64,000 nt of DNA from Polyangiaceae bacterium (GTDB taxonomy: Bacteria; Myxococcota_A; Polyangia; Polyangiales; Polyangiaceae), in the NCBI GenBank assembly GCA_020846005.1, contig JADLEQ010000041.1, forward strand, positions 1 to 64,000. Reading direction: 5' to 3'. Below are positions 1 to 64,000 of the stretch, piece by piece. Each line of letters begins with the position of its first letter. Positions within the stretch are counted from its first letter, which is position 1. Below the pieces are notes generated by a model. The model did no database searches. It saw only the letters and a program-made list of their open reading frames with translations, and was not told the DNA's origin. The position numbers were made by a program, and so were the translations under genes.

Positions 1-638
1 ACAACCGCTCGACGAACGGGACGTACGTGAACCACGTCCGCATCCAGCGCACGGCCCTGCGGGACGGCGATCGCATCGGCATCGGCAAGTGCATGCTGAA
101 GTACCTCGCCAGCGGCAACCTGGAGGCCGCGTACCACGAGGAGCTCCAGCGCCTGGTGAACCACGACGGCCTCACCGGGGTGAAGAACAAGCGCTGGTTC
201 GATGAGGAGCTCCCCTCGGCGCTCGACCGCGCCGCGGCAGACGCCGCACCCTTCGCGCTGGCCCTCTTCGACCTCGACCACTTCAAGCGGGTGAACGACT
301 CCCACGGCCACCCCGCGGGCGACGCCGTGCTGCGCCGGGTCGCCGAGGTCGTGCAGCTCGCGCTGCCGCACGGGACGACCCTCGCGCGCGTGGGCGGCGA
401 GGAGTTCGCGGTGTTGCTGCCCGATCACACGCTGCGCGACGCCTTCGGCGTGGCTGGCGCGCTCCGCGAGCGCGTCGCGGCGACGCGCATCGTCTTCGAG
501 AAGATCCATATCCCCGTGACGCTGAGCCTCGGCGTCGCGGAGCACGCGGAGCAGGAGCCGGCCGCGGAGCTCTACGCCCGGGCCGACTCCAAGCTGTACG
601 ACGCGAAGCACGGCGGACGCAACCGCGTGGCGTACTGA
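1..638 (+). CDS. FHA-GGDEF diguanylate cyclase, 5' end outside window
   Basis: The reading frame is already open at the window edge. Its first residues, N-R-S-T-N-G-T-Y-V-N-H-V, are the end of an FHA domain (the STNGTYVN strand and turn), so the GTG at 27 is internal and the true start lies upstream. After a short linker comes a complete GGDEF domain: DxLTGVKNKRWF, FDLDHFKRVND, the signature GGEEF and a C-terminal YDAKHGGRNRV. The intact GGEEF and metal-binding Asp residues suggest an active enzyme making cyclic di-GMP from GTP. The RxxD inhibitory site expected just before GGEEF is absent (PHGTTLA there), so product inhibition through that site is unlikely. The FHA part would bind phosphothreonine, coupling c-di-GMP synthesis to Ser/Thr kinases. 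Confidence 0.9.
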   Translation, partial: NRSTNGTYVNHVRIQRTALRDGDRIGIGKCMLKYLASGNLEAAYHEELQRLVNHDGLTGVKNKRWFDEELPSALDRAAADAAPFALALFDLDHFKRVNDSHGHPAGDAVLRRVAEVVQLALPHGTTLARVGGEEFAVLLPDHTLRDAFGVAGALRERVAATRIVFEKIHIPVTLSLGVAEHAEQEPAAELYARADSKLYDAKHGGRNRVAY

Positions 639-687
639 TCGCGACGCGGCGCCCCCGCCGCCCGCGCGCGCCGAGCCGGGCGCGTGC

Positions 688-1923
688 TCACTCCGGCACG
701 GGCGCCGTCTTCGGCGGCGCGCCCTGGCCGATCGACCAGGTGAAGTTGTCAACCAGCACGGTGCTGTTCAGCGCGTGATCGCCCATGTCCCAGATCGCGA
801 ACCGGAGCCGGATCTGCTGGCCCCCTGGGATCGGCGCGGTCGTCCGCAGCCACCCGGTCGCCGCGCTCGGCTCGAAGCCCGTCCCCTGGAGCTGGGCGGT
901 GCCGAGCGGACACGTGAACGTCTTGCTGCCGAAGGTCCCCGGCGAGCACACCTGCAACAGGCCGTTGTTCACGCTGACGGGGTTGCCCTCGGAGTCGAAG
1001 GAGATGTTGCCGTCGAGGGCGCTCGGCGGGCTCGGATCGACGAGCGCGACGAAGAAGTCGTTGTACTGCGTGCAGACGTAGCCAGGGTACTCGTAGGTGT
1101 AGAAGTTGAAGTCGAACTCGAACTGGTTCGCGTTGGTGGGCGCCCGGATCACCAGCTCGAGCGCGGCCGGATCGTTCGTCACCTTGTCGTTCGCGGTCTG
1201 CACGCCGCCGCAGGACGGTGAGTCCTTGGGGTACCCGCCGGGGGCGAACCCCGTGGTGCCCATGTCGAAGAGGCCCAGGGCCTCAGGGGGGCTGTAGCCC
1301 GAGTCGCCCGGGCGCCGCGCCGTGCCCGAGGACAACACGAGCATCGTGAGCCCGCTCCGTGGCTGCACGTTGGGGCCGAAGCCCGAGAGCAGCCCGTGGG
1401 AGAGATCGTTCATCCCCGCGGAGCCGTCGGCCTTGACGTACTTGGCGCTCACGACGCCCCAGCTCGCGCCGCTCTGGCGCCGGCACAGGCCGATCACCTC
1501 GGCCGCGACCATCGGATCGCCGTACCCGATGTCGAACACCGTCTGATCGCAGCTCACGGGCTCGTCGTCGGGCGCGCCGTTGCAGTCCTCATCGACGCCG
1601 TTGCCTGGGTAGTCGAAGGCGCCCGGGTTCATCTGCGCGGTGCAGTCGTTGCAATCGCCCTGGCCGGGCGTGAACCCGTCGAGATCGAGATCGGCGCCCG
1701 CGGCCTGCGCGCTGCAGTCCGGCGTCGTGTTGAGCACGCCGCCGCCCGCCGCGGCGCCGCCGTTGCCGCTCAGGTTCAGCCCCGCGGTGCCACCGCCGCC
1801 CGTCTGCGCGGCGGAGCCGCCGCCTCCGGTGAAGGGATCACGCTGGCCCGCGCCGTCGTTCGCGCTGCAGGCGAGCGCGAGCATCCCGGGAACGAACCAG
1901 ACCCAGAGTGAAGTGCGCCGCAT
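688..1923 (-). CDS. Secreted lipoprotein with MopE-like and choice-of-anchor L-type regions
   Basis: A predicted 411-residue exported protein. The ATG at 1923 is chosen because GAGGAG lies about 10 nt upstream; an in-frame GTG at 1956 would translate this Shine-Dalgarno. The N terminus has Arg-Arg, a hydrophobic segment and a lipobox-like LALAC, then a Gly/Ser/Ala-rich spacer. Next comes an Asp-rich metal-binding stretch of MopE type (DLDLDGFTPGQGDCND and YPGNGVDEDCNG). The remaining region of about 280 residues resembles the choice-of-anchor L domain of myxobacterial surface proteins, with NDFFVALV, NISFDSEGNPVSVNNG and the closing STVLVDNFTWS. The function is unknown; it is probably a surface-anchored protein. 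It is convergent with the FHA-GGDEF gene, with only 49 nt between them. Confidence 0.75.
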   Translation of the reverse strand: MRRTSLWVWFVPGMLALACSANDGAGQRDPFTGGGGSAAQTGGGGTAGLNLSGNGGAAAGGGVLNTTPDCSAQAAGADLDLDGFTPGQGDCNDCTAQMNPGAFDYPGNGVDEDCNGAPDDEPVSCDQTVFDIGYGDPMVAAEVIGLCRRQSGASWGVVSAKYVKADGSAGMNDLSHGLLSGFGPNVQPRSGLTMLVLSSGTARRPGDSGYSPPEALGLFDMGTTGFAPGGYPKDSPSCGGVQTANDKVTNDPAALELVIRAPTNANQFEFDFNFYTYEYPGYVCTQYNDFFVALVDPSPPSALDGNISFDSEGNPVSVNNGLLQVCSPGTFGSKTFTCPLGTAQLQGTGFEPSAATGWLRTTAPIPGGQQIRLRFAIWDMGDHALNSTVLVDNFTWSIGQGAPPKTAPVPE

Positions 1924-2055
1924 CTCGATCGACTCCTCGCCGACACGGAATGCCACGACCGACGCGGTCGAGCAACGCTCCGGACGAGGCGCCGCTGCGC
2001 TTTGCGGCGCCTCTGGAAGTTTGCGTCGAACCGCGAGCGCTGCGGACGCGGCGGC

Positions 2056-3486
2056 TCAGCGACCGCGCCGCGCCGCCTGCTTCTTCGCCGCGGGCTGAGG
2101 CGCCCGACGCTTCGCTGCCGGCGCGGGCTTCGCTGCCGGCGCGGGCTTCGCTGCCGGCGCGGGCTTCGCTGCCGGCGCGGGCTTCCCGGCCGGCGCGGGC
2201 TTCCCGGCCGGCGCGGGCTTCCCGGCCGGCGCCGCCTTCGTCGCCGCAGCGCGCTGCACCGCCCGAGCGGGCTTCTCCGCCGGGACAGGCTTCGACGCCG
2301 CCCTGGGCCGCGCGACGACCGCGCGTCGCCCCGGCAGCAGATCGTCCGCCATCTGCGCGGCGCGCCGAGTCTGCTCCCAAGAAAAGTCCGCCCGACCGAA
2401 GTGCCCGTACGCCGCGGTGGGCCGGTAGATCGGGCGCAGCAGGTCCAGCTCCTCGATCAACGCCTTCGGCCGCATGTCGAAGTGCTCGAGGACGTACTGC
2501 TGGAGCACGTCTTCGTCGACCTTCCCGGTGCCGAACGTCTGGACGTAGACCCCCACGGGCCGTGCGACGCCGATGGCGTAGGCGATCTGCACCTCGCAGC
2601 GGCTCGCGAGCCCAGCCGCGACGATGTTCTTCGCGACGAAGCGAGCGTAGTAGCAGGCCGAGCGATCGACCTTCGACGGATCCTTGCCGCTGAACGCGCC
2701 GCCGCCGTGGCGCCCCATGCCGCCGTAGGTGTCGACGATGATCTTGCGCCCCGTGAGCCCGGCGTCGCCGTAGGGGCCGCCGATCACGAAGCGCCCCGTC
2801 GGGTTGACGAAGTACTTCGTCTTCGCGTCGACTAGGTGCTTCGGCAAGGTGGAGGCGAAGACCAGCTCGTGCATCGCCTCCGTGATCTTCTTGTGGCTCA
2901 CGCTCGGCGCGTGCTGGGTCGAGAGCACGACCGCGTCGATCCGCGCGGGCTTGCCGTCCACGTACTCGACGGTGACCTGGCTCTTCGAGTCCGGGCGGAG
3001 CCACTCGGCGTGGCCCTTCTTCCGCACCTCGGCGAGCTGCCGCACCAGCGCGTGCGAGTACATGATCGGCGCCGGCATCAGCTCGGGCGTCTCGTCGCAC
3101 GCGTAGCCGAACATGAGGCCCTGATCGCCGGCGCCCTGCTCCTTGTGCAAGCCAGCGCCCTCGCTCACGCCCTGGGAGATGTCGGGCGACTGCGGCTCGA
3201 TGGCCGTCAGGACGCCGCACGTCTGGTAGTCGAAGCCCTTCTCCGAGGAGTCGTAGCCGATGTCGTGGATCACGCCGCGCGCGAGCGCGCCGAAGTCGAT
3301 CCACGCCTTGGTGGTGATCTCGCCCGCGATGACCACGAAGCCCGTCTTGCACAGCGTCTCGCACGCGACGCGGCTGTGCGGATCGGACGCCAACGCCGCG
3401 TCGAGGACGGCGTCGGAGATCTGATCGCACATCTTGTCGGGATGCCCCTCGCTGACGGACTCGGACGTGAAGAGGTGACGGCTCAT
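2056..3486 (-). CDS. metK: S-adenosylmethionine synthetase with Lys/Ala/Pro repeat tail
   Basis: Makes S-adenosylmethionine from methionine and ATP. The start ATG at 3486 is preceded by GGAG, and the protein then opens with the canonical [18 protein letters not shown]. All core motifs are present: [42 protein letters not shown] and [18 protein letters not shown]. The catalytic core ends near residue 390 ([16 protein letters not shown]). It is followed by about 80 residues of basic low-complexity sequence with seven [12 protein letters not shown] hexapeptides, so the protein has 476 residues instead of the usual 380-400. Such tails resemble histone H1-like DNA-binding extensions, but a role here is inference. 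The ORF stands alone between a lipoprotein gene and a CheA-like kinase gene. A divergent paralogue lies at 9671-10849. Confidence 0.95.
2112..2240. repeat. 18-bp tandem repeat encoding the MetK tail
   Basis: About seven consecutive 18-bp units in two sub-types: ttcgctgccggcgcgggc (four copies) and ttcccggccggcgcgggc (three copies). On the minus strand they encode KPAPAA and KPAPAG. The near-identity of the units at DNA level indicates recent expansion by slippage or unequal exchange. Confidence 0.9.
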
Positions 3487-3681
3487 CTTGACTCCAGGGA
3501 CGTAGGATCGCGGGCTCGCCCGCGCCGGAAGGCCGGCGACGCTACCACCCGCCTCAGGCGATGGCGAGCCTCGCCGACGCCGGACCGGCGCGCGCTCCGA
3601 CGCCCCGCCGAGCCCGGCGCCCGCGCCGCCCACGCGCGCTCCGCACACCGTCCCGGCACGCGGCCCCGGCGCGCGGCCGCC

Positions 3682-6291
3682 CTACCGGCGACGCCGCGCC
3701 AGGAGCGAGTCGATCGTGCTGATCAGCTCGCCGGCGTCGGCGGGCTTGCGCAGCCAGGCGTCGGCGCCGGCGTCCGCCCCGCGGAGCGCGTCGATGCGCG
3801 CGTCCTTGCTGGTCAACATCACGATGGGGATCGCGGCGTGGCGGGGATCGGCGCGGAGCGCCCGCGTGAGCTCGTAGCCGTCCATGTCGGGCATCACCAC
3901 GTCGGTCGAGACGGCGTCGAATGGTCGCTCCAGCGCGAGCGCGAGCGCCGCCCGGCCGTCGGCCGCGACCTCGACCTCGAAGCCGGCCGCCGCCAGCTCG
4001 CGCCGGAGCGTCTCGCGGACCACGTCGCTGTCCTCCGCGATCAGCACCCGCGCCCGCCGGCTCGCGCGCGCCGGGGCGCGCCGCTCTCGGGCGGCCCGCG
4101 GGTGCCGCGCGCGCTCGGCGACGGCCACCAGGTCGACGACCAGGAGCACGCGGTCTCCGATCAACGTCGCGCCCGCCGCGCACTCCGCCCCGGCGAGCAG
4201 CGGCCCGAGCGACTTGATCACGACCTCGTGCCGCCCGAGCAGCTGCCGAACCAGCAGCCCCAGGCGATCGGACCCCACGTCCACGATGACGACGCTGGCC
4301 TCCTGGGACTCCCCGATCGTGCCACGGTCGTCCAGCCCGAGCGCGTCGGCCAGGCGCACGACGGGGACGAGCCGGTCGTCGAAACGCAGGCACTCGCCCT
4401 CGGCGACGGGCTCGAGCTCGCCTGGACCCACCGTCTGCGCCGCGACGACGGCGTCGAGCGGGATGGCCACGAGCTCGGCGCCCGCGCGGGCGGCGAGCAC
4501 CTGCGTGATCGCGAGCGTGAGCGGCAGCCGGAGCTCGAGCGTCGAGCCCCGGCCGGGACCCGAGTCGATGTGGATCGCCCCCTTGAGCCGAGTGATCGTG
4601 TCGCGGACCACATCCATCCCGACGCCGCGCCCGGAGACGTCGGAGACGACGGCCGCGGTCGAGAACCCGGCGCGGAAGATGAGCTCGAAGCTGCGGGCGT
4701 CGTCGAGATCCGCGGCCTCATCCGGCGTGAGCACGCCCTTCTCGACTGCCTTCGCCCGCAGCTTGGCTGGATCCATCCCGGCGCCGTCGTCGGTGATGGT
4801 GACGACGATCTGACCCCCGCGCTGGCTGGCCGCGAGCCGCACCGTCCCGGCGGCCGCCTTGCCCGCGGCGAGTCGCGCCTCAGGGCGCTCGATGCCGTGG
4901 TCGACGGCGTTCCTCACCAGGTGGAGGAGCGGATCCTCGAGCCGCTCGACGAGCACCTTGTCGAGCTCGGTCTCCGCGCCGACGAGCTCCACCCGCACCT
5001 CCTTGCCGAGCTTCGCCGCGAGATCCCGCACGGTGCGCTGGTACTTCGTGAACAGCCGCGAGATGGGCACCATGCGGAGCTTCATCACGTTGTCGCGGAG
5101 CTGACCCACGGCCAGCCCGAGGCTGGCGAGCCCGGCGTCCAGATCCGCGTACGTCTCGCGCAGGACGCGCTCGGTGCGCTGGAGATCTTCGGCGACGGGG
5201 CCGCGCCCCTCGTCGCGGGCGGGCGCCGTACCCGCCGCGGCGAGGGCGCCGAGCCGCTTGCGCAGCTGCCCGACCTCGCGGAGCAGCGCGCCCTGGACCT
5301 CGGCGGCGCCGGACAGCCTCCCCCGAGCGAGCACAACCTCGCCCACCAGGTTGAGCAGCAGGTCCACCTTCTCGAAGTCGATGCGGAGCGTGGCCTGGCC
5401 GCCGGCGCCGGCGCCCGCCGCCGCCGGCGCCGGCCCGCTCGGCGCGGGGAGCGCCTCGGTCGCGGCCCGCGGCGCGTGCGCGCCGGCCGCCGCACGCGCC
5501 GGATCGCGGAGCCGCTCGAGGAGGTCGCGCACGTCGACGTCGATCGGCGCCTGAGCCCGCGCGCGGTCGACGATCGCGCGCAGCACGTCGAGCGTCTCCA
5601 GGAGCACGTCGATGAGGGGGCGCTCCACCGCGCGCTTGCCGGCCCGGACCTCACCGATCAGGTCCTCGGCCAGGTGCGCGACGCGGTTCATCTTCCGAAG
5701 CCCGGCGAAGGCGCTCGAGCCCTTCAGGGTGTGGAGGTCGCGGAACAGCGAGGCCACGAGCTCCGGGTCGGCGCCCCGGCCCTCGAGCTCCAGGAGCCGC
5801 TCGGCGAGCCCGTCGAGGCGCTCGGCGCACTCGTCGAGGAACGCCGCGACCATGTCCTCGGCGATGGCCGGGGTCCACGTCGTCTCGTCGCTGGCGTCGC
5901 CGACCCCGCCGGGCAGCGCCTCGGCCGCGGGCGCGGGCGGCTCCCGCTCCCGCGGCGCGAGTCGCGCTGCGAGCTCGCGCAGCGCGTGCTCGTCGACCCG
6001 AGCGCCCGACGCATCCCCGCTCGCGAGCGCGACCGCGGCGCCCTCCAGCGCGCCCACCGCCTCGGCCACGGCCCCTGGCGCTACCCCAGCGACCGACGCG
6101 GCGGTCGCCAGCTGGGAGAGGCCGTCGGCGCCGAGGAGCGCCGCGTCGACGGCGAACGGGACCAGCGCGGCACGGACGGCCCGCGCTCGCTCCGCCGGCG
6201 CTGGCGCCTGGAGCGCCGCGCGCGCCGCGGCGAGGCGCACGTGCGCGAGCGTGAGGAAGAGCTCGTAGGCTTCTCCCGGTTCGAGCGGCAC
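3682..6291 (-). CDS. CheA-type hybrid histidine kinase with C-terminal receiver
   Basis: A predicted 869-residue cytoplasmic CheA-CheY fusion. Order of domains: an alanine-rich N-terminal helical region; an Hpt domain with phosphoacceptor His at about 187 (LHTLKGSSAF); a P3 dimerisation region (LLLNLVGEVVLARGRL); the HATPase with N box LVRNAVDHGIE, DDGAGMD and GRGVGMDVVRD; a CheW-like domain; and a receiver domain (VLIAEDSDVVRETL) with phospho-Asp at about 797 in STDVVMPDMDGY. The GTG at 6291 is preferred over GTG 6300 because a TAGCGT hexamer ends 7 nt before it with TTGGTC 18 nt further up, the leaderless pattern seen elsewhere in the window. No receptor, CheW, CheR or CheB gene is adjacent, so its input is unknown. 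It resembles FrzE-like kinases in design. Confidence 0.9.
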   Translation of the reverse strand: MPLEPGEAYELFLTLAHVRLAAARAALQAPAPAERARAVRAALVPFAVDAALLGADGLSQLATAASVAGVAPGAVAEAVGALEGAAVALASGDASGARVDEHALRELAARLAPREREPPAPAAEALPGGVGDASDETTWTPAIAEDMVAAFLDECAERLDGLAERLLELEGRGADPELVASLFRDLHTLKGSSAFAGLRKMNRVAHLAEDLIGEVRAGKRAVERPLIDVLLETLDVLRAIVDRARAQAPIDVDVRDLLERLRDPARAAAGAHAPRAATEALPAPSGPAPAAAGAGAGGQATLRIDFEKVDLLLNLVGEVVLARGRLSGAAEVQGALLREVGQLRKRLGALAAAGTAPARDEGRGPVAEDLQRTERVLRETYADLDAGLASLGLAVGQLRDNVMKLRMVPISRLFTKYQRTVRDLAAKLGKEVRVELVGAETELDKVLVERLEDPLLHLVRNAVDHGIERPEARLAAGKAAAGTVRLAASQRGGQIVVTITDDGAGMDPAKLRAKAVEKGVLTPDEAADLDDARSFELIFRAGFSTAAVVSDVSGRGVGMDVVRDTITRLKGAIHIDSGPGRGSTLELRLPLTLAITQVLAARAGAELVAIPLDAVVAAQTVGPGELEPVAEGECLRFDDRLVPVVRLADALGLDDRGTIGESQEASVVIVDVGSDRLGLLVRQLLGRHEVVIKSLGPLLAGAECAAGATLIGDRVLLVVDLVAVAERARHPRAARERRAPARASRRARVLIAEDSDVVRETLRRELAAAGFEVEVAADGRAALALALERPFDAVSTDVVMPDMDGYELTRALRADPRHAAIPIVMLTSKDARIDALRGADAGADAWLRKPADAGELISTIDSLLARRRR

Positions 6292-6298
6292 GCCCCGC

Positions 6299-6328
6299 AC
6301 GCTACAACGACGCGCGCCCAGGGACCAA
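6299..6328 (-). promoter_or_regulatory. Predicted leaderless promoter of the CheA-type kinase
   Basis: On the minus strand, TTGGTC (6328-6323) and TAGCGT (6304-6299) are separated by 18 nt. The -10 box ends 7 nt before the GTG at 6291, which would place transcription start on the start codon. The site also decides the choice between GTG 6291 and GTG 6300. Confidence 0.45.
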
Positions 6329-6347
6329 CGGCCAGCGCGCTCGACGC

Positions 6348-6719
6348 TCAGCGCGGAGCCGAGGCGGGCGCCGTGCGCGCGGAGCCCGCGGGCGGCGGCC
6401 TGCGCTTGCGCGCCGCGGTGCGCCTGAGCTCCACCCGGACGATCTCCTCACCGCGCTCGAGGGTCAGCCGGGCGAGCGTCCCGACCTCGCCGCGCAGCTC
6501 CTGCCGGAGCTCGGCCTGATCGAGGGCGCGCACGTCGGCGCCGTTCACCGTGAGGATCCGATCGCCCTCCTTCACGCCGGCTCGCTCGGCAGCCAGCCCC
6601 GGCTCCACATGCCGGACGTGCAGCTCGCCGCCCGGGGCGCGGCCGAGCACCGCGCCGATCGTCCCACGCTCCGCCGCGCAGGCGGCGAGGCCGAGCGCGG
6701 CGACGGCGAGCGCCCTCAC
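6348..6719 (-). CDS. PDZ-domain lipoprotein coupled to argJ
   Basis: A small protein of 123 residues. Its GTG start overlaps the argJ stop in the 4-nt string GTGA, so translation is probably coupled. The N terminus is a short lipoprotein signal (VRALAVAALGLAAC) with a canonical lipobox LAAC at residues 11-14. The middle is a single PDZ domain: GAVLGRAPGGELHVRHVEPG, then ERAGVKEGDRILTVNGADV and a closing beta strand. The tail is basic and Pro/Ala-rich. No protease domain is fused to it, so it may be a peptide- or protein-binding module in the periplasm. A link with arginine synthesis is not evident, and its place in the argJ transcript may only reflect co-expression. Confidence 0.8.
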   Translation of the reverse strand: MRALAVAALGLAACAAERGTIGAVLGRAPGGELHVRHVEPGLAAERAGVKEGDRILTVNGADVRALDQAELRQELRGEVGTLARLTLERGEEIVRVELRRTAARKRRPPPAGSARTAPASAPR

Positions 6720-7933
6720 GTCCGGTAGCTCGCGTTCACGTCGACGTACCCGTGCCCGAGATCGCTCGTCAGGTACCTCGCGCTGGCCGAGCTGTCCCCC
6801 AGCTCGAGCTCGATCACGTAGTCCTCCGCCGCCATGGCCGCCTCGGCGCGCGCCTCCGCCTCGGCGCCCACGGAGACGCCGGCCCGGACGATCTCCACCC
6901 CGGCGATCGTGATGCGCGCGCGCCCCGGGTCGAAGCCGACCCCCGCTCGACCGGCGGCGGCGAGCAGCCGACCCCAGTTCGCGTCGCGCCCGTGGAGCGC
7001 CGTCTTCACCAGCAGCGACGTGGCGACCGTGCGCGCGACCGCGCGACACGCCGCGACCTCGGCGAGCCCGCGGACACGCAGCTCCACCACGTGCTCCGCG
7101 CCCTCGCCGTCGCGCACCATGGAGCGGGCGAGCGCCTCGAACGCGGCGCCGAGGGTCGCCTCCAGCTCCGGGAGCGACGGCCGCGCGGCCGTAGCGCCCG
7201 AGGCGAGCGCGAGGACACAGTCGTTCGTGCTCGTGTCGCCGTCGACGCTGGTCGCGTTGAACGTCCCGGCGGCGGCGCCGACGAGCGCGCGCTCGAGCGT
7301 GCCCGGGTCGGCGACTGCGTCCGTGAACACGAACACGAGCATGGTCGCGTGCGGCGTGCCCGCGTCCGCGTCGCCGAGCGTCCCGAGCTCCGGGTGGATC
7401 ATCCCCGCGCCCTTGCCGACGGCCACGACTCGCCCGCCGCCCGGGAGCGCGCGCTCGGCGACCTTCGGCCAGCGATCGGTCGTCAGGATCGCGCGCGCGA
7501 ACTCCCCGAGCGAGCCCGGCGAGAGCGCGCCCACGAGCCCGGGCACCTGCGCCTCAATTCGATCAGCCGGCAGCAGCCGGCCGATCACTCCCGTCGACGC
7601 CGGGAGCACGTCCTCGCGGTCCCAGCCGAGCCCGCGGGCGACCGCCGCGGTCACCCGCTCGGCCGCCTCGAGCCCCGGCGCGCCGGTGCAGGCGTTGGCG
7701 CACCCGCTGTTCACGACGATGGCGCGGCCGCGACCGGCGCGGAGGCGGGCGGACGCGAGCTCTACCGGCGCCGCGCGGACGAGGTTGCGCGTGAACAGCC
7801 CCGCCGCCCCCGCGACGCGGTCGGCCACCGCGAGCGCGAGATCGGCGCGCCCGTCCGCGCGGATCCCGGCCGGGAGCGCGGCGAAGCGAAAGCCCGGGAC
7901 GGGCGGGAGGGGACCGAGCTCGTGCTGCGCCAC
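6716..7933 (-). CDS. argJ: Bifunctional ornithine acetyltransferase / N-acetylglutamate synthase
   Basis: ArgJ transfers acetyl from N-acetylornithine to glutamate in the cyclic arginine pathway, and may also use acetyl-CoA. The 405-residue protein has VNSGCANACTG, the oxyanion region STGVIGR, KGAGMIHP and the autoproteolysis site HATML, where Thr197 would become the N-terminal nucleophile of the beta chain. It also has SVDGDTSTNDCV, GRDANWGR and the C-terminal DLGHGYVDVNASYRT. The start is GTG at 7933. No Shine-Dalgarno is present, but TAACCG ends 6 nt upstream, matching the leaderless pattern. The gene lies divergent to tRNA-Thr, away from any other arg gene in the window, and its stop overlaps the PDZ lipoprotein start. 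Confidence 0.95.
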   Translation of the reverse strand: MAQHELGPLPPVPGFRFAALPAGIRADGRADLALAVADRVAGAAGLFTRNLVRAAPVELASARLRAGRGRAIVVNSGCANACTGAPGLEAAERVTAAVARGLGWDREDVLPASTGVIGRLLPADRIEAQVPGLVGALSPGSLGEFARAILTTDRWPKVAERALPGGGRVVAVGKGAGMIHPELGTLGDADAGTPHATMLVFVFTDAVADPGTLERALVGAAAGTFNATSVDGDTSTNDCVLALASGATAARPSLPELEATLGAAFEALARSMVRDGEGAEHVVELRVRGLAEVAACRAVARTVATSLLVKTALHGRDANWGRLLAAAGRAGVGFDPGRARITIAGVEIVRAGVSVGAEAEARAEAAMAAEDYVIELELGDSSASARYLTSDLGHGYVDVNASYRT

Positions 7934-7996
7934 GACGATCGGTTAGCACGAGGGCGGCCGGCGGCGTCGCGAGGACCGGCCCGATCCCGCGCGCGC

Positions 7997-8024
7997 TTGA
8001 CCCACGCCCTCGCGCGCGTATCCT
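7997..8024 (+). promoter_or_regulatory. Promoter of tRNA-Thr
   Basis: TTGACC at 7997-8002 and TATCCT at 8019-8024 are separated by 16 nt, a good housekeeping sigma-factor promoter. Predicted transcription start is about 8031, roughly 8 nt before the mature tRNA 5' end. Confidence 0.65.
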
Positions 8025-8038
8025 CCCGCCGCTTTTTG

Positions 8039-8110
8039 GCCGATTTAGCTCAGTGGTAGAGCAGCGGTTTCGTAAACCGCAGGTCTGGGGTTCAAATCCC
8101 CAAATCGGCT
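8039..8110 (+). tRNA. tRNA-Thr (anticodon CGT)
   Basis: A full cloverleaf of 72 nt. The acceptor stem GCCGATT pairs with AATCGGC; the D arm is GCTC-AGTGGTAGA-GAGC-like. The anticodon stem GCGGT/ACCGC holds loop TTCGTAA with anticodon CGT, reading ACG. The T arm is TGGGG-TTCAAAT-CCCCA. The discriminator base is T and CCA is not encoded. Phage-derived debris begins directly after the 3' end, so the gene may have served as an integration site, although no second copy of its 3' end was found in the window. Confidence 0.95.
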
Positions 8111-8128
8111 CGGTGATTTCTGCGGGAT

Positions 8129-8996
8129 CGTGAGATCCGGCCCGGCGGCTTGGAGCGGTTTTGGAGCGGCCGTTTGGAGCAGCGCTCCCGGGGTCGCTGC
8201 GGCGGCCTCCGCGATGGCGCAGCTGGTCGACCGTCCGATGGCGGACGACCGCGTGAGCGGCGTGCTCTCCGCGCGCGCGGCGCTCCGCCGCCTCCCGCTC
8301 TCCTTCCAGGCCGACCGCGGCGGGGCGCGCGTCGTGCGCGCGCTCGAGGCCGGCGGCGACTTCTGGCGGCGCTGCCCGAGCGCCGAGCTGCAGCGGGCGC
8401 TCTCGTGGCGCGCGCGCTCGGGGCACTCGCTGGGGCGGCGCCACCGGGTCGACGAGGCCGGGCAGCGGCTGGTCCACGACGACCGTAACGTGCCGCGGCG
8501 CGAGATCTGGTCCCCCGAGGACCTGCGCTTCGAGCGCCTCCCCGGGCACCGGCGGGTGACGCGCGTCGGAGACCTCGACGAAGAGACCGAACTCGTGCAG
8601 GTCGAGCTGGCGGACCGCGGGATGGCCATCGCCATCGCGGGGCAGAACCTCTCGTCCGAGGTGCAGGGCGGCAGCTACGCGGCGGCGCAGGTGCGCGCGC
8701 TCGTCGCGGAGCAGATCTGGGCGGCGGACGCCGAGGCGCTGAGCGAGCAGCTCAGCGAGCAGCTCAGCGAGCAGCGCCTGCGCCCGACGTGGCCGCGAAC
8801 TTCAGCTCCACCGCGACGGTGCCGTACCCGTCGGCGGGCGGCGCCATCAACCAGCCGGAGCGCGCACAGGTGGCTCGGGGGCTCGCCGAGCCTCTTCGAC
8901 CGCGTGCTTCGTGCCGCGCTCGCCACGACGCTGGCGCGCCTGGCCTACGTGCGCTTCATCGGGGATGATTACGACCTCACCTTCGAGGTCGAATGA
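8129..8996 (+). pseudogene. Decayed Mu-like phage portal (gp29/DUF935) fragment
   Basis: An open frame whose translation shows segments typical of the Mu gp29-like portal family: DDRVSGVLSARA, a region around ALEAGGDFWRRCPSAEL, SGHSLGRRHRVD, and IAIAGQNLSSEVQGGSYAAA followed by AADAEALSEQLSEQ. Between these blocks, expected conserved stretches turn into Arg-rich sequence (for example after RLRPTWPRTSAPP), as after frameshifts. The SEQL tandem repeat also looks like slippage. No start with a convincing ribosome site is seen. The last about 30 residues (RFIGDDYDLTFEVE) do not resemble a portal. The stop overlaps the next start as ATGA, so this C-terminal piece may be a separate short frame. The family assignment rests on motif memory only. 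Confidence 0.55.
8739..8774. repeat. Three 12-bp tandem units encoding LSEQ
   Basis: ctgagcgagcag is followed by two copies of ctcagcgagcag, giving LSEQLSEQLSEQ inside the phage portal remnant. This is probably replication slippage in a gene no longer under selection. Confidence 0.85.
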
Positions 8997-9388
8997 ACCA
9001 CCCAAACCTGTTCGTCGGTAGTGATCTGACCCGGCCGGAGCTGGCGGAGCTCATCGCCAAGTGCCTGGGTCTGAAAGTGAACCACTACCCGGGTGACCGG
9101 GTACCGCGCTCAGTGTTGTCGGGGTTGCCCCCTTTGGCGCGCGGCGTCGCGCCTGGGGCGCTGTGTCTCTACGACCCCGCCATCGTCGTCGATGGCGAAG
9201 AGATGCGCGACTTCTACCCAGACACCCCGCTCGCCGCCACTGGCTACGAGATCCACTGCCGTGTCGCAGGAGAGCGCGAGGAGCAGGAGGCGCTGGTGCT
9301 CGGGTTCTTCGAGAAGCTGAAGGAGCTCGGACTGCCGCTCCTCGTCCTCGATGAAGGTGATCACGTTCTAGGAGAGTACGACCCATGA
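8993..9388 (+). CDS. Hypothetical protein in phage remnant
   Basis: 131 residues, not recognised. The ATG overlaps the preceding stop (ATGA) and its own stop overlaps the next start (CATGATG), so it sits in a compact polycistronic arrangement as in phage genomes. The protein is acidic towards the C terminus, with a predicted helix (EEQEALVLGFFEKLKELG) and a final strand LPLLVLDEGDHVLGEY, and has no signal peptide or membrane segment. Codon use and third-position GC look normal and no stop interrupts it, so it may still be functional even though both neighbours are broken. It could be a phage accessory protein or cargo; the sequence does not decide. Confidence 0.5.
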   Translation: MNHPNLFVGSDLTRPELAELIAKCLGLKVNHYPGDRVPRSVLSGLPPLARGVAPGALCLYDPAIVVDGEEMRDFYPDTPLAATGYEIHCRVAGEREEQEALVLGFFEKLKELGLPLLVLDEGDHVLGEYDP

Positions 9389-9665
9389 TGAGACGAGACG
9401 CTGCCCCGCTGCTGTTCTGCGAGGCTCGCATCGCCGCACGCGGCGCCGTCGCGCCCGCGGGGAAGCGGAGCTTCGCGGTGGTGGCGTCGACGGAGAGGGT
9501 CGACTCCCACGGGACGCGGCTCCGCCAGAACGGGCGGCTCGACCGCTAGCAGGCGAACCCCGTCGTGCTCTGGGCGCACGACTCGCACGAGCTCCCCATC
9601 GGGCTGGCCTCGGACGTGCGCGTCGAGGATGGCAAGCTCCTCGCGACGGTCGAGCTCGCGCCTCC
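9385..9665 (+). pseudogene. Phage prohead protease-like remnant with in-frame stop
   Basis: ATG at 9385 or 9388 follows AGGAGAG, a good ribosome site, and the frame reads RSFAVVASTERVDSHGTRL then NGRLDR before a TAG at 9547-9549. The same frame continues after the stop with QANPVVLWAHDSHELPIGLA and a strand KLLATVEL. The order of a start of the type S-T-E-x-x-D-S-x-G-T, a His-containing WAHDSxExPIG and a following beta strand resembles HK97-type prohead (capsid maturation) proteases. It breaks off near 9665 where it meets the convergent metK-like gene. A stop within the conserved domain plus truncation indicates a dead gene. Confidence 0.55.
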
Positions 9666-9670
9666 CCCAC

Positions 9671-10849
9671 TCACGCCCGGGACGTCGGTCGCTCGCGCCA
9701 GGTCGCGGCCCCGGGCGACCAGCGCTCCCAGGGGAGCGTCGGGTCGCTCCATGGCCCCCAGGCGACCAGCGGCCGAAATCGCACCGCCGCGAGGCCCAGA
9801 TCTCGGTGCGTGCCCGCGAGCGTCAGATCGTAGCCGGAGAGCCAGCGGCGGGCGAGGCGTGGCTCGAGCGGGCGTCCGTCCGCCTCGAGGGTGACGCGCG
9901 CCGGGGTGTCTCCGCCCGGCACGTAGCCCAAGCGCACGAGCGCCCTCGAGCAGAGGCCGGAGGCGACCAGGTGCTTCGCGAGCTGCCGGGCGCGGAGCGC
10001 GCCGCAGCGATCCACCTTGTGCGGATCCTTGCCGCACAGCGCGCCGCCGCCGATGGGGACCGCGGGGCCGTAGAAGTCGACGACGAGCTTCTTGCCGGAG
10101 AGCCCGTTGTCGCCGCTCGGTCCGCCCACGGCGAACGCGCCCGCGCCGTTGATCCGCAGGGTGTCGGGCCCGAGGTCGGCGCCGCCGAGCGACGGGAACG
10201 CGCGCGTCGCGCGCTCGAGCCAGGCGTCAGCCGCGAGGCGCACCAGGCGCACGACCTCGACGTCGTCGGCGGCCTCGGCGTGGTGCGCCGAGACGGACAC
10301 GGCGCGGAGCTCCGGCGCCGCAGTCGTGCCCGCGAGTACGACGAGTACCTTCCCGTCCGGGCCCAGCGAGCCCGGGCGCTCGCGGCGCACCCGGTCGAGC
10401 TCCTCGGCGAGCGCGCGCGCCAGGAAGTGCTCGACGGGGAGGAAGTTGGTGCGCTCATCTCCGCAGGCGAAGCCGACCACCACCGACTGGTCGTCCGAGA
10501 CGCCGCGGATCTCTCGCTCTCCTTCGGCGAGCTGGTCGAGGCACACCTCGGACATGATCCGCAGCTCGCCCGGCGCCGGTCTCCAGGCCCCGTAGCCCAC
10601 CTCGGCGTAGACTCCCCGCGCGAGGGCCGCCACGTCGAGGTCGACGGCGCCGATCCCCGCGACGCGCCCGTCGACGAACACCACGTCGCGATGCACGGCC
10701 ACCTCGACGCCCACGAGGGCGTCGGGGTCGCGCGCACAGGCGGCGTCCACCAGGGCGTCGGCGATCGCGTCTGCCACGCGGTCGGGGTGCCCGGGCAGCA
10801 CGTACTCCGCGAAGCGAACGTCCTCGGCGGGCTCGGCATCAGCGGTCAT
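9671..10849 (-). CDS. Divergent MetK-like SAM synthetase paralogue
   Basis: 392 residues of methionine adenosyltransferase fold, clearly distinct from the housekeeping copy at 2056-3486. ATG 10849 has GAGGAG 8 nt upstream. Landmarks: PGHPDR in place of GHPDK (Lys to Arg), DDQSVVVGFACGDE in place of [16 protein letters not shown] for DAKSQV, GGPSGDNGLSGKK for GGPxGDxGLTGRK, and GGGALCGKDPHKVDR for [15 protein letters not shown]. The Asp, Lys and His residues that bind metal, phosphates and ATP are mostly kept, so an enzyme with altered substrate or kinetics is likelier than a dead protein. It is the last gene of a four-gene operon and overlaps the preceding stop by 11 nt. A role in making SAM or an analogue for that system is inference. 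Confidence 0.8.
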   Translation of the reverse strand: MTADAEPAEDVRFAEYVLPGHPDRVADAIADALVDAACARDPDALVGVEVAVHRDVVFVDGRVAGIGAVDLDVAALARGVYAEVGYGAWRPAPGELRIMSEVCLDQLAEGEREIRGVSDDQSVVVGFACGDERTNFLPVEHFLARALAEELDRVRRERPGSLGPDGKVLVVLAGTTAAPELRAVSVSAHHAEAADDVEVVRLVRLAADAWLERATRAFPSLGGADLGPDTLRINGAGAFAVGGPSGDNGLSGKKLVVDFYGPAVPIGGGALCGKDPHKVDRCGALRARQLAKHLVASGLCSRALVRLGYVPGGDTPARVTLEADGRPLEPRLARRWLSGYDLTLAGTHRDLGLAAVRFRPLVAWGPWSDPTLPWERWSPGAATWRERPTSRA

Positions 10850-12233
10850 GGGCGACTCCTCGCGGGGGGAGGGGGACAATCGTCCGGGCCACGCCGCGGA
10901 GGACTTCGCTGCTGCCGCCCGGCGTGAGCGCCACGTCGATCACCGCGCGACGCTTCCACAGCCACGCGTGGTGCGCGGGCGGGACGTGCCCCACCCAGCC
11001 GTCGGTGAGCCAGAGCGCGCGGCCGACCCGGTTGCGGACCATGTGCTCGGTCACGCACGCGATGTCGGTGCCGCCGGTGGTGCGGACGCGCCCGCGCCTC
11101 ACGCTGCTCGCGTCGAGATCCACGACGCGCTCGCTGAACGCGTGGACCGCGCACCGACCACGCGCCACATGCGGTCGCACCGCAGCCAGCAGGTCCGCGC
11201 GATACGGGTCGGTGCTGCCACTCACGTCCAGGTAGACGTGGACCACGGCGGGCTCGGGCAGGGGCGCGCGCTGCGGCAGCTCGACGCGGAACGACAGCGG
11301 CGTCTCGCCGAGGAGGCCGCGGACGAGCGCCCGGCGGTCGCGGAGCTGTGGAGCGGAGGTCTCCGCGATGCGGTCGGCGAGCCCCAACCGTGTGCGGAGC
11401 GCCGCGCCCGCTCCGCCGAGGGCCAGCGTGCGGAACATGCGCCGGAGCAGGACGACGGCGGCCGGGACGCGCACACGCTCGCCGACCAGGGCGTCGCGGA
11501 GCTCGCTCCCCACGCCGCGGCCGCGGCTCGGATCGGCGGGCGTCGGCCACCGCTCGACGACCGAGCGGAGGGCGTCGAGCAGCGCCGGGGCTCGCGCGGC
11601 CTCCGCCGCGCGGCACTCGAGGCCCGCTTCGGGCCCGTGGTCGCCCACGAGGGTGTAGCCGCCGGGCTGGCCCGGGCAGGCGCCGCCGCCGATCGCGCGC
11701 TCGACGGCTCGGAAGAGCTCGGCGTACCCTACGCCGCTCTCGCCGTAGAGCGCGAGGACGAGCTCGCGGACCGGGTGGGCGAGGGCGGCGGGCGGCTCGG
11801 GCGTGGACGGCCACCCGGGCGGCGGCCGCAGGAAGCACGCGGGCTCCGCGTCCGCTGCGTTCAGCGCCTCGAAGAAGCCCCGGTACGCCTCCGCCGGGAA
11901 CATGTGGCACAGCACCGCGTTGATGACGGCGTCGAACGCGAGGTTCTGCGCCTCCGTCATCCGGGGGAAGAGCCGCGTATGGCCCAGCAGGACGTGGTGA
12001 ACCTCGTGGAGGACGAGCATCGCGAGGTGCTCGTCGGTGCGGCAGTACCGCTCGAGGAACGCCGGGTTCAGCAACAGCAGCGGCGCCGCTCGGCACTCGA
12101 CGGCAGCCGAGTCGACGGAGTCGTCCAGGGCGATGTCGAGCAGGCGGAGGAGGCCGTCGAGCGCGTAGTGGGCCGCGGGGAAGACGCCGAGGATGCGGCG
12201 CCGAAGCGCCGCCGGCGCTGGGCGCCGAGTCAT
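10839..12233 (-). CDS. DUF2201-type putative metallopeptidase with VWA-like domain
   Basis: 464 residues. The N-terminal half has a zinc-protease motif HEVHH at 76-80 within VLHEVHHVLLGH, in the region matching the DUF2201 N-terminal putative metallopeptidase domain. The C-terminal third is VWA-like, with a MIDAS-like DVSGSTDPY at about residue 330 followed by the later GGTDIACV loop. The ATG overlaps the preceding gene's stop (ATGA), so it is translationally coupled. Families of this type usually sit beside MoxR AAA+ ATPases, as here, and the pair is thought to act as a chaperone- or protease-like complex on unknown targets. There is no signal peptide, so it is cytoplasmic. Unusual here is the downstream metK paralogue. 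Confidence 0.8.
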   Translation of the reverse strand: MTRRPAPAALRRRILGVFPAAHYALDGLLRLLDIALDDSVDSAAVECRAAPLLLLNPAFLERYCRTDEHLAMLVLHEVHHVLLGHTRLFPRMTEAQNLAFDAVINAVLCHMFPAEAYRGFFEALNAADAEPACFLRPPPGWPSTPEPPAALAHPVRELVLALYGESGVGYAELFRAVERAIGGGACPGQPGGYTLVGDHGPEAGLECRAAEAARAPALLDALRSVVERWPTPADPSRGRGVGSELRDALVGERVRVPAAVVLLRRMFRTLALGGAGAALRTRLGLADRIAETSAPQLRDRRALVRGLLGETPLSFRVELPQRAPLPEPAVVHVYLDVSGSTDPYRADLLAAVRPHVARGRCAVHAFSERVVDLDASSVRRGRVRTTGGTDIACVTEHMVRNRVGRALWLTDGWVGHVPPAHHAWLWKRRAVIDVALTPGGSSEVLRGVARTIVPLPPRGVAHDR

Positions 12234-12697
12234 CGGTCGCCTCCGCGAGCGAACCTGGGGTCGCGGCTGACGAGGCGCCGCCCGAGCGTCTCGAGATCGA
12301 GCATCGGCGTCTTACGCGCGACCCACACCACGTCCGACGCCTTGGAGAGCAGGACCAGCGCGAGCGCGAGGTCGGTCAGGAGCTCGGGCCCCTCCTCGGC
12401 CGATCCGTCCTCCGCGCGAGAGACGACCGCGCACCCGGCGAGCCCCCGTCGCTCGACCTCTCGATCGATCCGCCCCCGCAGCGCCTCGACGGGGTCGCCC
12501 GCGCACGCCTCACCAAGGCGCTCCAGGAGCCACGCCGCCAGCTCGGGCGCCTCGCGGCACCGCCGCGCCACCGCGCCCAGGTCGGCGACCACCGGCCGTG
12601 GTCCGCTGCCATCCGCCGCAGGGTGGATCTCGAGCGGCCGCACGTTCGCGTAATGGCGCGCCGGCGCGCTCAAGTTCCTGGCGAGGTTGAACGTCAC
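12230..12697 (-). CDS. Small hypothetical protein of the MoxR/VWA/MetK-like operon
   Basis: 155 residues, family not recognised. It starts with GTG overlapping the MoxR stop (GTGA) and ends overlapping the next start (ATGA), so all three are coupled. The N terminus (MTFNLARNLSAPARHYANVRPLEIHP) looks like an extended beta strand region. The middle is predicted helical (VARRCREAPELAAWLLERLGE), and the C terminus has LLTDLALALVLLSKASDVVWV and ends basic. There are no cysteine clusters, signal peptide or membrane helix. Its fixed position between ATPase and metallopeptidase suggests an adaptor between them; this is inference. Confidence 0.7.
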   Translation of the reverse strand: MTFNLARNLSAPARHYANVRPLEIHPAADGSGPRPVVADLGAVARRCREAPELAAWLLERLGEACAGDPVEALRGRIDREVERRGLAGCAVVSRAEDGSAEEGPELLTDLALALVLLSKASDVVWVARKTPMLDLETLGRRLVSRDPRFARGGDR

Positions 12698-14175
12698 CGT
12701 CCCACCTCCTCCTGCCAGCCCAACAGACGGACGAGCTCCCGAAACCAGAGCACCAGCGTGGCAGGAGCGAAGTCGCCCTCGTCACGCTCGAAGGCGACCA
12801 GGAGCACGTTGTGCAGGGTCCGGTCGCCGATGCTCTCCGGCTGCAACCCAGCGAGCGCGTGCGTCACCTCGCGCCAGAGCTCGAAACGGCGCGAGCCGGG
12901 GACCATGCCGTGGGTGCGCGCGCGCGGGTCCTCGACGCGCGCCTGGATCTCCGCGATCACCTCGAACGCCGCCGCGGTCAGGTCACCGCGGGTGGAGACG
13001 ATCGGGTAGAGAGCCGCAGCGAACCCGACCCGCTGCGCCGGCGGGAGCTCGGCGTAGGCGTCGAGCACCAGCGTGGAGAGCTGGATCGCGCCGAGCCCCA
13101 CCCGCAGCCCGAGCGCCACCCGCCGGACCGGGTCGGGCTCCGAGAGCACGAGGCGCGCAGGATCCGTGGGTGGTAGGCGCGCCAGGGCCCACGCCTGCCG
13201 GTGCGCCGCGAGCAGCCTCGCGCCGTCGACGCGCCGCCCCGTCGCGGGGTGGGGCATTCCGCAGCGGAGGGCGAGGTAGGCGGACTCGCCGGGGTCGCAG
13301 CGCGCGTCCGCGCTGGCGCGAGCTGCGTGAACCCCGACGACCGCGTCGTGCAGGTAGCGCGCGCGGCGCGGGCTGAGCGTCCTGCGCAGCTTCTGGAGGA
13401 GCGGGAGCAGCGCCGCGACGTAGTCGCAGGCCGCGGCGCAGAGCTCGCGGCGGACGGCGGGCAGGCAGCGACGGACCGTGTCGACCTCGACGCGGAGCCG
13501 CCCCTCGGCGCCGGCGCCGAGGTCGTCGGAGGCGCCGCCGATGACGGCGCGGCGCTCGGCGTCGCTCATCGTCTGGAAGTCCGGCGCCTCGATCACGAAC
13601 GGGAACCGGTCGGCCAGCGCCGGGTCGAGCGGCTCCGATCCTCGATACACGTCCGTCGCCTCGTCTTCGTCCTCGTCGGCGCCGGGGAGCACCGGCGGGT
13701 TCATCGCCGCCCAGCGGTAGCGCAGGCTCGGCAGCTCCAGCCCCTGGACCACGCGCTCGTGGAGGATGGGGAAGAGCTTGTTCTGCAGATCGACGCGACA
13801 GCGGGAGATCTCGTCGAACAGGACCGACTCGGCGTCCCAGATGGAGCTGGCGGTCGGGACGTAGACGAGGCGCGCGCGATCCGCGGACGGGATCGGGTAA
13901 CCGACGAGATCGTCGAAGTTCAGCAGCGACGCGTTGAAGTGGCGATGACGGAGGCCCATCGCTCGCGCGAGCCGGTTCAGGAGCAGCGACTTCGCGGTGC
14001 CGTGCGGGCCGATGAGGAGCACCGGCTCCTCCGTCGCCAGCGCGGCGAGGATCACGGGCTCGAGCGCGCGCCAGCCGAAGACGCCCAGCCCGGCCAGCGC
14101 TCCGCCGCGGACGCCGGGCGTCTCCGCCTCGCCATCTCCCGAGCTACGTTCTACCGCTTCTGCAAGTCGCGCCAT
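12694..14175 (-). CDS. MoxR-family AAA+ ATPase
   Basis: 493 residues, first gene of the operon. ATG 14175 is preceded by GAGGAGAGG. The AAA+ core lies in the first about 260 residues: Walker A GPHGTAKS at 56-63, the MoxR-typical FNASLLNFDDLVGYP, Walker B with D121-E122 (SVLFDEIS), and sensor 1 AAMNPP, followed by an acidic insertion with repeated Glu-Asp. The C-terminal half is helical and ends in a conserved-looking FAPATLVLWFRELVRLLGW. MoxR ATPases act as metal-insertion or complex-assembly chaperones together with VWA proteins, and the VWA-like partner is two genes downstream. The upstream 330 nt hold no gene and contain a perfect inverted repeat at 14407-14422, perhaps an operator. Confidence 0.85.
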   Translation of the reverse strand: MARLAEAVERSSGDGEAETPGVRGGALAGLGVFGWRALEPVILAALATEEPVLLIGPHGTAKSLLLNRLARAMGLRHRHFNASLLNFDDLVGYPIPSADRARLVYVPTASSIWDAESVLFDEISRCRVDLQNKLFPILHERVVQGLELPSLRYRWAAMNPPVLPGADEDEDEATDVYRGSEPLDPALADRFPFVIEAPDFQTMSDAERRAVIGGASDDLGAGAEGRLRVEVDTVRRCLPAVRRELCAAACDYVAALLPLLQKLRRTLSPRRARYLHDAVVGVHAARASADARCDPGESAYLALRCGMPHPATGRRVDGARLLAAHRQAWALARLPPTDPARLVLSEPDPVRRVALGLRVGLGAIQLSTLVLDAYAELPPAQRVGFAAALYPIVSTRGDLTAAAFEVIAEIQARVEDPRARTHGMVPGSRRFELWREVTHALAGLQPESIGDRTLHNVLLVAFERDEGDFAPATLVLWFRELVRLLGWQEEVGR

Positions 14176-14505
14176 GGGCCGCCTCTCCTCGTCGCAGCCA
14201 CGCGGACGCGAGCTGTGCCCCAGGGCTCGGCCAGCCCCGTTCGCAGTGCGAGCCGGGACGCCGCCTACGGCGCCACTCATCGTCGGCGAGGCCTCGTGGG
14301 CCTCGCATCAGGCGTTGCCACCTTACCCGTTGGGGCAGGTCGGCCGGGTTTCGTAGGGCCTTTCCCTCCACCCGTCCTGATGAGAGTCGTCTTCTCGGAT
14401 TGTCAGGTCGGCGCCAGCCGACTCCGTGAGTCTACTGCATCGGCGAGCGGCGCGCCAGCGAGACCCCCGCCAGCGGACGCTCGCCTCGACGGCGCGCCCG
14501 GCGCC
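14176..14505. other. Non-coding gap upstream of the MoxR operon
   Basis: About 330 nt with lower GC than the flanks and no convincing gene on either strand. It should contain the promoter of the minus-strand MoxR operon. The only structured element seen is the inverted repeat at 14407-14422. On the minus strand CTGACA followed after about 17 nt by TCATCA is a weak promoter candidate. Confidence 0.4.
14407..14422. promoter_or_regulatory. Inverted repeat upstream of MoxR operon
   Basis: gtcggc-gcca-gccgac is a perfect 6-bp inverted repeat with a 4-nt loop. It lies 84 nt after the cyclase stop and about 230 nt before the MoxR start. It could be an operator or a weak hairpin; no T-run follows on either strand, so a terminator is less likely. 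Confidence 0.3.
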
Positions 14506-15132
14506 TCACACCCGCCGGACGCGGTAGGCGCCGCTCCCGGCGACGAGCGGCGACTCGATCGGCTCGAGCGCGCAGTCCGCGCGCTCCCCGATCGCAGCGC
14601 GCACGGCCTCGGTGACGAGCACCTCGCCCGCCCGCGCGGTGTCCTCCCCGAGCTTGCTGGCGGCGTTCACCTCGCGCCCCCAGACGTCGTCGTCGCCCAC
14701 CCGGAGGATCCGGCCGTAGCCGATCCCGGCACAGAGGAGCACCTTGCGCTCCGGCGCCCGCTCCTGGTTGATGCGCTCGCACTCGGCCTGCATCGCCAGC
14801 GCGCAATCGACCGCCCGATCGGGCCGGCGAAACAGGACGAGGAAGCTGTCCGCGTCGCTCTTGATGAGGAGGCCATCGTGGGCGGCGACGACGGGCAGCA
14901 GCGACCGGCGCTGCTGGTGGATGACCTCCAGGAAGTGCAGGATCCCGAACTCCGCGACGTTCCGGGAGAACCCGGCGAGATCGGTGAACAGGATCGCCCA
15001 GTCCTCGCCGAACAGATCCCAGATCCGGCGATCGATCGAGGCCACGTCCGCGCCCGGCCTCGCGCGCTCGGCGACCAGGCTCCAGAGGCGCGCGCTCGAA
15101 CCCTTCAGCTCGTCGTCCCGGTGGGGATCCAC
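14506..15132 (-). CDS. Class III adenylate/guanylate cyclase-like protein
   Basis: 208 residues when started at GTG 15132, chosen because TAGAGT ends 7 nt before it (leaderless pattern); GTG 15141 would overlap that box. A short N-terminal segment precedes a single catalytic domain: ILFTDLAGFSRN with the first metal Asp, IKSDADSFLVLF where the second metal Asp follows the conserved Lys, then GIGYGRILRVGDDDVWGREVN with the Asn of the transition-state pair, and AASKLGEDTARAGEVLVT. Both metal ligands are kept, so it may make a cyclic nucleotide. A closely similar group is common in delta-proteobacteria as stand-alone small proteins. There is no membrane segment or sensor domain, and no effector is next to it. 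Confidence 0.75.
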   Translation of the reverse strand: MDPHRDDELKGSSARLWSLVAERARPGADVASIDRRIWDLFGEDWAILFTDLAGFSRNVAEFGILHFLEVIHQQRRSLLPVVAAHDGLLIKSDADSFLVLFRRPDRAVDCALAMQAECERINQERAPERKVLLCAGIGYGRILRVGDDDVWGREVNAASKLGEDTARAGEVLVTEAVRAAIGERADCALEPIESPLVAGSGAYRVRRV

Positions 15133-15203
15133 GGGCGTCACTCTACCAGCGCGCCGCGAGGAGCGGGAGCGGGCGGGCGGGCCGCCGAGCGCCGGCGGCT
15201 GCG

Positions 15204-17255
15204 TCAGTGCCAGCAGAGCTGGTCGGCGGAGGTCGGGTACCCGGAGCTCACCGTGAACAGCCACTGGTCGGAGCCGGTGGTCACGCTGTCCTGCGGGTTC
15301 GTGTCGACGCAGTAGTCGAGCGCGCCGTCCTTGTCCGTCTTGGGCGCGTTGGAGTGGACCGGCGTCACGACGCAGTCCGTCATCGAGCCACCGGTGACGA
15401 CCGCCTCGACGACCGCCGCCGCCCAGAAGTCACCGGCCGCCGTCTGCCCGCTCACCAGGAGTTGCGGGTAGTCCTGCTGGGACGCCGGATCGTAGCCGAG
15501 TGAGAAGCGGCGCTCGCCGTTGCAGTAGATGTTGACGTGCCCCTTCACCGGAGGCGACCCGATGGTGTAGGCGTGGAGACCCACCGCGAAGCGGTCGCCG
15601 TCGTTCGGGTTGTCGAGGTTGATGTTCTCGGCTCCGCAGAACTCGCCCGTGCTCGAGTTCGGGTCCGTCACCGACGGGTCGCAGCTGATGTTGTCGCGAT
15701 CCAGGCGAGGGTTCTCGCAGAGCGTGCCCGAGTAGCGCCGCGAGCCCCAGCCGTGGCAGGTGTCGCCCGGCGAGTCCGCGTAGCCCCACTGCATGGTCGA
15801 GGCTCCGGTCGCGCCGGCGCAGTTCTGGTAGTAGCAGTCGTCGCCCGCCGGCCCCGTCGCGCAGGTGTCGAACCAGCCGTGGCCGATCGACGAGGAGCTG
15901 CAGGTGGCCCCCTGCAGGCGCGCGAGGTGGAGATCGAGGTCGTTGGGCATCGGCGACCAGCAGGCCTCCGCGCGGATTCCGGGCGCGCGCACCTGGACCT
16001 TCACGGTGCAGGCGTACGGCTTGCCGTCGAGCTCGAACTCGCCGCGGACGAGGTAGTCCCCGGAGAGCGCGAAGGCCGGGTACACCTTGCTCCGCGCGTC
16101 GTCCGCGGGGACGACGATCCCGCGCTGGTTGGCGCCGGCCCCGAGGTCGTCCTGCTCGCCGCCGACCGGCGCCGCGGAGGCGGCGGTCGCCGAACCGTAC
16201 ACGGCGAAGCTCGGGTGCGGCAGCACGTTGTCGCAGTCGCCGCCAGTGACCGTCCACTTCCACTGCGTCGCCCCCGCGGCCGCGCCGCCCTGCACCCACG
16301 CGGCGCCATCGATCTCCGGGAGGTTCGCCGGATCGGGGTACGGCGCGACGGTCATCGCCTGCGTCGGGCACTCGACCTCGGGCACGAAGCACGCGCAGTC
16401 GATGTCGGAATTCTTCTCGGCGCCGTCGCAGTCCAGATCGCCCTGCACGCAGAGATCGACCGCGCGAGGCGCCTGCGCACCCCGGCACTCGCCGCTCCAC
16501 ACCGGCGGCTGGCCGAGCCCGCCGGAGATGCAGCGGCGGTTGCCGGCCGCGTACGTCTGGCACCAGCCGACCGGCTCCTTCGTCACCGGGTCGACCTGGC
16601 TCGCCGGCACGAGCCAGCAGTCGTTGCCCGTCGACCCCGCGAACTGCCCCGCGCCGCAGGTGCACCCCTCGTCGACCAGCCCGTCGCAGTCGTCGTCGAA
16701 GCCGTTGCCGTCGGCGCCGTTCGGGATCGCGGCGTTCACGTCTGCGCTGCCGTCGCACTCGTCCGTGGTCGCCGCCGCACACGCGCGCACGATCGGCCCA
16801 GGCGCCCGGACGTGCCCGGCACCGCAGCCGGCGTCCGCGTCGCTCCCCGTGTCCGGCGCGGCGTCCGAACCTGCCTCCGCGTCCGAACCTGCCTCGGCGT
16901 CCGACCCTGCCTCCGCGTCGACGCCCGCGTCGGCGCCGGCCGCGCCGGACTGCCCCGACGCGCCGCTGGCGCCGGCCTGGCCCGATGCGCCGGAGGCGCC
17001 GCTCTGACCCGCCACGCCGCCGCCCCCGACGCCGGCGCTCCCCGCTCCCCCGGACGCCCCGCCCACCCCCGCGCCGCCCGACTGCCCGCCGGTGCCGCTG
17101 GTGGCGCCACCGCCGATCACCCCGGAGTCCGTCTCGTCGTCGTTCGTCCGGACGACGCAGGCGGACACGAGGACGCAGCCCGCCGCCGCGAGGCCCCACC
17201 GGCTCGCCGCCCTCCACCCCAGCCTGGCCTGCCCAACGGTGACATCGCTCGCCAT
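15204..17255 (-). CDS. Large secreted lipoprotein with MopE-like repeats
   Basis: 683 residues. ATG 17255 follows GAGG about 8 nt upstream. The signal region ends in VLVSAC (lipobox VSAC), then about 110 residues of Gly/Ser/Ala repeats including GASGASGQ and three copies of EAGSDA. The folded part begins with MopE-like DDDCDGLVDEGCTCGAG, a second Asp-rich segment (DLDCDGAEKNSDIDC) and a cysteine-rich middle. It then has a domain with DLDLHLARL and later LDRDNISCDPSV and ENINLDNPNDGDRFAVGLHAY, a pattern frequent in myxobacterial secreted proteins. Many paired cysteines imply disulphides outside the cytoplasm. The function is unknown. It is 72 nt downstream of the cyclase start and divergent from nothing; parE lies upstream on the same strand. 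Confidence 0.75.
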   Translation of the reverse strand: MASDVTVGQARLGWRAASRWGLAAAGCVLVSACVVRTNDDETDSGVIGGGATSGTGGQSGGAGVGGASGGAGSAGVGGGGVAGQSGASGASGQAGASGASGQSGAAGADAGVDAEAGSDAEAGSDAEAGSDAAPDTGSDADAGCGAGHVRAPGPIVRACAAATTDECDGSADVNAAIPNGADGNGFDDDCDGLVDEGCTCGAGQFAGSTGNDCWLVPASQVDPVTKEPVGWCQTYAAGNRRCISGGLGQPPVWSGECRGAQAPRAVDLCVQGDLDCDGAEKNSDIDCACFVPEVECPTQAMTVAPYPDPANLPEIDGAAWVQGGAAAGATQWKWTVTGGDCDNVLPHPSFAVYGSATAASAAPVGGEQDDLGAGANQRGIVVPADDARSKVYPAFALSGDYLVRGEFELDGKPYACTVKVQVRAPGIRAEACWSPMPNDLDLHLARLQGATCSSSSIGHGWFDTCATGPAGDDCYYQNCAGATGASTMQWGYADSPGDTCHGWGSRRYSGTLCENPRLDRDNISCDPSVTDPNSSTGEFCGAENINLDNPNDGDRFAVGLHAYTIGSPPVKGHVNIYCNGERRFSLGYDPASQQDYPQLLVSGQTAAGDFWAAAVVEAVVTGGSMTDCVVTPVHSNAPKTDKDGALDYCVDTNPQDSVTTGSDQWLFTVSSGYPTSADQLCWH
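16859..16916. repeat. 18-bp tandem repeat encoding EAGSDA
   Basis: Three copies of a unit close to gcctccgcgtccgaacct, encoding EAGSDA on the minus strand in the lipoprotein spacer. It is near-identical at DNA level. Confidence 0.8.
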
Positions 17256-17332
17256 CTTCGACCTCGCGTGGTTCGCCCCGGTGGGCACGGGCCATGATAC
17301 GCGAAGATCGGTGGGTTCCTCCCCGCCGCGAG

Positions 17333-19231
17333 CTACACGTCGATTTCCCGAGCCTCTTCCGCGCGTTCCATGATGAAGTGGAACCGGGCGCCCGGGTCCT
17401 TCCCCATGAGGTCGGCGATGGCGCGATCGGCGGCGAGCGCGTCCGGCAGGGTCACGGCGAGCAGCCTCCGGCGCCGCGGATCGAGGGTCGTCTCCCACAG
17501 CGTCTTGGCCATCATCTCGCCCAACCCCTTGAAGCGGGTGATCTCCGGCTTCGATCGGCCCCCATGCTCGGCGACGATCCGATCGCGGGCGGCGTCGTCG
17601 GCCGCCCAGTGCGTCTCTTTGCCGATGTCGACCCGGTAGAGCGGCGGGACGGCCACGAAGACGCGACCCTGGCGGATCAGCTCCGGCAGGTGCCGGTAGA
17701 AGAACGTGAGGAGCAGCGTCGTGATGTGGTGCCCGTCGCTGTCGGCGTCGGCCAGCAGCACGATCCGCTGGTAACGCAGCCGGCCGAGCTCGAAGTCCTT
17801 CCCGACCCCGCACCCGAGCGCGGTCACCAGATCGGCGAGCTCCTTGTTCTCCAGCACCTTGCCGAGCGCGACGCCCTCGGTGTTCAGCACCTTGCCGCGC
17901 AGCGGCAAGATCGCTTGCCGGTTGCGGTCTCGCCCTTGCTTGGCGGTGCCGCCCGCGGAGTCGCCCTCCACGATGAAGAGCTCGGTGTCCGCGCGGTCCG
18001 ACGCGAGACAGTCGCTCAGCTTCCCGGGCAGTGTCAGGCGCCCGCTCGTCGCCGTCTTGCGGACCACCGCCTGAGACGCCGCGCGCGACGCCTCGCGCGC
18101 GCGCGCGGCGAGGATGATCCGCGCAACGATCTGCTCGGCGGCCGTCCGGTTCTGGTGGAGCCACTGCTCGAGCGCCGGGCGGACGGCCGCGTCGACCTGC
18201 GCCTGGGCCTCGGGGTTGTTGAGGCGGTCCTTCGTCTGGCCCTGGAACTGCGGCTCCGTGAGGAACGTGCTCAGCACGGTGACCATCCCCTCACGGACGT
18301 CCTCCGCCGTGAGCGTGAGCCCTCGGGGCGTCAGCCCGTGCGTCTCGACGTAGTTGCGCACCGCCTTGACGATGCCGGCGCGGAGGCCGTTCTCGTGCGT
18401 GCCCCCGGAGCCGGTCGGGATGCCGTTCACGTACGAGCGGACGTGCTCGTCGGTCGACTCCGTCCAGCGGAGGGCCGCCTCGATCCGCGAGCCGTTCTCC
18501 TTCACGAGGGAGAAGGCCGCCTCGTGCACGACGCGGGCCTTGCGCTCGGCGACGATCGCGTCGAGGAACGACCGGAGACCGTCCGCGTGCTTCCAGTGGT
18601 GGCGCGCGCCGGTCGCCTCGTCCACGAACGTCACCTCCAGGCCACGGTGGAGGTAGCTCGCGATCTCGAGCCGCTCGCGGATCAGCTCGGAGGAGAACTC
18701 GGTGCGCGGGAAGATCTCCGGGTCCGGCGTGAACCAGACGCTGGTCCCCGTCCCCCGGGCCGCGCCGACCTTCTTCAGCTTCGTCGTCGGAGCGCCGCGG
18801 GCGAACTCCATCGCGTGCTCGGCGCCGTCCCGCTTCACCTTGACGACGAGTCGGGTCGAGAGCGCGTTCACCACGGACGCGCCGACGCCGTGCAGGCCCC
18901 CGGAGGTCTTGTAGCTCCCCGCGTCGAACTTCGCGCCGGAGTGGAGCACGGTGAACACCAGCTCGACGGCGGGCTTCTTGTGCTTGGGGTGCAGATCGAT
19001 CGGGATGCCGCGGCCGTCGTCCGTCACGCTGACGCTCCTACCGTCGGCGTGTAGGGTCACCGCGATCCGGGTCGCGTGGCCGTTCATCGCCTCGTCGACC
19101 GCGTTGTCGACGAGCTCCCACACCAGGTGGTGCAGGCCGGCGCTGCCCACGCCGCCGATGTACATGCCGGGGCGCTTCCGCACGGGCTCGAGCCCCTCGA
19201 GCACTCCGATGTCCTTCGCGCTGTACGCCAT
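17333..19231 (-). CDS. parE: Type IIA topoisomerase subunit B (topoisomerase IV ParE)
   Basis: 632 residues. The ATPase subunit, which with ParC decatenates chromosomes. ATG 19231 has GGAGG about 9 nt upstream and the protein begins MAYSAKDIGVLEGLEPVRKRPGMYIG when read on. The GHKL ATPase shows ELVDNAVDEAMNGHA, TDDGRGIP, HKKPAVELVFTVLHSGAKFD and GGLHGVGASVVNALS. The Toprim domain has EGDSAGG and ADADSDGHH. The length and the adjacent ParC, plus a separate gyrA at 28829, favour ParE over GyrB; GyrB cannot be strictly excluded without a tree. The gene starts 17 nt after the parC stop, so the order parC-parE is one operon. Confidence 0.9.
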   Translation of the reverse strand: MAYSAKDIGVLEGLEPVRKRPGMYIGGVGSAGLHHLVWELVDNAVDEAMNGHATRIAVTLHADGRSVSVTDDGRGIPIDLHPKHKKPAVELVFTVLHSGAKFDAGSYKTSGGLHGVGASVVNALSTRLVVKVKRDGAEHAMEFARGAPTTKLKKVGAARGTGTSVWFTPDPEIFPRTEFSSELIRERLEIASYLHRGLEVTFVDEATGARHHWKHADGLRSFLDAIVAERKARVVHEAAFSLVKENGSRIEAALRWTESTDEHVRSYVNGIPTGSGGTHENGLRAGIVKAVRNYVETHGLTPRGLTLTAEDVREGMVTVLSTFLTEPQFQGQTKDRLNNPEAQAQVDAAVRPALEQWLHQNRTAAEQIVARIILAARAREASRAASQAVVRKTATSGRLTLPGKLSDCLASDRADTELFIVEGDSAGGTAKQGRDRNRQAILPLRGKVLNTEGVALGKVLENKELADLVTALGCGVGKDFELGRLRYQRIVLLADADSDGHHITTLLLTFFYRHLPELIRQGRVFVAVPPLYRVDIGKETHWAADDAARDRIVAEHGGRSKPEITRFKGLGEMMAKTLWETTLDPRRRRLLAVTLPDALAADRAIADLMGKDPGARFHFIMERAEEAREIDV

Positions 19232-19248
19232 CTCGGGTGCCTCCGTCC

Positions 19249-21711
19249 TCAGCTCTCCGCCTCGAGGGGCGCGGGCGCCGGCGGGGGCTCCTGCACCCAC
19301 CGCACGAGCTGCCCCCGGGACATCACCTCGTGGCCCTTGCCGCCGCGCCCGACTCGCTTGAACCGGCCGGCGCTCACCCGCTGCTCCCCGCCGAGCGACG
19401 TCTCGAGCACGAGCGCCGTCCGATCGTGGGTCGCGACGCCGAACGCCATCAGCTCGTCGTCCTTCGCCAGCTTGAGGAGGAGCACCCCTCGGCCGGGACC
19501 GCCGAGGTAGCTCACGTCCTCCATCCCGCAGACGATCGCGCGCCGCTGCCGGGACGCCGCGAGCAGCGTCTCCCCACCCTGGCAGGGGTAGACGCCGAGC
19601 ACGCGCGCGCCGTCCGCGACCCGCGCGAAGCGCCGCCCGCTCCGCGTGCTCGGCTCGACGAAGCCGGCCAGCCCGAACGCGAGGACGTAGCCGTCGGTCG
19701 TCGCCGCGACCGCGAACGTCCGCGGGAGCTGCTCGCCCCGCTCGGCCACGTCGCCGACGACCCGCGGATCGAGCGAGAGCATCGTCACGATCGTCTCACC
19801 GTCGCGCAGCTTGAACAGCTTCTGCACGGGCTCGCCGTGACCGGTCGTCGCGGGCACGTCGGTCACGCGCGTCGTGTACGCGCTCCCCAAGCTCGAGAAG
19901 AGGACGAGCGTCGCCCGCGTCGAGCCGGCGACGCACGCCAGCACCTGATCGCCCTCGCGGAGCCGCGTCGCGGCAGGGTCCCGGATCTCCTTCTGCCGCT
20001 TGATCCAGCCGTCGCGCGTGAGGAGGACGTGGGCGTCCTCGGCGACGATCAGCTCCTCCTCGGAGAACTCCGCCTCACCCTCCACGGCGACGATGGTCGT
20101 CCGCCGCGGACTCGCCTTCGCCAGGGCGTCGCCGATCTCGGTGAGCTCCCGGCGGACGATCCCCCACCGGCCGCGAGCGCCGCTCGCGCCGAGGAGCTTC
20201 TCCAGCTCGCGCTTGCGCTTGCGCTTCTCCTCGAGCTCCTGCCGAATGACGAGGATCTCGAGCTTCGCGAGGCGGTAGATCTTGAGCTCGAGGATGGCGT
20301 CCGTCTGCTCGGCGTCGAGCGCGAAGCGGCTCATGATCTTGGAGGCGGCGTCGGCCTTGCCGTCGCTGGCGCGGACGATCTTCAGGATCGTGTCGAGCGC
20401 GTCGAAGACCTTCTCGAACCCCTCGAGCACGTGCATGCGCCGCTCGATCCGGCCGAGCTCGTGCTGCAGCCGCCGGGTCACCACCTCGAGGCGGAAGTGG
20501 AGGAAGTGCCAGAGCAGGCTCGCGAGATCGAGCCGCTCGGGGCGCCCCACCTCCGGGTTCTCGGTGGGCACGAGGCACGTGAGGTTCACGGCGAAGGTGC
20601 TCTGCAGCGCCGTGTGGCGGAAGAGGTACGCCATCACCTTGCGTTCGTCGGCGTCCTTCTTCAGGGTGAGCTCGATCCGGACGTCGTCTGCCGAGACGTC
20701 GCGGACGTCGAGGAGCAGCGGCATCTTGCGCGAGATCACGATCTCGGCGAGTGACTCGACCAGCGTGGCCTTGTTCACCGCGTACGGGATGCTGTCGACG
20801 ACGACGGTCTTCCCAGCCCGGGACTCGGGGCCGAGCCTCCACGTGGCGCGCACCTTGAGGGAGCCCTGCCCCGTCTCGTAGACCTGCTTGATCTCCTCCG
20901 CAGACGACACGATCTGGCCGCCCGTCGGGAAGTCCGGGCCCTTCACCGTCCGCGCGAGCTCCCGGCTGGTGAGCTGCCGCCCCTCGACCAACGCCTCGAG
21001 CAGGCGGAGCGCCGCGGCGCAGACCTCCCCCGGGTGGTGCGGCGGGACGTTGGTCGCCATGCCGACCGCGATCCCGGTGGCGCCGTTCACCAAGAGGTTC
21101 GGGAGCCGGGCGGGGAGCACCACCGGCTCCGTGCGGGTGCCGTCGTAGTTCGGCCGGAAGTGGACGGTGTCTTCGTCGAGCTCTGCCAGGAGATCGCCGG
21201 CGATCGGAGCCAGCCGGCACTCGGTGTAGCGGTACGCGGCCGGGGGGTCGCCGTCGAGCGAGCCGAAGTTGCCGGAGCCGTCGACCAGGGGCGCGCGCAG
21301 GCTGAACGGCTGCGCCATGCGGACCAGCGCGTCGTAGATCGCCGAGTCGCCGTGCGGGTGGAACTGACCCATCACGTCGCCGACGACCGAGGCGCACTTG
21401 CGGTGCTTGCGGTCGGCGGTGATGCCCGCCTGCCACATCGTGTAGAGGATGCGGCGCTGCACGGGCTTCAGGCCGTCGCGCACGTCCGGCAGCGCGCGGC
21501 TGGTGATGACGCTGAGCGCGTAGTTCAGGTAGCGACTCTTCGCGAGGTCGTGGAGCGGCGCCTCGGCCGGCGGGGGCGGCTCGTCGGCGGGGGGCGCCTT
21601 GCCCTTCTTGTTCTTGGCGCCACCCGCCCCGCCACCGACGGGCAGCTCGAGCTGCTGACCTCGGGGGGCGCGCGGCGCGCGGGAGCGATGAGGGGGCTTT
21701 CTGGCTGCCAA
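19249..21711 (-). CDS. parC: Topoisomerase IV subunit A
   Basis: 820 residues, the DNA-cleaving subunit. The start is TTG at 21711, supported by GAGGAG 6-7 nt upstream. About 50 basic and Pro/Gly-rich residues precede the winged-helix domain ([20 protein letters not shown]). The quinolone-resistance region reads [20 protein letters not shown] with Ser at the usual drug-contact position. The catalytic tyrosine is Tyr162 in RYTECRL. The tower and coiled-coil region ([17 protein letters not shown]) is followed by a C-terminal beta-pinwheel whose repeats are less regular than in GyrA and which lacks a clear GyrA-box, consistent with ParC. It is divergent from bamA across 344 nt. Confidence 0.92.
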
Positions 21712-22055
21712 GCGGGGCTCCTCGAAGGCGGGGCTCGGGGCCTGCCCCTTCGGCCGGAACTGCCATCGAGGTCAAGTTCGAGAACCCGGGGCCGCCGACG
21801 GGCCCCTACCATGACCACTGCGCTTCTGTACAGCCTTTCGCCCCCGGTCGCCGACGCCATGCGCGGCCGGCGGCTTGTGACGGCCCGAGCGCTGGGCTAC
21901 CAAGCCGCGCCTCCGACCGCGCTCGTGGCGGCTGGCTCCTCGCGTCCCGGCCGGTCCCGGCGCCTGCGAGCCGGGCGTCCCGGGCCCCTCTCCCCGCCAG
22001 CCGTCCCCCCGGGCGCCTGGCCCAGCGCCGCCCCGGCGCGAGCCCGAGACTCCCC
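21712..22055. other. Divergent intergenic region parC/bamA
   Basis: 344 nt between the parC TTG and the bamA TTG with no supported gene. It holds the candidate bamA promoter at 21875-21903. No riboswitch or RNA gene is recognised. For parC, TTGACC is visible on the minus strand near 21770, but no good -10 box was found at the right distance. Confidence 0.5.
21875..21903 (+). promoter_or_regulatory. Candidate bamA promoter
   Basis: TTGTGA at 21875-21880 and TACCAA at 21898-21903 with a 17-nt spacer. The predicted start near 21910 would leave a leader of about 145 nt before the bamA TTG. Confidence 0.35.
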
Positions 22056-24545
22056 TTGCGTTCCTTTGCTTCCGGCCGCCTCACCCCGCGGGGGTGGCGC
22101 GCCCTGCTGCGGGCGCTAGCCGCCGTCGCCTGGATCACGCTGACCGGCGCCGCCTGGGCCCAGCGGGACCTCCCCGACAGCGAGGGAGAACGCGCGCGCG
22201 GGCTCGTCATCCGGCAGATCGTCGTCGACGGCAACCGCAAGGTGTCGGACGCCGACGTGATCGCGTACCTGAAGCTCCGGGTCGGGCTGGGCTTCGCGCC
22301 CGAGCAGCTGACGGACGACGTGCGCGAGCTGTTCGCGTCCGGGTTCTTCGACGACATCGAGGTCGACCTCGAGCGGGTCGGTGACGAGGTGGTCCTGCGC
22401 TTCGTCGTGCGGGAGCGCCCGGTGGTCGCCAACGTCGAGTTCGACGGCAACGACGAGATCGACGACGAGGACCTGGCGGAGGGCGTCGAGGTGAAGTCCT
22501 CGACCATCCTGAGCCTCCCCGCCGTCCAGCGCAGCCTGCAGAAGATCCGGGACCTCTACGCCGAGAAGGGCTTCTTCCTCGCCGAGGCCGATCACGAGAT
22601 CGTCCCGATGAAGAACAACGAGGTCGCGGTGAAGTTCCGCGTCCGGGAGAACGGCAAGGTGAGCGTGAAGCGCATCACCTTCATCGGGAACCACTCGATC
22701 TCGGACGAGGAGCTCCGTGAGGTGATGTTCACCGGGAACGCCGGCTTCTTTGCGTTCGGCTCCGGGGGGCCGTTCCGCCAGGACGCCTTCGAGCGCGACG
22801 TGGCCGTGATCAGCGCGCTCTACTACGATCGCGGCTTCCTCTCGGTCTCGATCTCGACGCCTCGGGTGATGCTCACCCCGGACAAGTCGGGGATCGAGGT
22901 GTCGATCACGATCGACGAGGGGCCCCGCTATCGGATCCGCGGGCTGCGGGTCTACGAACGCGGCGCGTCCGGCGCGGAGGTCGAGCCGATCGGCGGGCGA
23001 CGGGCGCTGCGCTACCGCGTGCGCGCGAAGCCCGGGGACTACTTCAACCGGGCCGAGCTCCTGGAAGATCTCGGCGCCATCCGGACGATGTATCGCGACG
23101 AGGGGTACGCGAACGTCGAGGCGAACCCGCAGACGCGGCTCGACCCGGCGCGGGCCGAGGTCGACATCGTGGTCCCGATCGCCCGGGGTCCCGTCGTCTA
23201 TTTCGAGCGCATCGAGGCGCGGGGCAACGCGAAGACGCGCGATCGGGTCATCCGCCGGGAGCTCGAGATCGCCGAAGGCGAGAAGTTCAGCGAGACGAAG
23301 CTCGAGCGCTCGCGGGCGCGCGTCACAGCGCTCGGCTTCTTCGAGCGGGTCGACGTGTCGACGGAGGAGGGCAGCTCCCCCGACCGTGTGAACGTGTACT
23401 TCGAGGTGAGCGAGCGACCGACCGGGACGTTCCAGGTGGGCGCCGGCTTCTCCAGCATCGAGAGCTTCATCGCCACCGCGCAGGTCCAGCAGGCGAACCT
23501 GTTCGGCAACGGGCAGAGCCTCTCCCTCCAGGCCCAGCTGAGCGGCCTCCGCCAGGCGGTGAACCTGCGCTTGATCGAGCCGTACTTCCTGGAGAGTCCG
23601 TTCAGCGCGAGCCTGGACCTCTACGACCAGCTCCGCATCTACGACGACTTCTCCCAGTCGAGCCGCGGCGGCTCGCTCACCTTCGGGTACCCGCTCATCG
23701 AGCCCGAGCTCGTCGCGTCGCTCAGCTACACCGCGGAGTACGACGAGGTCTCGACGCAGACGCAGAGCACGTTCCTCGGCACCTCGAGCAGCGTGAGCGT
23801 CTTCACGCGGCTCCCCCTCGCGAACCTCTTCAACGACGGCCTCACCTCGAGCGTGCGCCCGGCGCTCACCTATGACGCCCGCGACAACCGCCTGTTCCCG
23901 ACCAAGGGGCTCTACCTCCGCGGCTCCACGGAGTGGGCTGCGCCGATCCTGGCGAGCGACAACGAGTTCGTCCGCCACAAGTACGCGGGGCGCTTCTACT
24001 ACCCGCTGACGAAGGATCTCGTGCTCAAGCTGAACCAGGAGGCCGGCCTGGTGACGAGCCCGTCGAAGGAGGGCGTCCCGATCTTCGCCCGGTTCTTCCT
24101 CGGCGGCATCCTCGACGTCCGCGGCTACCGCTTCCGGACGATCGGCCCCCGGATGCCGCTCACGCGCTCCACCGATCCCAACAGCTCGCCGTTCCTGAAC
24201 GGGGCCGGGATCGGCGGCAACCTGATGTACTTCCAGAACCTCGAGCTCGAGTTCCCGATCCTCGACAAGGTCGGGATCCGCGGGGTCCTCTTCACCGACG
24301 CGGGCAACGCGTGGAACGTCGAGAAGGTCTACTGCGAGACGGGGGGAGCGAGCGTCCGCTACGAGACGACGAGCCCGTGCTTCGACGGCCTCGCGAGCCT
24401 GGCGAACCTCCGCACCTCCTGGGGGTTCGGGATCCGGTGGTTCTCGCCGCTCGGCCCGCTGCGCTTCGAGTGGGGCTTCCCGTTCGCGCCGCTCCCCTAC
24501 GAGGAGACCAGCGTCTTCGAGTTCACGATCGGGAACTTCTTCTGA
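22056..24545 (+). CDS. bamA: Outer-membrane protein assembly factor BamA
   Basis: 829 residues; inserts beta-barrel proteins into the outer membrane. The TTG start precedes Arg-rich residues and a signal peptide ending AWA-Q (cleavage near residue 35); no other usable start lies before the signal. Five POTRA-like repeats follow: the first begins IRQIVVDGNRKVSDADVIAYL, others show FDGNDEIDDEDL, ITFIGNHSISDEEL, a RYRIRGLRVY segment and FERIEARGNAKTRDRVIRREL. The Omp85 barrel begins near FQVGAGFSSIESF and carries the lid-loop motif region VRGYRFRTIGP (VRGF/Y type), ending in a final strand FEFTIGNFF with terminal Phe. The last 23 nt overlap the convergent radical SAM gene. Confidence 0.95.
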   Translation: MRSFASGRLTPRGWRALLRALAAVAWITLTGAAWAQRDLPDSEGERARGLVIRQIVVDGNRKVSDADVIAYLKLRVGLGFAPEQLTDDVRELFASGFFDDIEVDLERVGDEVVLRFVVRERPVVANVEFDGNDEIDDEDLAEGVEVKSSTILSLPAVQRSLQKIRDLYAEKGFFLAEADHEIVPMKNNEVAVKFRVRENGKVSVKRITFIGNHSISDEELREVMFTGNAGFFAFGSGGPFRQDAFERDVAVISALYYDRGFLSVSISTPRVMLTPDKSGIEVSITIDEGPRYRIRGLRVYERGASGAEVEPIGGRRALRYRVRAKPGDYFNRAELLEDLGAIRTMYRDEGYANVEANPQTRLDPARAEVDIVVPIARGPVVYFERIEARGNAKTRDRVIRRELEIAEGEKFSETKLERSRARVTALGFFERVDVSTEEGSSPDRVNVYFEVSERPTGTFQVGAGFSSIESFIATAQVQQANLFGNGQSLSLQAQLSGLRQAVNLRLIEPYFLESPFSASLDLYDQLRIYDDFSQSSRGGSLTFGYPLIEPELVASLSYTAEYDEVSTQTQSTFLGTSSSVSVFTRLPLANLFNDGLTSSVRPALTYDARDNRLFPTKGLYLRGSTEWAAPILASDNEFVRHKYAGRFYYPLTKDLVLKLNQEAGLVTSPSKEGVPIFARFFLGGILDVRGYRFRTIGPRMPLTRSTDPNSSPFLNGAGIGGNLMYFQNLELEFPILDKVGIRGVLFTDAGNAWNVEKVYCETGGASVRYETTSPCFDGLASLANLRTSWGFGIRWFSPLGPLRFEWGFPFAPLPYEETSVFEFTIGNFF

Positions 24546-25680
24546 GCTGAATGAGGCGCGCGCCGGTCGCCGGCGCCCACGCCTTGCGGTAGTAGAAGTC
24601 GAGGAACGCGGGGACCCTCTCGGCGAACATCGCCTCGGCGACCCGATCGGCGGCCGCGATCCACTCGCCCTCCAGATCGCAGAGCGTCTCGGTGATGCGC
24701 CCGAGCCGCCCGCTCGACGCGACGTGGCGACAGCCGCAGTGGCTCTGGCAGCGCGCCTGCAGGTCGCACTCGCCGCAGATCTCGAGCGCCTCGTCCTTCT
24801 GCGCCTGGAGCGCGCGCTGACGCGCGGGGTCCACGCCGGTGGCGACGTGGCCGAGCACGAGCTCGCCGCCGCGGTCCTCGGCGACCATCTGCGGACACGG
24901 ATAGAGGCGCCCCGAGGGCGTCACCGTGAGCTCGTCCCCGCCCAGCAGGCACCGCGACGGGCAGGGGACGCCGCCCTTCACGTGCCCGAGGATCTTGGTG
25001 TGGAGCGGCTCGACGCGCGGCGCCTGGCCGCCGCGAAACGCGTCGGCCCAGACCTCGCCGGCCGCCTCCAGGCCCGCGCGGAGCCCGGCGAGCGCGGCGG
25101 CGTCCCACGTGGCGGAGTGGTCCGCGTTGAGCTGGATCTTGGTCGCCCCGAGCGTGAGGGCGTGGCGGAGCGTGGCCCCGAGGTCCGGCGCCGTCGCCGG
25201 CGTGACGACGACCATGAGCTGGAACGCGACGCCGCCGGCCCGCAGGCGCGACAGGCCGACCATGACATCGTCGAAGGAACCGCGCCCTGCGGCGTTCACG
25301 CGATGGCGGTCGTGCACGTGGCGCGGGCCGTCGAGCGACACGAAGGCGGTCGACACGCGCGGCGGCGCGAACAGCGCGACCACCTCGTCGTCGACCAGCG
25401 TCGCGTTCGTGTTGAGCAGGAAGCGCAGCGAGGGGGCGCGCGGGCCGAGCGCCGCGACCTCGGCCTCGACGTGAGCGATGGTGGCCCGCAGCAGCTCGAG
25501 GCGCAGGAGCGGCTCGCCGCCGAAGAACGCAACGTCCAGGTGGGGCGGGGGCGCGCGCAGCGCCAGCGCGACGCCGGCGCGCATCGTGTCGACCGACATC
25601 GTGCGCGTCGCCTTCTCGCCCGTGTAGCAGTACGTGCAGCGCAGGTTGCACTGGTGATCGACGAAGAACACGAGCTCCAT
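24523..25680 (-). CDS. Radical SAM/SPASM peptide-modifying enzyme
   Basis: 385 residues. The radical SAM cluster motif is C11-NLR-C15-TY-C18 within VFFVDHQCNLRCTYCY, close to the N terminus, followed by AFFGGEPLL (GGE motif), LLNTNATLV and FVSLDGPRHVHD. The C terminus is a SPASM domain binding extra Fe-S clusters: CPSRCLLGG, LYPCPQMV, CGECDLQARCQSHCGC and a final CDLE. Enzymes of this architecture install cross-links or oxidise residues in ribosomally made peptides, or mature sulphatases. No sulphatase is nearby. The gene begins 33 nt after the stop of a glycine-rich lipoprotein, its likely partner or substrate. GGAG lies 9-12 nt before the ATG at 25680. Its 3' end overlaps bamA by 23 nt. Confidence 0.88.
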   Translation of the reverse strand: MELVFFVDHQCNLRCTYCYTGEKATRTMSVDTMRAGVALALRAPPPHLDVAFFGGEPLLRLELLRATIAHVEAEVAALGPRAPSLRFLLNTNATLVDDEVVALFAPPRVSTAFVSLDGPRHVHDRHRVNAAGRGSFDDVMVGLSRLRAGGVAFQLMVVVTPATAPDLGATLRHALTLGATKIQLNADHSATWDAAALAGLRAGLEAAGEVWADAFRGGQAPRVEPLHTKILGHVKGGVPCPSRCLLGGDELTVTPSGRLYPCPQMVAEDRGGELVLGHVATGVDPARQRALQAQKDEALEICGECDLQARCQSHCGCRHVASSGRLGRITETLCDLEGEWIAAADRVAEAMFAERVPAFLDFYYRKAWAPATGARLIQLRRSSRS

Positions 25681-25712
25681 GCGCTGCGGCTCCGGCGTAT
25701 CTGGCGAGCGCG

Positions 25713-26408
25713 TCAGCCGGCGGCGCCCGCCGCGCCACCGGTCACGGCGGCGCCGCCGTCGGCGTCGGATGGCGCGCCCGCGGCGCCGGCCTCGCCCCAG
25801 CCCTCCGCGATCCCACCTGCGGCCGAGCCCTCGCCCGCCCCGCCGCCGAGCCCCGCTGCGCCCGCGACGCCCGCTGCGCCCGCGACGCCGGGCTCGCCGC
25901 CCGCGCCGCCCGTGGAGGGGCTCGCGCCTGCCCCGCACCCGCCCCCCATCCCTGGATCGGCGCCCGACCCGCCGCCGGCGCCGCCAGTCACCCCGGCGCC
26001 GCCGGTACCCAACCAGGGATCCCCGATGCCCCCGCCGCCCACACCGCCCCCCGCGGCCGGATCGGCGCCGCCCACGCCGCCGCCCGCCGCCGGATCGGCG
26101 CCTCCCGCGCCGCCCGACGGCGACGGCCCTCCGTCGCCCTGCCAGGGATCTCCGATGCCGCCCGCGGCCGGCCCCCAGCCCGCCTCACCGCCGGCGCCCG
26201 CCTGCGCAGCGACGACGTACCCATCGAGGCGGTGGACCCGGACGTTCGCGTCGCCCGCCGCGCCCGCCGCGGCGGCCCGGCCGGGGTGCTCTTCGACCAC
26301 GCCGCCACACGCGGTGGTGATGGCCGCCGCCGTCACCACGATCCCCAGCCGGGGGTAGAGCGGGAGCCTGGCGCTGCGCGGGCGGGCGGGGCGGGGGTCG
26401 TGTGCCAT
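25713..26408 (-). CDS. Glycine-rich exported protein, possible radical SAM substrate
   Basis: 231 residues. ATG 26408 has a strong AGGAGG 7 nt upstream. The N terminus is basic, then hydrophobic (LGIVVTAAAITTACGG) with a lipobox-like TTAC, so an envelope lipoprotein is likely. A short ordered stretch (VRVHRLDGYVVAAQAG) leads into about 170 residues dominated by Gly and Ala. In that part Trp occurs only in spaced Gly-rich settings: EAGWGPAAGG, GGIGDPWQGDGG, GGGIGDPWLGTGG and AEGWGEAGAAG; two GGADPAAGGGVG repeats lie between. The order, spacing and shared transcript with the radical SAM/SPASM gene suggest that the Trp- or Asp-containing repeats are modified, as in glycine-rich repeat substrates of other radical SAM systems. 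This is inference; it could instead be an ordinary spacer-rich lipoprotein. Confidence 0.7.
   Translation of the reverse strand: MAHDPRPARPRSARLPLYPRLGIVVTAAAITTACGGVVEEHPGRAAAAGAAGDANVRVHRLDGYVVAAQAGAGGEAGWGPAAGGIGDPWQGDGGPSPSGGAGGADPAAGGGVGGADPAAGGGVGGGGIGDPWLGTGGAGVTGGAGGGSGADPGMGGGCGAGASPSTGGAGGEPGVAGAAGVAGAAGLGGGAGEGSAAGGIAEGWGEAGAAGAPSDADGGAAVTGGAAGAAG
26037..26102. repeat. Tandem repeat encoding GGADPAAGGGV
   Basis: Two near-identical copies of about 33 bp, around gccgcccgccgccggatcgg and its neighbour, encode GGADPAAGGGV twice in the glycine-rich protein. Flanking GGIGDPW segments are also duplicated. Confidence 0.7.
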
Positions 26409-26436
26409 GAAGTCCTCCTGGGTTCGGGCTGGGCTA

Positions 26437-26452
26437 AGCACGCGCCATGCCA
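26437..26452 (-). promoter_or_regulatory. Putative sigma-54 promoter of glycine-rich/radical SAM operon
   Basis: On the minus strand the sequence TGGCATGGCGCGTGCT has the GG-N10-GC core and 14 of 16 positions of the TGGCACGrNNNTTGCW consensus. Predicted start is about 26425, leaving a short leader that carries the AGGAGG ribosome site before ATG 26408. Confidence 0.5.
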
Positions 26453-26466
26453 CAGCGGATCCGCTG
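26453..26466. promoter_or_regulatory. 14-bp perfect palindrome next to the sigma-54-like site
   Basis: cagcggatccgctg is a perfect palindrome lying directly upstream of the -24 element on the minus strand. A second inverted repeat, ctggc-ctgt-gccag, is at 26487-26500. Either could bind a regulator; bacterial enhancer-binding proteins usually use such sites, though normally farther upstream. Confidence 0.4.
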
Positions 26467-26576
26467 CAATTCCAGCAGACCCTGCGCTGGCCTGTGCCAG
26501 GCTGGGCCACCGCGCGTGGCTGGGGTCGCGCCGGCTTGCGTTCGCCTCGGGCGCGGGGCATCTGCCGGCCCAGGTC

Positions 26577-26921
26577 ATGAAACTCGACGAGCTCACACGG
26601 GACGAGCAGCTCGCGCTCGTAGGACTGGTACGGCTGCTGGTGCGCCTCGACGGCAGCTTCTCGGAGAGCGAACGCGAAGCCGTCGACGAGCTCGCGGCAG
26701 ACCTCGGGAACGAGCGGTTCTGGAGCCTCATCGACGACGCGGGGACGACGCTGAGCGAGCCGGAGGCGATCCGCGCGCAGGCGCAGCGCGTGACGCGCGA
26801 GGAGGCCCGGCTCACGATCTACGACGCGCTGCTCGACCTCGCGATGCGGGACACGATCTCCGTGGAGGAGGACGGCCTGCTCGAGTGGCTGCGCTCGACG
26901 TGGGATCTCCAGGACGCCTGA
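26577..26921 (+). CDS. Small helical TerB-like protein
   Basis: 114 residues starting MKLDELTRDEQLALVGLVRLLV. It is acidic and entirely helical in appearance. The pattern LVRLLVRLDGSFSESEREAVDELAADLG, with DG followed by S-x-x-E, recalls the metal-binding helical bundle of TerB-like proteins, but the match is short and uncertain. There is no signal peptide or membrane helix. It is divergent from the glycine-rich lipoprotein across 168 nt, and the next gene starts inside its 3' end on the same strand, so the two are probably co-transcribed. Confidence 0.6.
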   Translation: MKLDELTRDEQLALVGLVRLLVRLDGSFSESEREAVDELAADLGNERFWSLIDDAGTTLSEPEAIRAQAQRVTREEARLTIYDALLDLAMRDTISVEEDGLLEWLRSTWDLQDA

Positions 26922-27664
26922 CCCGCGCCGCTCACGGCGTGGCGCTCTCGGCCGCGCTGTCGGCGTGCGCCACCGGCGCGGGCGGCTGCGGCGCACGCGA
27001 CGACCCACGCGCCCAGGCGACGAGCGCGACCGCCTCGGCCAGCGCCCCGGCCGCGCCGGCCGGCCTCCCGCCGAGGGCGGGCGGCGGGCGCGGCGTGGCT
27101 CGCCAGCACCACGCGCCGGAGGTCGAGCACCTGTTCGAGGGCGCGCCGTCCTTCGCCGGCCCGACGCAGCGCGTGGCGACGTCCCGCTTCCGCTTCGACG
27201 TGCCGCGCGGCTGGATCCGGGGCCCGATCGACGCGACGACCGCGGGCGCGACGAGCTCGGATCGGCGCGCGTACGTCGGCGTCGCGCTCGCGACGAGCGA
27301 CGCGCGCGGCCGCGAGCTGGTCGAGCGGCTGCGGCGTGAGGCGCGACTCGACGAGCCCGTCTGGGAGGAGCCCGAGAGCACCCGGCTGGGCGTCGTCGAG
27401 TGGCCGGGGACGGCCGCCCACGGTCCGGCGACGCTCTCGGGAGCGCGGGCCGAGGCGTGGGTGGTCGTCCTCCCGTTCGGGGCCGAGCGCCTGATCGTCG
27501 TGGCGGGCGTCGCGCGGGATCGCGCCGAGCTCCGGCGAGACGTGGTCGCCGCCGTTCGCTCGCTCGGGAGCGCCGGCTCGACCCCGCCGAACGCGCCGCG
27601 CCCCGGCGCCGTCGCCCCGGCCCCTCCCCCGCGCGCGCTCGACCGGCGCGCCCGCCCGCGGTAG
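26900..27664 (+). CDS. Secreted lipoprotein of unknown function
   Basis: About 254 residues with an uncertain start. GTG 26900 gives an N terminus VGSPGRLTRAAHGVALSAALSAC with positive charges and a canonical lipobox LSAC; GTG 26939 would leave only nine residues before the cysteine. The start at 26900 overlaps the preceding gene by 22 nt. After an Ala/Ser/Pro-rich spacer, the folded part begins at SRFRFDVPRGWIRG, with VGVALATSDARGRELVERL and AWVVVLPFGAERLIVVAGVA, a mixed alpha/beta pattern like small outer-surface proteins of the PsbP or DcrB type. The tail is Pro-rich. The family is not identified. Confidence 0.6.
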   Translation: MGSPGRLTRAAHGVALSAALSACATGAGGCGARDDPRAQATSATASASAPAAPAGLPPRAGGGRGVARQHHAPEVEHLFEGAPSFAGPTQRVATSRFRFDVPRGWIRGPIDATTAGATSSDRRAYVGVALATSDARGRELVERLRREARLDEPVWEEPESTRLGVVEWPGTAAHGPATLSGARAEAWVVVLPFGAERLIVVAGVARDRAELRRDVVAAVRSLGSAGSTPPNAPRPGAVAPAPPPRALDRRARPR

Positions 27665-27694
27665 GGTTTTTCCCCTCTGCGCTGCGAGGTCCCG

Positions 27695-28705
27695 ATGATC
27701 CGTGCTCTCCCCTTCGTCCTCGCGGGCCTGGCCGTGACCCTCGCCTCCGGGTGCGGCACGGACTCGGCGCCGGCGGGCTCGGGAAACGCCGCGCAGGACG
27801 GCGGCGGCACCTCGGGGGGCGGCGCCGGCGGCGGCACGGCGGGCACCGGCGGCGCGGCGGGCGGCGGAGGCGGGGGCGGCACGCCCCACAGCGACGCCAA
27901 GCTCGTGTTCGCGGCCCTCGGGGACTCGGGCTTCTCGGCGACGGACGACCTCGGCATCACCAAGACGAAGGAGGTCGCCGCGCTCGTCAACTCCTGGGAC
28001 CTCGACTTCATCCTGCACCTCGGCGATCTCAACTACCCGGACGGCGCGGCGACGACGATCGAGGCCAACATCGGGCGCCACTACGCGCGCCACATCTGGG
28101 GGTACCAGGGGCCGAACGGGCCGGGCGCGGACGTGAACCGCTTCTTCCCGTGCCCCGGGAACCACGACTACAAGACGGACGGCGCGCAGCCGTACTTCGA
28201 CTACTTCCCGTTCCTCGAGCAGCGCCACCACTACGACGTGGATTTCGGCCTGCTGCACGTCTTCTCGCTCGACAGCGAGACGGATGCGGGGCGCGACGCG
28301 AGCTCGCCGCAGGGGCAGTGGCTCCTGTCCGAGGCCCCCAAGTCCGGCGCCTGCTTCAAGCTCGCGATGTGGCACCGCGCCTCGTACACCTCGGGCAAGT
28401 ACCACGACAGCCCGAACGAGGAGTCGCGCTTCGTCACGCGGGCGTCGACCGGCGTCGACTTGGTCCTCTACGGCCACGACCACGTGTACGAGCGGGTCGA
28501 GAAGGAGGACACCGTCTACCTCACCGTGGGGACGGGCGGCGCCGGGCTCTACGACTTCGAGGGGGCCGAGCCCGACTCCAAGGCGCGCTACCGCGGCTAC
28601 GGCGCGCTCCTCGTCACGGTGACGCCGGGCAAGCTCGTCGCCGAGTTCCGTGACCTGGACGGCAACGTCCAGGACTCCCGAACGATCGAGAAGACCTGCC
28701 CGTAG
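27695..28705 (+). CDS. Secreted calcineurin-like metallophosphoesterase
   Basis: 336 residues. ATG 27695 follows GAGG. A signal peptide ends in TLASGC (lipobox-like), then a Gly-rich spacer of about 40 residues. The catalytic domain has all metal-binding blocks of purple acid phosphatase-like calcineurin phosphoesterases: AALGDSG, ILHLGDLNYPDG, CPGNHDYKT, AMWHRASYTSG and YGHDHVYERV. It is thus probably an active lipid-anchored phosphatase or phosphodiesterase outside the cytoplasm; the substrate cannot be told. Another spacer-rich lipoprotein is upstream and gyrA downstream on the same strand. Confidence 0.85.
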   Translation: MIRALPFVLAGLAVTLASGCGTDSAPAGSGNAAQDGGGTSGGGAGGGTAGTGGAAGGGGGGGTPHSDAKLVFAALGDSGFSATDDLGITKTKEVAALVNSWDLDFILHLGDLNYPDGAATTIEANIGRHYARHIWGYQGPNGPGADVNRFFPCPGNHDYKTDGAQPYFDYFPFLEQRHHYDVDFGLLHVFSLDSETDAGRDASSPQGQWLLSEAPKSGACFKLAMWHRASYTSGKYHDSPNEESRFVTRASTGVDLVLYGHDHVYERVEKEDTVYLTVGTGGAGLYDFEGAEPDSKARYRGYGALLVTVTPGKLVAEFRDLDGNVQDSRTIEKTCP

Positions 28706-28787
28706 GCGCGCCGCGCGCGCGCGACGGGGCCCTGCGTCCGCCCCCCAGCCGGCCTCCGGGCACGCGCTCCAGCGCGGCCTCGCCGCG

Positions 28788-28816
28788 TTGTGGCCCCCCC
28801 CGCGCCGGGCTAGGCC
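28788..28816 (+). promoter_or_regulatory. Candidate gyrA promoter
   Basis: TTGTGG at 28788-28793 and TAGGCC at 28811-28816 with a 17-nt spacer. The -10 box ends 12 nt before the gyrA ATG, so the leader would be only about 5 nt. Confidence 0.35.
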
Positions 28817-28828
28817 GGGCCCTCCGAG

Positions 28829-31488
28829 ATGAGCAGCGACGAACCCACGAGCCCGACGAGCCGCCAGCCGATCAGCATCCTCGACGAGATGCGTACGTCG
28901 TACCTCGACTACGCCATGAGCGTCATCATCGGCCGCGCCATCCCGGACGCTCGGGACGGCCTCAAGCCGGTCCACCGGAGGATCCTGCACTCGATGCAGG
29001 AGCTGAACCTCTCACCGGGCGCCAGCTACAAGAAGTGCGCGGCCGTCGTGGGCGACGTGCTCGGCAAGTACCACCCCCACGGCGACACCAGCGTGTACGA
29101 CGCGCTCGTCCGCATGGCGCAGACCTTCAGCCTGCGGCACCCGCTGATCGACGGCCAGGGGAATTTCGGCTCGGTCGATGGCGACCCGGCGGCGGCGTAT
29201 CGCTACACGGAGTGCAGGCTGGCGAGGGTCGCGACCGAGCTGCTCGCCGACATCGACGAAGACACCGTCGACTTCCAGCCCAACTACGACGAGCGCGAGC
29301 GTGAGCCCGTCGTGCTGCCGGCGCGCTTCCCCAACCTGCTCGTCAACGGCTCGAACGGCATCGCCGTGGGGATGGCGACGAACATCCCGCCGCACAACCT
29401 GGCCGAGGTGATCGACGCCACGATCCGGGTCATCGAGAGCCCCGACGTGACCCTCGAGGCTCTGATGGAGCTCGTGCCCGGGCCGGACTTCCCCACGGGC
29501 GGTTTCATCCACGGGCGCGCCGGCATCCGCGCGGCGTACCGCACCGGGCGCGGCACGATCGTGATGCGCGCGCGCACGGAGGTGGAGCGCGTCAGCGGGA
29601 GCCCCGAGCGCGAGCAGATCGTCGTCACCGAGATCCCGTACCAGGTGAACAAGGCGCGCCTCCACGCCAAGATCGGCGAGCTGATCCGCGACAAGCGCCT
29701 CGAGGGCGTGCGCGACACGCGGGACGAGAGCGATCGCGAGGGGATGCGGCTGGTCATCGAGCTGAAGAAGGACGCCCACCCGCAGGTCGTCCTGAACCAG
29801 CTGTACCGCCTCACCGATCTGCAGGCGTCGTTCGGCGTGACCAACCTCGCGATCCTGGAGAAGCGCCCCGTCGTCCTCGACCTGAAGCGCACGCTCGAGG
29901 TGTTCGTCCAGCACCGGCGCGAGGTCGTGAGCCGGAGGACTCGGCACCGCCTCACCAAGGCGCTCGGGCAACGTGAGCTCGTGGAGGGGCTCGGGGTGGC
30001 GGTGACGGCCGTGGACCTCGTCGTCCGCACGATCCGAGAGTCGCCCGACACCGACGTGGCGCGCGAGCGCCTCATGCAGCTCCGGCTCGCGGGGCTCGAG
30101 GCGTTCGTGATCCGCGCCGGGCGACCCGAGGCCGAGATCGCGCGGGCGCGCGAGGTCGGCGATTACCGCCTGAGCGAGCGGCAAGCCCGCGCCATCCTCG
30201 ACATGCGCCTCGCGAAACTGACCGGGCTCGAGCAGGAGAAGCTCGCGGCCGAGTACGCCGAGCTGTGCGAGGAGATCGCGGGGCTCGAGGCCATCCTCGC
30301 CAGCGAAGCGCGGCTCATGGAGGTGATCGTCGGAGAGCTGCGCGAAATCCGCGAGAAGCACGGGCAGCCGCGCCGGACCGAGATCGTGGAGGACGAGGCC
30401 GAGATCGGGATCGAGGATTTGATCAAGGAGGAGGAGATGGTCGTGACCATCTCCCACCAGGGGTACATCAAGCGGACGCCGCTCGCGGAGTACCGGGCGC
30501 AGAAGCGCGGCGGCAAGGGCAACCGCGGGATGGAGGCTCGCGACGACGATTTCGTGAATCAGCTCTTCATCGCGTCGACGCACTCCTTCGTGTTCTTCTT
30601 CAGCGAACAGGGCAAGGTCTACGTCAAGAAGATCTATGAGATCCCGCTCGCTGCGAGGAGCGCCAAGGGCCGCGCCATCGTCAACTTCATCGGGATCGAG
30701 GCAGGAGAACGCGTCGCGGCGATCACGCCGGTCCTGGCGTTCCGCGAGGGGCTCTTCGTCGTCACGCTCACGAAGCGCGGCCAGGTGAAGAAGACGGAGG
30801 TTTCCGAGTACGAGAACTACCGGGAGAAGGGTATCATCGGCGTGCGCATCGAGGAGGGCGACGAGCTCCTCAGCGCGGGCGTGACGGACGGGTCGCGCGA
30901 GCTCCTCGTCGCGACCCGCGGTGGGATGAGCATCCGCTTCGACGAGCAGAGCGTCCGCCCGATGGGCCGCAACACCGCCGGCGTGAAGGCCGTGGAGCTC
31001 GACGAGGGCGACGAGGTCGTCGGCTTCGGGATCGCGAGCGCCGAGCAGAGCCACGTCCTCGCCGTGTGCGAGCGCGGCTTCGGCAAGCGCACGTCGCTCG
31101 AGGAGTTCCGCCTCCAGGGGCGCGGAGGCAAGGGCATCATCCTGATCGACGCGAGCACCCGGAACGGGCCCGTGGTCGGCGTCGCGCTGGTGCGACCGGA
31201 CGACGAGGTCATCCTGATCACCGACCGCGGGCAGACGATCCGTACGCGGGTGAGCGAAATCCGGGAGACGGGTCGGAACGCGCAGGGCGTACGCGTGATG
31301 AACGTGGAGGACGGCGAGCGGGTGGTCGCGCTCGAGGTCGCCGCGGGCGCCCGCCTCGACGACGACAGCGAGCCCCCGGAGAACGGCGGCGAGGGCTCCC
31401 CCGGGGCCGGCGCGTCCGAGCCCCCGCCGGCCGAGCCGGCGGACGAGGCCGCGGGCGCGACCGGCGACGGGGGCGACGAGGGCGGCTG

Positions 31489-31489
<1 letters not shown>
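28829..31489 (+). CDS. gyrA: DNA gyrase subunit A
   Basis: 886 residues. Cleaves and rejoins DNA during negative supercoiling. The N terminus [20 protein letters not shown] and the quinolone region [17 protein letters not shown] (Thr at the position equivalent to Ser83 of E. coli, Asp at 87) are typical. The catalytic tyrosine is Tyr126 in RYTECRL. The C-terminal pinwheel is complete, with repeated blades and a GyrA-box QKRGGKG after YRA, which marks a true GyrA rather than ParC. An acidic, Pro/Gly-rich tail of about 50 residues closes the protein. Its TGA shares a base with the nth ATG (TGATG). No gyrB is adjacent. Confidence 0.95.
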
Positions 31490-32211
<722 letters not shown>

Positions 32212-32261
32212 CACCGCCGCGGCGGTCGGGCGCCGGCGCTCGGCCGGGCGCGCGCGGCGGC

Positions 32262-33131
32262 TCAGCGTGGGGGCCGGGGGAGGAGCTCGACGCGCTCGAC
32301 GCGCGTCCGCGCGGACCGCCCGACCGCCTTGCCGAGGAGCCCCTCGTCGGCCGCCACTCGGGCGCCGCGCGCGTCGCGCGGGGCGATGTCGAAGGTCGCG
32401 AGCGCGACGGTGAACGGCTGCGGCGTGTCGAGGACCACGCGGGACGGCACGACGCCCGGCGCGGGCGGCGCGCTGAAGTAGAAGGTCACGCGGAGCCCGA
32501 GCGGCTGCTCGATCCGCCGGCCGTGGAGCTCGAGATCGCCGCGGACCTCGAGCTCCACGCTGCGCGCGGCGACCTCGGCCGCGGGCGCCGCGGGACCGCC
32601 GTCCGGGGTCGCGTCCGCCGCCGCGGCGTCGGCCGCGGGGAGCGAGACCGCGCGGCCGGCCCAGGCCGCCTGCGCGCTCGCGCGGGTGATCTCCTTCAGC
32701 CGGAACCTCGCCCACCGCAGCCGCTCGCGCTCCACCTCCGGCCGGCTCGCGCCCACGTCGAGCCAGCTCTGCGCGACCTGGCTGCGCTGGCGGGACTCCG
32801 CGACGTCCGCCCCCTCGACGAGGACGCTGGCGACGTCCAGCTCGATCGTGCCCGTGGTGCGCGCGAGGTCGTCGGGGGCGATCTCCAGGCTCCCGCGCGC
32901 CACGCGGAACCTCCCGCGCGGCCCCCCGGCAGGCACCGGGAGCTCGAACGTCACGGCCGCGTCCGCCGCGACCTCGTAGCCGTGGCGGACGGCGGGCGCC
33001 CCGGAGTCCTGGGCCTGCGCCGGCCACGGCTCCGTCCGCGGCGGCGGCGGCTTCTCGCGTTCGCAGCTGGCGCCGAGGAGCGCCACCGCGGCGAGGGCGG
33101 AGCGGAGCGACGACGAGGAGCGACGGGGCAT
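32262..33131 (-). CDS. YceI-like lipoprotein
   Basis: 289 residues from ATG 33131. The N terminus MPRRSSSSLRSALAAVALLGASC is a lipoprotein signal with a slightly non-standard lipobox GASC. The region TGTIELDVASVLVEG, the middle LDVGASR and the later GDLELHGRRIEQPLGLRV follow the YceI fold pattern, a lipocalin-like barrel that binds isoprenoid-type lipids in other members. An Ala/Asp-rich insertion splits the domain. It is convergent with nth (50 nt gap) and divergent from the hydrolase gene at 33271. Confidence 0.7.
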   Translation of the reverse strand: MPRRSSSSLRSALAAVALLGASCEREKPPPPRTEPWPAQAQDSGAPAVRHGYEVAADAAVTFELPVPAGGPRGRFRVARGSLEIAPDDLARTTGTIELDVASVLVEGADVAESRQRSQVAQSWLDVGASRPEVERERLRWARFRLKEITRASAQAAWAGRAVSLPAADAAAADATPDGGPAAPAAEVAARSVELEVRGDLELHGRRIEQPLGLRVTFYFSAPPAPGVVPSRVVLDTPQPFTVALATFDIAPRDARGARVAADEGLLGKAVGRSARTRVERVELLPRPPR

Positions 33132-33270
33132 CGGGCCGAGGGGGCAGAGACGGTGCCGCGGTAGGCATAGCGCGGGCCGCGGGCGCCGCCGAGCGCGCCC
33201 GGCGGCGAGCGGGCGGCCCCGGCGGGGGCGTGCGTGCCCCGGGTCGCGCGGGACAGGGTATGCTCGGCGC

Positions 33271-35325
33271 ATGAGCCGGTGGCGTGCGTTGATGGTGATC
33301 GGGGTGTGGGCGCTCGGGTGCAGCTCGGACGACTCGCCAGGTGCGCGCGGCGGGGGCGCCGACGCCGGCGCCGACGCCGGGCTCGCGGGCGAGTCGATCT
33401 GGGTCGGCGCGGCCGAGCTCTCGACGCTCTCCGAGGCGAGCTTTTTCGATCATCCGTGGCCGAGCGATCTGCGCCGAGACGCCGCCGGCAAGGTCGACTT
33501 CGCGGGCTATCCCAACCCGCGGGCGCAGCCGCTGATCCGCGATTTCCTCGACTCGCTGAACGGCACGCTGGATGGCTTCTCCCCGGCAGCGGCTGGGTAC
33601 GTCCGCTTCTCGGTGCCGCTGGATCCCGGCTCGATCCCGACCGATCCGATCGCCGCGCTCGAGCCCGACTCGAGCGTCCAGCTCATCGACATCGATCCAG
33701 CGTCGCCAGAGCGCGGCGCGCGGCGCCGGATCTCTCTGTTCCTGCGCCGGGACGCGGGGGTCTACTGGCCGGCGGGCACGCTCGCCTTCCTGCCGACGTT
33801 CGGCTTCCCGCTCCGGCCCAACACGCGCTACGCGTTCGTCGTGACCGACGCGATCCGCGCCGAGGGCGGCGGTCGCATCGGGCGCGCGAGCGCGCTCGAC
33901 GCCGCGCTCCACGAGACCTCCGGGGTCGTGGCGGACGCGGCGGCCGAGCTCACGGCGGCCGGCGTCGACGTGGCGTCCGTGGTCCACCTCGCGCCCTTCA
34001 CGACCAACGACCCGACAGCCGAGGCGCGCGCGCTGCGCGACTGGGTGCGCGACGAGTACCCGGCGCCCACCGCAGACGCCGCGCGCTGGGCGGCGCGCGA
34101 CGCCGTCGCCGGACGGATGGACGTGTACGAGGGCGAGTACGGACCGTCCCCCGACTTCCAGCGCGGGAGCATCCCGTTCACGTCCTACGGCGACGGCGGC
34201 GAGCTCGCGTTCGACGCGACCGGGAAGCCCCAGCTGCAGCGAGAATTCCAGCTTCGCTTCTCGCTCGCCGTCCCCGACGCGACGCTCTGCCCGATGCCGG
34301 CGGCCGGCTACCCGATCGTCCTCTACGCGCACGGGACGGGCGGCAACTACCGATCGATGCTCGGCGCGGACGACGAGGCCGAGTCGCTCGCGGCCCGCTG
34401 CATCGCGACGATGGGCATCGATCAGATCTTCCACGGCACGCGACCGGGCGGCGAGTGCGGCGAGGCGCCCCCGCCGTGCAACACGAACGTGGAGCTCATC
34501 TTCTTCAACGTGCAAAACCCCACCGCCGCTCGCGCGAACGGCCCGCAGTCGGCCATCGACGTCGTCCAGCAGGCGCGCCTCTTCACCGAGAGCGGGATGA
34601 CGGTCCCGCCGTCGGTCTCGCGGACGGGCTCCGAGATCCGCTTCGACGGGAGCCGGGTGATGTTCTTCGGCCACTCCCAGGGCGGGCTGAACGGCCCCCT
34701 CTTCCTCGCGATCGACGACGCGGCGCGCGGCGCCGTGCTGAGCGGCTCGGGGAGCCTCATCAGCATCACGCTGCTCGAGAAGACGAAGCCGGTGAACGTC
34801 GCCGGACTGGTGAAGACGCTCCTCGGAGTCGTGAACCTCGAGGAGCAGGAGCTCGAGGACATCAACTCGTTCCACCCAGCGATCTCGCTGGCGCAGTCCA
34901 TCGTCGACACGACGGACCCCATCCACTACGTGCCCTGGATCCTACGAGCGCCGCGGCCGGGGTTCGTGCCGAAGAGCGTGCTCATGACGGAGGGCATCGA
35001 CCCGGACGGCAGCGGCGACAATTACACGCCGCCCCACGCGATCGAGGTCCAGGCGGTCGCGCTCGGGCTCCCTCCGCAGACGCCGCTGATCCATCCCATC
35101 GTCGAGCTCGCGTGGAGCGATCTCGCGCCGGTCACCGTCCCGGCGGGTGGGCTCGCGGGCAACCTCGCGGGCGGGCTCGCGTCCGGCGTCCTCGCGCAGT
35201 GGCCGGCGAGCGAGGCGAGCGACGGGCATTTCGTCATCTACGACATCCCGAGGGCCATGGATCAGTGCTCCGGCTTCCTGCGCGAGCTGGCCGACGACCC
35301 GCGCGGCCGCGTCCCGGCCCCCTGA
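33271..35325 (+). CDS. Exported alpha/beta-hydrolase lipoprotein
   Basis: 684 residues. Signal VIGVWALGCSSDD gives a lipidated cysteine at 17, followed by a short Gly/Ala/Asp spacer. A long N-terminal region (about 300 residues, including FFDHPWPSDLRRD and RFSVPLDPGSIP) is a conserved feature of a myxobacterial secreted family. It is followed by a hydrolase domain with oxyanion strand IVLYAHGTGGNYRS and nucleophile elbow FFGHSQGG (Ser in GHSQG). The likely acid/His pair lies near DGSGDN and SDGHFVIYD. It is probably an esterase or lipase-like enzyme; the substrate is unknown. TATGCT ends 6 nt before the ATG, consistent with a leaderless transcript. Confidence 0.75.
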   Translation: MSRWRALMVIGVWALGCSSDDSPGARGGGADAGADAGLAGESIWVGAAELSTLSEASFFDHPWPSDLRRDAAGKVDFAGYPNPRAQPLIRDFLDSLNGTLDGFSPAAAGYVRFSVPLDPGSIPTDPIAALEPDSSVQLIDIDPASPERGARRRISLFLRRDAGVYWPAGTLAFLPTFGFPLRPNTRYAFVVTDAIRAEGGGRIGRASALDAALHETSGVVADAAAELTAAGVDVASVVHLAPFTTNDPTAEARALRDWVRDEYPAPTADAARWAARDAVAGRMDVYEGEYGPSPDFQRGSIPFTSYGDGGELAFDATGKPQLQREFQLRFSLAVPDATLCPMPAAGYPIVLYAHGTGGNYRSMLGADDEAESLAARCIATMGIDQIFHGTRPGGECGEAPPPCNTNVELIFFNVQNPTAARANGPQSAIDVVQQARLFTESGMTVPPSVSRTGSEIRFDGSRVMFFGHSQGGLNGPLFLAIDDAARGAVLSGSGSLISITLLEKTKPVNVAGLVKTLLGVVNLEEQELEDINSFHPAISLAQSIVDTTDPIHYVPWILRAPRPGFVPKSVLMTEGIDPDGSGDNYTPPHAIEVQAVALGLPPQTPLIHPIVELAWSDLAPVTVPAGGLAGNLAGGLASGVLAQWPASEASDGHFVIYDIPRAMDQCSGFLRELADDPRGRVPAP

Positions 35326-35413
35326 GCGCGCGGGCCGGCCAGCGCCGCGAGCCCGGGCGGGCCGCGCCGCGCCCCGCGGGACGGGGGCCGACACCCGCAG
35401 CTCGCCGACCGCC

Positions 35414-35442
35414 TTGGCGCCGTGAACCCTGGCCGATAACAT
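35414..35442 (+). promoter_or_regulatory. Predicted leaderless promoter of 35450 gene
   Basis: TTGGCG at 35414-35419 and TAACAT at 35437-35442, 17-nt spacer. The -10 box ends 7 nt before ATG 35450, and it contains the ATG at 35441, arguing against that upstream start. Confidence 0.5.
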
Positions 35443-35449
35443 GATCGGG

Positions 35450-36403
35450 ATGGGACTCGAACGGATCGCGCGGGCGCTCTCCAACGTCGAACGGATCGGG
35501 ATGACCCCCGAGCTGGCGCGCCGGCTCGGCCTCGCCTCGGAGGATGCCACGCGAGGCCGCCTCATGGCGCAGGCGGAGGAGGACCGCGCGCACCTCGGCG
35601 TCTACCTCCTCGGCAGCTACGTGGTGGACGACACCGATCTCTGGGGAGACGGCGAGATCTACTGGTGGTCGATCCCGGCGCTCGTGGATCGAGAGGGCAA
35701 GTCGATCCGCGAGCCGCTGCACGGACTCCCCAACGGGATGGCACCGCACAAGGTGGGCTCGCTCGAGTGGATGACGAACGTCTCGCTCGCCGAGCCGCCG
35801 CTGCTGGCCGTGATCCCGCCCGTGGCGGACCTCGCCGGCTGCACGTTGCGGCTCGCGTTCTACGACGACGACGGCGCGCGGGCGAACTTCGCGGCCGCGA
35901 TGCAGGCGGGCCTCGAGGCCTACGGCAACCTGTCAGGCGACCCGCTGCAGGGCGCCGACTCGGTGATCGCCCCGGTCCGCGACGCAATCTTCCGCGCGCT
36001 CAAGGCAGAGGAGGACGACATCCTCGTGGACCAGGACGTGATCCTCCGCCGCGGCGAGACCTCGCGCTTCGGGGCCGGCCTGGTGGGCTCCGTGATCAAC
36101 TCGATGGTGCGGGTGTACTGGTTCGTCCGCGACGAGGAGCGAACAGAGCAGTTCGGGCCGATCGCGCTCCACAAGGGGCAGTCGGAGACGGTCCGCTTCG
36201 CGACTCCGCTCCGCGCGGGGGGCCGCCTCGCCGTGTTCGCGCGGGGCGCCACCGTGCACTGCGAGAGCTTCGGCGATCTCGACACCGACACCCCGTTCAC
36301 CAACCGGGTGATCGAGGCCCGGCAGGAGCCGGCGTTGTCCGAGGGCTTCACCGTCCACGGCCAGGGGGCGGCCAAGCTCATCGCGTTCTATACGCCGCCG
36401 TGA
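35450..36403 (+). CDS. Hypothetical cytoplasmic protein
   Basis: 317 residues, family not recognised. The ATG at 35450 is preferred to ATG 35441, which lies inside the predicted -10 box. No signal peptide or membrane helix is present. The protein opens MGLERIARALSNVERIG and is rich in acidic residues. The N-terminal half is a mixed alpha/beta region with WSIPALVDREGKSIREPLHG; the C-terminal half has beta-rich stretches such as VRVYWFVRDEE and GGRLAVFARGATVHCES. It ends close to thrC (33 nt upstream of its ATG), but thrC has its own promoter-like box, so it may be a separate unit. Confidence 0.6.
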   Translation: MGLERIARALSNVERIGMTPELARRLGLASEDATRGRLMAQAEEDRAHLGVYLLGSYVVDDTDLWGDGEIYWWSIPALVDREGKSIREPLHGLPNGMAPHKVGSLEWMTNVSLAEPPLLAVIPPVADLAGCTLRLAFYDDDGARANFAAAMQAGLEAYGNLSGDPLQGADSVIAPVRDAIFRALKAEEDDILVDQDVILRRGETSRFGAGLVGSVINSMVRVYWFVRDEERTEQFGPIALHKGQSETVRFATPLRAGGRLAVFARGATVHCESFGDLDTDTPFTNRVIEARQEPALSEGFTVHGQGAAKLIAFYTPP

Positions 36404-36436
36404 TCCGGGGCGCGTCCCCCTGCTAGGACCTTGCCC

Positions 36437-37762
36437 ATGGCGTACTCTTGCGAGCTCCGGTGCTTCTCCGGCTGCGATGGCGCGTGGCCGGTCACGCGCC
36501 CCCTCTACACCTGCCCCAAGTGCGGCGGGCTCCTCCAGGTCGCGCATGATCTCGAGGCGCTGCGCGATCGCAGCGGGCCTGCGTGGATGAAGCTCTTCGA
36601 CGAGCGCTATCGGGTGAGCACCTGGCCGTACGGCTCCGGGGTCTGGGGGAAGCGTGAGTGGGTGATGCCCCAGGTGCCGGACGACATCGTCGTCAGCACG
36701 TACGAGGGCGGCTCGAACCTCTTCTGGGCGGAGCGCCATGGCCGGGAGCTCGGTGTCCGCGACCTGTGGGTGAAGCTGTGCGGGCAGAGCCACTCGGGGT
36801 CGTTCAAGGACCTCGGGATGACCGTGCTGGTGAGCGTCGTGCGGCTCGCGCTCCGCGACGGCCTCGCCGTGAAGGCGATCGCCTGCGCGTCGACCGGCGA
36901 CACGAGCGCTTCGCTCGCCGCGTACGGTGCAGCCGCGGGGCTTCCCGTGGTCGTCCTCCTCCCCAAGGGGAAGGTCTCCAGCGCCCAGCTCGTGCAACCG
37001 ATCGCGCACGGCGCGCTGGTGCTCGGTCTGGACACCGATTTCGACGGCTGCATGCACCTCGTCAAGCAGCTCGCCGCTGAGAACCTCGTCTACCTCGCCA
37101 ACTCGATGAACCCGCTGCGCCTCGAGGGCCAGAAGACGGTGGGGATCGAGATCGTCCAGCAGTTCGACTGGCAGGTCCCCGACTGGATCGTGCTGCCGAG
37201 CGGCAACCTCGGGAACGCGGCCGCGCTCTACCAGGGGTTCCGTATGATGAAGGAGCTCGGGCTGATCTCGCGGTACCCGCGCCTCGCGGTCGCGCAGGCG
37301 GAGGCGGCCAACCCGCTCTACCGCGCCTGGACGGCCGGGCTGCGGTCGGTCGCGCCGATCACGGCAGCCCCCACTCAGGCGACGGCGATCCAGATCGGCA
37401 ACCCGGTGAGCGCGCCGCGCGCCCTGCAGGCGCTGGAGGCGATGAACGGGGTCGTCGAGCAGGCGAGCGAGGAGGAGCTCTGCGAGGCGGCCGCGCGCGC
37501 CGATCGCACCGGGCTCTACACCTGCCCGCACACGGCCGTGGGCCTGGCGGTGTTGCAGAAGCTGGTGGCCCGAGGGGTGGTGCAGCCCCACGAGCGCGTC
37601 ATCTGCATCTCCACGGCGAGCGGGCTCAAGTTCACCGAGTTCAAGGTCCGATACCACGAGCGCGCCATCGAGGGCGTGCGCAGCTCGCTGGCGAACCCAC
37701 CCGTGTTCCTGCCTCCCGACTACGGCGCGGTGGTCGACGCGATCCGCGAGCGGTTCGGCTGA
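36437..37762 (+). CDS. thrC: Threonine synthase
   Basis: 441 residues. A PLP enzyme converting O-phosphohomoserine to threonine. It begins with a zinc-ribbon-like CELRCFSGC...[10 protein letters not shown], as in the longer bacterial/archaeal form. The PLP lysine is Lys124 in [10 protein letters not shown]. Further motifs are [31 protein letters not shown] and [11 protein letters not shown]. The ATG at 36437 is chosen over TTG 36431; TAGGAC ends 7 nt before it. No other threonine-pathway gene is beside it. It is convergent with rlmE. Confidence 0.93.
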
Positions 37763-37796
37763 GCTCGGGCCGGCCCCACCAGCGCGAGCCCGCGCC

Positions 37797-38429
37797 TCAG
37801 CCGCCCGCGGGCCCACCCGGCAGCGGCGCTGCGGGCGCGAGCCGCCCCTGGCCGACGAGGAAGACCTCGGACGACACCGAGCGGGTCCCTTCGGGCCGGA
37901 TCGTGCGCACCGCGGCGTAGCGCTGGCGCACCTCGGCGCGCGCGTGCTCGAACGCCGCGCTCATGAAGAGCTTTCCCACGAAGGCCGACCCGGGGCGCCC
38001 CACGGCCGCAGCCACCGCGAGCGCGCGCAGGAACAGCTCCTCGCTGCGTGCCTGGTCGCGCGCCTTGTTCCCGCTGGTGTTGGGCGCCATGTCGCTCAGC
38101 ACCACGTCGTAGGGCGCGTGCTCGGCCACCGCGGCCAGGTCGAGCGTCAGCGCGTCGCCCTGGATCGCGATCACGTTGGGCGCGCCGAGCTCCGCCAGCT
38201 CCTGCAGGTCGACGGCCACCACGCGGCCGCCGACGCCCACACGGCGACTGGCGTAGAGGGTCCACGACCCAGGCGCCGCACCGAGATCGAGCACCCGCAG
38301 GCCGGGCCGCAGGAGGCCCACGCGCGAGTCGATCTCCTCCAGCTTGAAGACGCTCCGCGCTGGGAAGCCGCGCTCCTTGGCGGCGCGCGTACGGGCGTCG
38401 GGGCGCGCGTAGGGGTTGCGCCGCGCCAC
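37797..38429 (-). CDS. rlmE: 23S rRNA 2'-O-ribose methyltransferase (RlmE/FtsJ)
   Basis: 210 residues. Methylates U2552 in the ribosomal A loop. The GTG start is followed by MARRNPYARPDARTRAAKERG and SVFKLEEIDSR. The SAM site is VLDLGAAPGSWTLYA, and the catalytic tetrad K-D-K-E is recognisable in FKLEEID, VLSDMAPNTSG, FVGKLFM and SSEVFLVG. The Pro/Gly-rich C-terminal tail is short. The start lies 10 nt after the stop of the PHAX-domain gene, so the two are one transcription unit, linking two RNA-related proteins. Confidence 0.93.
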   Translation of the reverse strand: MARRNPYARPDARTRAAKERGFPARSVFKLEEIDSRVGLLRPGLRVLDLGAAPGSWTLYASRRVGVGGRVVAVDLQELAELGAPNVIAIQGDALTLDLAAVAEHAPYDVVLSDMAPNTSGNKARDQARSEELFLRALAVAAAVGRPGSAFVGKLFMSAAFEHARAEVRQRYAAVRTIRPEGTRSVSSEVFLVGQGRLAPAAPLPGGPAGG

Positions 38430-38439
38430 GAGCCGCGCG

Positions 38440-39471
38440 TCAGCGCCGCCCTCCGCCGCGCACCACCCCGCGCCGCGGCGCGCCGCTCGCCGCGGACGCC
38501 AGCGTCTGCAGCGCCTCGCGGCGCATCGCGGCCTCGAGCAGCGGGATGAGCTCCGTCACGTACCGACGGACCAGCTCGCGCGCCTCATCCCGGAACGCGC
38601 CGACGTCGACCTCGCTCGAGCGGATGATCGCGAGGATCTGGGCGTCGAGCAGCGCGTCGGCTTCGGACGACGCGTCGCTCCCCGCAGGGTCGTCGTCCTC
38701 GCCGCCCGGATCGTCGTTGCCGGAGTCTGCGCTCGCCTCGGCGGCGACGCCCGCGGCGCGACGCGACGGCAAGGACGGCGCCCTCGGCGACCGCCGGGTC
38801 ACCCGCGTGTCGGGCTGCGCGGACGGGCCGACCGGCTCGGCCGCCGCCGTCGGCAAGGTGATGATGCGACGGCGCGGCCGCTCCGCCTCGCTGGTCCCCT
38901 CCGTGACCGGCTCCGGCGCGCGCGGCGGCTGCGGGACGGGCTCCTCGAACAGCTCTGGCGCAACGTACGACGCCATCCGCGCCCGGGGCTCCGGGGTGTC
39001 CTCGGCGGGCGGCGGCGGCGCGATCTCGCTCACGTCGTGGACGACGAGGCGCGACGGCCGGAGCGCGGGCGCCGCGCCCCCGCGCCGCGCGTCGACCCAC
39101 GCCCCGCGCGGCCCCGGCCGACCGCGCTCGGGCGCCGCGGAGTCCTGCGGACGGCGCGGGAGCTGAGTGACCGCCGGGCGCGGGCGCTGGGGCGCCTGCG
39201 GCGGGCCGAACGGCCCCATGAAGATGGCGCGGCGCTCGGCGCGCGGCAGGCGGCGCCGAGCGAGGAAGAAGAAGACTCCCCCCTTCGTCCGGCGGCGCGT
39301 GCCGTCGGGGATGGTCATCCCCCCGCTCTCCTCGAGGGTGTTCGTCTCTGCGAGCAGCGCCCGCACGGTCTCTTCGCCGAGCGCGTCGACGACGGCCGTG
39401 ATCTGCTGGAGCGCAGCGGCGTCAGCTTCGCCGAGCTCCGCGGCGATCTCCTGGACAAGGTCGGTAGGCAT
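38440..39471 (-). CDS. PHAX-type RNA-binding domain protein
   Basis: 343 residues. The N-terminal about 90 residues match the PHAX RNA-binding domain known from the snRNA export adaptor of eukaryotes and seen in uncharacterised bacterial proteins: a helical region LVQEIAAELGEADAAAL, VVDALGEETVRALLAET, ESGGMTIPDGTRRRTKGGVF and FLARRRLPRAERRAIF. The invariant G-G-M and R-R-R-T-x-G-G-V-F-F signature is intact. A Pro/Arg-rich middle without predicted order follows, and a helical C terminus (EADALLDAQILAIIRSSEVD, then AFRDEARELVRRYV). ATG 39471 is the first Met before the domain. The gene precedes rlmE by 10 nt, so a role in RNA binding in ribosome biogenesis is a reasonable inference. Confidence 0.8.
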   Translation of the reverse strand: MPTDLVQEIAAELGEADAAALQQITAVVDALGEETVRALLAETNTLEESGGMTIPDGTRRRTKGGVFFFLARRRLPRAERRAIFMGPFGPPQAPQRPRPAVTQLPRRPQDSAAPERGRPGPRGAWVDARRGGAAPALRPSRLVVHDVSEIAPPPPAEDTPEPRARMASYVAPELFEEPVPQPPRAPEPVTEGTSEAERPRRRIITLPTAAAEPVGPSAQPDTRVTRRSPRAPSLPSRRAAGVAAEASADSGNDDPGGEDDDPAGSDASSEADALLDAQILAIIRSSEVDVGAFRDEARELVRRYVTELIPLLEAAMRREALQTLASAASGAPRRGVVRGGGRR

Positions 39472-39512
39472 CGTGGCGGCGGGCGTCCTATAGATTCCCC
39501 CGGGGCAAAACG

Positions 39513-41156
39513 CTAGCAGAAGTCGACGAACACGGCGTGGCTCGGGGCCGGCGCCGAGAACGCCGAGTGGGGGCAATCCACGGGCGCGGGGAGGTCCCGC
39601 AGCCGGGCGGCGCTGCGACCCGCGCGCTCGACGGCCCGCGCGGCGAGCCCCCGGAGCCCGTGGCGGAGCGTGTCACGGTGATTGGTGACGACCACGAGAC
39701 GCCCGCCGTCGACGACGAGCGTGGCGCACACCGCCGCGAGGCGCTCGAGATCGTCTGCGACCCGGAACGTCGCGCGACCGGCGCGACCGAACGTCGGGGG
39801 ATCGAGGACCACCAGCTCGTACCGCTCGCCACGACGACCGGCGCGCTCCGCGAAGCGGACCGCGTCCGCCTCCACGAAGCGATGGCCGCTGGGCTCGAGC
39901 TCGTTCGCCGCGTACGCCGCCCGGCCCCGCTGCAGGGCGCGCGCTGCGACATCGACGTTGGTCGTCCGCGCCCCGCCGAGCGCGGCCGCCGCGCCGAACG
40001 CGCACGTATACGCGAACAGGTTGAGCACGCGGGGCGGGGCGTCGTGCGCCTCGAGCCACCGCCGGCACCACTCGCGGACGAGCAGCCGCGTCTCGCGTTG
40101 ATCGACGAACAGGCCCGTCGCGAGACCCCTCCCGAGTTCGACGTACGAGCGCTGCCCGTGCTCGGCCACGACGAACTCGCCCGGCGCGGGCTCCCCGGCC
40201 GCCGGCGCCGCGGCCCCGTCACCGCGCGCGGCGCTCCCTGCGCCGGCCGTGCGGGGGTGCACATACGCGCCGAGGGCGCCGAGATCGCACCACGCGCGCG
40301 CGACCTCGCCAGCACGCTGCACGAGCTCCGGCGTCCCGGGCTCCACCACGACGAAGTCTCCGTGCCGATCGACGACCAGCCCCGGCATCCCGTCCCCCTC
40401 GTCGTTGACGAGGCGGTACGACGTGCAGCCCGCCGCGAGCGACCGGCGCAACCACGCGCGATCCAGCAGCTCCCGCGCGAGCGCGCCACCGACCGCTAGG
40501 CGCCACGCCTCGCCGCGCACCCACCGGGCGAGATCGCCGGGCTCGGCCACCGAGACGTCGAGCGCGAGCGACGACGCGCGGACGCGCGCGGCGTGGAGGA
40601 GGAGGCGCCACGCCGGCTCGCCGCCATAGAGCGGATCGCCGGCGATGGGCGCGCCGATCGCGGCGAGCTGGACCCGGAGCTGGTGCGTGCGTCCGGTCTC
40701 CGGCCACAGGCGGACGAGCGCGCGCCCCGCTCGCCGCTCGAGGACCTCGAACCGCGTGCGCGCCACGAGGCCGCCGCGCCGCACCACGCGCGCGCGCCCT
40801 CCGCCGACCACGAGCCGGTGCTCGAGCGTTCCGGCGGCGGGCAACCCGCGGTCGACGACTCCGGCGACGTACGTGCGCTCGATCGCGCCGCGCTCCTTCG
40901 CGCCGGCGACCTCCGCGTTGCGACGAGGATCCGTCACCAGCAACAGCGCGCCGCTGGTGCCGACGTCCAGCCTGGAATGCACGCCGATCCGCGCCGCCGG
41001 GCCGAGCCACTCGGCGATCCGACCGACCACGTCGTCGCCCGCGCGAGCGCCCCCGTGCGTCGGCAGCCCCGGGGGTTTGTCGACGACCAGCAGGCCGTCG
41101 GCGTGCGACGCGATCCGGTGCTCGGGCCAGGCAACCGCGAGCGCGTCGAGGCTCAC
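39513..41156 (-). CDS. Fusion of RluA-type pseudouridine synthase and RlmI-type methyltransferase
   Basis: 547 residues with two rRNA-modification modules. The first about 220 residues are an RluA-family pseudouridine synthase: VDKPPGLPTHGG, the catalytic-Asp motif HSRLDVGTSGALLL, PETGRTHQLRVQLA and GDPLYGG. From about residue 240 the protein is a RlmI-like class I methyltransferase: SYRLVNDEGDGMPGLVVDRH, GLFVDQRETR, SAM site VLNLFAYTCAFGAAAA, VEADAVRFA and DPPTFGR. An Ala/Gly-rich linker of about 30 residues lies inside the second module. The start is 25 nt downstream of rplC on the same strand. Whether both halves act on 23S rRNA, and on which positions, is not known. Confidence 0.88.
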   Translation of the reverse strand: MSLDALAVAWPEHRIASHADGLLVVDKPPGLPTHGGARAGDDVVGRIAEWLGPAARIGVHSRLDVGTSGALLLVTDPRRNAEVAGAKERGAIERTYVAGVVDRGLPAAGTLEHRLVVGGGRARVVRRGGLVARTRFEVLERRAGRALVRLWPETGRTHQLRVQLAAIGAPIAGDPLYGGEPAWRLLLHAARVRASSLALDVSVAEPGDLARWVRGEAWRLAVGGALARELLDRAWLRRSLAAGCTSYRLVNDEGDGMPGLVVDRHGDFVVVEPGTPELVQRAGEVARAWCDLGALGAYVHPRTAGAGSAARGDGAAAPAAGEPAPGEFVVAEHGQRSYVELGRGLATGLFVDQRETRLLVREWCRRWLEAHDAPPRVLNLFAYTCAFGAAAALGGARTTNVDVAARALQRGRAAYAANELEPSGHRFVEADAVRFAERAGRRGERYELVVLDPPTFGRAGRATFRVADDLERLAAVCATLVVDGGRLVVVTNHRDTLRHGLRGLAARAVERAGRSAARLRDLPAPVDCPHSAFSAPAPSHAVFVDFC

Positions 41157-41181
41157 GTCCCGGCTCGCAGCGACGCCCCGC

Positions 41182-41844
41182 TCAGGCGCGCTTGCCGCCG
41201 CGGCGCTTCACCGCGCCGCGCACCTCGACGAGCCCGCTCGCCGGCCCGGGGACACCGCCGCGGATCAGCAGGAGCCCCTCTTCCGGGAGCACGCGGACGA
41301 CCTCCTGGCTCAGCACGCTCACCGTCGCGTTCCCGTGCTGCCCGGGCATCTTCATGCCGAGCTTGACGCGACCCGGGGTCATGCGGGTGCCGATCGAGCC
41401 GCCGTGACGCCGGTACTCGTGGTTACCATGCGTCATCCGCCCCCCCTTGAAGTGGTGCCGCGTCATCACGCCGCTGAACCCGCGGCCGCGGGACACGCCG
41501 CGCACGTCGACGAGCTGGCCAACGTCGAAGAGCCGATCCAGCGTGATCGCCTGCCCGACCTCGAACCCGGCGGCCCACTCGGGCGAGCAGCGGAGCTCGC
41601 GGAGCACCCGGCGCGGCGCGACGCCGGCCTTGGCGAATTGGCCAGCGAGCGGGCGGCTCGTGTGCTTCTCCTTGCGCTCGCCCAGGCCGAGGATGAGGGC
41701 GTCGTAGCCGTCCTTCGCCTGGGTGCGCTTGCCGACCACCATGGCCTTCGACTCGACGACCGTGCACGGCACCACCGTGCCGTCGCCGAGGAACACCTGG
41801 GTCATGCCGAGCTTGCGTCCGATGACGCCGGGGAACTGGTTCAT
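41182..41844 (-). CDS. rplC: Ribosomal protein L3
   Basis: 220 residues. Opens [23 protein letters not shown] and has the loop that reaches the peptidyl-transferase centre: [23 protein letters not shown]. It ends in [19 protein letters not shown] is 6 nt before the ATG, and a strong promoter lies at 41920-41948, giving a 70-nt leader. The gene is isolated: rplD and the rest of the S10 cluster do not follow; instead a rRNA-modification gene does. Whether another rplC copy exists elsewhere cannot be seen. Confidence 0.95.
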
Positions 41845-41919
41845 CGCTGCTCTCCACGCTCCGGCCGGGAGGGCCGGCCCGTCGCGGCACCGGCACCGAG
41901 CCGGGCGGAAGGGGCGCGT

Positions 41920-41948
41920 TAGTTACCGGCGAGTCGGCGTCCGGTCAA
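41920..41948 (-). promoter_or_regulatory. rplC promoter
   Basis: On the minus strand TTGACC (41948-41943) and TAACTA (41925-41920) have a 17-nt spacer. Predicted start is about 41913, about 70 nt upstream of the rplC ATG. Confidence 0.65.
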
Positions 41949-41978
41949 GTCGGCCCGGATCCCGGCGCCCGGCCGGAG

Positions 41979-42007
41979 TTGACTCGGGCGCCTCCACGCG
42001 GCATAAG
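41979..42007 (+). promoter_or_regulatory. rplS promoter
   Basis: TTGACT at 41979-41984 and CATAAG at 42002-42007 with a 17-nt spacer. Predicted start is about 42014. The ribosome site GGAGG at 42071-42075 precedes the ATG at 42081. It is divergent from the rplC promoter, with about 30 nt between the two -35 boxes. Confidence 0.65.
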
Positions 42008-42080
42008 TCGCGCCCTTCCCGGCCGGGCCCGTCGCCCGCACCCGGAACGCATCGCGGCCCGCGGGTTCGCGGAGGCACTC

Positions 42081-42440
42081 ATGGCATTCAAGTCTTCGAC
42101 CATCGCCGCGCTCGAGAGCGCGTCGCTCCGCAAGGAAGTCCCCGGGTTTCGCGTGGGTGACACCCTCGCCGTCCACTACAAGATCGTGGAGGGGGACAAG
42201 GAGCGCATCCAGGTCTTCAAGGGGACGCTCATCAAGCGCCACCGGGCCGGCGCACGGAGCACCGTCACGCTGCGGAAGGTCAGCTTCAACGTCGGCGTCG
42301 AGCGTATCTTCCCGCTCCATTCGCCGCGCGTCGAGCGGATCGAGGTGGTGTCGCGCGGCGTGGTCCGGCGCGGGCGCCTCTTCTACCTCCGTGGGCTCTC
42401 GGGCAAGGCCGCGCGCATCCAAGACGTGAAGGACCGCTGA
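42081..42440 (+). CDS. rplS: Ribosomal protein L19
   Basis: 119 residues, full length. ATG 42081 has GGAGG 5 nt upstream. Typical motifs are [49 protein letters not shown] and [17 protein letters not shown]. Other usual partners of rplS (rpsP, rimM, trmD) are not adjacent. It is divergent from rplC with clear promoters for both. Confidence 0.96.
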
Positions 42441-42552
42441 GCCACGGCGCCACGGGCGGGCGCCGGCGTCGGTCCATTTCGGGGCTCGGTTCGCGCGCGG
42501 AACCGGTGTATGCTGAAAGCACCGCCGGATTTAGCGCCGGGAGGCTCCCATC

Positions 42553-43872
42553 ATGGTCAACTGCTCGCGGTGTGGCGCCGCGAACCAATCCCACAACCGT
42601 TTCTGTCTCTCCTGCGGCGCGCCGCTGGCCCAAGGCGCTCCGGCGCCGCAGCCCGCCGCGCCCCCCGCTTGGGGCGCGCCGCCGCCCGCGGCGCCGGCCG
42701 CTGCCCCGCCCGGCTGGGCCCCGCCGCCGGAGGCCGCCCCGCCCCCCGGGTGGGGTCCGCCGCCCGGTGCTCCTCCCGCCCAGTACGGTGCGCCTCCCGG
42801 CCCGTACGGCGCTCCGCCACCGCCGGAAGCCGGCGGCTACGGTCCCCCCGGAGGGTACGCCCCGCCGCCGCAGCCCGGCGGGTTCGGCGGACCCCCGCCG
42901 GCCGCGCCCCCGGGCTTTGCGCCCGTGCCCGCCGGCGGTGGCGGCCCCGGCGGCTGGGGTCCGCCCGGCGCGCCAGGCGGGGGCCCCGAAGCGTTGAATC
43001 CGTTCGGCGCGACGATCGCGCCGGAGCTGCCCCAAGGCGGCGCTCCCCCACCGGGCTTCGGCGCCCCCCCACCCGGCTTCGGCGCTCCCCAGCCCGGCTT
43101 CGGCGCTCCCCAGCCCGGCTGGGGCGATCCAGCGCACGCCGCGACGGCGCCGCCGCCCCTCGCCGATCCCATGCAAGGTGGCGGCGCGGGGCCCCAGCCC
43201 TTCGGTAGCCCCCCTCCCGGGTTCGGGGCCCCTCCTCCGGCGATCGGGGGTCCGCCGCCGACGTTCGGTGGGGCCGCAGCGGATCCGTCCGCGGCCTATG
43301 GCGGGCAGCCCGCCGGCTTCGGAGCACCGCCGCCCGGCCTCGGCGGGCCGCCAGCAGGTTTCGGTGCGCCGCCGCCCGGCTACGGCGGCCCGCCCGCTGG
43401 TTTCGGAGCGCCGCCCCCCGGCGCTGAGGCGCCGCCGCCCGGGTTCGGAGCGCCGCCGCCCGGGTTCGGAGCGCCCCCGGCCGCCGCCGCGCCGCCCCCC
43501 CAGCCCGCGGCGCCCGTGTACGAGCCGGGCAACGTGCCCGCGGACGCCCCCCGCGTCCTCGCCGCGTTCCTCGTCTCGTACGAGGACGCCGACCTCGGCG
43601 TCTTCTGGCCGATCTTCCAGGGGCAGAACCTCGTGGGCCGCAAGGGCGCGGGAGACGGCCTCGGCGTCGAGATCGACCACCCGACGACCTCGTCTCGCCA
43701 CGGCGTCTTCCACGCGACCGCGCGGCCCGGCCGGGTCGTGTACGAGGACGTCGGCAGCACGAACGGCACGTTCTTCGGCGACGAGAAGCTCGCGCCGGGG
43801 ACTCGCTTCGAGCTGTCGGACGGCCAGGAGATCCGCTTCGGCGGGTACACGGCCAAGCTGAAGATCATCTGA
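42553..43872 (+). CDS. Zinc ribbon-FHA protein with Pro/Gly-rich linker
   Basis: 439 residues. GGGAGG precedes the ATG by 8 nt. The N terminus is a zinc ribbon of four cysteines, CSRCGA and CLSCGA. Then come about 300 residues of Pro/Gly/Ala-rich sequence with repeated GAPPPGFGAPPPGFGAP and GWG units. The C-terminal about 110 residues are an FHA domain: NLVGRKGAGDGLGVEIDH, SSRHGVFHA, YEDVGSTNGTFFGDEKL and IRFGGYTAKLKII, with the phosphothreonine-binding Arg, Ser and Asn residues kept. It heads an operon with a VWA-FHA membrane protein and a PP2C phosphatase, so it likely reads Ser/Thr phosphorylation. Confidence 0.85.
   Translation: MVNCSRCGAANQSHNRFCLSCGAPLAQGAPAPQPAAPPAWGAPPPAAPAAAPPGWAPPPEAAPPPGWGPPPGAPPAQYGAPPGPYGAPPPPEAGGYGPPGGYAPPPQPGGFGGPPPAAPPGFAPVPAGGGGPGGWGPPGAPGGGPEALNPFGATIAPELPQGGAPPPGFGAPPPGFGAPQPGFGAPQPGWGDPAHAATAPPPLADPMQGGGAGPQPFGSPPPGFGAPPPAIGGPPPTFGGAAADPSAAYGGQPAGFGAPPPGLGGPPAGFGAPPPGYGGPPAGFGAPPPGAEAPPPGFGAPPPGFGAPPAAAAPPPQPAAPVYEPGNVPADAPRVLAAFLVSYEDADLGVFWPIFQGQNLVGRKGAGDGLGVEIDHPTTSSRHGVFHATARPGRVVYEDVGSTNGTFFGDEKLAPGTRFELSDGQEIRFGGYTAKLKII
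43054..43131. repeat. 21-bp repeats encoding GAPxPGFG
   Basis: Consecutive units near ggcgctccccagcccggcttc encode GAPPPGFG and GAPQPGFG/GWG in the linker of the FHA protein. Similar units recur at 43200-43480. Confidence 0.75.
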
Positions 43873-43874
43873 GC

Positions 43875-46202
43875 ATGACCGAACGAACGTCCCCCAGTCG
43901 GCGCGGCGGCTCGGGGCGCCGTGCCCTCGTGCTCGCGGCGCTCGTGCTCTGGCTGTGCCAGCTCGTCGCCTCGACGGCGATCGCGGCGCCGGAGGCGAGG
44001 CTCCTGCGCGTCGACCCGCGGGCGAGCACGGAGAGCGGCACCCCCGTCCTGACTACGGTCGTCGAGCTCGTGCAGCCCAAGCGCTTGAGCGACGCGATCG
44101 GCGAGTGCGCAGGGCTCACGGGCACCGGTCAGCTCGACTGCATGAGCGAGGCGCTGGAGAAGGACGGCGCGCTCTACACGCCGTTCAACCCGTTCCCGCA
44201 GGCGAACGCGATCTTCACCGTGACCGTCGATGGCATCGATCAGCCGGCGAAGTTCGTGTCGACGGCGAGCTGGGGGCAGAGCCAGACCCAGCCCAGCGTG
44301 GGGACGGCGTGGTTGCTCCTCGTCGACGCCGATCGCCGCATGGGCGCCTCGTTCGCGGACGCCAAGGCGACGGCCGCGGCGTTCGTCGCGGCGCTCGGCC
44401 CGAGCGACATCGTCAACATCGTGTTCCTGAGCGACCGGCAGTCGTTCGTGCGGGACAGCAAGTGGATCGCCGCCAGCGACAAGGCCCGCGCGACAGCCTT
44501 CATCAACGGCGTCACGGACACGTTCCCCAACAACAGCCGCAACCGCCCGCTCGCCTCGATCATCCGCGCGGCGGCGACGGACGCGTTCAAGTCGCTCGGC
44601 AACATCGGCGAATCGGTCAAGGTGCCGCTCCACCAAGCGATGGTGGTCCTCTCGAACGGCTACGGCGGCGCAGATCCGCTGACGAACGGCGCCGGCGGGC
44701 TCGAGATCTCGAAGTACATGACCAAGGGGCGGTTCCCGGAGGACAACACCGCGCTCCCCAAGTCTCCGCTGCCGGTCATCAGCGTCTACTACCCGTCTAC
44801 GGTCATCGACGAATATCGCCTCGCGTCGCTCGAGTTCATGCAGAACATGGCGAACACGGAGATCGGCGGGTTCTTCACCGTGATGCGCCCAGGCCAGGCG
44901 GGCCGCGCGCCGAACATCGTGCGCGTGGTGCGCACGCGGTTCTCCAAGATGCACATCGTCCGGTGGCGGGTCGCGTGCATCGCCCCCTCCGTGACGCAGA
45001 CGTTCAAGCTGGTCTTCAACAACGTGAAGCCCGCCATCCTGGGCGACAACTCCTTCGAGAACGTGCCCGTCGGCATCGACCCGACGACGTGGCCGCTCGA
45101 CGTGAACGTCCAGTACACCGCGGAGATGGCGCAGCGCGACGGCGGCGTGCACCCGAAGGGCCGCTTCAAGGTGTACGGCGACTTCTGCTGGGGCGGCGAC
45201 AAGTCGCGAGCCGAGGCCTACTTCGTCCCGGCGGGGCAGCAGCTCCCGGGCTCGCTGGCCGGTGCCGACGTAGACAAGGCCAAGCGCACGCAGCAGCAGC
45301 TCATCGCGATGGGCATGAAGGGGACGGCCGTCGAGACGAGCAACGCGTTCGTCGAGATCGAGGCGCCGGACAAGGACAAGATCCTGCACGGCGCGGGAGA
45401 TCAGGCGCAGGTGCGCGTGGTCATCGTGGACAACAAGGCGGCGAGGACGAGCGGCGTCACGGCCGACAGCATCCTCACGCTGAAGGGTCGCGCCGCTCCG
45501 TTCCCACTGCTCGAGGCGCTCCTCGGCGTCTTCGGCCTGCTGGTGATCGTCCTGTTGGTCGTGGTGATCGTGCGCGGCGGCGGCAAGAAGAAGGGCGGCC
45601 CGCCTCCCCCACCGGTCGCGGCACCCCCGTACGGTGGTCCGCCGGGCGCGGGCCCGCCCGGCGGCTACGGCGCGCCGCCCGGCGGCTACGGGGGGCCTCC
45701 CTACGGTGGCGGGCCCGGGGTGCGCTCGGTCGCGTCCGGGCTCCTCGGTGGCGCGCCGGCTCCCGCGCTGACGCCCGCCCTCGCCGGCGGCGGCACACTG
45801 CCGCCGGAGCTCCTGTTCGGCGGCCGGGCTCCGCGGGTCGCGCTGACGGACGAGCAGCCCGCGCGAGTGCGCCCCGCGCCTCCCGACCCGTACGGCGGCG
45901 CCCGCGCGGTGGCGCGCGCGCGCCTCGAGGGCGAGGCGGGGACGCTGCATGTCGCGCCGGGGGTCGACGCGACCGTCGGCAGCGATCCCGCGCGTTCCCT
46001 GCTCGTCCTCGCCGCGCCCGGCGTCGAGCCGCTGCACGCGACGTTCGCGCTGCGGGGCCCCGAGCTGCTCGTGCGGGACGAGGGCACCACCCTCGGCACC
46101 AGCGTCGACGGCACGCCAATCGCACCGCGGACATGGGTCCGCGTGCCACACGGTGCCCAGGTCACCGTCGGTCGAGCCGCGCTCACCGCGCGCTTCGAGT
46201 GA
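43875..46202 (+). CDS. VWA-domain membrane protein with cytoplasmic FHA-like domain
   Basis: 775 residues. It starts 2 nt after the previous stop. A signal peptide (LAALVLWLCQLVASTAIAAPEA) leads to a large extracytoplasmic region (to about residue 545) with a VWA-like fold (VGTAWLLLVDADRRMGASFADA, where the MIDAS is DADRR and not the classic DxSxS). A single membrane helix (LLEALLGVFGLLVIVLLVVVIV) follows. A Gly/Pro/Tyr-rich cytoplasmic linker (GGYGAPPGGYGGPPYGG) then leads to a C-terminal FHA-like domain (VGSDPARSLLVLAAPGVEPLHATFALR, then TTLGTSVDGTPI) in which several phosphothreonine contacts are changed. It could relay an outside signal to the FHA/PP2C partners; a MIDAS-dependent ligand role is doubtful. 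Confidence 0.78.
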   Translation: MTERTSPSRRGGSGRRALVLAALVLWLCQLVASTAIAAPEARLLRVDPRASTESGTPVLTTVVELVQPKRLSDAIGECAGLTGTGQLDCMSEALEKDGALYTPFNPFPQANAIFTVTVDGIDQPAKFVSTASWGQSQTQPSVGTAWLLLVDADRRMGASFADAKATAAAFVAALGPSDIVNIVFLSDRQSFVRDSKWIAASDKARATAFINGVTDTFPNNSRNRPLASIIRAAATDAFKSLGNIGESVKVPLHQAMVVLSNGYGGADPLTNGAGGLEISKYMTKGRFPEDNTALPKSPLPVISVYYPSTVIDEYRLASLEFMQNMANTEIGGFFTVMRPGQAGRAPNIVRVVRTRFSKMHIVRWRVACIAPSVTQTFKLVFNNVKPAILGDNSFENVPVGIDPTTWPLDVNVQYTAEMAQRDGGVHPKGRFKVYGDFCWGGDKSRAEAYFVPAGQQLPGSLAGADVDKAKRTQQQLIAMGMKGTAVETSNAFVEIEAPDKDKILHGAGDQAQVRVVIVDNKAARTSGVTADSILTLKGRAAPFPLLEALLGVFGLLVIVLLVVVIVRGGGKKKGGPPPPPVAAPPYGGPPGAGPPGGYGAPPGGYGGPPYGGGPGVRSVASGLLGGAPAPALTPALAGGGTLPPELLFGGRAPRVALTDEQPARVRPAPPDPYGGARAVARARLEGEAGTLHVAPGVDATVGSDPARSLLVLAAPGVEPLHATFALRGPELLVRDEGTTLGTSVDGTPIAPRTWVRVPHGAQVTVGRAALTARFE

Positions 46203-46217
46203 CCAAGGAGCCTTACG

Positions 46218-47342
46218 TTGCGCCGCTCCGCACCGGGCGTCGTGGTCGACCTGGCCGCGGAGAGTGATCCGGGCCGCGATCCCGCGAAGCAGAACAACGA
46301 GGACACGTTCGCCTCCGTCGAGACGGCGCTGGGACTCCTCCTCGTCGTCTGCGACGGAATGGGCGGACACCTGGGCGGGCGGCGCGCGGCTGAAGCCGCG
46401 ACCAGCACCATCGTCGGCGCGCTCCAGGCCACGCCCGCCGGGGCGTCGCGACCCGAGGCGCTCCGCAGTGCGCTCGTCGCGGCAGGGGGTGCGGTCCACG
46501 CGGTTGGCGGCGAGTCGCCGAGCAGCGCGCGCCCGGGCTCGACGGCGGTGGTCGCCCTCCTCCACGCGGGCGGCGTGGACATCGCGCACGTGGGCGACTC
46601 GCGCGCGTACCTGTTCCGCAGCGATCGGCTCCACCCGCTCACCCGCGACCACTCCGTCGTCCAGGCGATGATCGATCAGGGGCTGCTCACGCCGGAGGCC
46701 GCGCGGGGGCACCCCGAGGCGAACCGCATCACCCGGGCGCTCGGCATCTACGCGGCGGTCGAGCCGGAGGTCCGCCCCGAGCCGGTCGCGCTGTACCCGC
46801 GTGACGTGTTGCTCCTCGCGAGCGACGGTCTCACCGACATGCTGGCCGACTCCGACCTCGAGGCAGCGCTCCGCCAGCACCTCCACGACGGCGCGGACGC
46901 CGCCGCGCAGGCGCTCGTGCGACTCGCGAACGCGCAGGGCGGATGGGACAACATCACCGTACAGCTCGCCATCGTCGCTGCCGCCTCGCACGCTGCCGCC
47001 TCGGCCGCGAGCGCGCCGACCCAGGCGCCCGCGCCCGGCGTGCGGACCGTGCCGCTCGCAGCGCCCGCGCCCGCCTCACCGCCCGTCGTCGCGGGGACGC
47101 AGCCCTTCACCTACATGGGCTCACCCGCTACCACCACCCTCCCCCTCGGAGCCTCCCTCTCGGGCGCCGGGGACGCCGCCGGGGTCGGCGACCGACCGGT
47201 CGCCTTCTCGACGCCGCCCGGCCCCCCTGCTCCCCCCCGGCGGACGGGCAAGATCGCGGTGCTGGCCGGAGCCGGCTGCGCGGCGCTCGTGGTGTTCGCG
47301 GTGCTGATCTGGTGGGCGGCCCGCCTCGCGCTCGGCCGGTGA
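46218..47342 (+). CDS. PP2C-family protein phosphatase with C-terminal membrane anchor
   Basis: 374 residues. TTG 46218 has AAGGAG 7 nt upstream. The metal-binding motifs of PPM/PP2C phosphatases are present: NNEDTFASVE, VVCDGMGGHLGG, IAHVGDSRAYLFR, LTRDHSVVQ, LLLASDGLTDML and GGWDNITVQL. An Ala/Pro-rich linker of about 100 residues is followed by a hydrophobic C-terminal helix (GKIAVLAGAGCAALVVFAVLIWWAA written in short as IAVLAGAGCAALVVF), placing the enzyme on the membrane. It would remove phosphate from Ser/Thr; the adjacent FHA proteins are logical substrates or partners. No Ser/Thr kinase gene lies in the window. Confidence 0.88.
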   Translation: MRRSAPGVVVDLAAESDPGRDPAKQNNEDTFASVETALGLLLVVCDGMGGHLGGRRAAEAATSTIVGALQATPAGASRPEALRSALVAAGGAVHAVGGESPSSARPGSTAVVALLHAGGVDIAHVGDSRAYLFRSDRLHPLTRDHSVVQAMIDQGLLTPEAARGHPEANRITRALGIYAAVEPEVRPEPVALYPRDVLLLASDGLTDMLADSDLEAALRQHLHDGADAAAQALVRLANAQGGWDNITVQLAIVAAASHAAASAASAPTQAPAPGVRTVPLAAPAPASPPVVAGTQPFTYMGSPATTTLPLGASLSGAGDAAGVGDRPVAFSTPPGPPAPPRRTGKIAVLAGAGCAALVVFAVLIWWAARLALGR

Positions 47343-47410
47343 TGACACCCGCGTGACGCGCCGCGCGGCCCGCCGCGCCGGAGCCGCCCCCCGCGCTTAC
47401 GGGGTACCCC

Positions 47411-47440
47411 TTGCCTCCGGGGCCGAACGGCGGCGATGAT
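47411..47440 (+). promoter_or_regulatory. Predicted leaderless promoter of FAD oxidoreductase
   Basis: TTGCCT at 47411-47416 and GATGAT at 47435-47440 with an 18-nt spacer. The -10 box ends 6 nt before ATG 47447. The upstream TTG that might be taken for a start is the -35 box. Confidence 0.4.
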
Positions 47441-47446
47441 TCGATC

Positions 47447-49018
47447 ATGGCGGACCCCAGCGTGTTGGTGCTCGGTGCGGGACTGGCGGGGCTCTCGACG
47501 GCGATCCACCTGCTCGAGGCGAGCGGGGGGCGCCTCGACGTGACGCTGATCGACCGCGGGCACGTCGTCGGCGGCAAGGCCTCGTCCGTCGCCCACCGTG
47601 ATCCCACCCTCGGCCGCACGTTCACGGTCGACCACGGCTTCCACGTCTTCTTCGACTACCCGAACTTCGGCGCGCGATTGGAGGCGCTCGGGGCGTCCGC
47701 CGGCCTCACCCGACGCCACCACGACGTCCTCATCTGGAGCGCCGGCGCGATGCGCCGGTTCCGCGCGCTCCCGCTCCCCAGCCCGCTCCACTTGCTGGCC
47801 GGTGGGCTCGAGTCGCGGCTGTTCGGGCTCCGCGACGGCCTGGCGGTCTTCCGCTTCATGTTTCGCATTTTCCTCATCGACCTCGGGCGCCTGACCGAGG
47901 CGGAGCGCCACGTGCTCGACGCGGTGTCCTTCGACGACTACGCGCGCTCGAACGGGCTCTCGGACGCCATCCTCCGGTCGTCGTTCTTCCGCTTCGTCGC
48001 GCAGTCGGCGTTCATCTACCCGCACTCGATGTCCGCGCTGTCCGCGATCGCCGCGATCCAGCTGGTCGCGCAGAGCTACGACGCGGTCGCGGTACGCTAC
48101 ATGGAGGAGGGCACGTCCGACGCGCTCATCGAGCCGCTGCGTCGCCACTTCCTCCGGCTCGGCGGCAAGCTGGAGAAGTTCAAGCGCGCGACGCAGATCG
48201 AGGTCGTGGGTGGACGCGTCGACGCCGTCCTGGTCGCCGAGAACCGTCACTACATCCACAGCGGCGAGGTCGCGAGCGGCGTCAAGTCGAACTACTACAG
48301 CGTGGAGACGCCCATGCCCGGCCCCCCAGCGCCCGTGCGGCGCCAGGCGGACCACTACGTCTCGACGCTCCCGCCGCGGGACCTGATCCCGGTGCTCGAC
48401 CCGGCCACCGCGGCCCTCCCCTACTTCGACGCCATCAAGCGGCTCCAGACGCAGCGGACGATCGCGCTCGAGCTCTGGTACGACCGCGTCGTCAGCCCGC
48501 CCGACGCGGACGGCGCCATCGTCGGACTCGACGGGCCGTTCTCGACGGTGTGCGATCTGCGCCGGGTCCAGCGCGTCGCGGAGGGGCACGGCTCGGTCGT
48601 CCAGTTCGTGGGCGAGGACGGCGCGTACGCCACACGCCCCGACTCCGAGCTGCTGGCCGACGCCCTGGCGACGCTCCACGCGATCTGGCCGCTGTCTCGC
48701 TCTGGCGTGGTGGAGAAGCAGTATTTCCATCGTGGCGCTCACGACGACTTCTTCCTCACCACCCCCGGGAGCGACGCGCTCCGCCCCGCCGCGCAGTCGC
48801 CGTTCCCCAACCTCGTCCTGGCCGGGGACTTCACGCAGACGGGCTTCCGCGTGATCTGCATGGAGGGCGCGTGGATCTCCGGCATGCGAGCCGCCAACGC
48901 CGTCCTCGCGCGGCAGGGGCTCCCCCAGGTCCCCATCGCGCCGATGCGCGGTCCCGGCGGCCTGACCGGCGTCGCGCGCGCGCTCCGCCGCCTGGCGGCG
49001 GATCTGGGCTTCGGGTGA
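47447..49018 (+). CDS. FAD-dependent amine oxidase/phytoene desaturase-like protein
   Basis: 523 residues. The ATG 47447 is followed by the dinucleotide-binding fold VLVLGAGLAGLSTAIHLLEA, with GGKASS as in NAD(P)-binding Rossmann-type oxidoreductases of the phytoene desaturase/amine oxidase superfamily. FTVDHGFHVFFDYPNF resembles the conserved DxGxH region of zeta-carotene desaturase-like proteins. The C-terminal FAD motif is NLVLAGDFTQTGFRVICMEGAWISGMRAANAV (AGDFT...MEGA, in short LAGDFTQTGF). The substrate is unknown; carotenoid or hopanoid-related chemistry is possible. Its TGA overlaps the GTG of the next histidine kinase (GTGA). Confidence 0.8.
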   Translation: MADPSVLVLGAGLAGLSTAIHLLEASGGRLDVTLIDRGHVVGGKASSVAHRDPTLGRTFTVDHGFHVFFDYPNFGARLEALGASAGLTRRHHDVLIWSAGAMRRFRALPLPSPLHLLAGGLESRLFGLRDGLAVFRFMFRIFLIDLGRLTEAERHVLDAVSFDDYARSNGLSDAILRSSFFRFVAQSAFIYPHSMSALSAIAAIQLVAQSYDAVAVRYMEEGTSDALIEPLRRHFLRLGGKLEKFKRATQIEVVGGRVDAVLVAENRHYIHSGEVASGVKSNYYSVETPMPGPPAPVRRQADHYVSTLPPRDLIPVLDPATAALPYFDAIKRLQTQRTIALELWYDRVVSPPDADGAIVGLDGPFSTVCDLRRVQRVAEGHGSVVQFVGEDGAYATRPDSELLADALATLHAIWPLSRSGVVEKQYFHRGAHDDFFLTTPGSDALRPAAQSPFPNLVLAGDFTQTGFRVICMEGAWISGMRAANAVLARQGLPQVPIAPMRGPGGLTGVARALRRLAADLGFG

Positions 49019-50688
49019 CCGCCGAGGACGACCTCGCCAGCGCTCGGCGCCGGCTGTCCGCCGTGCCGTGGGTCGTCATTCTCTTCTGCTGGCCGGCGAC
49101 GCTCCTCGGCTGGTACTTCATCACGCTCGTCGCCGACCCGTCCTGGTGGCGCGACCGGTTCCTCCTCCACTACTTGACGGCGATGATGGCGGTCGACTCC
49201 ATCGGCTGCCTCGGCGCGCTCCAGTTCTGGACACGCCACGCGCGCGCGATGCGGGGCGATCCCTCGCGGGCGAGCCTCGAGCAGGCGCGGCGGGTCTGGG
49301 TCGAGCTCCTCGCTCTACCGGAGCGCACCGCCGCGCTGCTCGTGGGGCTGATCCTGCTCACGCTGGCGCCGGGCACGGTGATCCTGCTCACCCGCGCCAC
49401 CGTCGAGCTCGTCGGGATCGGCTACGCGGGCGCCGCGATGGCGGCGGCTTGCGAGCTCACCGTGCTCGTCCCGGTCGTACAGCACCTGGTGATCCCGACC
49501 CTGCGCCGACTGAAGGCGGCGCACCCCTCGCTGGGCCTCCGAGACGACGGGGCCCGGCCGGGCCCGATCCGCACGTACTTCGCCTTCGGGCTGGTCGCGA
49601 TCAGCGCGGTCAGCATCGCGCTGGTCGCGACCCTGATCGAGAGCCGCACGGCGACAGCGCCGCGCTACCACTTCCCGGAGGGCCCGGCCGTCGCGCTCGC
49701 GATCGTGTGCATCGGCTCGATGAGCGCGGGGATCGCGCTCCACCTCTACTCCGCGGTGCTGGTGCCGCTCACGCGCCTGGCGAGCGCCATGCGACGCTTC
49801 TCGACAGAAGAGGTCGGCGTCCGCGTGGGGCTCCTCCACGTCGGCGAGGTCGGGCTGCTCTGCGAGCACTTCGACGAGATGGCGGCCGCCCTCGAGCAGT
49901 CTCGCGCGCGCCTCGCCGAGCGAGAGGCGCTCCTCCGCCACGCGCAGCGGTTCGAGGTGATGGGGACGGTGACCGCGACGTTCGCGCACGAGGTCGCGAA
50001 TCCGCTCACGTGCGTCGCCCTCAGCCTCGAGGTCGTCGACGCCGAGGTGGGCGCGCTCACCGCGCCGGAGCCCCCCCCGCCGACGGAGGCCACCCACTCG
50101 CTGACGACCTGTCGTGAGGCGCTGGCCGACGCGCTGTCAGCGACCCAACAGATGCAGCTCTTGCTCCGCGACATGCGCACGTTCTCGCGGCGCGAGGGGG
50201 ACGTCCACCTCGCGTGCAACGCCGCGGCGATGCTCGACGGCGCGCTCCGCCTGGCCAGCGGCGAGCTGCGCAAACATCAGGCCGAGGTCGTGCGCGAGTA
50301 CGACGATTGTCCGCCCGTCCTCGGGACACCCCACAAGCTCTCGCAGGTGCTCCTCAACCTGGTCCTGAACGCCGTCCAGGCGCTGGTGGCGGGGCGAAAG
50401 GCGCGCGTAGGCGTGGCGGTGCGCCCGCTCGGGGACCGGGTGGAGATCGCCATCACCGACAACGGCCACGGCATCGCGCCGGAGCACCGACAGCGCGTCT
50501 TCGACGCCTTCTTCACCACGAAGCCCGAAGGCGTGGGGACCGGCCTCGGGTTGTTCGTCAGCAAGAAGATCGTGACGGAGCACGGCGGCGAGCTCGCCTT
50601 CGACACCGAGGTCGGCGTCGGCACGACCTTCCGAATCGTGTTGCCGGTCGCGCCCCCGTCGACCCCGAGCGCCGCGCCGGTGTCGTGA
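49015..50688 (+). CDS. Membrane sensor histidine kinase
   Basis: 557 residues. The GTG overlaps the preceding stop in GTGA. The N-terminal half has several predicted membrane helices, starting WVVILFCWPATLLGWYF and later TAALLVGLILLTLAPGTVI, then a HAMP-like segment (PLTRLASAMRRFSTEEVGVR). The HisKA motif TVTATFAHEVANPLTCVALS carries the phosphoaccepting His at about 325. The ATPase has NLVLNAVQAL, DNGHGIAPEH and VGTGLGLFVSKKIV. No response regulator is adjacent. Coupling to an FAD oxidoreductase gene is unusual and suggests that the kinase could sense a product or the envelope state affected by the oxidoreductase; this is inference. Confidence 0.88.
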   Translation: MTAEDDLASARRRLSAVPWVVILFCWPATLLGWYFITLVADPSWWRDRFLLHYLTAMMAVDSIGCLGALQFWTRHARAMRGDPSRASLEQARRVWVELLALPERTAALLVGLILLTLAPGTVILLTRATVELVGIGYAGAAMAAACELTVLVPVVQHLVIPTLRRLKAAHPSLGLRDDGARPGPIRTYFAFGLVAISAVSIALVATLIESRTATAPRYHFPEGPAVALAIVCIGSMSAGIALHLYSAVLVPLTRLASAMRRFSTEEVGVRVGLLHVGEVGLLCEHFDEMAAALEQSRARLAEREALLRHAQRFEVMGTVTATFAHEVANPLTCVALSLEVVDAEVGALTAPEPPPPTEATHSLTTCREALADALSATQQMQLLLRDMRTFSRREGDVHLACNAAAMLDGALRLASGELRKHQAEVVREYDDCPPVLGTPHKLSQVLLNLVLNAVQALVAGRKARVGVAVRPLGDRVEIAITDNGHGIAPEHRQRVFDAFFTTKPEGVGTGLGLFVSKKIVTEHGGELAFDTEVGVGTTFRIVLPVAPPSTPSAAPVS

Positions 50689-50737
50689 CCGGCCGTCCGC
50701 CGGAGATCCCCGATCCGACGCCGCGAGCCGGGCGCGT

Positions 50738-50766
50738 TTGCGCTCCCGCGCCGGCTTGGCTAATCG
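50738..50766 (+). promoter_or_regulatory. Predicted leaderless promoter of FHA-ABC transporter
   Basis: TTGCGC at 50738-50743 and TAATCG at 50761-50766, 17-nt spacer. The -10 box ends 7 nt before GTG 50774. The TTG at 50738 is thus the -35 box, not the start codon. Confidence 0.5.
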
Positions 50767-50773
50767 AGCGGCC

Positions 50774-53665
50774 GTGATACCGGGATTCGGCAAGCAGTCG
50801 GTGCTGATCGGAGCGGCGCCGCACGCGGACGTACAGCTCGTGGGGCCGGGCGTGGCCGCCGAGCACGCGCGGGTGTCGCTCGAGGGCGGCGTGGCGATGC
50901 TGATGCCCTTGGCGCCCGGCGTGTCCGTCCACGGTGCCCCCGTCGCGCCCGGGGCGCCGGTCCCGTTCGACTTCCACGCGCAGATCCACGTAGCTCAGCT
51001 CCCCGTCCCGACGACACACCCCGCGTTCGCCCTGATGCTGATGCAGCGCGGGCAGGCGGCCCCGACACCGGGGCGGCTCGCGATCGGCCGCGACGCCACG
51101 CGGTGCCACCTGGTCCTCGCGCATTCGAGCGTGTCGGGCCTACACGCCACCTTGACGACCGAGCCGCTCGCCCTGGTGGACGAGGGCTCGTCGACGGGCA
51201 CCTGGGTCGGGCAAACCAAACTCGAGCCGGGGCGGCCGCTGGCGCTCACCCCGGGAGGGATGGCCGCCATCGGGCCCGTCCCCATCTCGACCGAGCTCGC
51301 CCGCGAGCTGCTCGCGGCGCTGGGCGCGGCCCCGGCGGCCGCCGCCGGGCCGTCCAAGCCGAAGCATCGCACCGTGATCGGTCAGGTGCAGATGGGCGCC
51401 GCGGGCGCCGCCTCCAAGACGATCGGGCGCACGCCGGACAACGACATCGTCGTCCCCCACGCTCAGGTCTCGAGCAAGCACGCCGTGCTGCACGAGATCG
51501 GCGGCCAGCTCTTCCTTGAGGATCGCGGCAGCGCGAACGGCACCTACGTGCGCGGCGCGCGGATCCCGCCGGGGCAGCGCGTCCCCGTGCAGAACGGCGA
51601 GAAGGTGTTCGTCGGACCGATGCCGGTGCTCCTGCAGGTGCAGGATCGCCAGATCGCCGTCGTGGTCGAGGACCACTCGGGCGATTGGGCAGGCCGCCCA
51701 CTGTACGAGATCGAGGCGTGGGATCTGGTCGTCCAGGTGCCCGATCGAGACGACTCCAGCCGCCTGAAGACGCTGCTCGACCACGTGAGCTTCAAGGCGC
51801 TCCCGGGCGATCTCATCGCGTTGATGGGCCCGAGCGGCGCCGGCAAGACGACGCTCCTCCTCACGCTGAACGGCTATCTCCCGCCCACGGCGGGTCAGGT
51901 CCGCATCAACGGAGAGGACCTCTACGCCATCTTCGACGCGCTCCGCGGGTCGATCGGGTACGTCCCGCAAGACGACATCGTCCACCCGGAGCTGACGGTC
52001 TGGGAGGCGGTCCGCTACAGCGCGCGGTTCCGCCTCCCCCCAGACTACTCGGACGATGAGATCGATCGGAGGGTCGCCACCACGCTCGCGCAGCTCGGGC
52101 TGGAGTCGGTGCAGCACCTCCAGATCGGGAAGCCCGAGAAGAAGATCCTCTCCGGCGGTCAGCGCAAGCGCGTCAACATCGCGATGGAGCTCGTCACCGA
52201 CCCGGTGATCATGTTCCTCGATGAGCCCACGAGCGGCCTCGCCGCGGACGACACCTCGGCGCTGGTGAGCCTCCTCGCGGAACTCGCCCGGTCGACCGGA
52301 AAGACGATCATCTGCACGATCCACCAGCCGGCCAAGGACGAGTACGAGAAGTTCAACCTCGCGTTGATCCTGGGCCAGGGCGGCATCCCGATCTACTTCG
52401 GACCGACGCAGGACGGCTACCGGTTCTTCGGCGGCTTCCTCGAGCGCAAGGGGCGCGCGAACGGCATCGACAACCCGCGCGACATGTTCGACATGCTCAA
52501 CCAGCGGGAGCGGGACGCTGCCGAGGCCCTGCGGGCACAGAACCCGAACGTGCAGCGCGTCGAGATCCGTGAGGCCGCCGCGCGCGCCTGGAACCAGGAG
52601 TTCTACGCGCCCAGTAGCGCCTTCTTCAACGCGATGTACTCGGGCCGTCGCGCGATTGGGTCCGGCACCAGCCAGCAGGGCGTGCCTCGCCGCCGGCCCA
52701 GCACGTCGGGGCAGTTCGGCCTGCTGCTCAGCCGGTACTTCCGGGTGAAGACGCGAGACGTGAGCGGCACCGTGATCATGCTCGCGCAGGCGCCCATCAT
52801 CGGCGTGCTCCTCGCCCTGGTGTTCGGCGGCCAGAAGGACGCCGTCCCCTACTGGTGCCTCGGGGCTCTGCAAGAGCTCGCGCGCAAGGCCGGCGGGGCC
52901 GGCGGCGACGTGCTGGGCGGGCTCACGCCCACCGCCGATCACTCGGGCGCGCTGTTCTTCCTCGTCGTCTCCGCGGTGTGGTTCGGGACGAGCAACGCCG
53001 CCCGGGAGATCGTCAGCGAGCGGGCCATCTACCTGCGCGAGCGCATGGTGAACCTGAAGCTCCTGAATTACGTGCTGTCGAAGTTCCTGTTGCTGAGCGC
53101 GTTCTGCGTCGTGCAGTGCACGGTGCTGCTCGGCATCGTGTTCTTCGCCCTGGGGTTCCACGGGGGGCCTCAGGCGTTCGGGATCGAGCTCGCGGTGCTG
53201 ATCGTCACCGCGATGAATTCCGTGGCCATCGGCCTCCTGCTCTCGACGCTGGTCATGAGCGCGGAGGCGGCGATGGCGCTCACGCCCATCGCGCTCATCC
53301 CTCAGGTGGTGCTCGGCGGGCTCATGGTGCCCATCACCACCAACCCGCTGCTCGAGTACCCCATGTACGCGGTGCCCGCCCGCTGGGGGTTCCAGGGGGT
53401 GGTCGCGCATGAGCGGGCCGCGGTGGCGCGGGACCCGTCCTGGGTCATCGACCTCAAGCGCCCCGATCTGACCAGCGCATCGGATTTCGTGACGGGAGGG
53501 CGCTTCGAGTGCGCGACGGCGCAGATGGCGAGCATGGACCTGAACGGCGCGTGGGGCTTCACGACGCACGATCTGCCGTGGCTTCCGCCCGCGGTGCTCG
53601 CAGGCATGATGGGCGTGGTGCTCATCGGCATCCTCATCATCCTGAAGCGGCGCGACCGCATCTGA
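50774..53665 (+). CDS. ABC transporter with three N-terminal FHA domains
   Basis: 963 residues. GTG 50774 is chosen by the promoter pattern. Three FHA-like domains come first: a degenerate one (VLIGAAPHADVQLVGPGVAA), one with LAIGRDATRCHLVL, SSVSGLHATL and SSTGTWVGQTKL, and a well-conserved one near residue 215 (TIGRTPDNDIVVPHAQVSSK, then RGSANGTYVRG). An ABCG-type ATPase follows: Walker A GPSGAGKTT near 352, signature LSGGQRKR near 459, Walker B VIMFLDEPTSGL and His switch IHQP. The C-terminal about 290 residues form an ABC2-type membrane domain with about six helices. The substrate is unknown. FHA domains tie it to phospho-signalling, and PP2C and FHA proteins are 3-8 kb upstream. Confidence 0.9.
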   Translation: MIPGFGKQSVLIGAAPHADVQLVGPGVAAEHARVSLEGGVAMLMPLAPGVSVHGAPVAPGAPVPFDFHAQIHVAQLPVPTTHPAFALMLMQRGQAAPTPGRLAIGRDATRCHLVLAHSSVSGLHATLTTEPLALVDEGSSTGTWVGQTKLEPGRPLALTPGGMAAIGPVPISTELARELLAALGAAPAAAAGPSKPKHRTVIGQVQMGAAGAASKTIGRTPDNDIVVPHAQVSSKHAVLHEIGGQLFLEDRGSANGTYVRGARIPPGQRVPVQNGEKVFVGPMPVLLQVQDRQIAVVVEDHSGDWAGRPLYEIEAWDLVVQVPDRDDSSRLKTLLDHVSFKALPGDLIALMGPSGAGKTTLLLTLNGYLPPTAGQVRINGEDLYAIFDALRGSIGYVPQDDIVHPELTVWEAVRYSARFRLPPDYSDDEIDRRVATTLAQLGLESVQHLQIGKPEKKILSGGQRKRVNIAMELVTDPVIMFLDEPTSGLAADDTSALVSLLAELARSTGKTIICTIHQPAKDEYEKFNLALILGQGGIPIYFGPTQDGYRFFGGFLERKGRANGIDNPRDMFDMLNQRERDAAEALRAQNPNVQRVEIREAAARAWNQEFYAPSSAFFNAMYSGRRAIGSGTSQQGVPRRRPSTSGQFGLLLSRYFRVKTRDVSGTVIMLAQAPIIGVLLALVFGGQKDAVPYWCLGALQELARKAGGAGGDVLGGLTPTADHSGALFFLVVSAVWFGTSNAAREIVSERAIYLRERMVNLKLLNYVLSKFLLLSAFCVVQCTVLLGIVFFALGFHGGPQAFGIELAVLIVTAMNSVAIGLLLSTLVMSAEAAMALTPIALIPQVVLGGLMVPITTNPLLEYPMYAVPARWGFQGVVAHERAAVARDPSWVIDLKRPDLTSASDFVTGGRFECATAQMASMDLNGAWGFTTHDLPWLPPAVLAGMMGVVLIGILIILKRRDRI

Positions 53666-53711
53666 GCGCCGGGCCGCCCGCGTGGCCAGACGCCTGGCGT
53701 CGGCGCGCGCC

Positions 53712-55814
53712 TCAGCGCGGGAAGGCCGCGGGGTTTCCGCCGTCTACCGTGACGACACAGCCGGTGGTCGCCTCGGCGCGCGCGAGCCAGCCGAACGCCT
53801 CGGCGACGTCCTCCGCGAGCGTCTCGCGGGCGAGGAGGTTCTGGCGGAAGTACTCGTCGGGGGTGAGCCCACGCGCCTTCGCGCGCGCCTCGAGCACGCC
53901 GCCGCCGAACAGCGGCGTCCGGATCCGATCAGCGTTCACGGCGTTGGAGCGGATCCCGTGGCGCGCAGCGTCGATCGCGTACTGGCGCATGAGGGCGACG
54001 AGGCCCGCCTTCGCCACGGCGTACGGCCCGAACTCGGGGCCCGGCGCGAACGCGCTCTTGCTGGCGTTGAACAGCAGGCAGCCGCCGAGGCCCTGCGCGG
54101 CCATGGCCTCGACGCACGCTCGCGCCACGCGCTGGTGCGCGAGCAGGTTCACCTCGATCGAGGCCTCGAGCGCCGTGGCCCCCGCCGGCGTGTGCAGGAG
54201 CCCGGACGGGGCCGTCCCCGCGTTCGACACGAGCAGGTCGAGCCCGCCGAAGGCGTCGACCACCGCGCCCACGATCTCACTGATCGCGTCCGGCGAGGTC
54301 ACGTCCCCCGCCGCCCGCGCCACCCGTCCCCCGTGCCGCCCCGCGAGCGAAGCGTACGACTCCTCCAGGCGGGCGGCGTCGCGGTCGGTGAGCAGCACGT
54401 GCGCCCCGAGCTCGAGCAGGTGCGCCGCGGTGGCGAGCCCGATGCCGCCGGCAGCCCCGGTCACGAGCGCGGTCCGCCCGCCGAGCGGCGGAGCCGCGCC
54501 CTTGCCGAGCTTCGCTTGCTCCAGGCTCCAGTACTCGACGTCGAAGAGATCGAGCGGCGCGACCGGGCGGTACTTCCCGGCGGCTCGGGCGTCGAGCATC
54601 ACGCGCGCGTCGTGCGCGTAGACGTCGCCGGCGATCCGCGCGTCCGCGAGCGTCGCGCCGAGCGCGAGCGCGCCGACCCCGGGGACGACCACGATCCGCG
54701 GCAGGGGATCGAGCGGCTTCACGTCGCGGGCACGCGCGGCTCGCGCGGTGGCGACGTACTCCGCGTAGCGCTCCCCGAACTCGGCGATGGTGCGCTCGAC
54801 GGCGGCGCGCAGATCCGCGCCGGACGGGAGCTCGAGCCACGCGGGCCACGGCTTGACGCGGATCACGTGGTCCGGCGTAGCGGGGCCCGTCTCCGCCAGG
54901 GCGCGGCCCTCGGGGTGGGCGGCGAGCGCGAGGATCTCCGGCTCGCTCCGCCACGCGCCGACGAGGCGCCGGCCCCCGGCCGCTCGCGCCAGCGCGCCGC
55001 GCACGATCGGCGACAGCTCGCGCTGCGTCGCGCGCCGCTCGCGTTCGCCGGACGTGAGCGATGCCATCGGGGCCGCCACGGGCTGGGGGGGCTCGGCACT
55101 CGCGGCGAGGAGCGTCCACCGCCCGTGCCGCGCCTCCAGCCACCGCTCCGCCGCGGCGACGGCCTCGATCATGCGCTCGTAGCTCTCTCGCGCGGTCGCG
55201 CCCCAGGTGAAGATGCCGTGCTGACCGAGCACCAGGACCCCCGCGGCTTCGAGCGCTCCCCCGAGCGCGACGACGGCCCGAGCGAGCACGAAGCCAGGCA
55301 TGACATACGGGACATAGGCCGCGCCGGTCCCCCAGATCTCACCCACGATCTCCGCCGCGCCCGGCTGATCGAGGACGGCGAGGACTGCGTCGGCGTGGGT
55401 GTGGTCGACGTAGCGGGCGGGGATCCAGGCGTGGAGGAGCGCCTCCACGCTGGGAGTGGGGCTCGCGGGATCGAGCATCTGCGCCCGGAGCGCGCGCACC
55501 ATCTGCTCGTCGGAGAGGGCCTCGAGCGCGCACAGGCGACGGAGCGGCTCGAGCCGGCAGGCCGGGAACCCGCGCGGGTCGATCGTCGCGAGATCGTGCC
55601 CGCTGCCCTTCACGTACAGCACCTCGACCGGCGAGCCGTCGACCTCCCGCGCGGACGCCTTCACGCTGGTGTTGCCCCCGCCGTGGAGGACGAGCGCCGG
55701 GTCCTGCCCGAGGAGCCGGGAGGTGTACACACGGAGAGCGAGCGCCTCGCCCCACGCGGGGGCGTAGGCGGCGACGGCGGCCTCGGCCTCGGCCTGAGCG
55801 TATCGGGGCACCAT
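53712..55814 (-). CDS. Bifunctional aldolase / short-chain dehydrogenase
   Basis: 700 residues. The N-terminal about 400 residues are a class II aldolase/adducin domain: LVLHGGGNTSVKA, VKGSGHDLATI, metal-binding His residues in YVDHTHADAVL and GQHGIFTWG. The C-terminal about 260 are a short-chain dehydrogenase: cofactor site LVTGAAGGIG, VSNAGTA, FNASKSAF, catalytic YAVAK, and VNADRIRTPL. This arrangement matches the rhamnulose-1-phosphate aldolase/alcohol dehydrogenase type that turns sugar-phosphate products into further alcohols or aldehydes, but no rhamnose isomerase or kinase gene is adjacent, so the substrate is open. On the minus strand GTGACT (55851-55846), 18 nt and TAGAGT (55827-55822) end 7 nt before the ATG. 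Confidence 0.88.
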   Translation of the reverse strand: MVPRYAQAEAEAAVAAYAPAWGEALALRVYTSRLLGQDPALVLHGGGNTSVKASAREVDGSPVEVLYVKGSGHDLATIDPRGFPACRLEPLRRLCALEALSDEQMVRALRAQMLDPASPTPSVEALLHAWIPARYVDHTHADAVLAVLDQPGAAEIVGEIWGTGAAYVPYVMPGFVLARAVVALGGALEAAGVLVLGQHGIFTWGATARESYERMIEAVAAAERWLEARHGRWTLLAASAEPPQPVAAPMASLTSGERERRATQRELSPIVRGALARAAGGRRLVGAWRSEPEILALAAHPEGRALAETGPATPDHVIRVKPWPAWLELPSGADLRAAVERTIAEFGERYAEYVATARAARARDVKPLDPLPRIVVVPGVGALALGATLADARIAGDVYAHDARVMLDARAAGKYRPVAPLDLFDVEYWSLEQAKLGKGAAPPLGGRTALVTGAAGGIGLATAAHLLELGAHVLLTDRDAARLEESYASLAGRHGGRVARAAGDVTSPDAISEIVGAVVDAFGGLDLLVSNAGTAPSGLLHTPAGATALEASIEVNLLAHQRVARACVEAMAAQGLGGCLLFNASKSAFAPGPEFGPYAVAKAGLVALMRQYAIDAARHGIRSNAVNADRIRTPLFGGGVLEARAKARGLTPDEYFRQNLLARETLAEDVAEAFGWLARAEATTGCVVTVDGGNPAAFPR

Positions 55815-55821
55815 GCGCGCG

Positions 55822-55851
55822 ACTCTAGTGCGGGCGCGGGGGGGGAGTCAC
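55822..55851 (-). promoter_or_regulatory. Predicted leaderless promoter of aldolase-dehydrogenase
   Basis: On the minus strand GTGACT and TAGAGT separated by 18 nt, with the -10 box ending 7 nt before ATG 55814. Confidence 0.4.
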
Positions 55852-55900
55852 GCCGCGCGCCCGGCTGCCGAACGGCGGCCGACCTGGTACGTTGAGCGGC

Positions 55901-56386
55901 GTGAGCCAGCGTTCCGCCGCACCCCAGCAGGGGGATCGCCTCGTCGCGCGCAATCGCCGCGCGAGCTTCGACTATGAGCTCGGCGACGCCTACGAGGCCG
56001 GGCTGGTGTTGATCGGCAGCGAGGTGCGCGCCCTGCGGACGGGCAGCGCCGATCTCTCCGACGCATGGGTCCGCCTCGGCCGCGCGGGCGAGGCGTGGCT
56101 CGAGGGCATGCGGATCCCGCCGCTGAACCACGCGGCGTTCGGGCACGAGGAGCGACGGCCGCGCAAGCTATTGCTCCACGCCGAGCAGATCGAGCGACTG
56201 CGGGCGGCCGTCGAGAAGGACGGCCTCACCGTCGTCGCGACCAAGTGTTACTTCAAGTCGAACCGGGCGAAGGTCGAGATCGCGCTCGCCCGCGGCAAGA
56301 AGAAGCACGACAAGCGCCAGGCGACCCGCGCCAAGGATGCCGAGCGCGAGGCCCGCCAGGCGATGCGGCGGGGCAGAGATCGATGA
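55901..56386 (+). CDS. smpB: SsrA-binding protein SmpB
   Basis: 161 residues. Delivers tmRNA to stalled ribosomes. It has ARNRRASFDYELGDAYEAGL, LIGSEVRALRTGSADLSDAW, LLLHAEQIERL, and the basic C-terminal tail (GKKKHDKRQATRAKDAERE) that enters the mRNA channel. GTG 55901 is chosen over TTG 55892 because TACGTT at 55888-55893 ends 7 nt upstream and would overlap the TTG. Its stop overlaps the next start (ATGA). The tmRNA gene was not seen in the window. Confidence 0.93.
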   Translation: MSQRSAAPQQGDRLVARNRRASFDYELGDAYEAGLVLIGSEVRALRTGSADLSDAWVRLGRAGEAWLEGMRIPPLNHAAFGHEERRPRKLLLHAEQIERLRAAVEKDGLTVVATKCYFKSNRAKVEIALARGKKKHDKRQATRAKDAEREARQAMRRGRDR

Positions 56387-56778
56387 GCGCCCGGCCCGCG
56401 GACACCGCGACCCGAGGGGAGTGGCTCGCGCTCACGGGCGGCGGCGAAGCGCGCGCTCTCGATCTCAGCGGGGACCGCGTGGCGCTGGAGGCCTCGCGCG
56501 CCTTCCCCCCGGGCGCTCCGCTCGGTCTCGCGCTCCCGGGGCTCGCCTCGCCGCTGCGCGTGAAGGTGCGCGGCAGCCGCCGGACGGGCGCCGGGCGCTA
56601 CCTCGTGGAGGGGCGACTCGTGAGCGCCACGCGCGAGGCGCGGGAGCGTCTCGCCGCGCTCAGCGCGCGACCTGCCGGCCCGGCGCCGGGCGACGCTCAG
56701 GTGTCGGCGCCCGCGTCCGCTGCGCCGGCCGAACCCGCCGCGCCCGACGCGCCGCCCGATCCGGACGCGCCGCTCTGA
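56383..56778 (+). CDS. PilZ-like small protein
   Basis: 131 residues coupled to smpB by an ATGA overlap. The first about 95 residues (ARALDLSGDRVALEASRAFP, then PGAPLGLALPGLASPLRVKV, ending YLVEGRLVSATREARERL) follow a six-strand PilZ-like barrel, but the RxxxR and DxSxxG motifs that bind c-di-GMP are incomplete, so ligand binding is doubtful. The last about 35 residues are Ala/Pro-rich and lie over the 3' end of the opposite-strand lipoprotein gene. That overlap of 82 nt between two low-complexity tails makes the exact end uncertain. Confidence 0.6.
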   Translation: MSARPADTATRGEWLALTGGGEARALDLSGDRVALEASRAFPPGAPLGLALPGLASPLRVKVRGSRRTGAGRYLVEGRLVSATREARERLAALSARPAGPAPGDAQVSAPASAAPAEPAAPDAPPDPDAPL

Positions 56779-57365
56779 CCACCCGCGCCCGCGGAGGCGT
56801 CCGCCCCGGCGTCGCTCGCGCCACCACCGCCCGAGCCGCTCACACCGCCGCCAGCGCCGGACGTGCCCCCGGCTCCGGACGCCCCGCTCGCGCCGCTCGT
56901 CCCGCCGGCGCCCGAAGCACCGCTCGCGCCAGCCGCAGCGTCTACGCCCGAGTCCGCGCCCGACGCGCCGCCGCCGCCCCCGGCTCCGGCGCCCCCGCAG
57001 CTCGCCCGCGGGATCGCGGTCAGGATGCACCGGCGCTGCTCGAAGTCGGTACAGCGGTCGTACTCGAAGATGTACGCGACGCAGGCGTCGACGGTCGCTT
57101 GATCGTAGTCGAAGCAGTCGCCCCCCGCAGGGCGGATGTAGCCAGGACAGGCCGCTCGGGTGAGCGCGCCGCAGTGGAGCTTCGTGCTCTGCTGGTCCTC
57201 CGCCGCCACGATCGCCGAGCACGCCGCGTCCTCCCCGACCGCCGCGCCGCTTCCGGGCGGCTGGTAGGTGCCGCGGCGAGAGTCGATCACGTCACCCGTC
57301 TCCTCCGTCGGCGTGCAGGCGACGGCCACGAGCGCGGCCCAGGCGAGGGTGCGAAGCGTCGGCAT
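56697..57365 (-). CDS. Small cysteine-containing lipoprotein with Gly/Ala/Ser tail
   Basis: 222 residues from ATG 57365 (or 225 from ATG 57374). Signal MPTLRTLAWAALVAVAC gives a lipidated Cys17. The middle about 100 residues contain paired cysteines (ACSAIVAAED, LHCGALTRAACPGYI, GGDCFDYDQATVDACVAYI and RCTDFEQRRCILTAIPRASC), likely disulphide-bonded in the envelope. The last about 95 residues are GASGAGG-type repeats, the reverse of the usual order where the spacer follows the lipobox. It overlaps convergently with the PilZ-like gene by 82 nt. The function is unknown. Confidence 0.72.
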   Translation of the reverse strand: MPTLRTLAWAALVAVACTPTEETGDVIDSRRGTYQPPGSGAAVGEDAACSAIVAAEDQQSTKLHCGALTRAACPGYIRPAGGDCFDYDQATVDACVAYIFEYDRCTDFEQRRCILTAIPRASCGGAGAGGGGGASGADSGVDAAAGASGASGAGGTSGASGASGAGGTSGAGGGVSGSGGGGASDAGADASAGAGGQSGASGSGGASGAAGSAGAADAGADT

Positions 57366-57430
57366 CCACCGCATCGTACGCGAGGTCCGGGCGCTTGCCG
57401 AGCCCTCGCCTCGGCGGCGGGCGGCCGCGG

Positions 57431-57460
57431 TTGACGCCCGCGCCGCGGCCGGGCTAGCGG
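57431..57460 (+). promoter_or_regulatory. Predicted leaderless promoter of purH
   Basis: TTGACG at 57431-57436 and TAGCGG at 57455-57460 with an 18-nt spacer. The -10 box ends 7 nt before ATG 57468. Confidence 0.5.
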
Positions 57461-57467
57461 CCCGCCC

Positions 57468-59033
57468 ATGCCCCTCCGCCGCGCCCTCCTCTCCGTCTCC
57501 GACAAGACCGGCCTGGTCGAACTCGCCCGGGCCCTCGCGGCCCGCGGGACCGCCCTGCTCTCGACCGGGGGCACGCTGCGAGCCCTGGCGGACGCTGGCG
57601 TGCCGGTCACCGCGGTGGAGGCGTACACCGGTTCGCCGGAGGTGATGGACGGCCGAGTGAAGACGCTGCATCCGCGCGTGCACGGCGGCCTCCTCGCGCG
57701 CGAGGGGCACGACGAGGCCGACCTCGAGCGATTGGGCGCCGCCCCCATCGATCTCGTCGTCGTCAACCTCTACCCGTTCGAGGCGACGCTCGCACGCGGA
57801 GGCGCCGCGCACGACGAGCTCGTCGAGAACATCGACATCGGCGGCCCGAGCATGCTCCGCTCGGCCGCGAAGAACCACGCGCGCGTCGCGGTGCTGTGCG
57901 ACCCGGCCGACTACCCGCTCGTCCTCGCGGAGCTCGAGGCGCATGGCGAGGTGACGCTCGCCACGAGGGAGCGCCTGGCCGCCAAGGCGTTCGCGCAGAC
58001 GGCGGCCTACGACGCCGCGATCAGCGGCTGGCTCGGCGCGCGCGGCGAGGAGGACGGCTGGCCGCGGACACTCACCCTCCCCCTCCGCAAGGCCTACGGG
58101 CTCCGTTACGGGGAGAACCCGCACCAGCGGGGCGCGTTCTACCAGGACCGCGGCGCGGCGCCGGGGACGCTCGCCCGAGCGACGAGCCTCGGCGCGGGCG
58201 CCAAGGAGCTCAGCTTCAACAACCTAGTCGACGTGGAGGCGGCGCTCGACGCCGTGCGAGACCACGAGGCGCCCGCGGCCGTCGTCGTCAAGCACGCGAG
58301 CCCGTGCGGCGTCGCGACGGCCGCCGCGCTCGCCGACGCCTACGCCGCCGCGCGCGAGGCCGACGCGTTGAGCGCGTTCGGCGGGATCGTGGCGCTCAAT
58401 CGCGCGGTGGACGAGCCGACGGCGCTGCTGCTCGCCGAGACGTTCCTCGAGTGCATCGTCGCCCCGTCGTTCTCCGAGCCGGCGCTGGCGATCCTCCGGA
58501 AGAAGTCCGCGCTTCGTCTCCTCGCCACGGGGGAGTGGCTGCCGCGTGACCACGAGGCGCTCGTCGCCAAGCGCGTGAGCGGCGGCTGGGCCGTGCAGTC
58601 ACGCGACGCGACCGGTCCGGGGGAGGTCCGCGCCGGTCGCGTCGTGACGAAGCGTTCCCCGACGGCGGACGAGCTCGACGCGCTCGAGCTCGCCTGGATC
58701 GCGTGCAAGCACGTCCGCAGCAACGCCATCGTCCTCGCCGCCCGCGGCTCCACCCGCGGCGCGATGACGACGGTCGGGATCGGGGGCGGGCAGACGGCCC
58801 GGGTCCTCGCCGTGGAGATCGCTTGCCAGAAGGCCGGCGATCGCGCGCGGGGCGCCGTCCTCGCGTCCGACGCGTTCTTCCCCTTCCCCGACGGCCTCGA
58901 GGTCGCGATCCGCGCCGGCGTGACGGCCGTCGCGCAGCCCGGCGGGAGCAAGAAGGACGACGAGGTCATCGCGGCCGCCGACGCCGCCGGCCTCGCCATG
59001 GTCATGACCGGCGTACGCCACTTCCGGCACTGA
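57468..59033 (+). CDS. purH: Bifunctional AICAR formyltransferase / IMP cyclohydrolase
   Basis: 521 residues; catalyses the last two steps of IMP synthesis. The N-terminal cyclohydrolase has RRALLSVSDKTGLVELARAL, STGGTLRALADAGVPVT, VMDGRVKTLHPRVHGGLLAR and ENIDIGGPSMLRSAAKNH. The formyltransferase part has LRYGENPHQ, FNNLVDVEAA and the catalytic Lys-His in VVVKHASPCGVA, then LSAFGGIVALN and DAFFPFPDGLE near the end. Other pur genes are not adjacent. The M19 dipeptidase gene follows 17 nt later on the same strand. Confidence 0.96.
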   Translation: MPLRRALLSVSDKTGLVELARALAARGTALLSTGGTLRALADAGVPVTAVEAYTGSPEVMDGRVKTLHPRVHGGLLAREGHDEADLERLGAAPIDLVVVNLYPFEATLARGGAAHDELVENIDIGGPSMLRSAAKNHARVAVLCDPADYPLVLAELEAHGEVTLATRERLAAKAFAQTAAYDAAISGWLGARGEEDGWPRTLTLPLRKAYGLRYGENPHQRGAFYQDRGAAPGTLARATSLGAGAKELSFNNLVDVEAALDAVRDHEAPAAVVVKHASPCGVATAAALADAYAAAREADALSAFGGIVALNRAVDEPTALLLAETFLECIVAPSFSEPALAILRKKSALRLLATGEWLPRDHEALVAKRVSGGWAVQSRDATGPGEVRAGRVVTKRSPTADELDALELAWIACKHVRSNAIVLAARGSTRGAMTTVGIGGGQTARVLAVEIACQKAGDRARGAVLASDAFFPFPDGLEVAIRAGVTAVAQPGGSKKDDEVIAAADAAGLAMVMTGVRHFRH

Positions 59034-59050
59034 CGCGAGGCGAACCCGCG

Positions 59051-60127
59051 ATGAAGCTCGACTACTCGAACCGCCGCGCCGACCCTGAGGGCTGGGCCCG
59101 CGAGCTGGGCATTTCGCGAGCCGCGGTCGATCTCTACCTCGCGAGTGACGTGATCGACCTGCACGTCGACTCGTTCATCTGGAACCGCATCTTCGGCTAC
59201 CGGCTGGAGCGCAGTCACGGCCTCGGCCTCTTCGGGGGCCGCTTCTACTCGCAGGTCGATTTCCCGCGGATCCTCGAGGGTGGCCTCACGGGGGCGACCT
59301 GGGTGATCACGACGAACCCGCTGCGCTCGGCGGCCGGGCGCGCCCGCGCCTTCGCGGCGAACCTGGAGCGCCTGCGCGGGATCTTCGCCGGCGTGTCGGA
59401 GCAGTTCACGGTCGTCGAGGACGTGGCGGGCTATCGCGCCGCCCGCGAGGCGGGGAAGCACGCGGCGTTCCTCGCCATCCAGGGGGGGAGCGCGCTCGAT
59501 CGCGACGCCGACGCCCTGGATCTCATCCCGGGTCGGGCGATCCTCCGCGTGACCGTCGTCCATCTGTACTCGTCGTCGCTCGGCACCACCAGCGCCCCGC
59601 TGCGGCGCGGCGGCGACACCGGGCTCACGGACGCCGGGCGAGACTTCGTGCGCCGCCTCGAGGCCCGCAGGATCTTCCCGGATCTGGCGCACATCTCCCG
59701 GCAAGGCTTCTGGGACGCGGTGGAGGTCCACGATCGCACGCTGCCGCTGCTGGTCACGCACACCGGGGTGTGCGGCGTCCACGAGCACTGGCGCAACCTC
59801 GACGATCGCCAGCTCCGCGCCGTCGCCGACAGCGGCGGGGTCGCCGGCATCATGTACCAGTCGAGCTTCCTCGACGGCAGCTTCCTCGGCTGCCGCGCCG
59901 AGGCCGTGGTGAGGCACCTCGAGCACGCCGTGCAGACGATCGGCGACGACCACGTCGCGCTCGGGAGCGACTGGGACGGCGCCATCACGCCCCCCCTCGA
60001 TCTGAAGACGCCGGTGGAGCTGCCGCGGCTCGTGGAGCTGATGCTGGCGCGCGGCATGAAGGAGTCGTCGATCGTGAAGATCCTCGGAGCGAACTTCCTC
60101 CGGGTCGTCCAGGCCATGCGCGGCTGA
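59051..60127 (+). CDS. M19-family membrane-type dipeptidase
   Basis: 358 residues. A zinc dipeptidase of the renal dipeptidase family. Metal-binding motifs: DLHVDSF, FLAIQGG, FPDLAHISRQGF, VTHTGVCGVH and LGSDWDGAI. No signal peptide is visible, so it is cytoplasmic despite the family name. ATG 59051 with GAGGCG about 12 nt upstream. It begins 17 nt after purH, so it is co-transcribed. The substrate could be a dipeptide or D-amino-acid-containing peptide from cell-wall turnover. Confidence 0.88.
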   Translation: MKLDYSNRRADPEGWARELGISRAAVDLYLASDVIDLHVDSFIWNRIFGYRLERSHGLGLFGGRFYSQVDFPRILEGGLTGATWVITTNPLRSAAGRARAFAANLERLRGIFAGVSEQFTVVEDVAGYRAAREAGKHAAFLAIQGGSALDRDADALDLIPGRAILRVTVVHLYSSSLGTTSAPLRRGGDTGLTDAGRDFVRRLEARRIFPDLAHISRQGFWDAVEVHDRTLPLLVTHTGVCGVHEHWRNLDDRQLRAVADSGGVAGIMYQSSFLDGSFLGCRAEAVVRHLEHAVQTIGDDHVALGSDWDGAITPPLDLKTPVELPRLVELMLARGMKESSIVKILGANFLRVVQAMRG

Positions 60128-60195
60128 ACCGGCGCCCGTCGAGCGTCTGGCGCGCCGGACGCGGCGCGCGCGCGCCGCGGTGCTAGTCCGGGCGC

Positions 60196-60555
60196 ATGAG
60201 CTGGATTGGAGTCGCCGGTGTCCTCGGCTTCCTGGGGGTAGCGCTCGGCGCGTTCGGGGCGCACGGTCTCCGCGGACGCGTGCCCGAGCCCATGCTCGCC
60301 CACTGGCAGACGGCGACGCTCTACCTGCTCGTCCACGCGGTCGCGCTGCTCGCGATCGGCGCGTACGGGCGAGCGACGGCGGTCGCGGTCGGCTGGCCCG
60401 CGGCGCTCTTCCTGGCGGGCGTCGTGCTGTTCAGCGGATCGCTGTACGTCCTGGTGCTCACAGGCGTGCCGCGCCTCGGGATGGTGACGCCGCTCGGCGG
60501 CCTGTCGCTGCTCGCCGGCTGGCTCGCGGTCGTCGTCGTCCTCGGCCGCAGCTAG
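60196..60555 (+). CDS. DUF423-family small membrane protein
   Basis: 119 residues with four predicted membrane helices: WIGVAGVLGFLGVALGAFGA, LYLLVHAVALLAIGAYG, ALFLAGVVLFSGSLYVLVL and LGGLSLLAGWLAVVVVLG. The motif GAFGAHGLRGR and the H-W-Q-T-A-T-x-Y region are typical of the DUF423 (YgdD-like) family. The function is unknown. TAGTCC ends 6 nt before the ATG. It is convergent with the ABC1 kinase, with only 12 nt between stops. Confidence 0.88.
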   Translation: MSWIGVAGVLGFLGVALGAFGAHGLRGRVPEPMLAHWQTATLYLLVHAVALLAIGAYGRATAVAVGWPAALFLAGVVLFSGSLYVLVLTGVPRLGMVTPLGGLSLLAGWLAVVVVLGRS

Positions 60556-60567
60556 CGCCGCGCGGCG

Positions 60568-61914
60568 TCAGCTCGGCGGCGTGGCCTCCGCCGGGGCCGA
60601 GGCCGAGCGCGCGAACGCCATCGCGGCGTAGGGGACGATGAGCCCCGGGAGCCCCTGCCGCGGCGCGAGCTGGCCGACCAGCCCGAAGAGGAGCGCGAGC
60701 GTCCGCTCCACGTAGAAGAAGCCGTCTGGGTACTCGATGTTGCGCATGATCTCACGCAGCTGCCCGCGCACCTGCTGATACGGCGACAGCCGCTCGATCT
60801 CGTCGCGATCGAGCTTGGAGAAGTCCTCGATCCGTACCCGGGAGAGCACCTTGAGGTACTCCCTCCCGACTCGGGTCAGGAGCTCCCGATCCCCCCCTGC
60901 GGCGACGAAGCCCATGCGCTCGAGCCCCTGCAGGATCTCGACGTCGCTCCGACTCATCGCGCCGATGACGACCTGCCGCATGCCCTCTGCCAGCGCCGGA
61001 GTCACCTCCTCGACCGCCCCGTAGTCGAGGATCACGAGCGTGGGGCCGGCCGCGCCCGCCTCCTGGCGCACCAGGAAGTTCCCAGGGTGGGGATCGGCGT
61101 GGAAGCGCCGGTGGTCGAACAGCATCCTTCCGTAGCACTCGACCAGGAGGCGCCCCACGGCCTCGGGCTCCACCCCGAGCTGCTTCAGCGCGCCAAGATC
61201 GTTGATCTTCACGCCGGCCTCGAACGACATCGTGAGAACGCCACCAGCCGTGAGCTCGGGGACGACGCGCGGCACCACGACGTCGGCGCGCTCGGCGAAC
61301 ATCGCGCGGACGAGCTCCATGTTGGCGCGCTCGTGGGGGTAGTCCGTCTCGCGCGCGAGCATCGCCTCGAGCTGGTCGAGGACCCGATCCAGGCGCGACA
61401 CCACGACGAGCAAGCGCACGAGCGGGAGCACGCTGCGGAGGACCGCGAGGTCCCGGCGGATCAGGACCTCGATGCCCGGGTAGAGCACCTTCACCGCCAC
61501 CGCCTGGCCGTCCCGCGTGACGGCGCGGTGCACCTGGGCCAGCGACGCCGCCGCGATCGCCTCGCGCTCGAACGACGCGAAGCGCTCCAGCGCTCCCGGA
61601 CCCAGCGCCTCGACCAGGCGGGTCTCGACCTCCGTGAACGGGCGCTGAGGCACCTTGTCCTGGAGCTTCGAGAGCGCGTCGCCGTAGGCGCGCGGGAGGA
61701 ACGACCCGACGACGCTCAGCACCTGACCCATCTTGATGTAGACCCCACGCAGCCGCACGAAGCCCTCGGCGAGACGCCGCGCGTTGCGGGCGTTCACCCG
61801 CTCGAGGCGCGCGCGGGCGCGCTCGCCACGTACGACCCTCGTGTAGAGCCAGTGCGCCCCGTAGGACGAGAAGATCGTCCAGAACATCAGCAGCGCGCGG
61901 AACGATCGCAGCAT
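60568..61914 (-). CDS. ABC1/UbiB-family atypical kinase
   Basis: 448 residues. Conserved blocks: LRGVYIKMGQVLS (KxGQ), AAASLAQVHRAV, VAVKVLYPGIEVLIRRDL, ETDYPHERANMELV, FHADPHPGNFLV and LVILDYGAVEEV. This family is required for ubiquinone biogenesis in other bacteria and has an atypical ATPase/kinase fold. The C-terminal about 40 residues are hydrophobic (LALLFGLVGQLA), which may place it on the membrane. TAGGCT lies 9 nt before the ATG, a near-leaderless arrangement. It is divergent from the hydrolase at 61979. Confidence 0.9.
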   Translation of the reverse strand: MLRSFRALLMFWTIFSSYGAHWLYTRVVRGERARARLERVNARNARRLAEGFVRLRGVYIKMGQVLSVVGSFLPRAYGDALSKLQDKVPQRPFTEVETRLVEALGPGALERFASFEREAIAAASLAQVHRAVTRDGQAVAVKVLYPGIEVLIRRDLAVLRSVLPLVRLLVVVSRLDRVLDQLEAMLARETDYPHERANMELVRAMFAERADVVVPRVVPELTAGGVLTMSFEAGVKINDLGALKQLGVEPEAVGRLLVECYGRMLFDHRRFHADPHPGNFLVRQEAGAAGPTLVILDYGAVEEVTPALAEGMRQVVIGAMSRSDVEILQGLERMGFVAAGGDRELLTRVGREYLKVLSRVRIEDFSKLDRDEIERLSPYQQVRGQLREIMRNIEYPDGFFYVERTLALLFGLVGQLAPRQGLPGLIVPYAAMAFARSASAPAEATPPS

Positions 61915-61978
61915 GGGCCGGCCAGCCTAGTGCCCGGCCGCGCGAGCCACCAGCCTCGGCGCGAGGTAGGCTCTCGGC

Positions 61979-63106
61979 GTGAGCCGCGGCCGGGACGAAG
62001 ATCGTCGCGCCCTCGGGGCTGCCGCGGCCGTCGCCGTGGGCGGCGCGGTGGCGCTCGTCGGGGTGGCGTGGCGTGCGCCGGAGGCGGCCCACGCGCCCGC
62101 CGCGGCTACGGCGAGCTTGGCCGAGGCGCCGCCCGCGGCCACCGGCGCCCCCCAGGACGCGCCCTCGCCGGGCTCGGCGCCGGGCGGAGCGCGCTCGCGC
62201 GCGTTCGACACCTGCAAGCCACCGGATCCGATCGGCCTCGGGCCGTACGGGCCGTGGATCGAGCTGCCGCTCGGCTCGCTGGCGATCCCGCAGCGGGGCG
62301 GGCACGACGCCGCGCTCGGCCATGATCTGTGGATCCACCTACACGGCTTCGACGCCGCTCGCCGAATCGTCGCGGAGCACGCGCGGGGCGTCACCTACCT
62401 CGGCGTGGACCTCGGCGCGGGGAGCGGCGCCTACACGCGTCCCTTCCAGGAGCCGCACGCGCTCGACGAGCTCGTGCGCGCGGTCGAGGTGGCGCTGGTG
62501 GCGCACCACCACGATCCGCGGGCCCACGTCCGGCGCGTGGGCGTCTCGGCGTGGAGCGCGGGCTATGGAGCGATCGTCGAGCTGCTGCGCCGCGACGCGC
62601 AGAGGCTCGACGCGGTCGTGCTCCTCGACGCCCCGCACGGGAGCTGGGCGCGTGGGCCCGTGGCCGCGCCGGGGCCAGGCGACGTCTCGCTGCGGAACCT
62701 CGAGCCGCTCGTCCGGTTCGCGCGCCGCGCGGCGGCGGGCGACGCGCTGCTCGTGGTCACCCACTCGGCGATCCAGCCGCCGGACTATCCGTCGACACGC
62801 GCCACGGCGGACGCGCTCGGGCGCGAGCTCGGCGCCCACTGGCGTCCGCTCGCGCGAGGCGACGACCTCTACGGACCGACGCGCGAGGCGACGCTCGGAC
62901 GCTTCTTCGCCTGGGGGTTCTCGGGCGAGGACGAGGGGGCACACTGCGCGCACCTCGCGCACCTCGAGCGCGCGCTCGCGCTCGCCGAGGCGCGGTGGGA
63001 GACGCCGCCGCTCGATCGGAGCGTCCCGCCGACCCCAGCGCCGCCACGGCGACCGGCGCCGGGGACGAGGCGCTCAGGCACGATCCAGCTCGAGCTCGTC
63101 GAGTGA
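61979..63106 (+). CDS. Exported alpha/beta-hydrolase-like protein
   Basis: 375 residues. GTG 61979; TAGGCT ends 6 nt before it. The N terminus is basic then hydrophobic (RRALGAAAAVAVGGAVALVG), a signal peptide or anchor, followed by an Ala/Pro spacer. The domain has LWIHLHGFDAARRI (HG oxyanion motif), GVSAWSAGYGAI with Ser in a variant AxSxG elbow, VVLLDAPHGSWAR and VVTHSAIQPPDY. A final His near FSGEDEGAHCAHL may complete a triad, but this is inferred. The function is not known. The stop is 9 nt from the convergent threonine dehydratase stop. Confidence 0.7.
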   Translation: MSRGRDEDRRALGAAAAVAVGGAVALVGVAWRAPEAAHAPAAATASLAEAPPAATGAPQDAPSPGSAPGGARSRAFDTCKPPDPIGLGPYGPWIELPLGSLAIPQRGGHDAALGHDLWIHLHGFDAARRIVAEHARGVTYLGVDLGAGSGAYTRPFQEPHALDELVRAVEVALVAHHHDPRAHVRRVGVSAWSAGYGAIVELLRRDAQRLDAVVLLDAPHGSWARGPVAAPGPGDVSLRNLEPLVRFARRAAAGDALLVVTHSAIQPPDYPSTRATADALGRELGAHWRPLARGDDLYGPTREATLGRFFAWGFSGEDEGAHCAHLAHLERALALAEARWETPPLDRSVPPTPAPPRRPAPGTRRSGTIQLELVE

Positions 63107-63115
63107 GGCCGCGCG

Positions 63116-64000
63116 TCAGCCGAGCGGGCGCGGGGCGTCTCCGAACGGCAGCGCGTCGAGATCCACGTTCCCGCCGCAGAGCACTACGGCCACGCGGCGC
63201 TCCGGTGCCTCGCGGCGGAAACGCTCCGAGAGCGCCACCGCCAGCCCGACCGCCGCGCTGGGCTCGATCACGAGCTTCATCCGCTCCCACACCAGCCGCA
63301 GCGCGGCCACGATCTCGGGTTCGTCCGCCGTGAAGATGTCGCGCACCACGTCACGCACGACGGGCCACGTCAGCTCGCCGAGCGACGTGCGCAGGCCGTC
63401 CGCGATCGTGCGGGGGTCGTCCTGGGGCAGGCGCTCCCCGGCGCGCCGGCTCCGCGCGGCGTCGTCGGCGCCGAGGGGCTCGGCGCCGTAGACGGCGAGG
63501 CCCGGGCGGAGCTCGCGGAGCGCGAGCGCGATCCCGGAGATCATCCCGCCCCCGCCGACCGGGACGATCACCGCCTCGAGCTCGGGCGCCTGCTCGACGA
63601 GCTCGAGCGCGATCGTCCCCTGCCCCGCGATGACGTCCGCGTGGTCGAATGGCGGGATGAGCGCGCCGCCGGTCTCCGCCACCAGCCTCGCCGCCGCCGC
63701 CTCGCGAGCTCGCAGCGTCGGTTCGCACTCGATGATCCGCCCACCGTAGCCCTCGACCGCGGCCCGCTTCACCCGGGGGGCGGTGCGCGGCATCACGATC
63801 CACGCCGGCAGCCCGCGCAGCCCCGCGGCGATGGCGAGCGCCTGCGCGTGGTTGCCGCTCGAGTGGGTGACGACGCCCGCGGGCATCGGGTCGCTCGGGA
63901 GCGACAGCACGGCGTTCGCCGCGCCCCTCAGCTTGAAGCTCCCGCCCCGCTGGAGGCACTCGCACTTGAAGAGGAGCGAGCGCCCCGCGAGGACGTCGAG
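63116..64000 (-). CDS. Threonine/serine dehydratase, start beyond window
   Basis: At least 295 residues. The frame runs off the right edge in LDVLAGRSLLFKCECL, so the N terminus is missing. The PLP lysine is in RGGSFKLRGAANAV. Further motifs are [35 protein letters not shown] (phosphate-binding Gly loop), IVMPRTAP, and a C-terminal VVLCGGNVDLDAL. It lacks the regulatory domain of biosynthetic IlvA, since it stops soon after the catalytic core, so it is a catabolic threonine deaminase or serine racemase type. It produces 2-oxobutyrate (or pyruvate) and ammonia. The exact substrate cannot be told from the sequence. Confidence 0.88.
   Translation of the reverse strand, partial: LDVLAGRSLLFKCECLQRGGSFKLRGAANAVLSLPSDPMPAGVVTHSSGNHAQALAIAAGLRGLPAWIVMPRTAPRVKRAAVEGYGGRIIECEPTLRAREAAAARLVAETGGALIPPFDHADVIAGQGTIALELVEQAPELEAVIVPVGGGGMISGIALALRELRPGLAVYGAEPLGADDAARSRRAGERLPQDDPRTIADGLRTSLGELTWPVVRDVVRDIFTADEPEIVAALRLVWERMKLVIEPSAAVGLAVALSERFRREAPERRVAVVLCGGNVDLDALPFGDAPRPLG

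Follow-up and report, generated by a model that had tools for sequence, protein, structure and literature searches.

MoxR-type AAA+ ATPases are encoded beside VWA proteins in several chaperone pairs, among them NorQ/NorD, RavA-ViaA and CbbQ-CbbO. Such pairs are widespread and, to our knowledge, their targets are mostly not known. In the stretch of DNA analysed here (the window, 64,000 nucleotides of a Polyangiaceae contig), a pair of this kind shares a cassette with a small protein and a divergent methionine adenosyltransferase paralogue, MetK2. Is MetK2 a true partner of the MoxR/VWA pair and, if so, what might the partnership be for? Our literature search found no paper joining MoxR, VWA and a SAM synthetase, the one match being a RavA-ViaA paper.

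The cassette and its proteins

All four genes are intact and lie on the minus strand in the order MoxR, small protein, DUF2201/VWA protein and MetK2 (Table 1). Successive genes overlap by 4 nt (GTGA), 4 nt (ATGA) and 11 nt, and these coordinates confirm the initial annotation, which had described four overlapping, coupled genes. The dN/dS ratio against the closest relative was about 0.14-0.31, with dS near saturation, and indicates purifying selection. The initial annotation had also described intact Walker motifs in MoxR, and HEVHH and MIDAS-like DVSGS motifs in the third protein. Both observations were borne out, as Walker A and B were fully or almost fully conserved in 19 family members, and HExxH and DVSGS were invariant across 20 members of the VWA-protein family. 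A housekeeping metK elsewhere in the window had been missed.

Table 1. Positions of the cassette, its motifs, neighbouring features and related loci. Positions without a locus prefix refer to the window.
Feature	Position	Strand	Details
MoxR-type AAA+ ATPase	12694..14175	(-)	493 aa; Walker A GPHGTAKS, Walker B LFDEISR
Small protein	12230..12697	(-)	155 aa, GTG start; N-terminal tail RNLSAPAR
DUF2201-type zincin-VWA protein	10839..12233	(-)	464 aa; N-terminal zincin-like domain and C-terminal VWA
HEVHH motif of DUF2201/VWA protein	11994..12008	(-)	
MIDAS DVSGS motif of DUF2201/VWA protein	11214..11228	(-)	
MetK2, divergent methionine adenosyltransferase paralogue	9671..10849	(-)	392 aa, ATG at 10849
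Arg62 of MetK2	10664..10666	(-)	at position of E. coli MetK Glu55 (methionine amino-group ligand)
Housekeeping metK	2056-3486	(-)	ordinary type, ~6 kb from cassette
tRNA-Thr (CGT)	8039-8111		
Interrupted frame	9386-9894		
Adenylate/guanylate cyclase-domain protein	14506-15264	(-)	
L145 sister cassette	L145:4636-11374		MoxR, 373-aa protein, DUF2201, helicase-Amidoligase_2 fusion, GGACT
Canonical-residue second-MetK cassettes, Verrucomicrobiota	L164:2464-8000; L165:3759-8207		
HEC-01A-like ATPase	L049:7536-8924		10 nt downstream of MetK2
Fic protein	L067:5133-6179		55 nt downstream of MetK2
Homoserine O-succinyltransferase and N-formylglutamate amidohydrolase (G788)	L163:9027-10710		

The MoxR protein carries an AAA_5/MoxR domain (Pfam AAA_5, E=3e-10) and scored 26.0 bits with bpMoxR, against a cut-off of 27; no beta-propeller partner protein was seen in the cassette. 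The VWA protein fell just below the Pfam cut-off for DUF2201_N (22.7 against 23.2 bits, E=9e-5). In its AlphaFold2 model (pLDDT 74, pTM 0.49), residues 326-459 matched the VWA fold with Z of about 12, and the best Foldseek match of the protein was NorD of NorQD (E=5.5e-6). The model of the small protein had a pLDDT of 83, low over residues 1-30 and high in the core. Its flexible N-terminal tail is conserved (family motif NMSxPPR), as is a C-terminal part, and neither Foldseek nor VIA-align found a PDB match for its fold. The methionine of the NMS motif was considered as an adenosyl acceptor, an idea weakened by the sequences NLS in the window and NYG in its closest relative, L048. All three S-AdoMet_synt domains of MetK2 exceeded their Pfam cut-offs; the MetK equivalog model TIGR01034 (NCBIfam) gave 186.5 bits, short of its cut-off of 309.4. 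MetK2 is 33% identical to the housekeeping MetK of the same genome.

Like NorQ/NorD, RavA-ViaA and CbbQ-CbbO, the cassette has a MoxR AAA+ protein beside a VWA protein with a MIDAS motif; it differs from them in that its VWA protein carries an additional zincin-like domain and that the set includes a MetK and, at nearly all loci, a small protein. NorQD is reported to remodel its target for metal insertion (PMC13036017). A jumbo-phage pair (PMC7824862) resembles the cassette in combining MoxR with a vWA protein fused to an N-terminal metallopeptidase domain but, unlike the cassette, has been proposed to serve virion assembly; MetK2 was absent from the stretch examined in two viral-contig relatives. 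The ternary conflict systems of Kaur et al. 2020 (PMC7159879) likewise join further components to a MoxR-vWA core, but the third components that define them were not found in the cassette, and the main text of that paper does not contain the terms AdoMet, SAM synth or DUF2201.

Linkage of MetK to one MoxR lineage

A MetK2 scan of genome contigs yielded 29 loci with 39-78% identity over the best segment. The hosts were Planctomycetota, Verrucomicrobiota, Kiritimatiellota, Lentisphaerota, Myxococcota and Actinomycetota, together with MAGs named Proteobacteria. The locus set comprised 47 entries, 40 of them distinct after removal of 7 duplicates. We placed gene order by tblastn and profile scans, and counted it at loci with more than 4.2 kb upstream (32 entries, 28 distinct). 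MoxR followed by VWA-MetK2, in fixed order on one strand, was found at every one of the 28 distinct loci (32/32 entries). The small protein lay between MoxR and VWA in nearly all of them, its profile missing, among the 32 entries, only the divergent L141 and L199 and the broken L070. Co-occurrence in other genomes had been put forward in the initial annotation as a check, and the four genes indeed keep a strict order across phyla. No conserved fifth gene was seen.

Searches that did not start from MetK were also carried out. With the VWA profile, 294 Planctomycetota genomes gave five matches above 400 bits, with MetK2 adjoining in 5/5 (two of these genomes, G296 and G291, were already in the MetK2-seeded set), and five further genomes near 100 bits, with MetK2 in 0/5. 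The same profile in 289 Verrucomicrobiota genomes gave two full-length strong matches with MetK2 (G302, G788), a match split across contig ends (G310), one weak match without MetK, and two intermediate matches (G750, G771) with a different MetK upstream. When 284 genomes of the window's phylum were searched with the MoxR profile, nine loci including the window's own were recovered with the full cassette (MetK2 at least 285 bits, MoxR at least 395 bits), the cassettes of L196, L181 and L201 ran off the contig, and MetK2 was found at none of the MoxR matches below 230 bits. Thus, the VWA- and MoxR-seeded searches agree in that high-scoring homologues carry a MetK unless the contig ends, and low-scoring ones do not.

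In G750 and G771, the second type of MetK (K4) is encoded directly upstream of MoxR-small-VWA, and a housekeeping metK is also present. K4 has all the canonical residues and groups with canonical MetK in the tree. A MoxR search seeded from a K4 cassette in one Verrucomicrobiota class found six genomes, 6/6 with MetK2 or K4. In the MoxR tree, the MoxR proteins linked to either type of MetK formed one clade (96/97), and those of MetK-less cassettes formed another (98/94). A MetK partner is thus a constant of this MoxR clade, and MetK was recruited twice, or exchanged, within one MoxR lineage. Its recurrence there in two types argues for a real functional link between MoxR and MetK. The MetK-less sister MoxR-X-DUF2201 cassettes share the core order, in that X separates MoxR from DUF2201, but X is 373-379 aa long and they lack MetK; in L145 and L146 this protein has about 370 aa. 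The small protein gave a weak match to the larger X with hhalign (E=0.033).

The closest relative of the window's cassette (L048) is assigned to another phylum, and G309 carries two full copies. Close relatives of MetK2 were not found in genomes of the same class, where the listed matches were 32-40% identical, which is the housekeeping MetK range; a single VWA query against 290 same-class genomes returned no strong relative, and no strong homologue was found on any plasmid record. The patchy distribution, the relative in another phylum and the two copies in G309 point to horizontal transfer, with misbinning of individual MAG contigs possible. Apart from two defence-like neighbours, the flanks are ordinary and differ from genome to genome. 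In the window, a tRNA-Thr gene lies near the cassette and near an interrupted frame; we searched for a repeat of the tRNA end, as for a tRNA-flanked insertion, and did not find one. The adjoining 'phage debris' of the initial annotation came down to this interrupted, weakly phage-like frame, which has one PHROG match (E=0.002).

Substitutions in the active site of MetK2

MetK2 formed one clade with 100/100 support, apart from housekeeping and phage-like (K3) MetK, and so lies outside the housekeeping clade in the kind of tree that had been suggested as a check. A separate housekeeping-type metK match was present in 27 of the 29 MetK2 genomes; MetK2 was the only MetK found in G293 and G312, likely because of assembly gaps. 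Two other origins were rejected. MetK2 is not a local duplicate of the neighbouring housekeeping metK, as it belongs to a distinct cross-phylum clade, and it is not a phage-type SAM synthetase, as K3 proteins, which make up a separate clade, retain Glu55 and Gln98. K3 itself was observed at L107, L108, L116, L118 and L120, with no MoxR nearby; the genomes concerned have the cassette as well.

Residues were surveyed in 40 distinct MetK2 sequences, 37 of which cover the N-terminus. E. coli Glu55, Gln98, Asp238 and Arg244 were mapped by motif to Glu70, Gln113, Asp258 and Arg264 of human MAT, where the first three bind the methionine main chain and Arg264 contacts the triphosphate at the gamma site (PMC7271947, PMC6850014). 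At the Glu55 position, MetK2 has Arg in 35/37 sequences, Cys in 2/37 and Glu in 0/37. The Gln98 gate motif (QSPDI) is lost in 40/40; its place is taken by a new gate segment, in which an Arg precedes DDQ in the sequences inspected. The methionine ligands Glu55 and Gln98 of the MetK equivalog thus occur nowhere in the MetK2 clade. Arg244 is replaced by Lys in 40/40. Asp238, Lys245, Lys265 and Asp271 are kept in 40/40; His14, Asp16, Glu42, Asp163 and Lys165 are also invariant where covered, and Asp118 and Lys269 have one exception each. MetK2 therefore shares with housekeeping MetK the three-domain family and the ATP/triphosphate residues, but differs in Glu55 to Arg, the missing gate motif and Arg244 to Lys. 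Judged by residue conservation, MetK2 keeps its ATP/triphosphate site and appears to have rebuilt its methionine contacts. Of the changes listed in the initial annotation, GKK (Arg244 to Lys) proved invariant, and PGHPDR and the Cys of GGGALCGKD vary across the family; the most telling ones, the Arg in place of Glu55 and the missing QSPDI/Gln98 motif, were not among them.

A possible role for the cassette

Since the cassette in distant phyla always pairs MoxR/VWA with an altered MetK, it suggests that an ATP-driven pathway not yet described makes or controls SAM, or a product like it. The reading we prefer, at a probability of roughly one half, is a horizontally transferred NorQ/NorD-like MoxR/VWA machine dedicated to a specialised adenosyltransferase derived from MetK. 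The MoxR AAA+ ring and its VWA partner with the zincin-like domain would form a NorQ/NorD-like remodelling pair which, together with the small protein as adaptor or substrate, would act on the dedicated MetK2; both the complex and the direction of action are what we infer. MetK2 would retain the ATP-to-adenosyl and triphosphate chemistry. Because two of its three side-chain ligands for the methionine main chain are lost, the substrate of MetK2 is probably not free methionine, or is methionine only in a state set by the machine. In the small protein, the conserved flexible tail might serve for docking, as a cleavage site or as an acceptor. MetK is fixed as the partner by its strict linkage in two distinct arrangements, which offers a concrete, assayable target for a MoxR-VWA pair.

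More tentatively, MetK2 may adenosylate a substrate other than methionine, such as a peptide or protein side chain (for example the NMSxPPR tail) or an anionic small molecule, gated by the MoxR/VWA/zincin machine, with a new type of adenosyl product or of protein modification as the outcome. Should MetK2 turn out not to produce SAM, it would represent a new specificity among adenosyltransferases with the MAT fold. Against an altered substrate stand the fully canonical MetK of the G750/G771 cassettes and the Asp238 kept in MetK2. Loss of Gln98 alone says little, because the human Gln113Ala enzyme retains most activity (PMC6850014).

As the MetK of G750 and G771 is canonical, the ancestral product may have been plain SAM, and MetK2 may merely bind methionine differently. 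MetK2 could then be a working SAM synthetase which, through new methionine contacts, increases the local SAM supply of the module or of the cell. Its intact ATP/triphosphate residues and Asp238, the canonical MetK of the sister cassettes, and a homoserine O-succinyltransferase gene about 67 nt after MetK2 in G788 are consistent with this. We nevertheless find it doubtful, since a housekeeping metK is already present in nearly all hosts, Glu55 has given way to an oppositely charged residue in almost all family members, and a SAM-consuming enzyme was recognised in the cassette at none of the examined loci. The earlier suggestion that the operon draws on SAM of its own, or on an analogue, fits both the retained ATP/triphosphate site and the altered pocket for methionine. 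In G788, the homoserine O-succinyltransferase is followed on the same strand by an N-formylglutamate amidohydrolase; neither was found near other examined MetK2 loci.

MetK2 could also produce a signal or a toxic nucleoside as part of an anti-phage or other conflict system, but this is less likely. Patchy spread across phyla with the closest relative in another phylum would suit such a system, MoxR-vWA pairs occur in conflict systems (PMC7159879), and a HEC-01A-like ATPase (L049) and a Fic protein (L067) are neighbours of MetK2. But PADLOC-DB (2023 library) gave only a marginal mad8 match to MoxR (E=0.0024) among the cassette proteins, no effector was recognised in the cassette, and the flanks vary as described above. 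The defence role raised in the initial annotation thus comes down to this match and two defence-like neighbours, with no strong homologue on plasmids. MetK2 might instead lack catalysis and act as a sensor or scaffold, regulating the MoxR/VWA machine through a fold that binds ATP or SAM. This would agree with the loss of two methionine ligands and the gate motif but is improbable, as nearly all acidic and basic residues of the ATP/triphosphate site are invariant in 37-40 sequences and would be needless in a pseudoenzyme. The window also encodes a protein with an adenylate/guanylate cyclase domain on the same strand as MoxR and a short way upstream of it.
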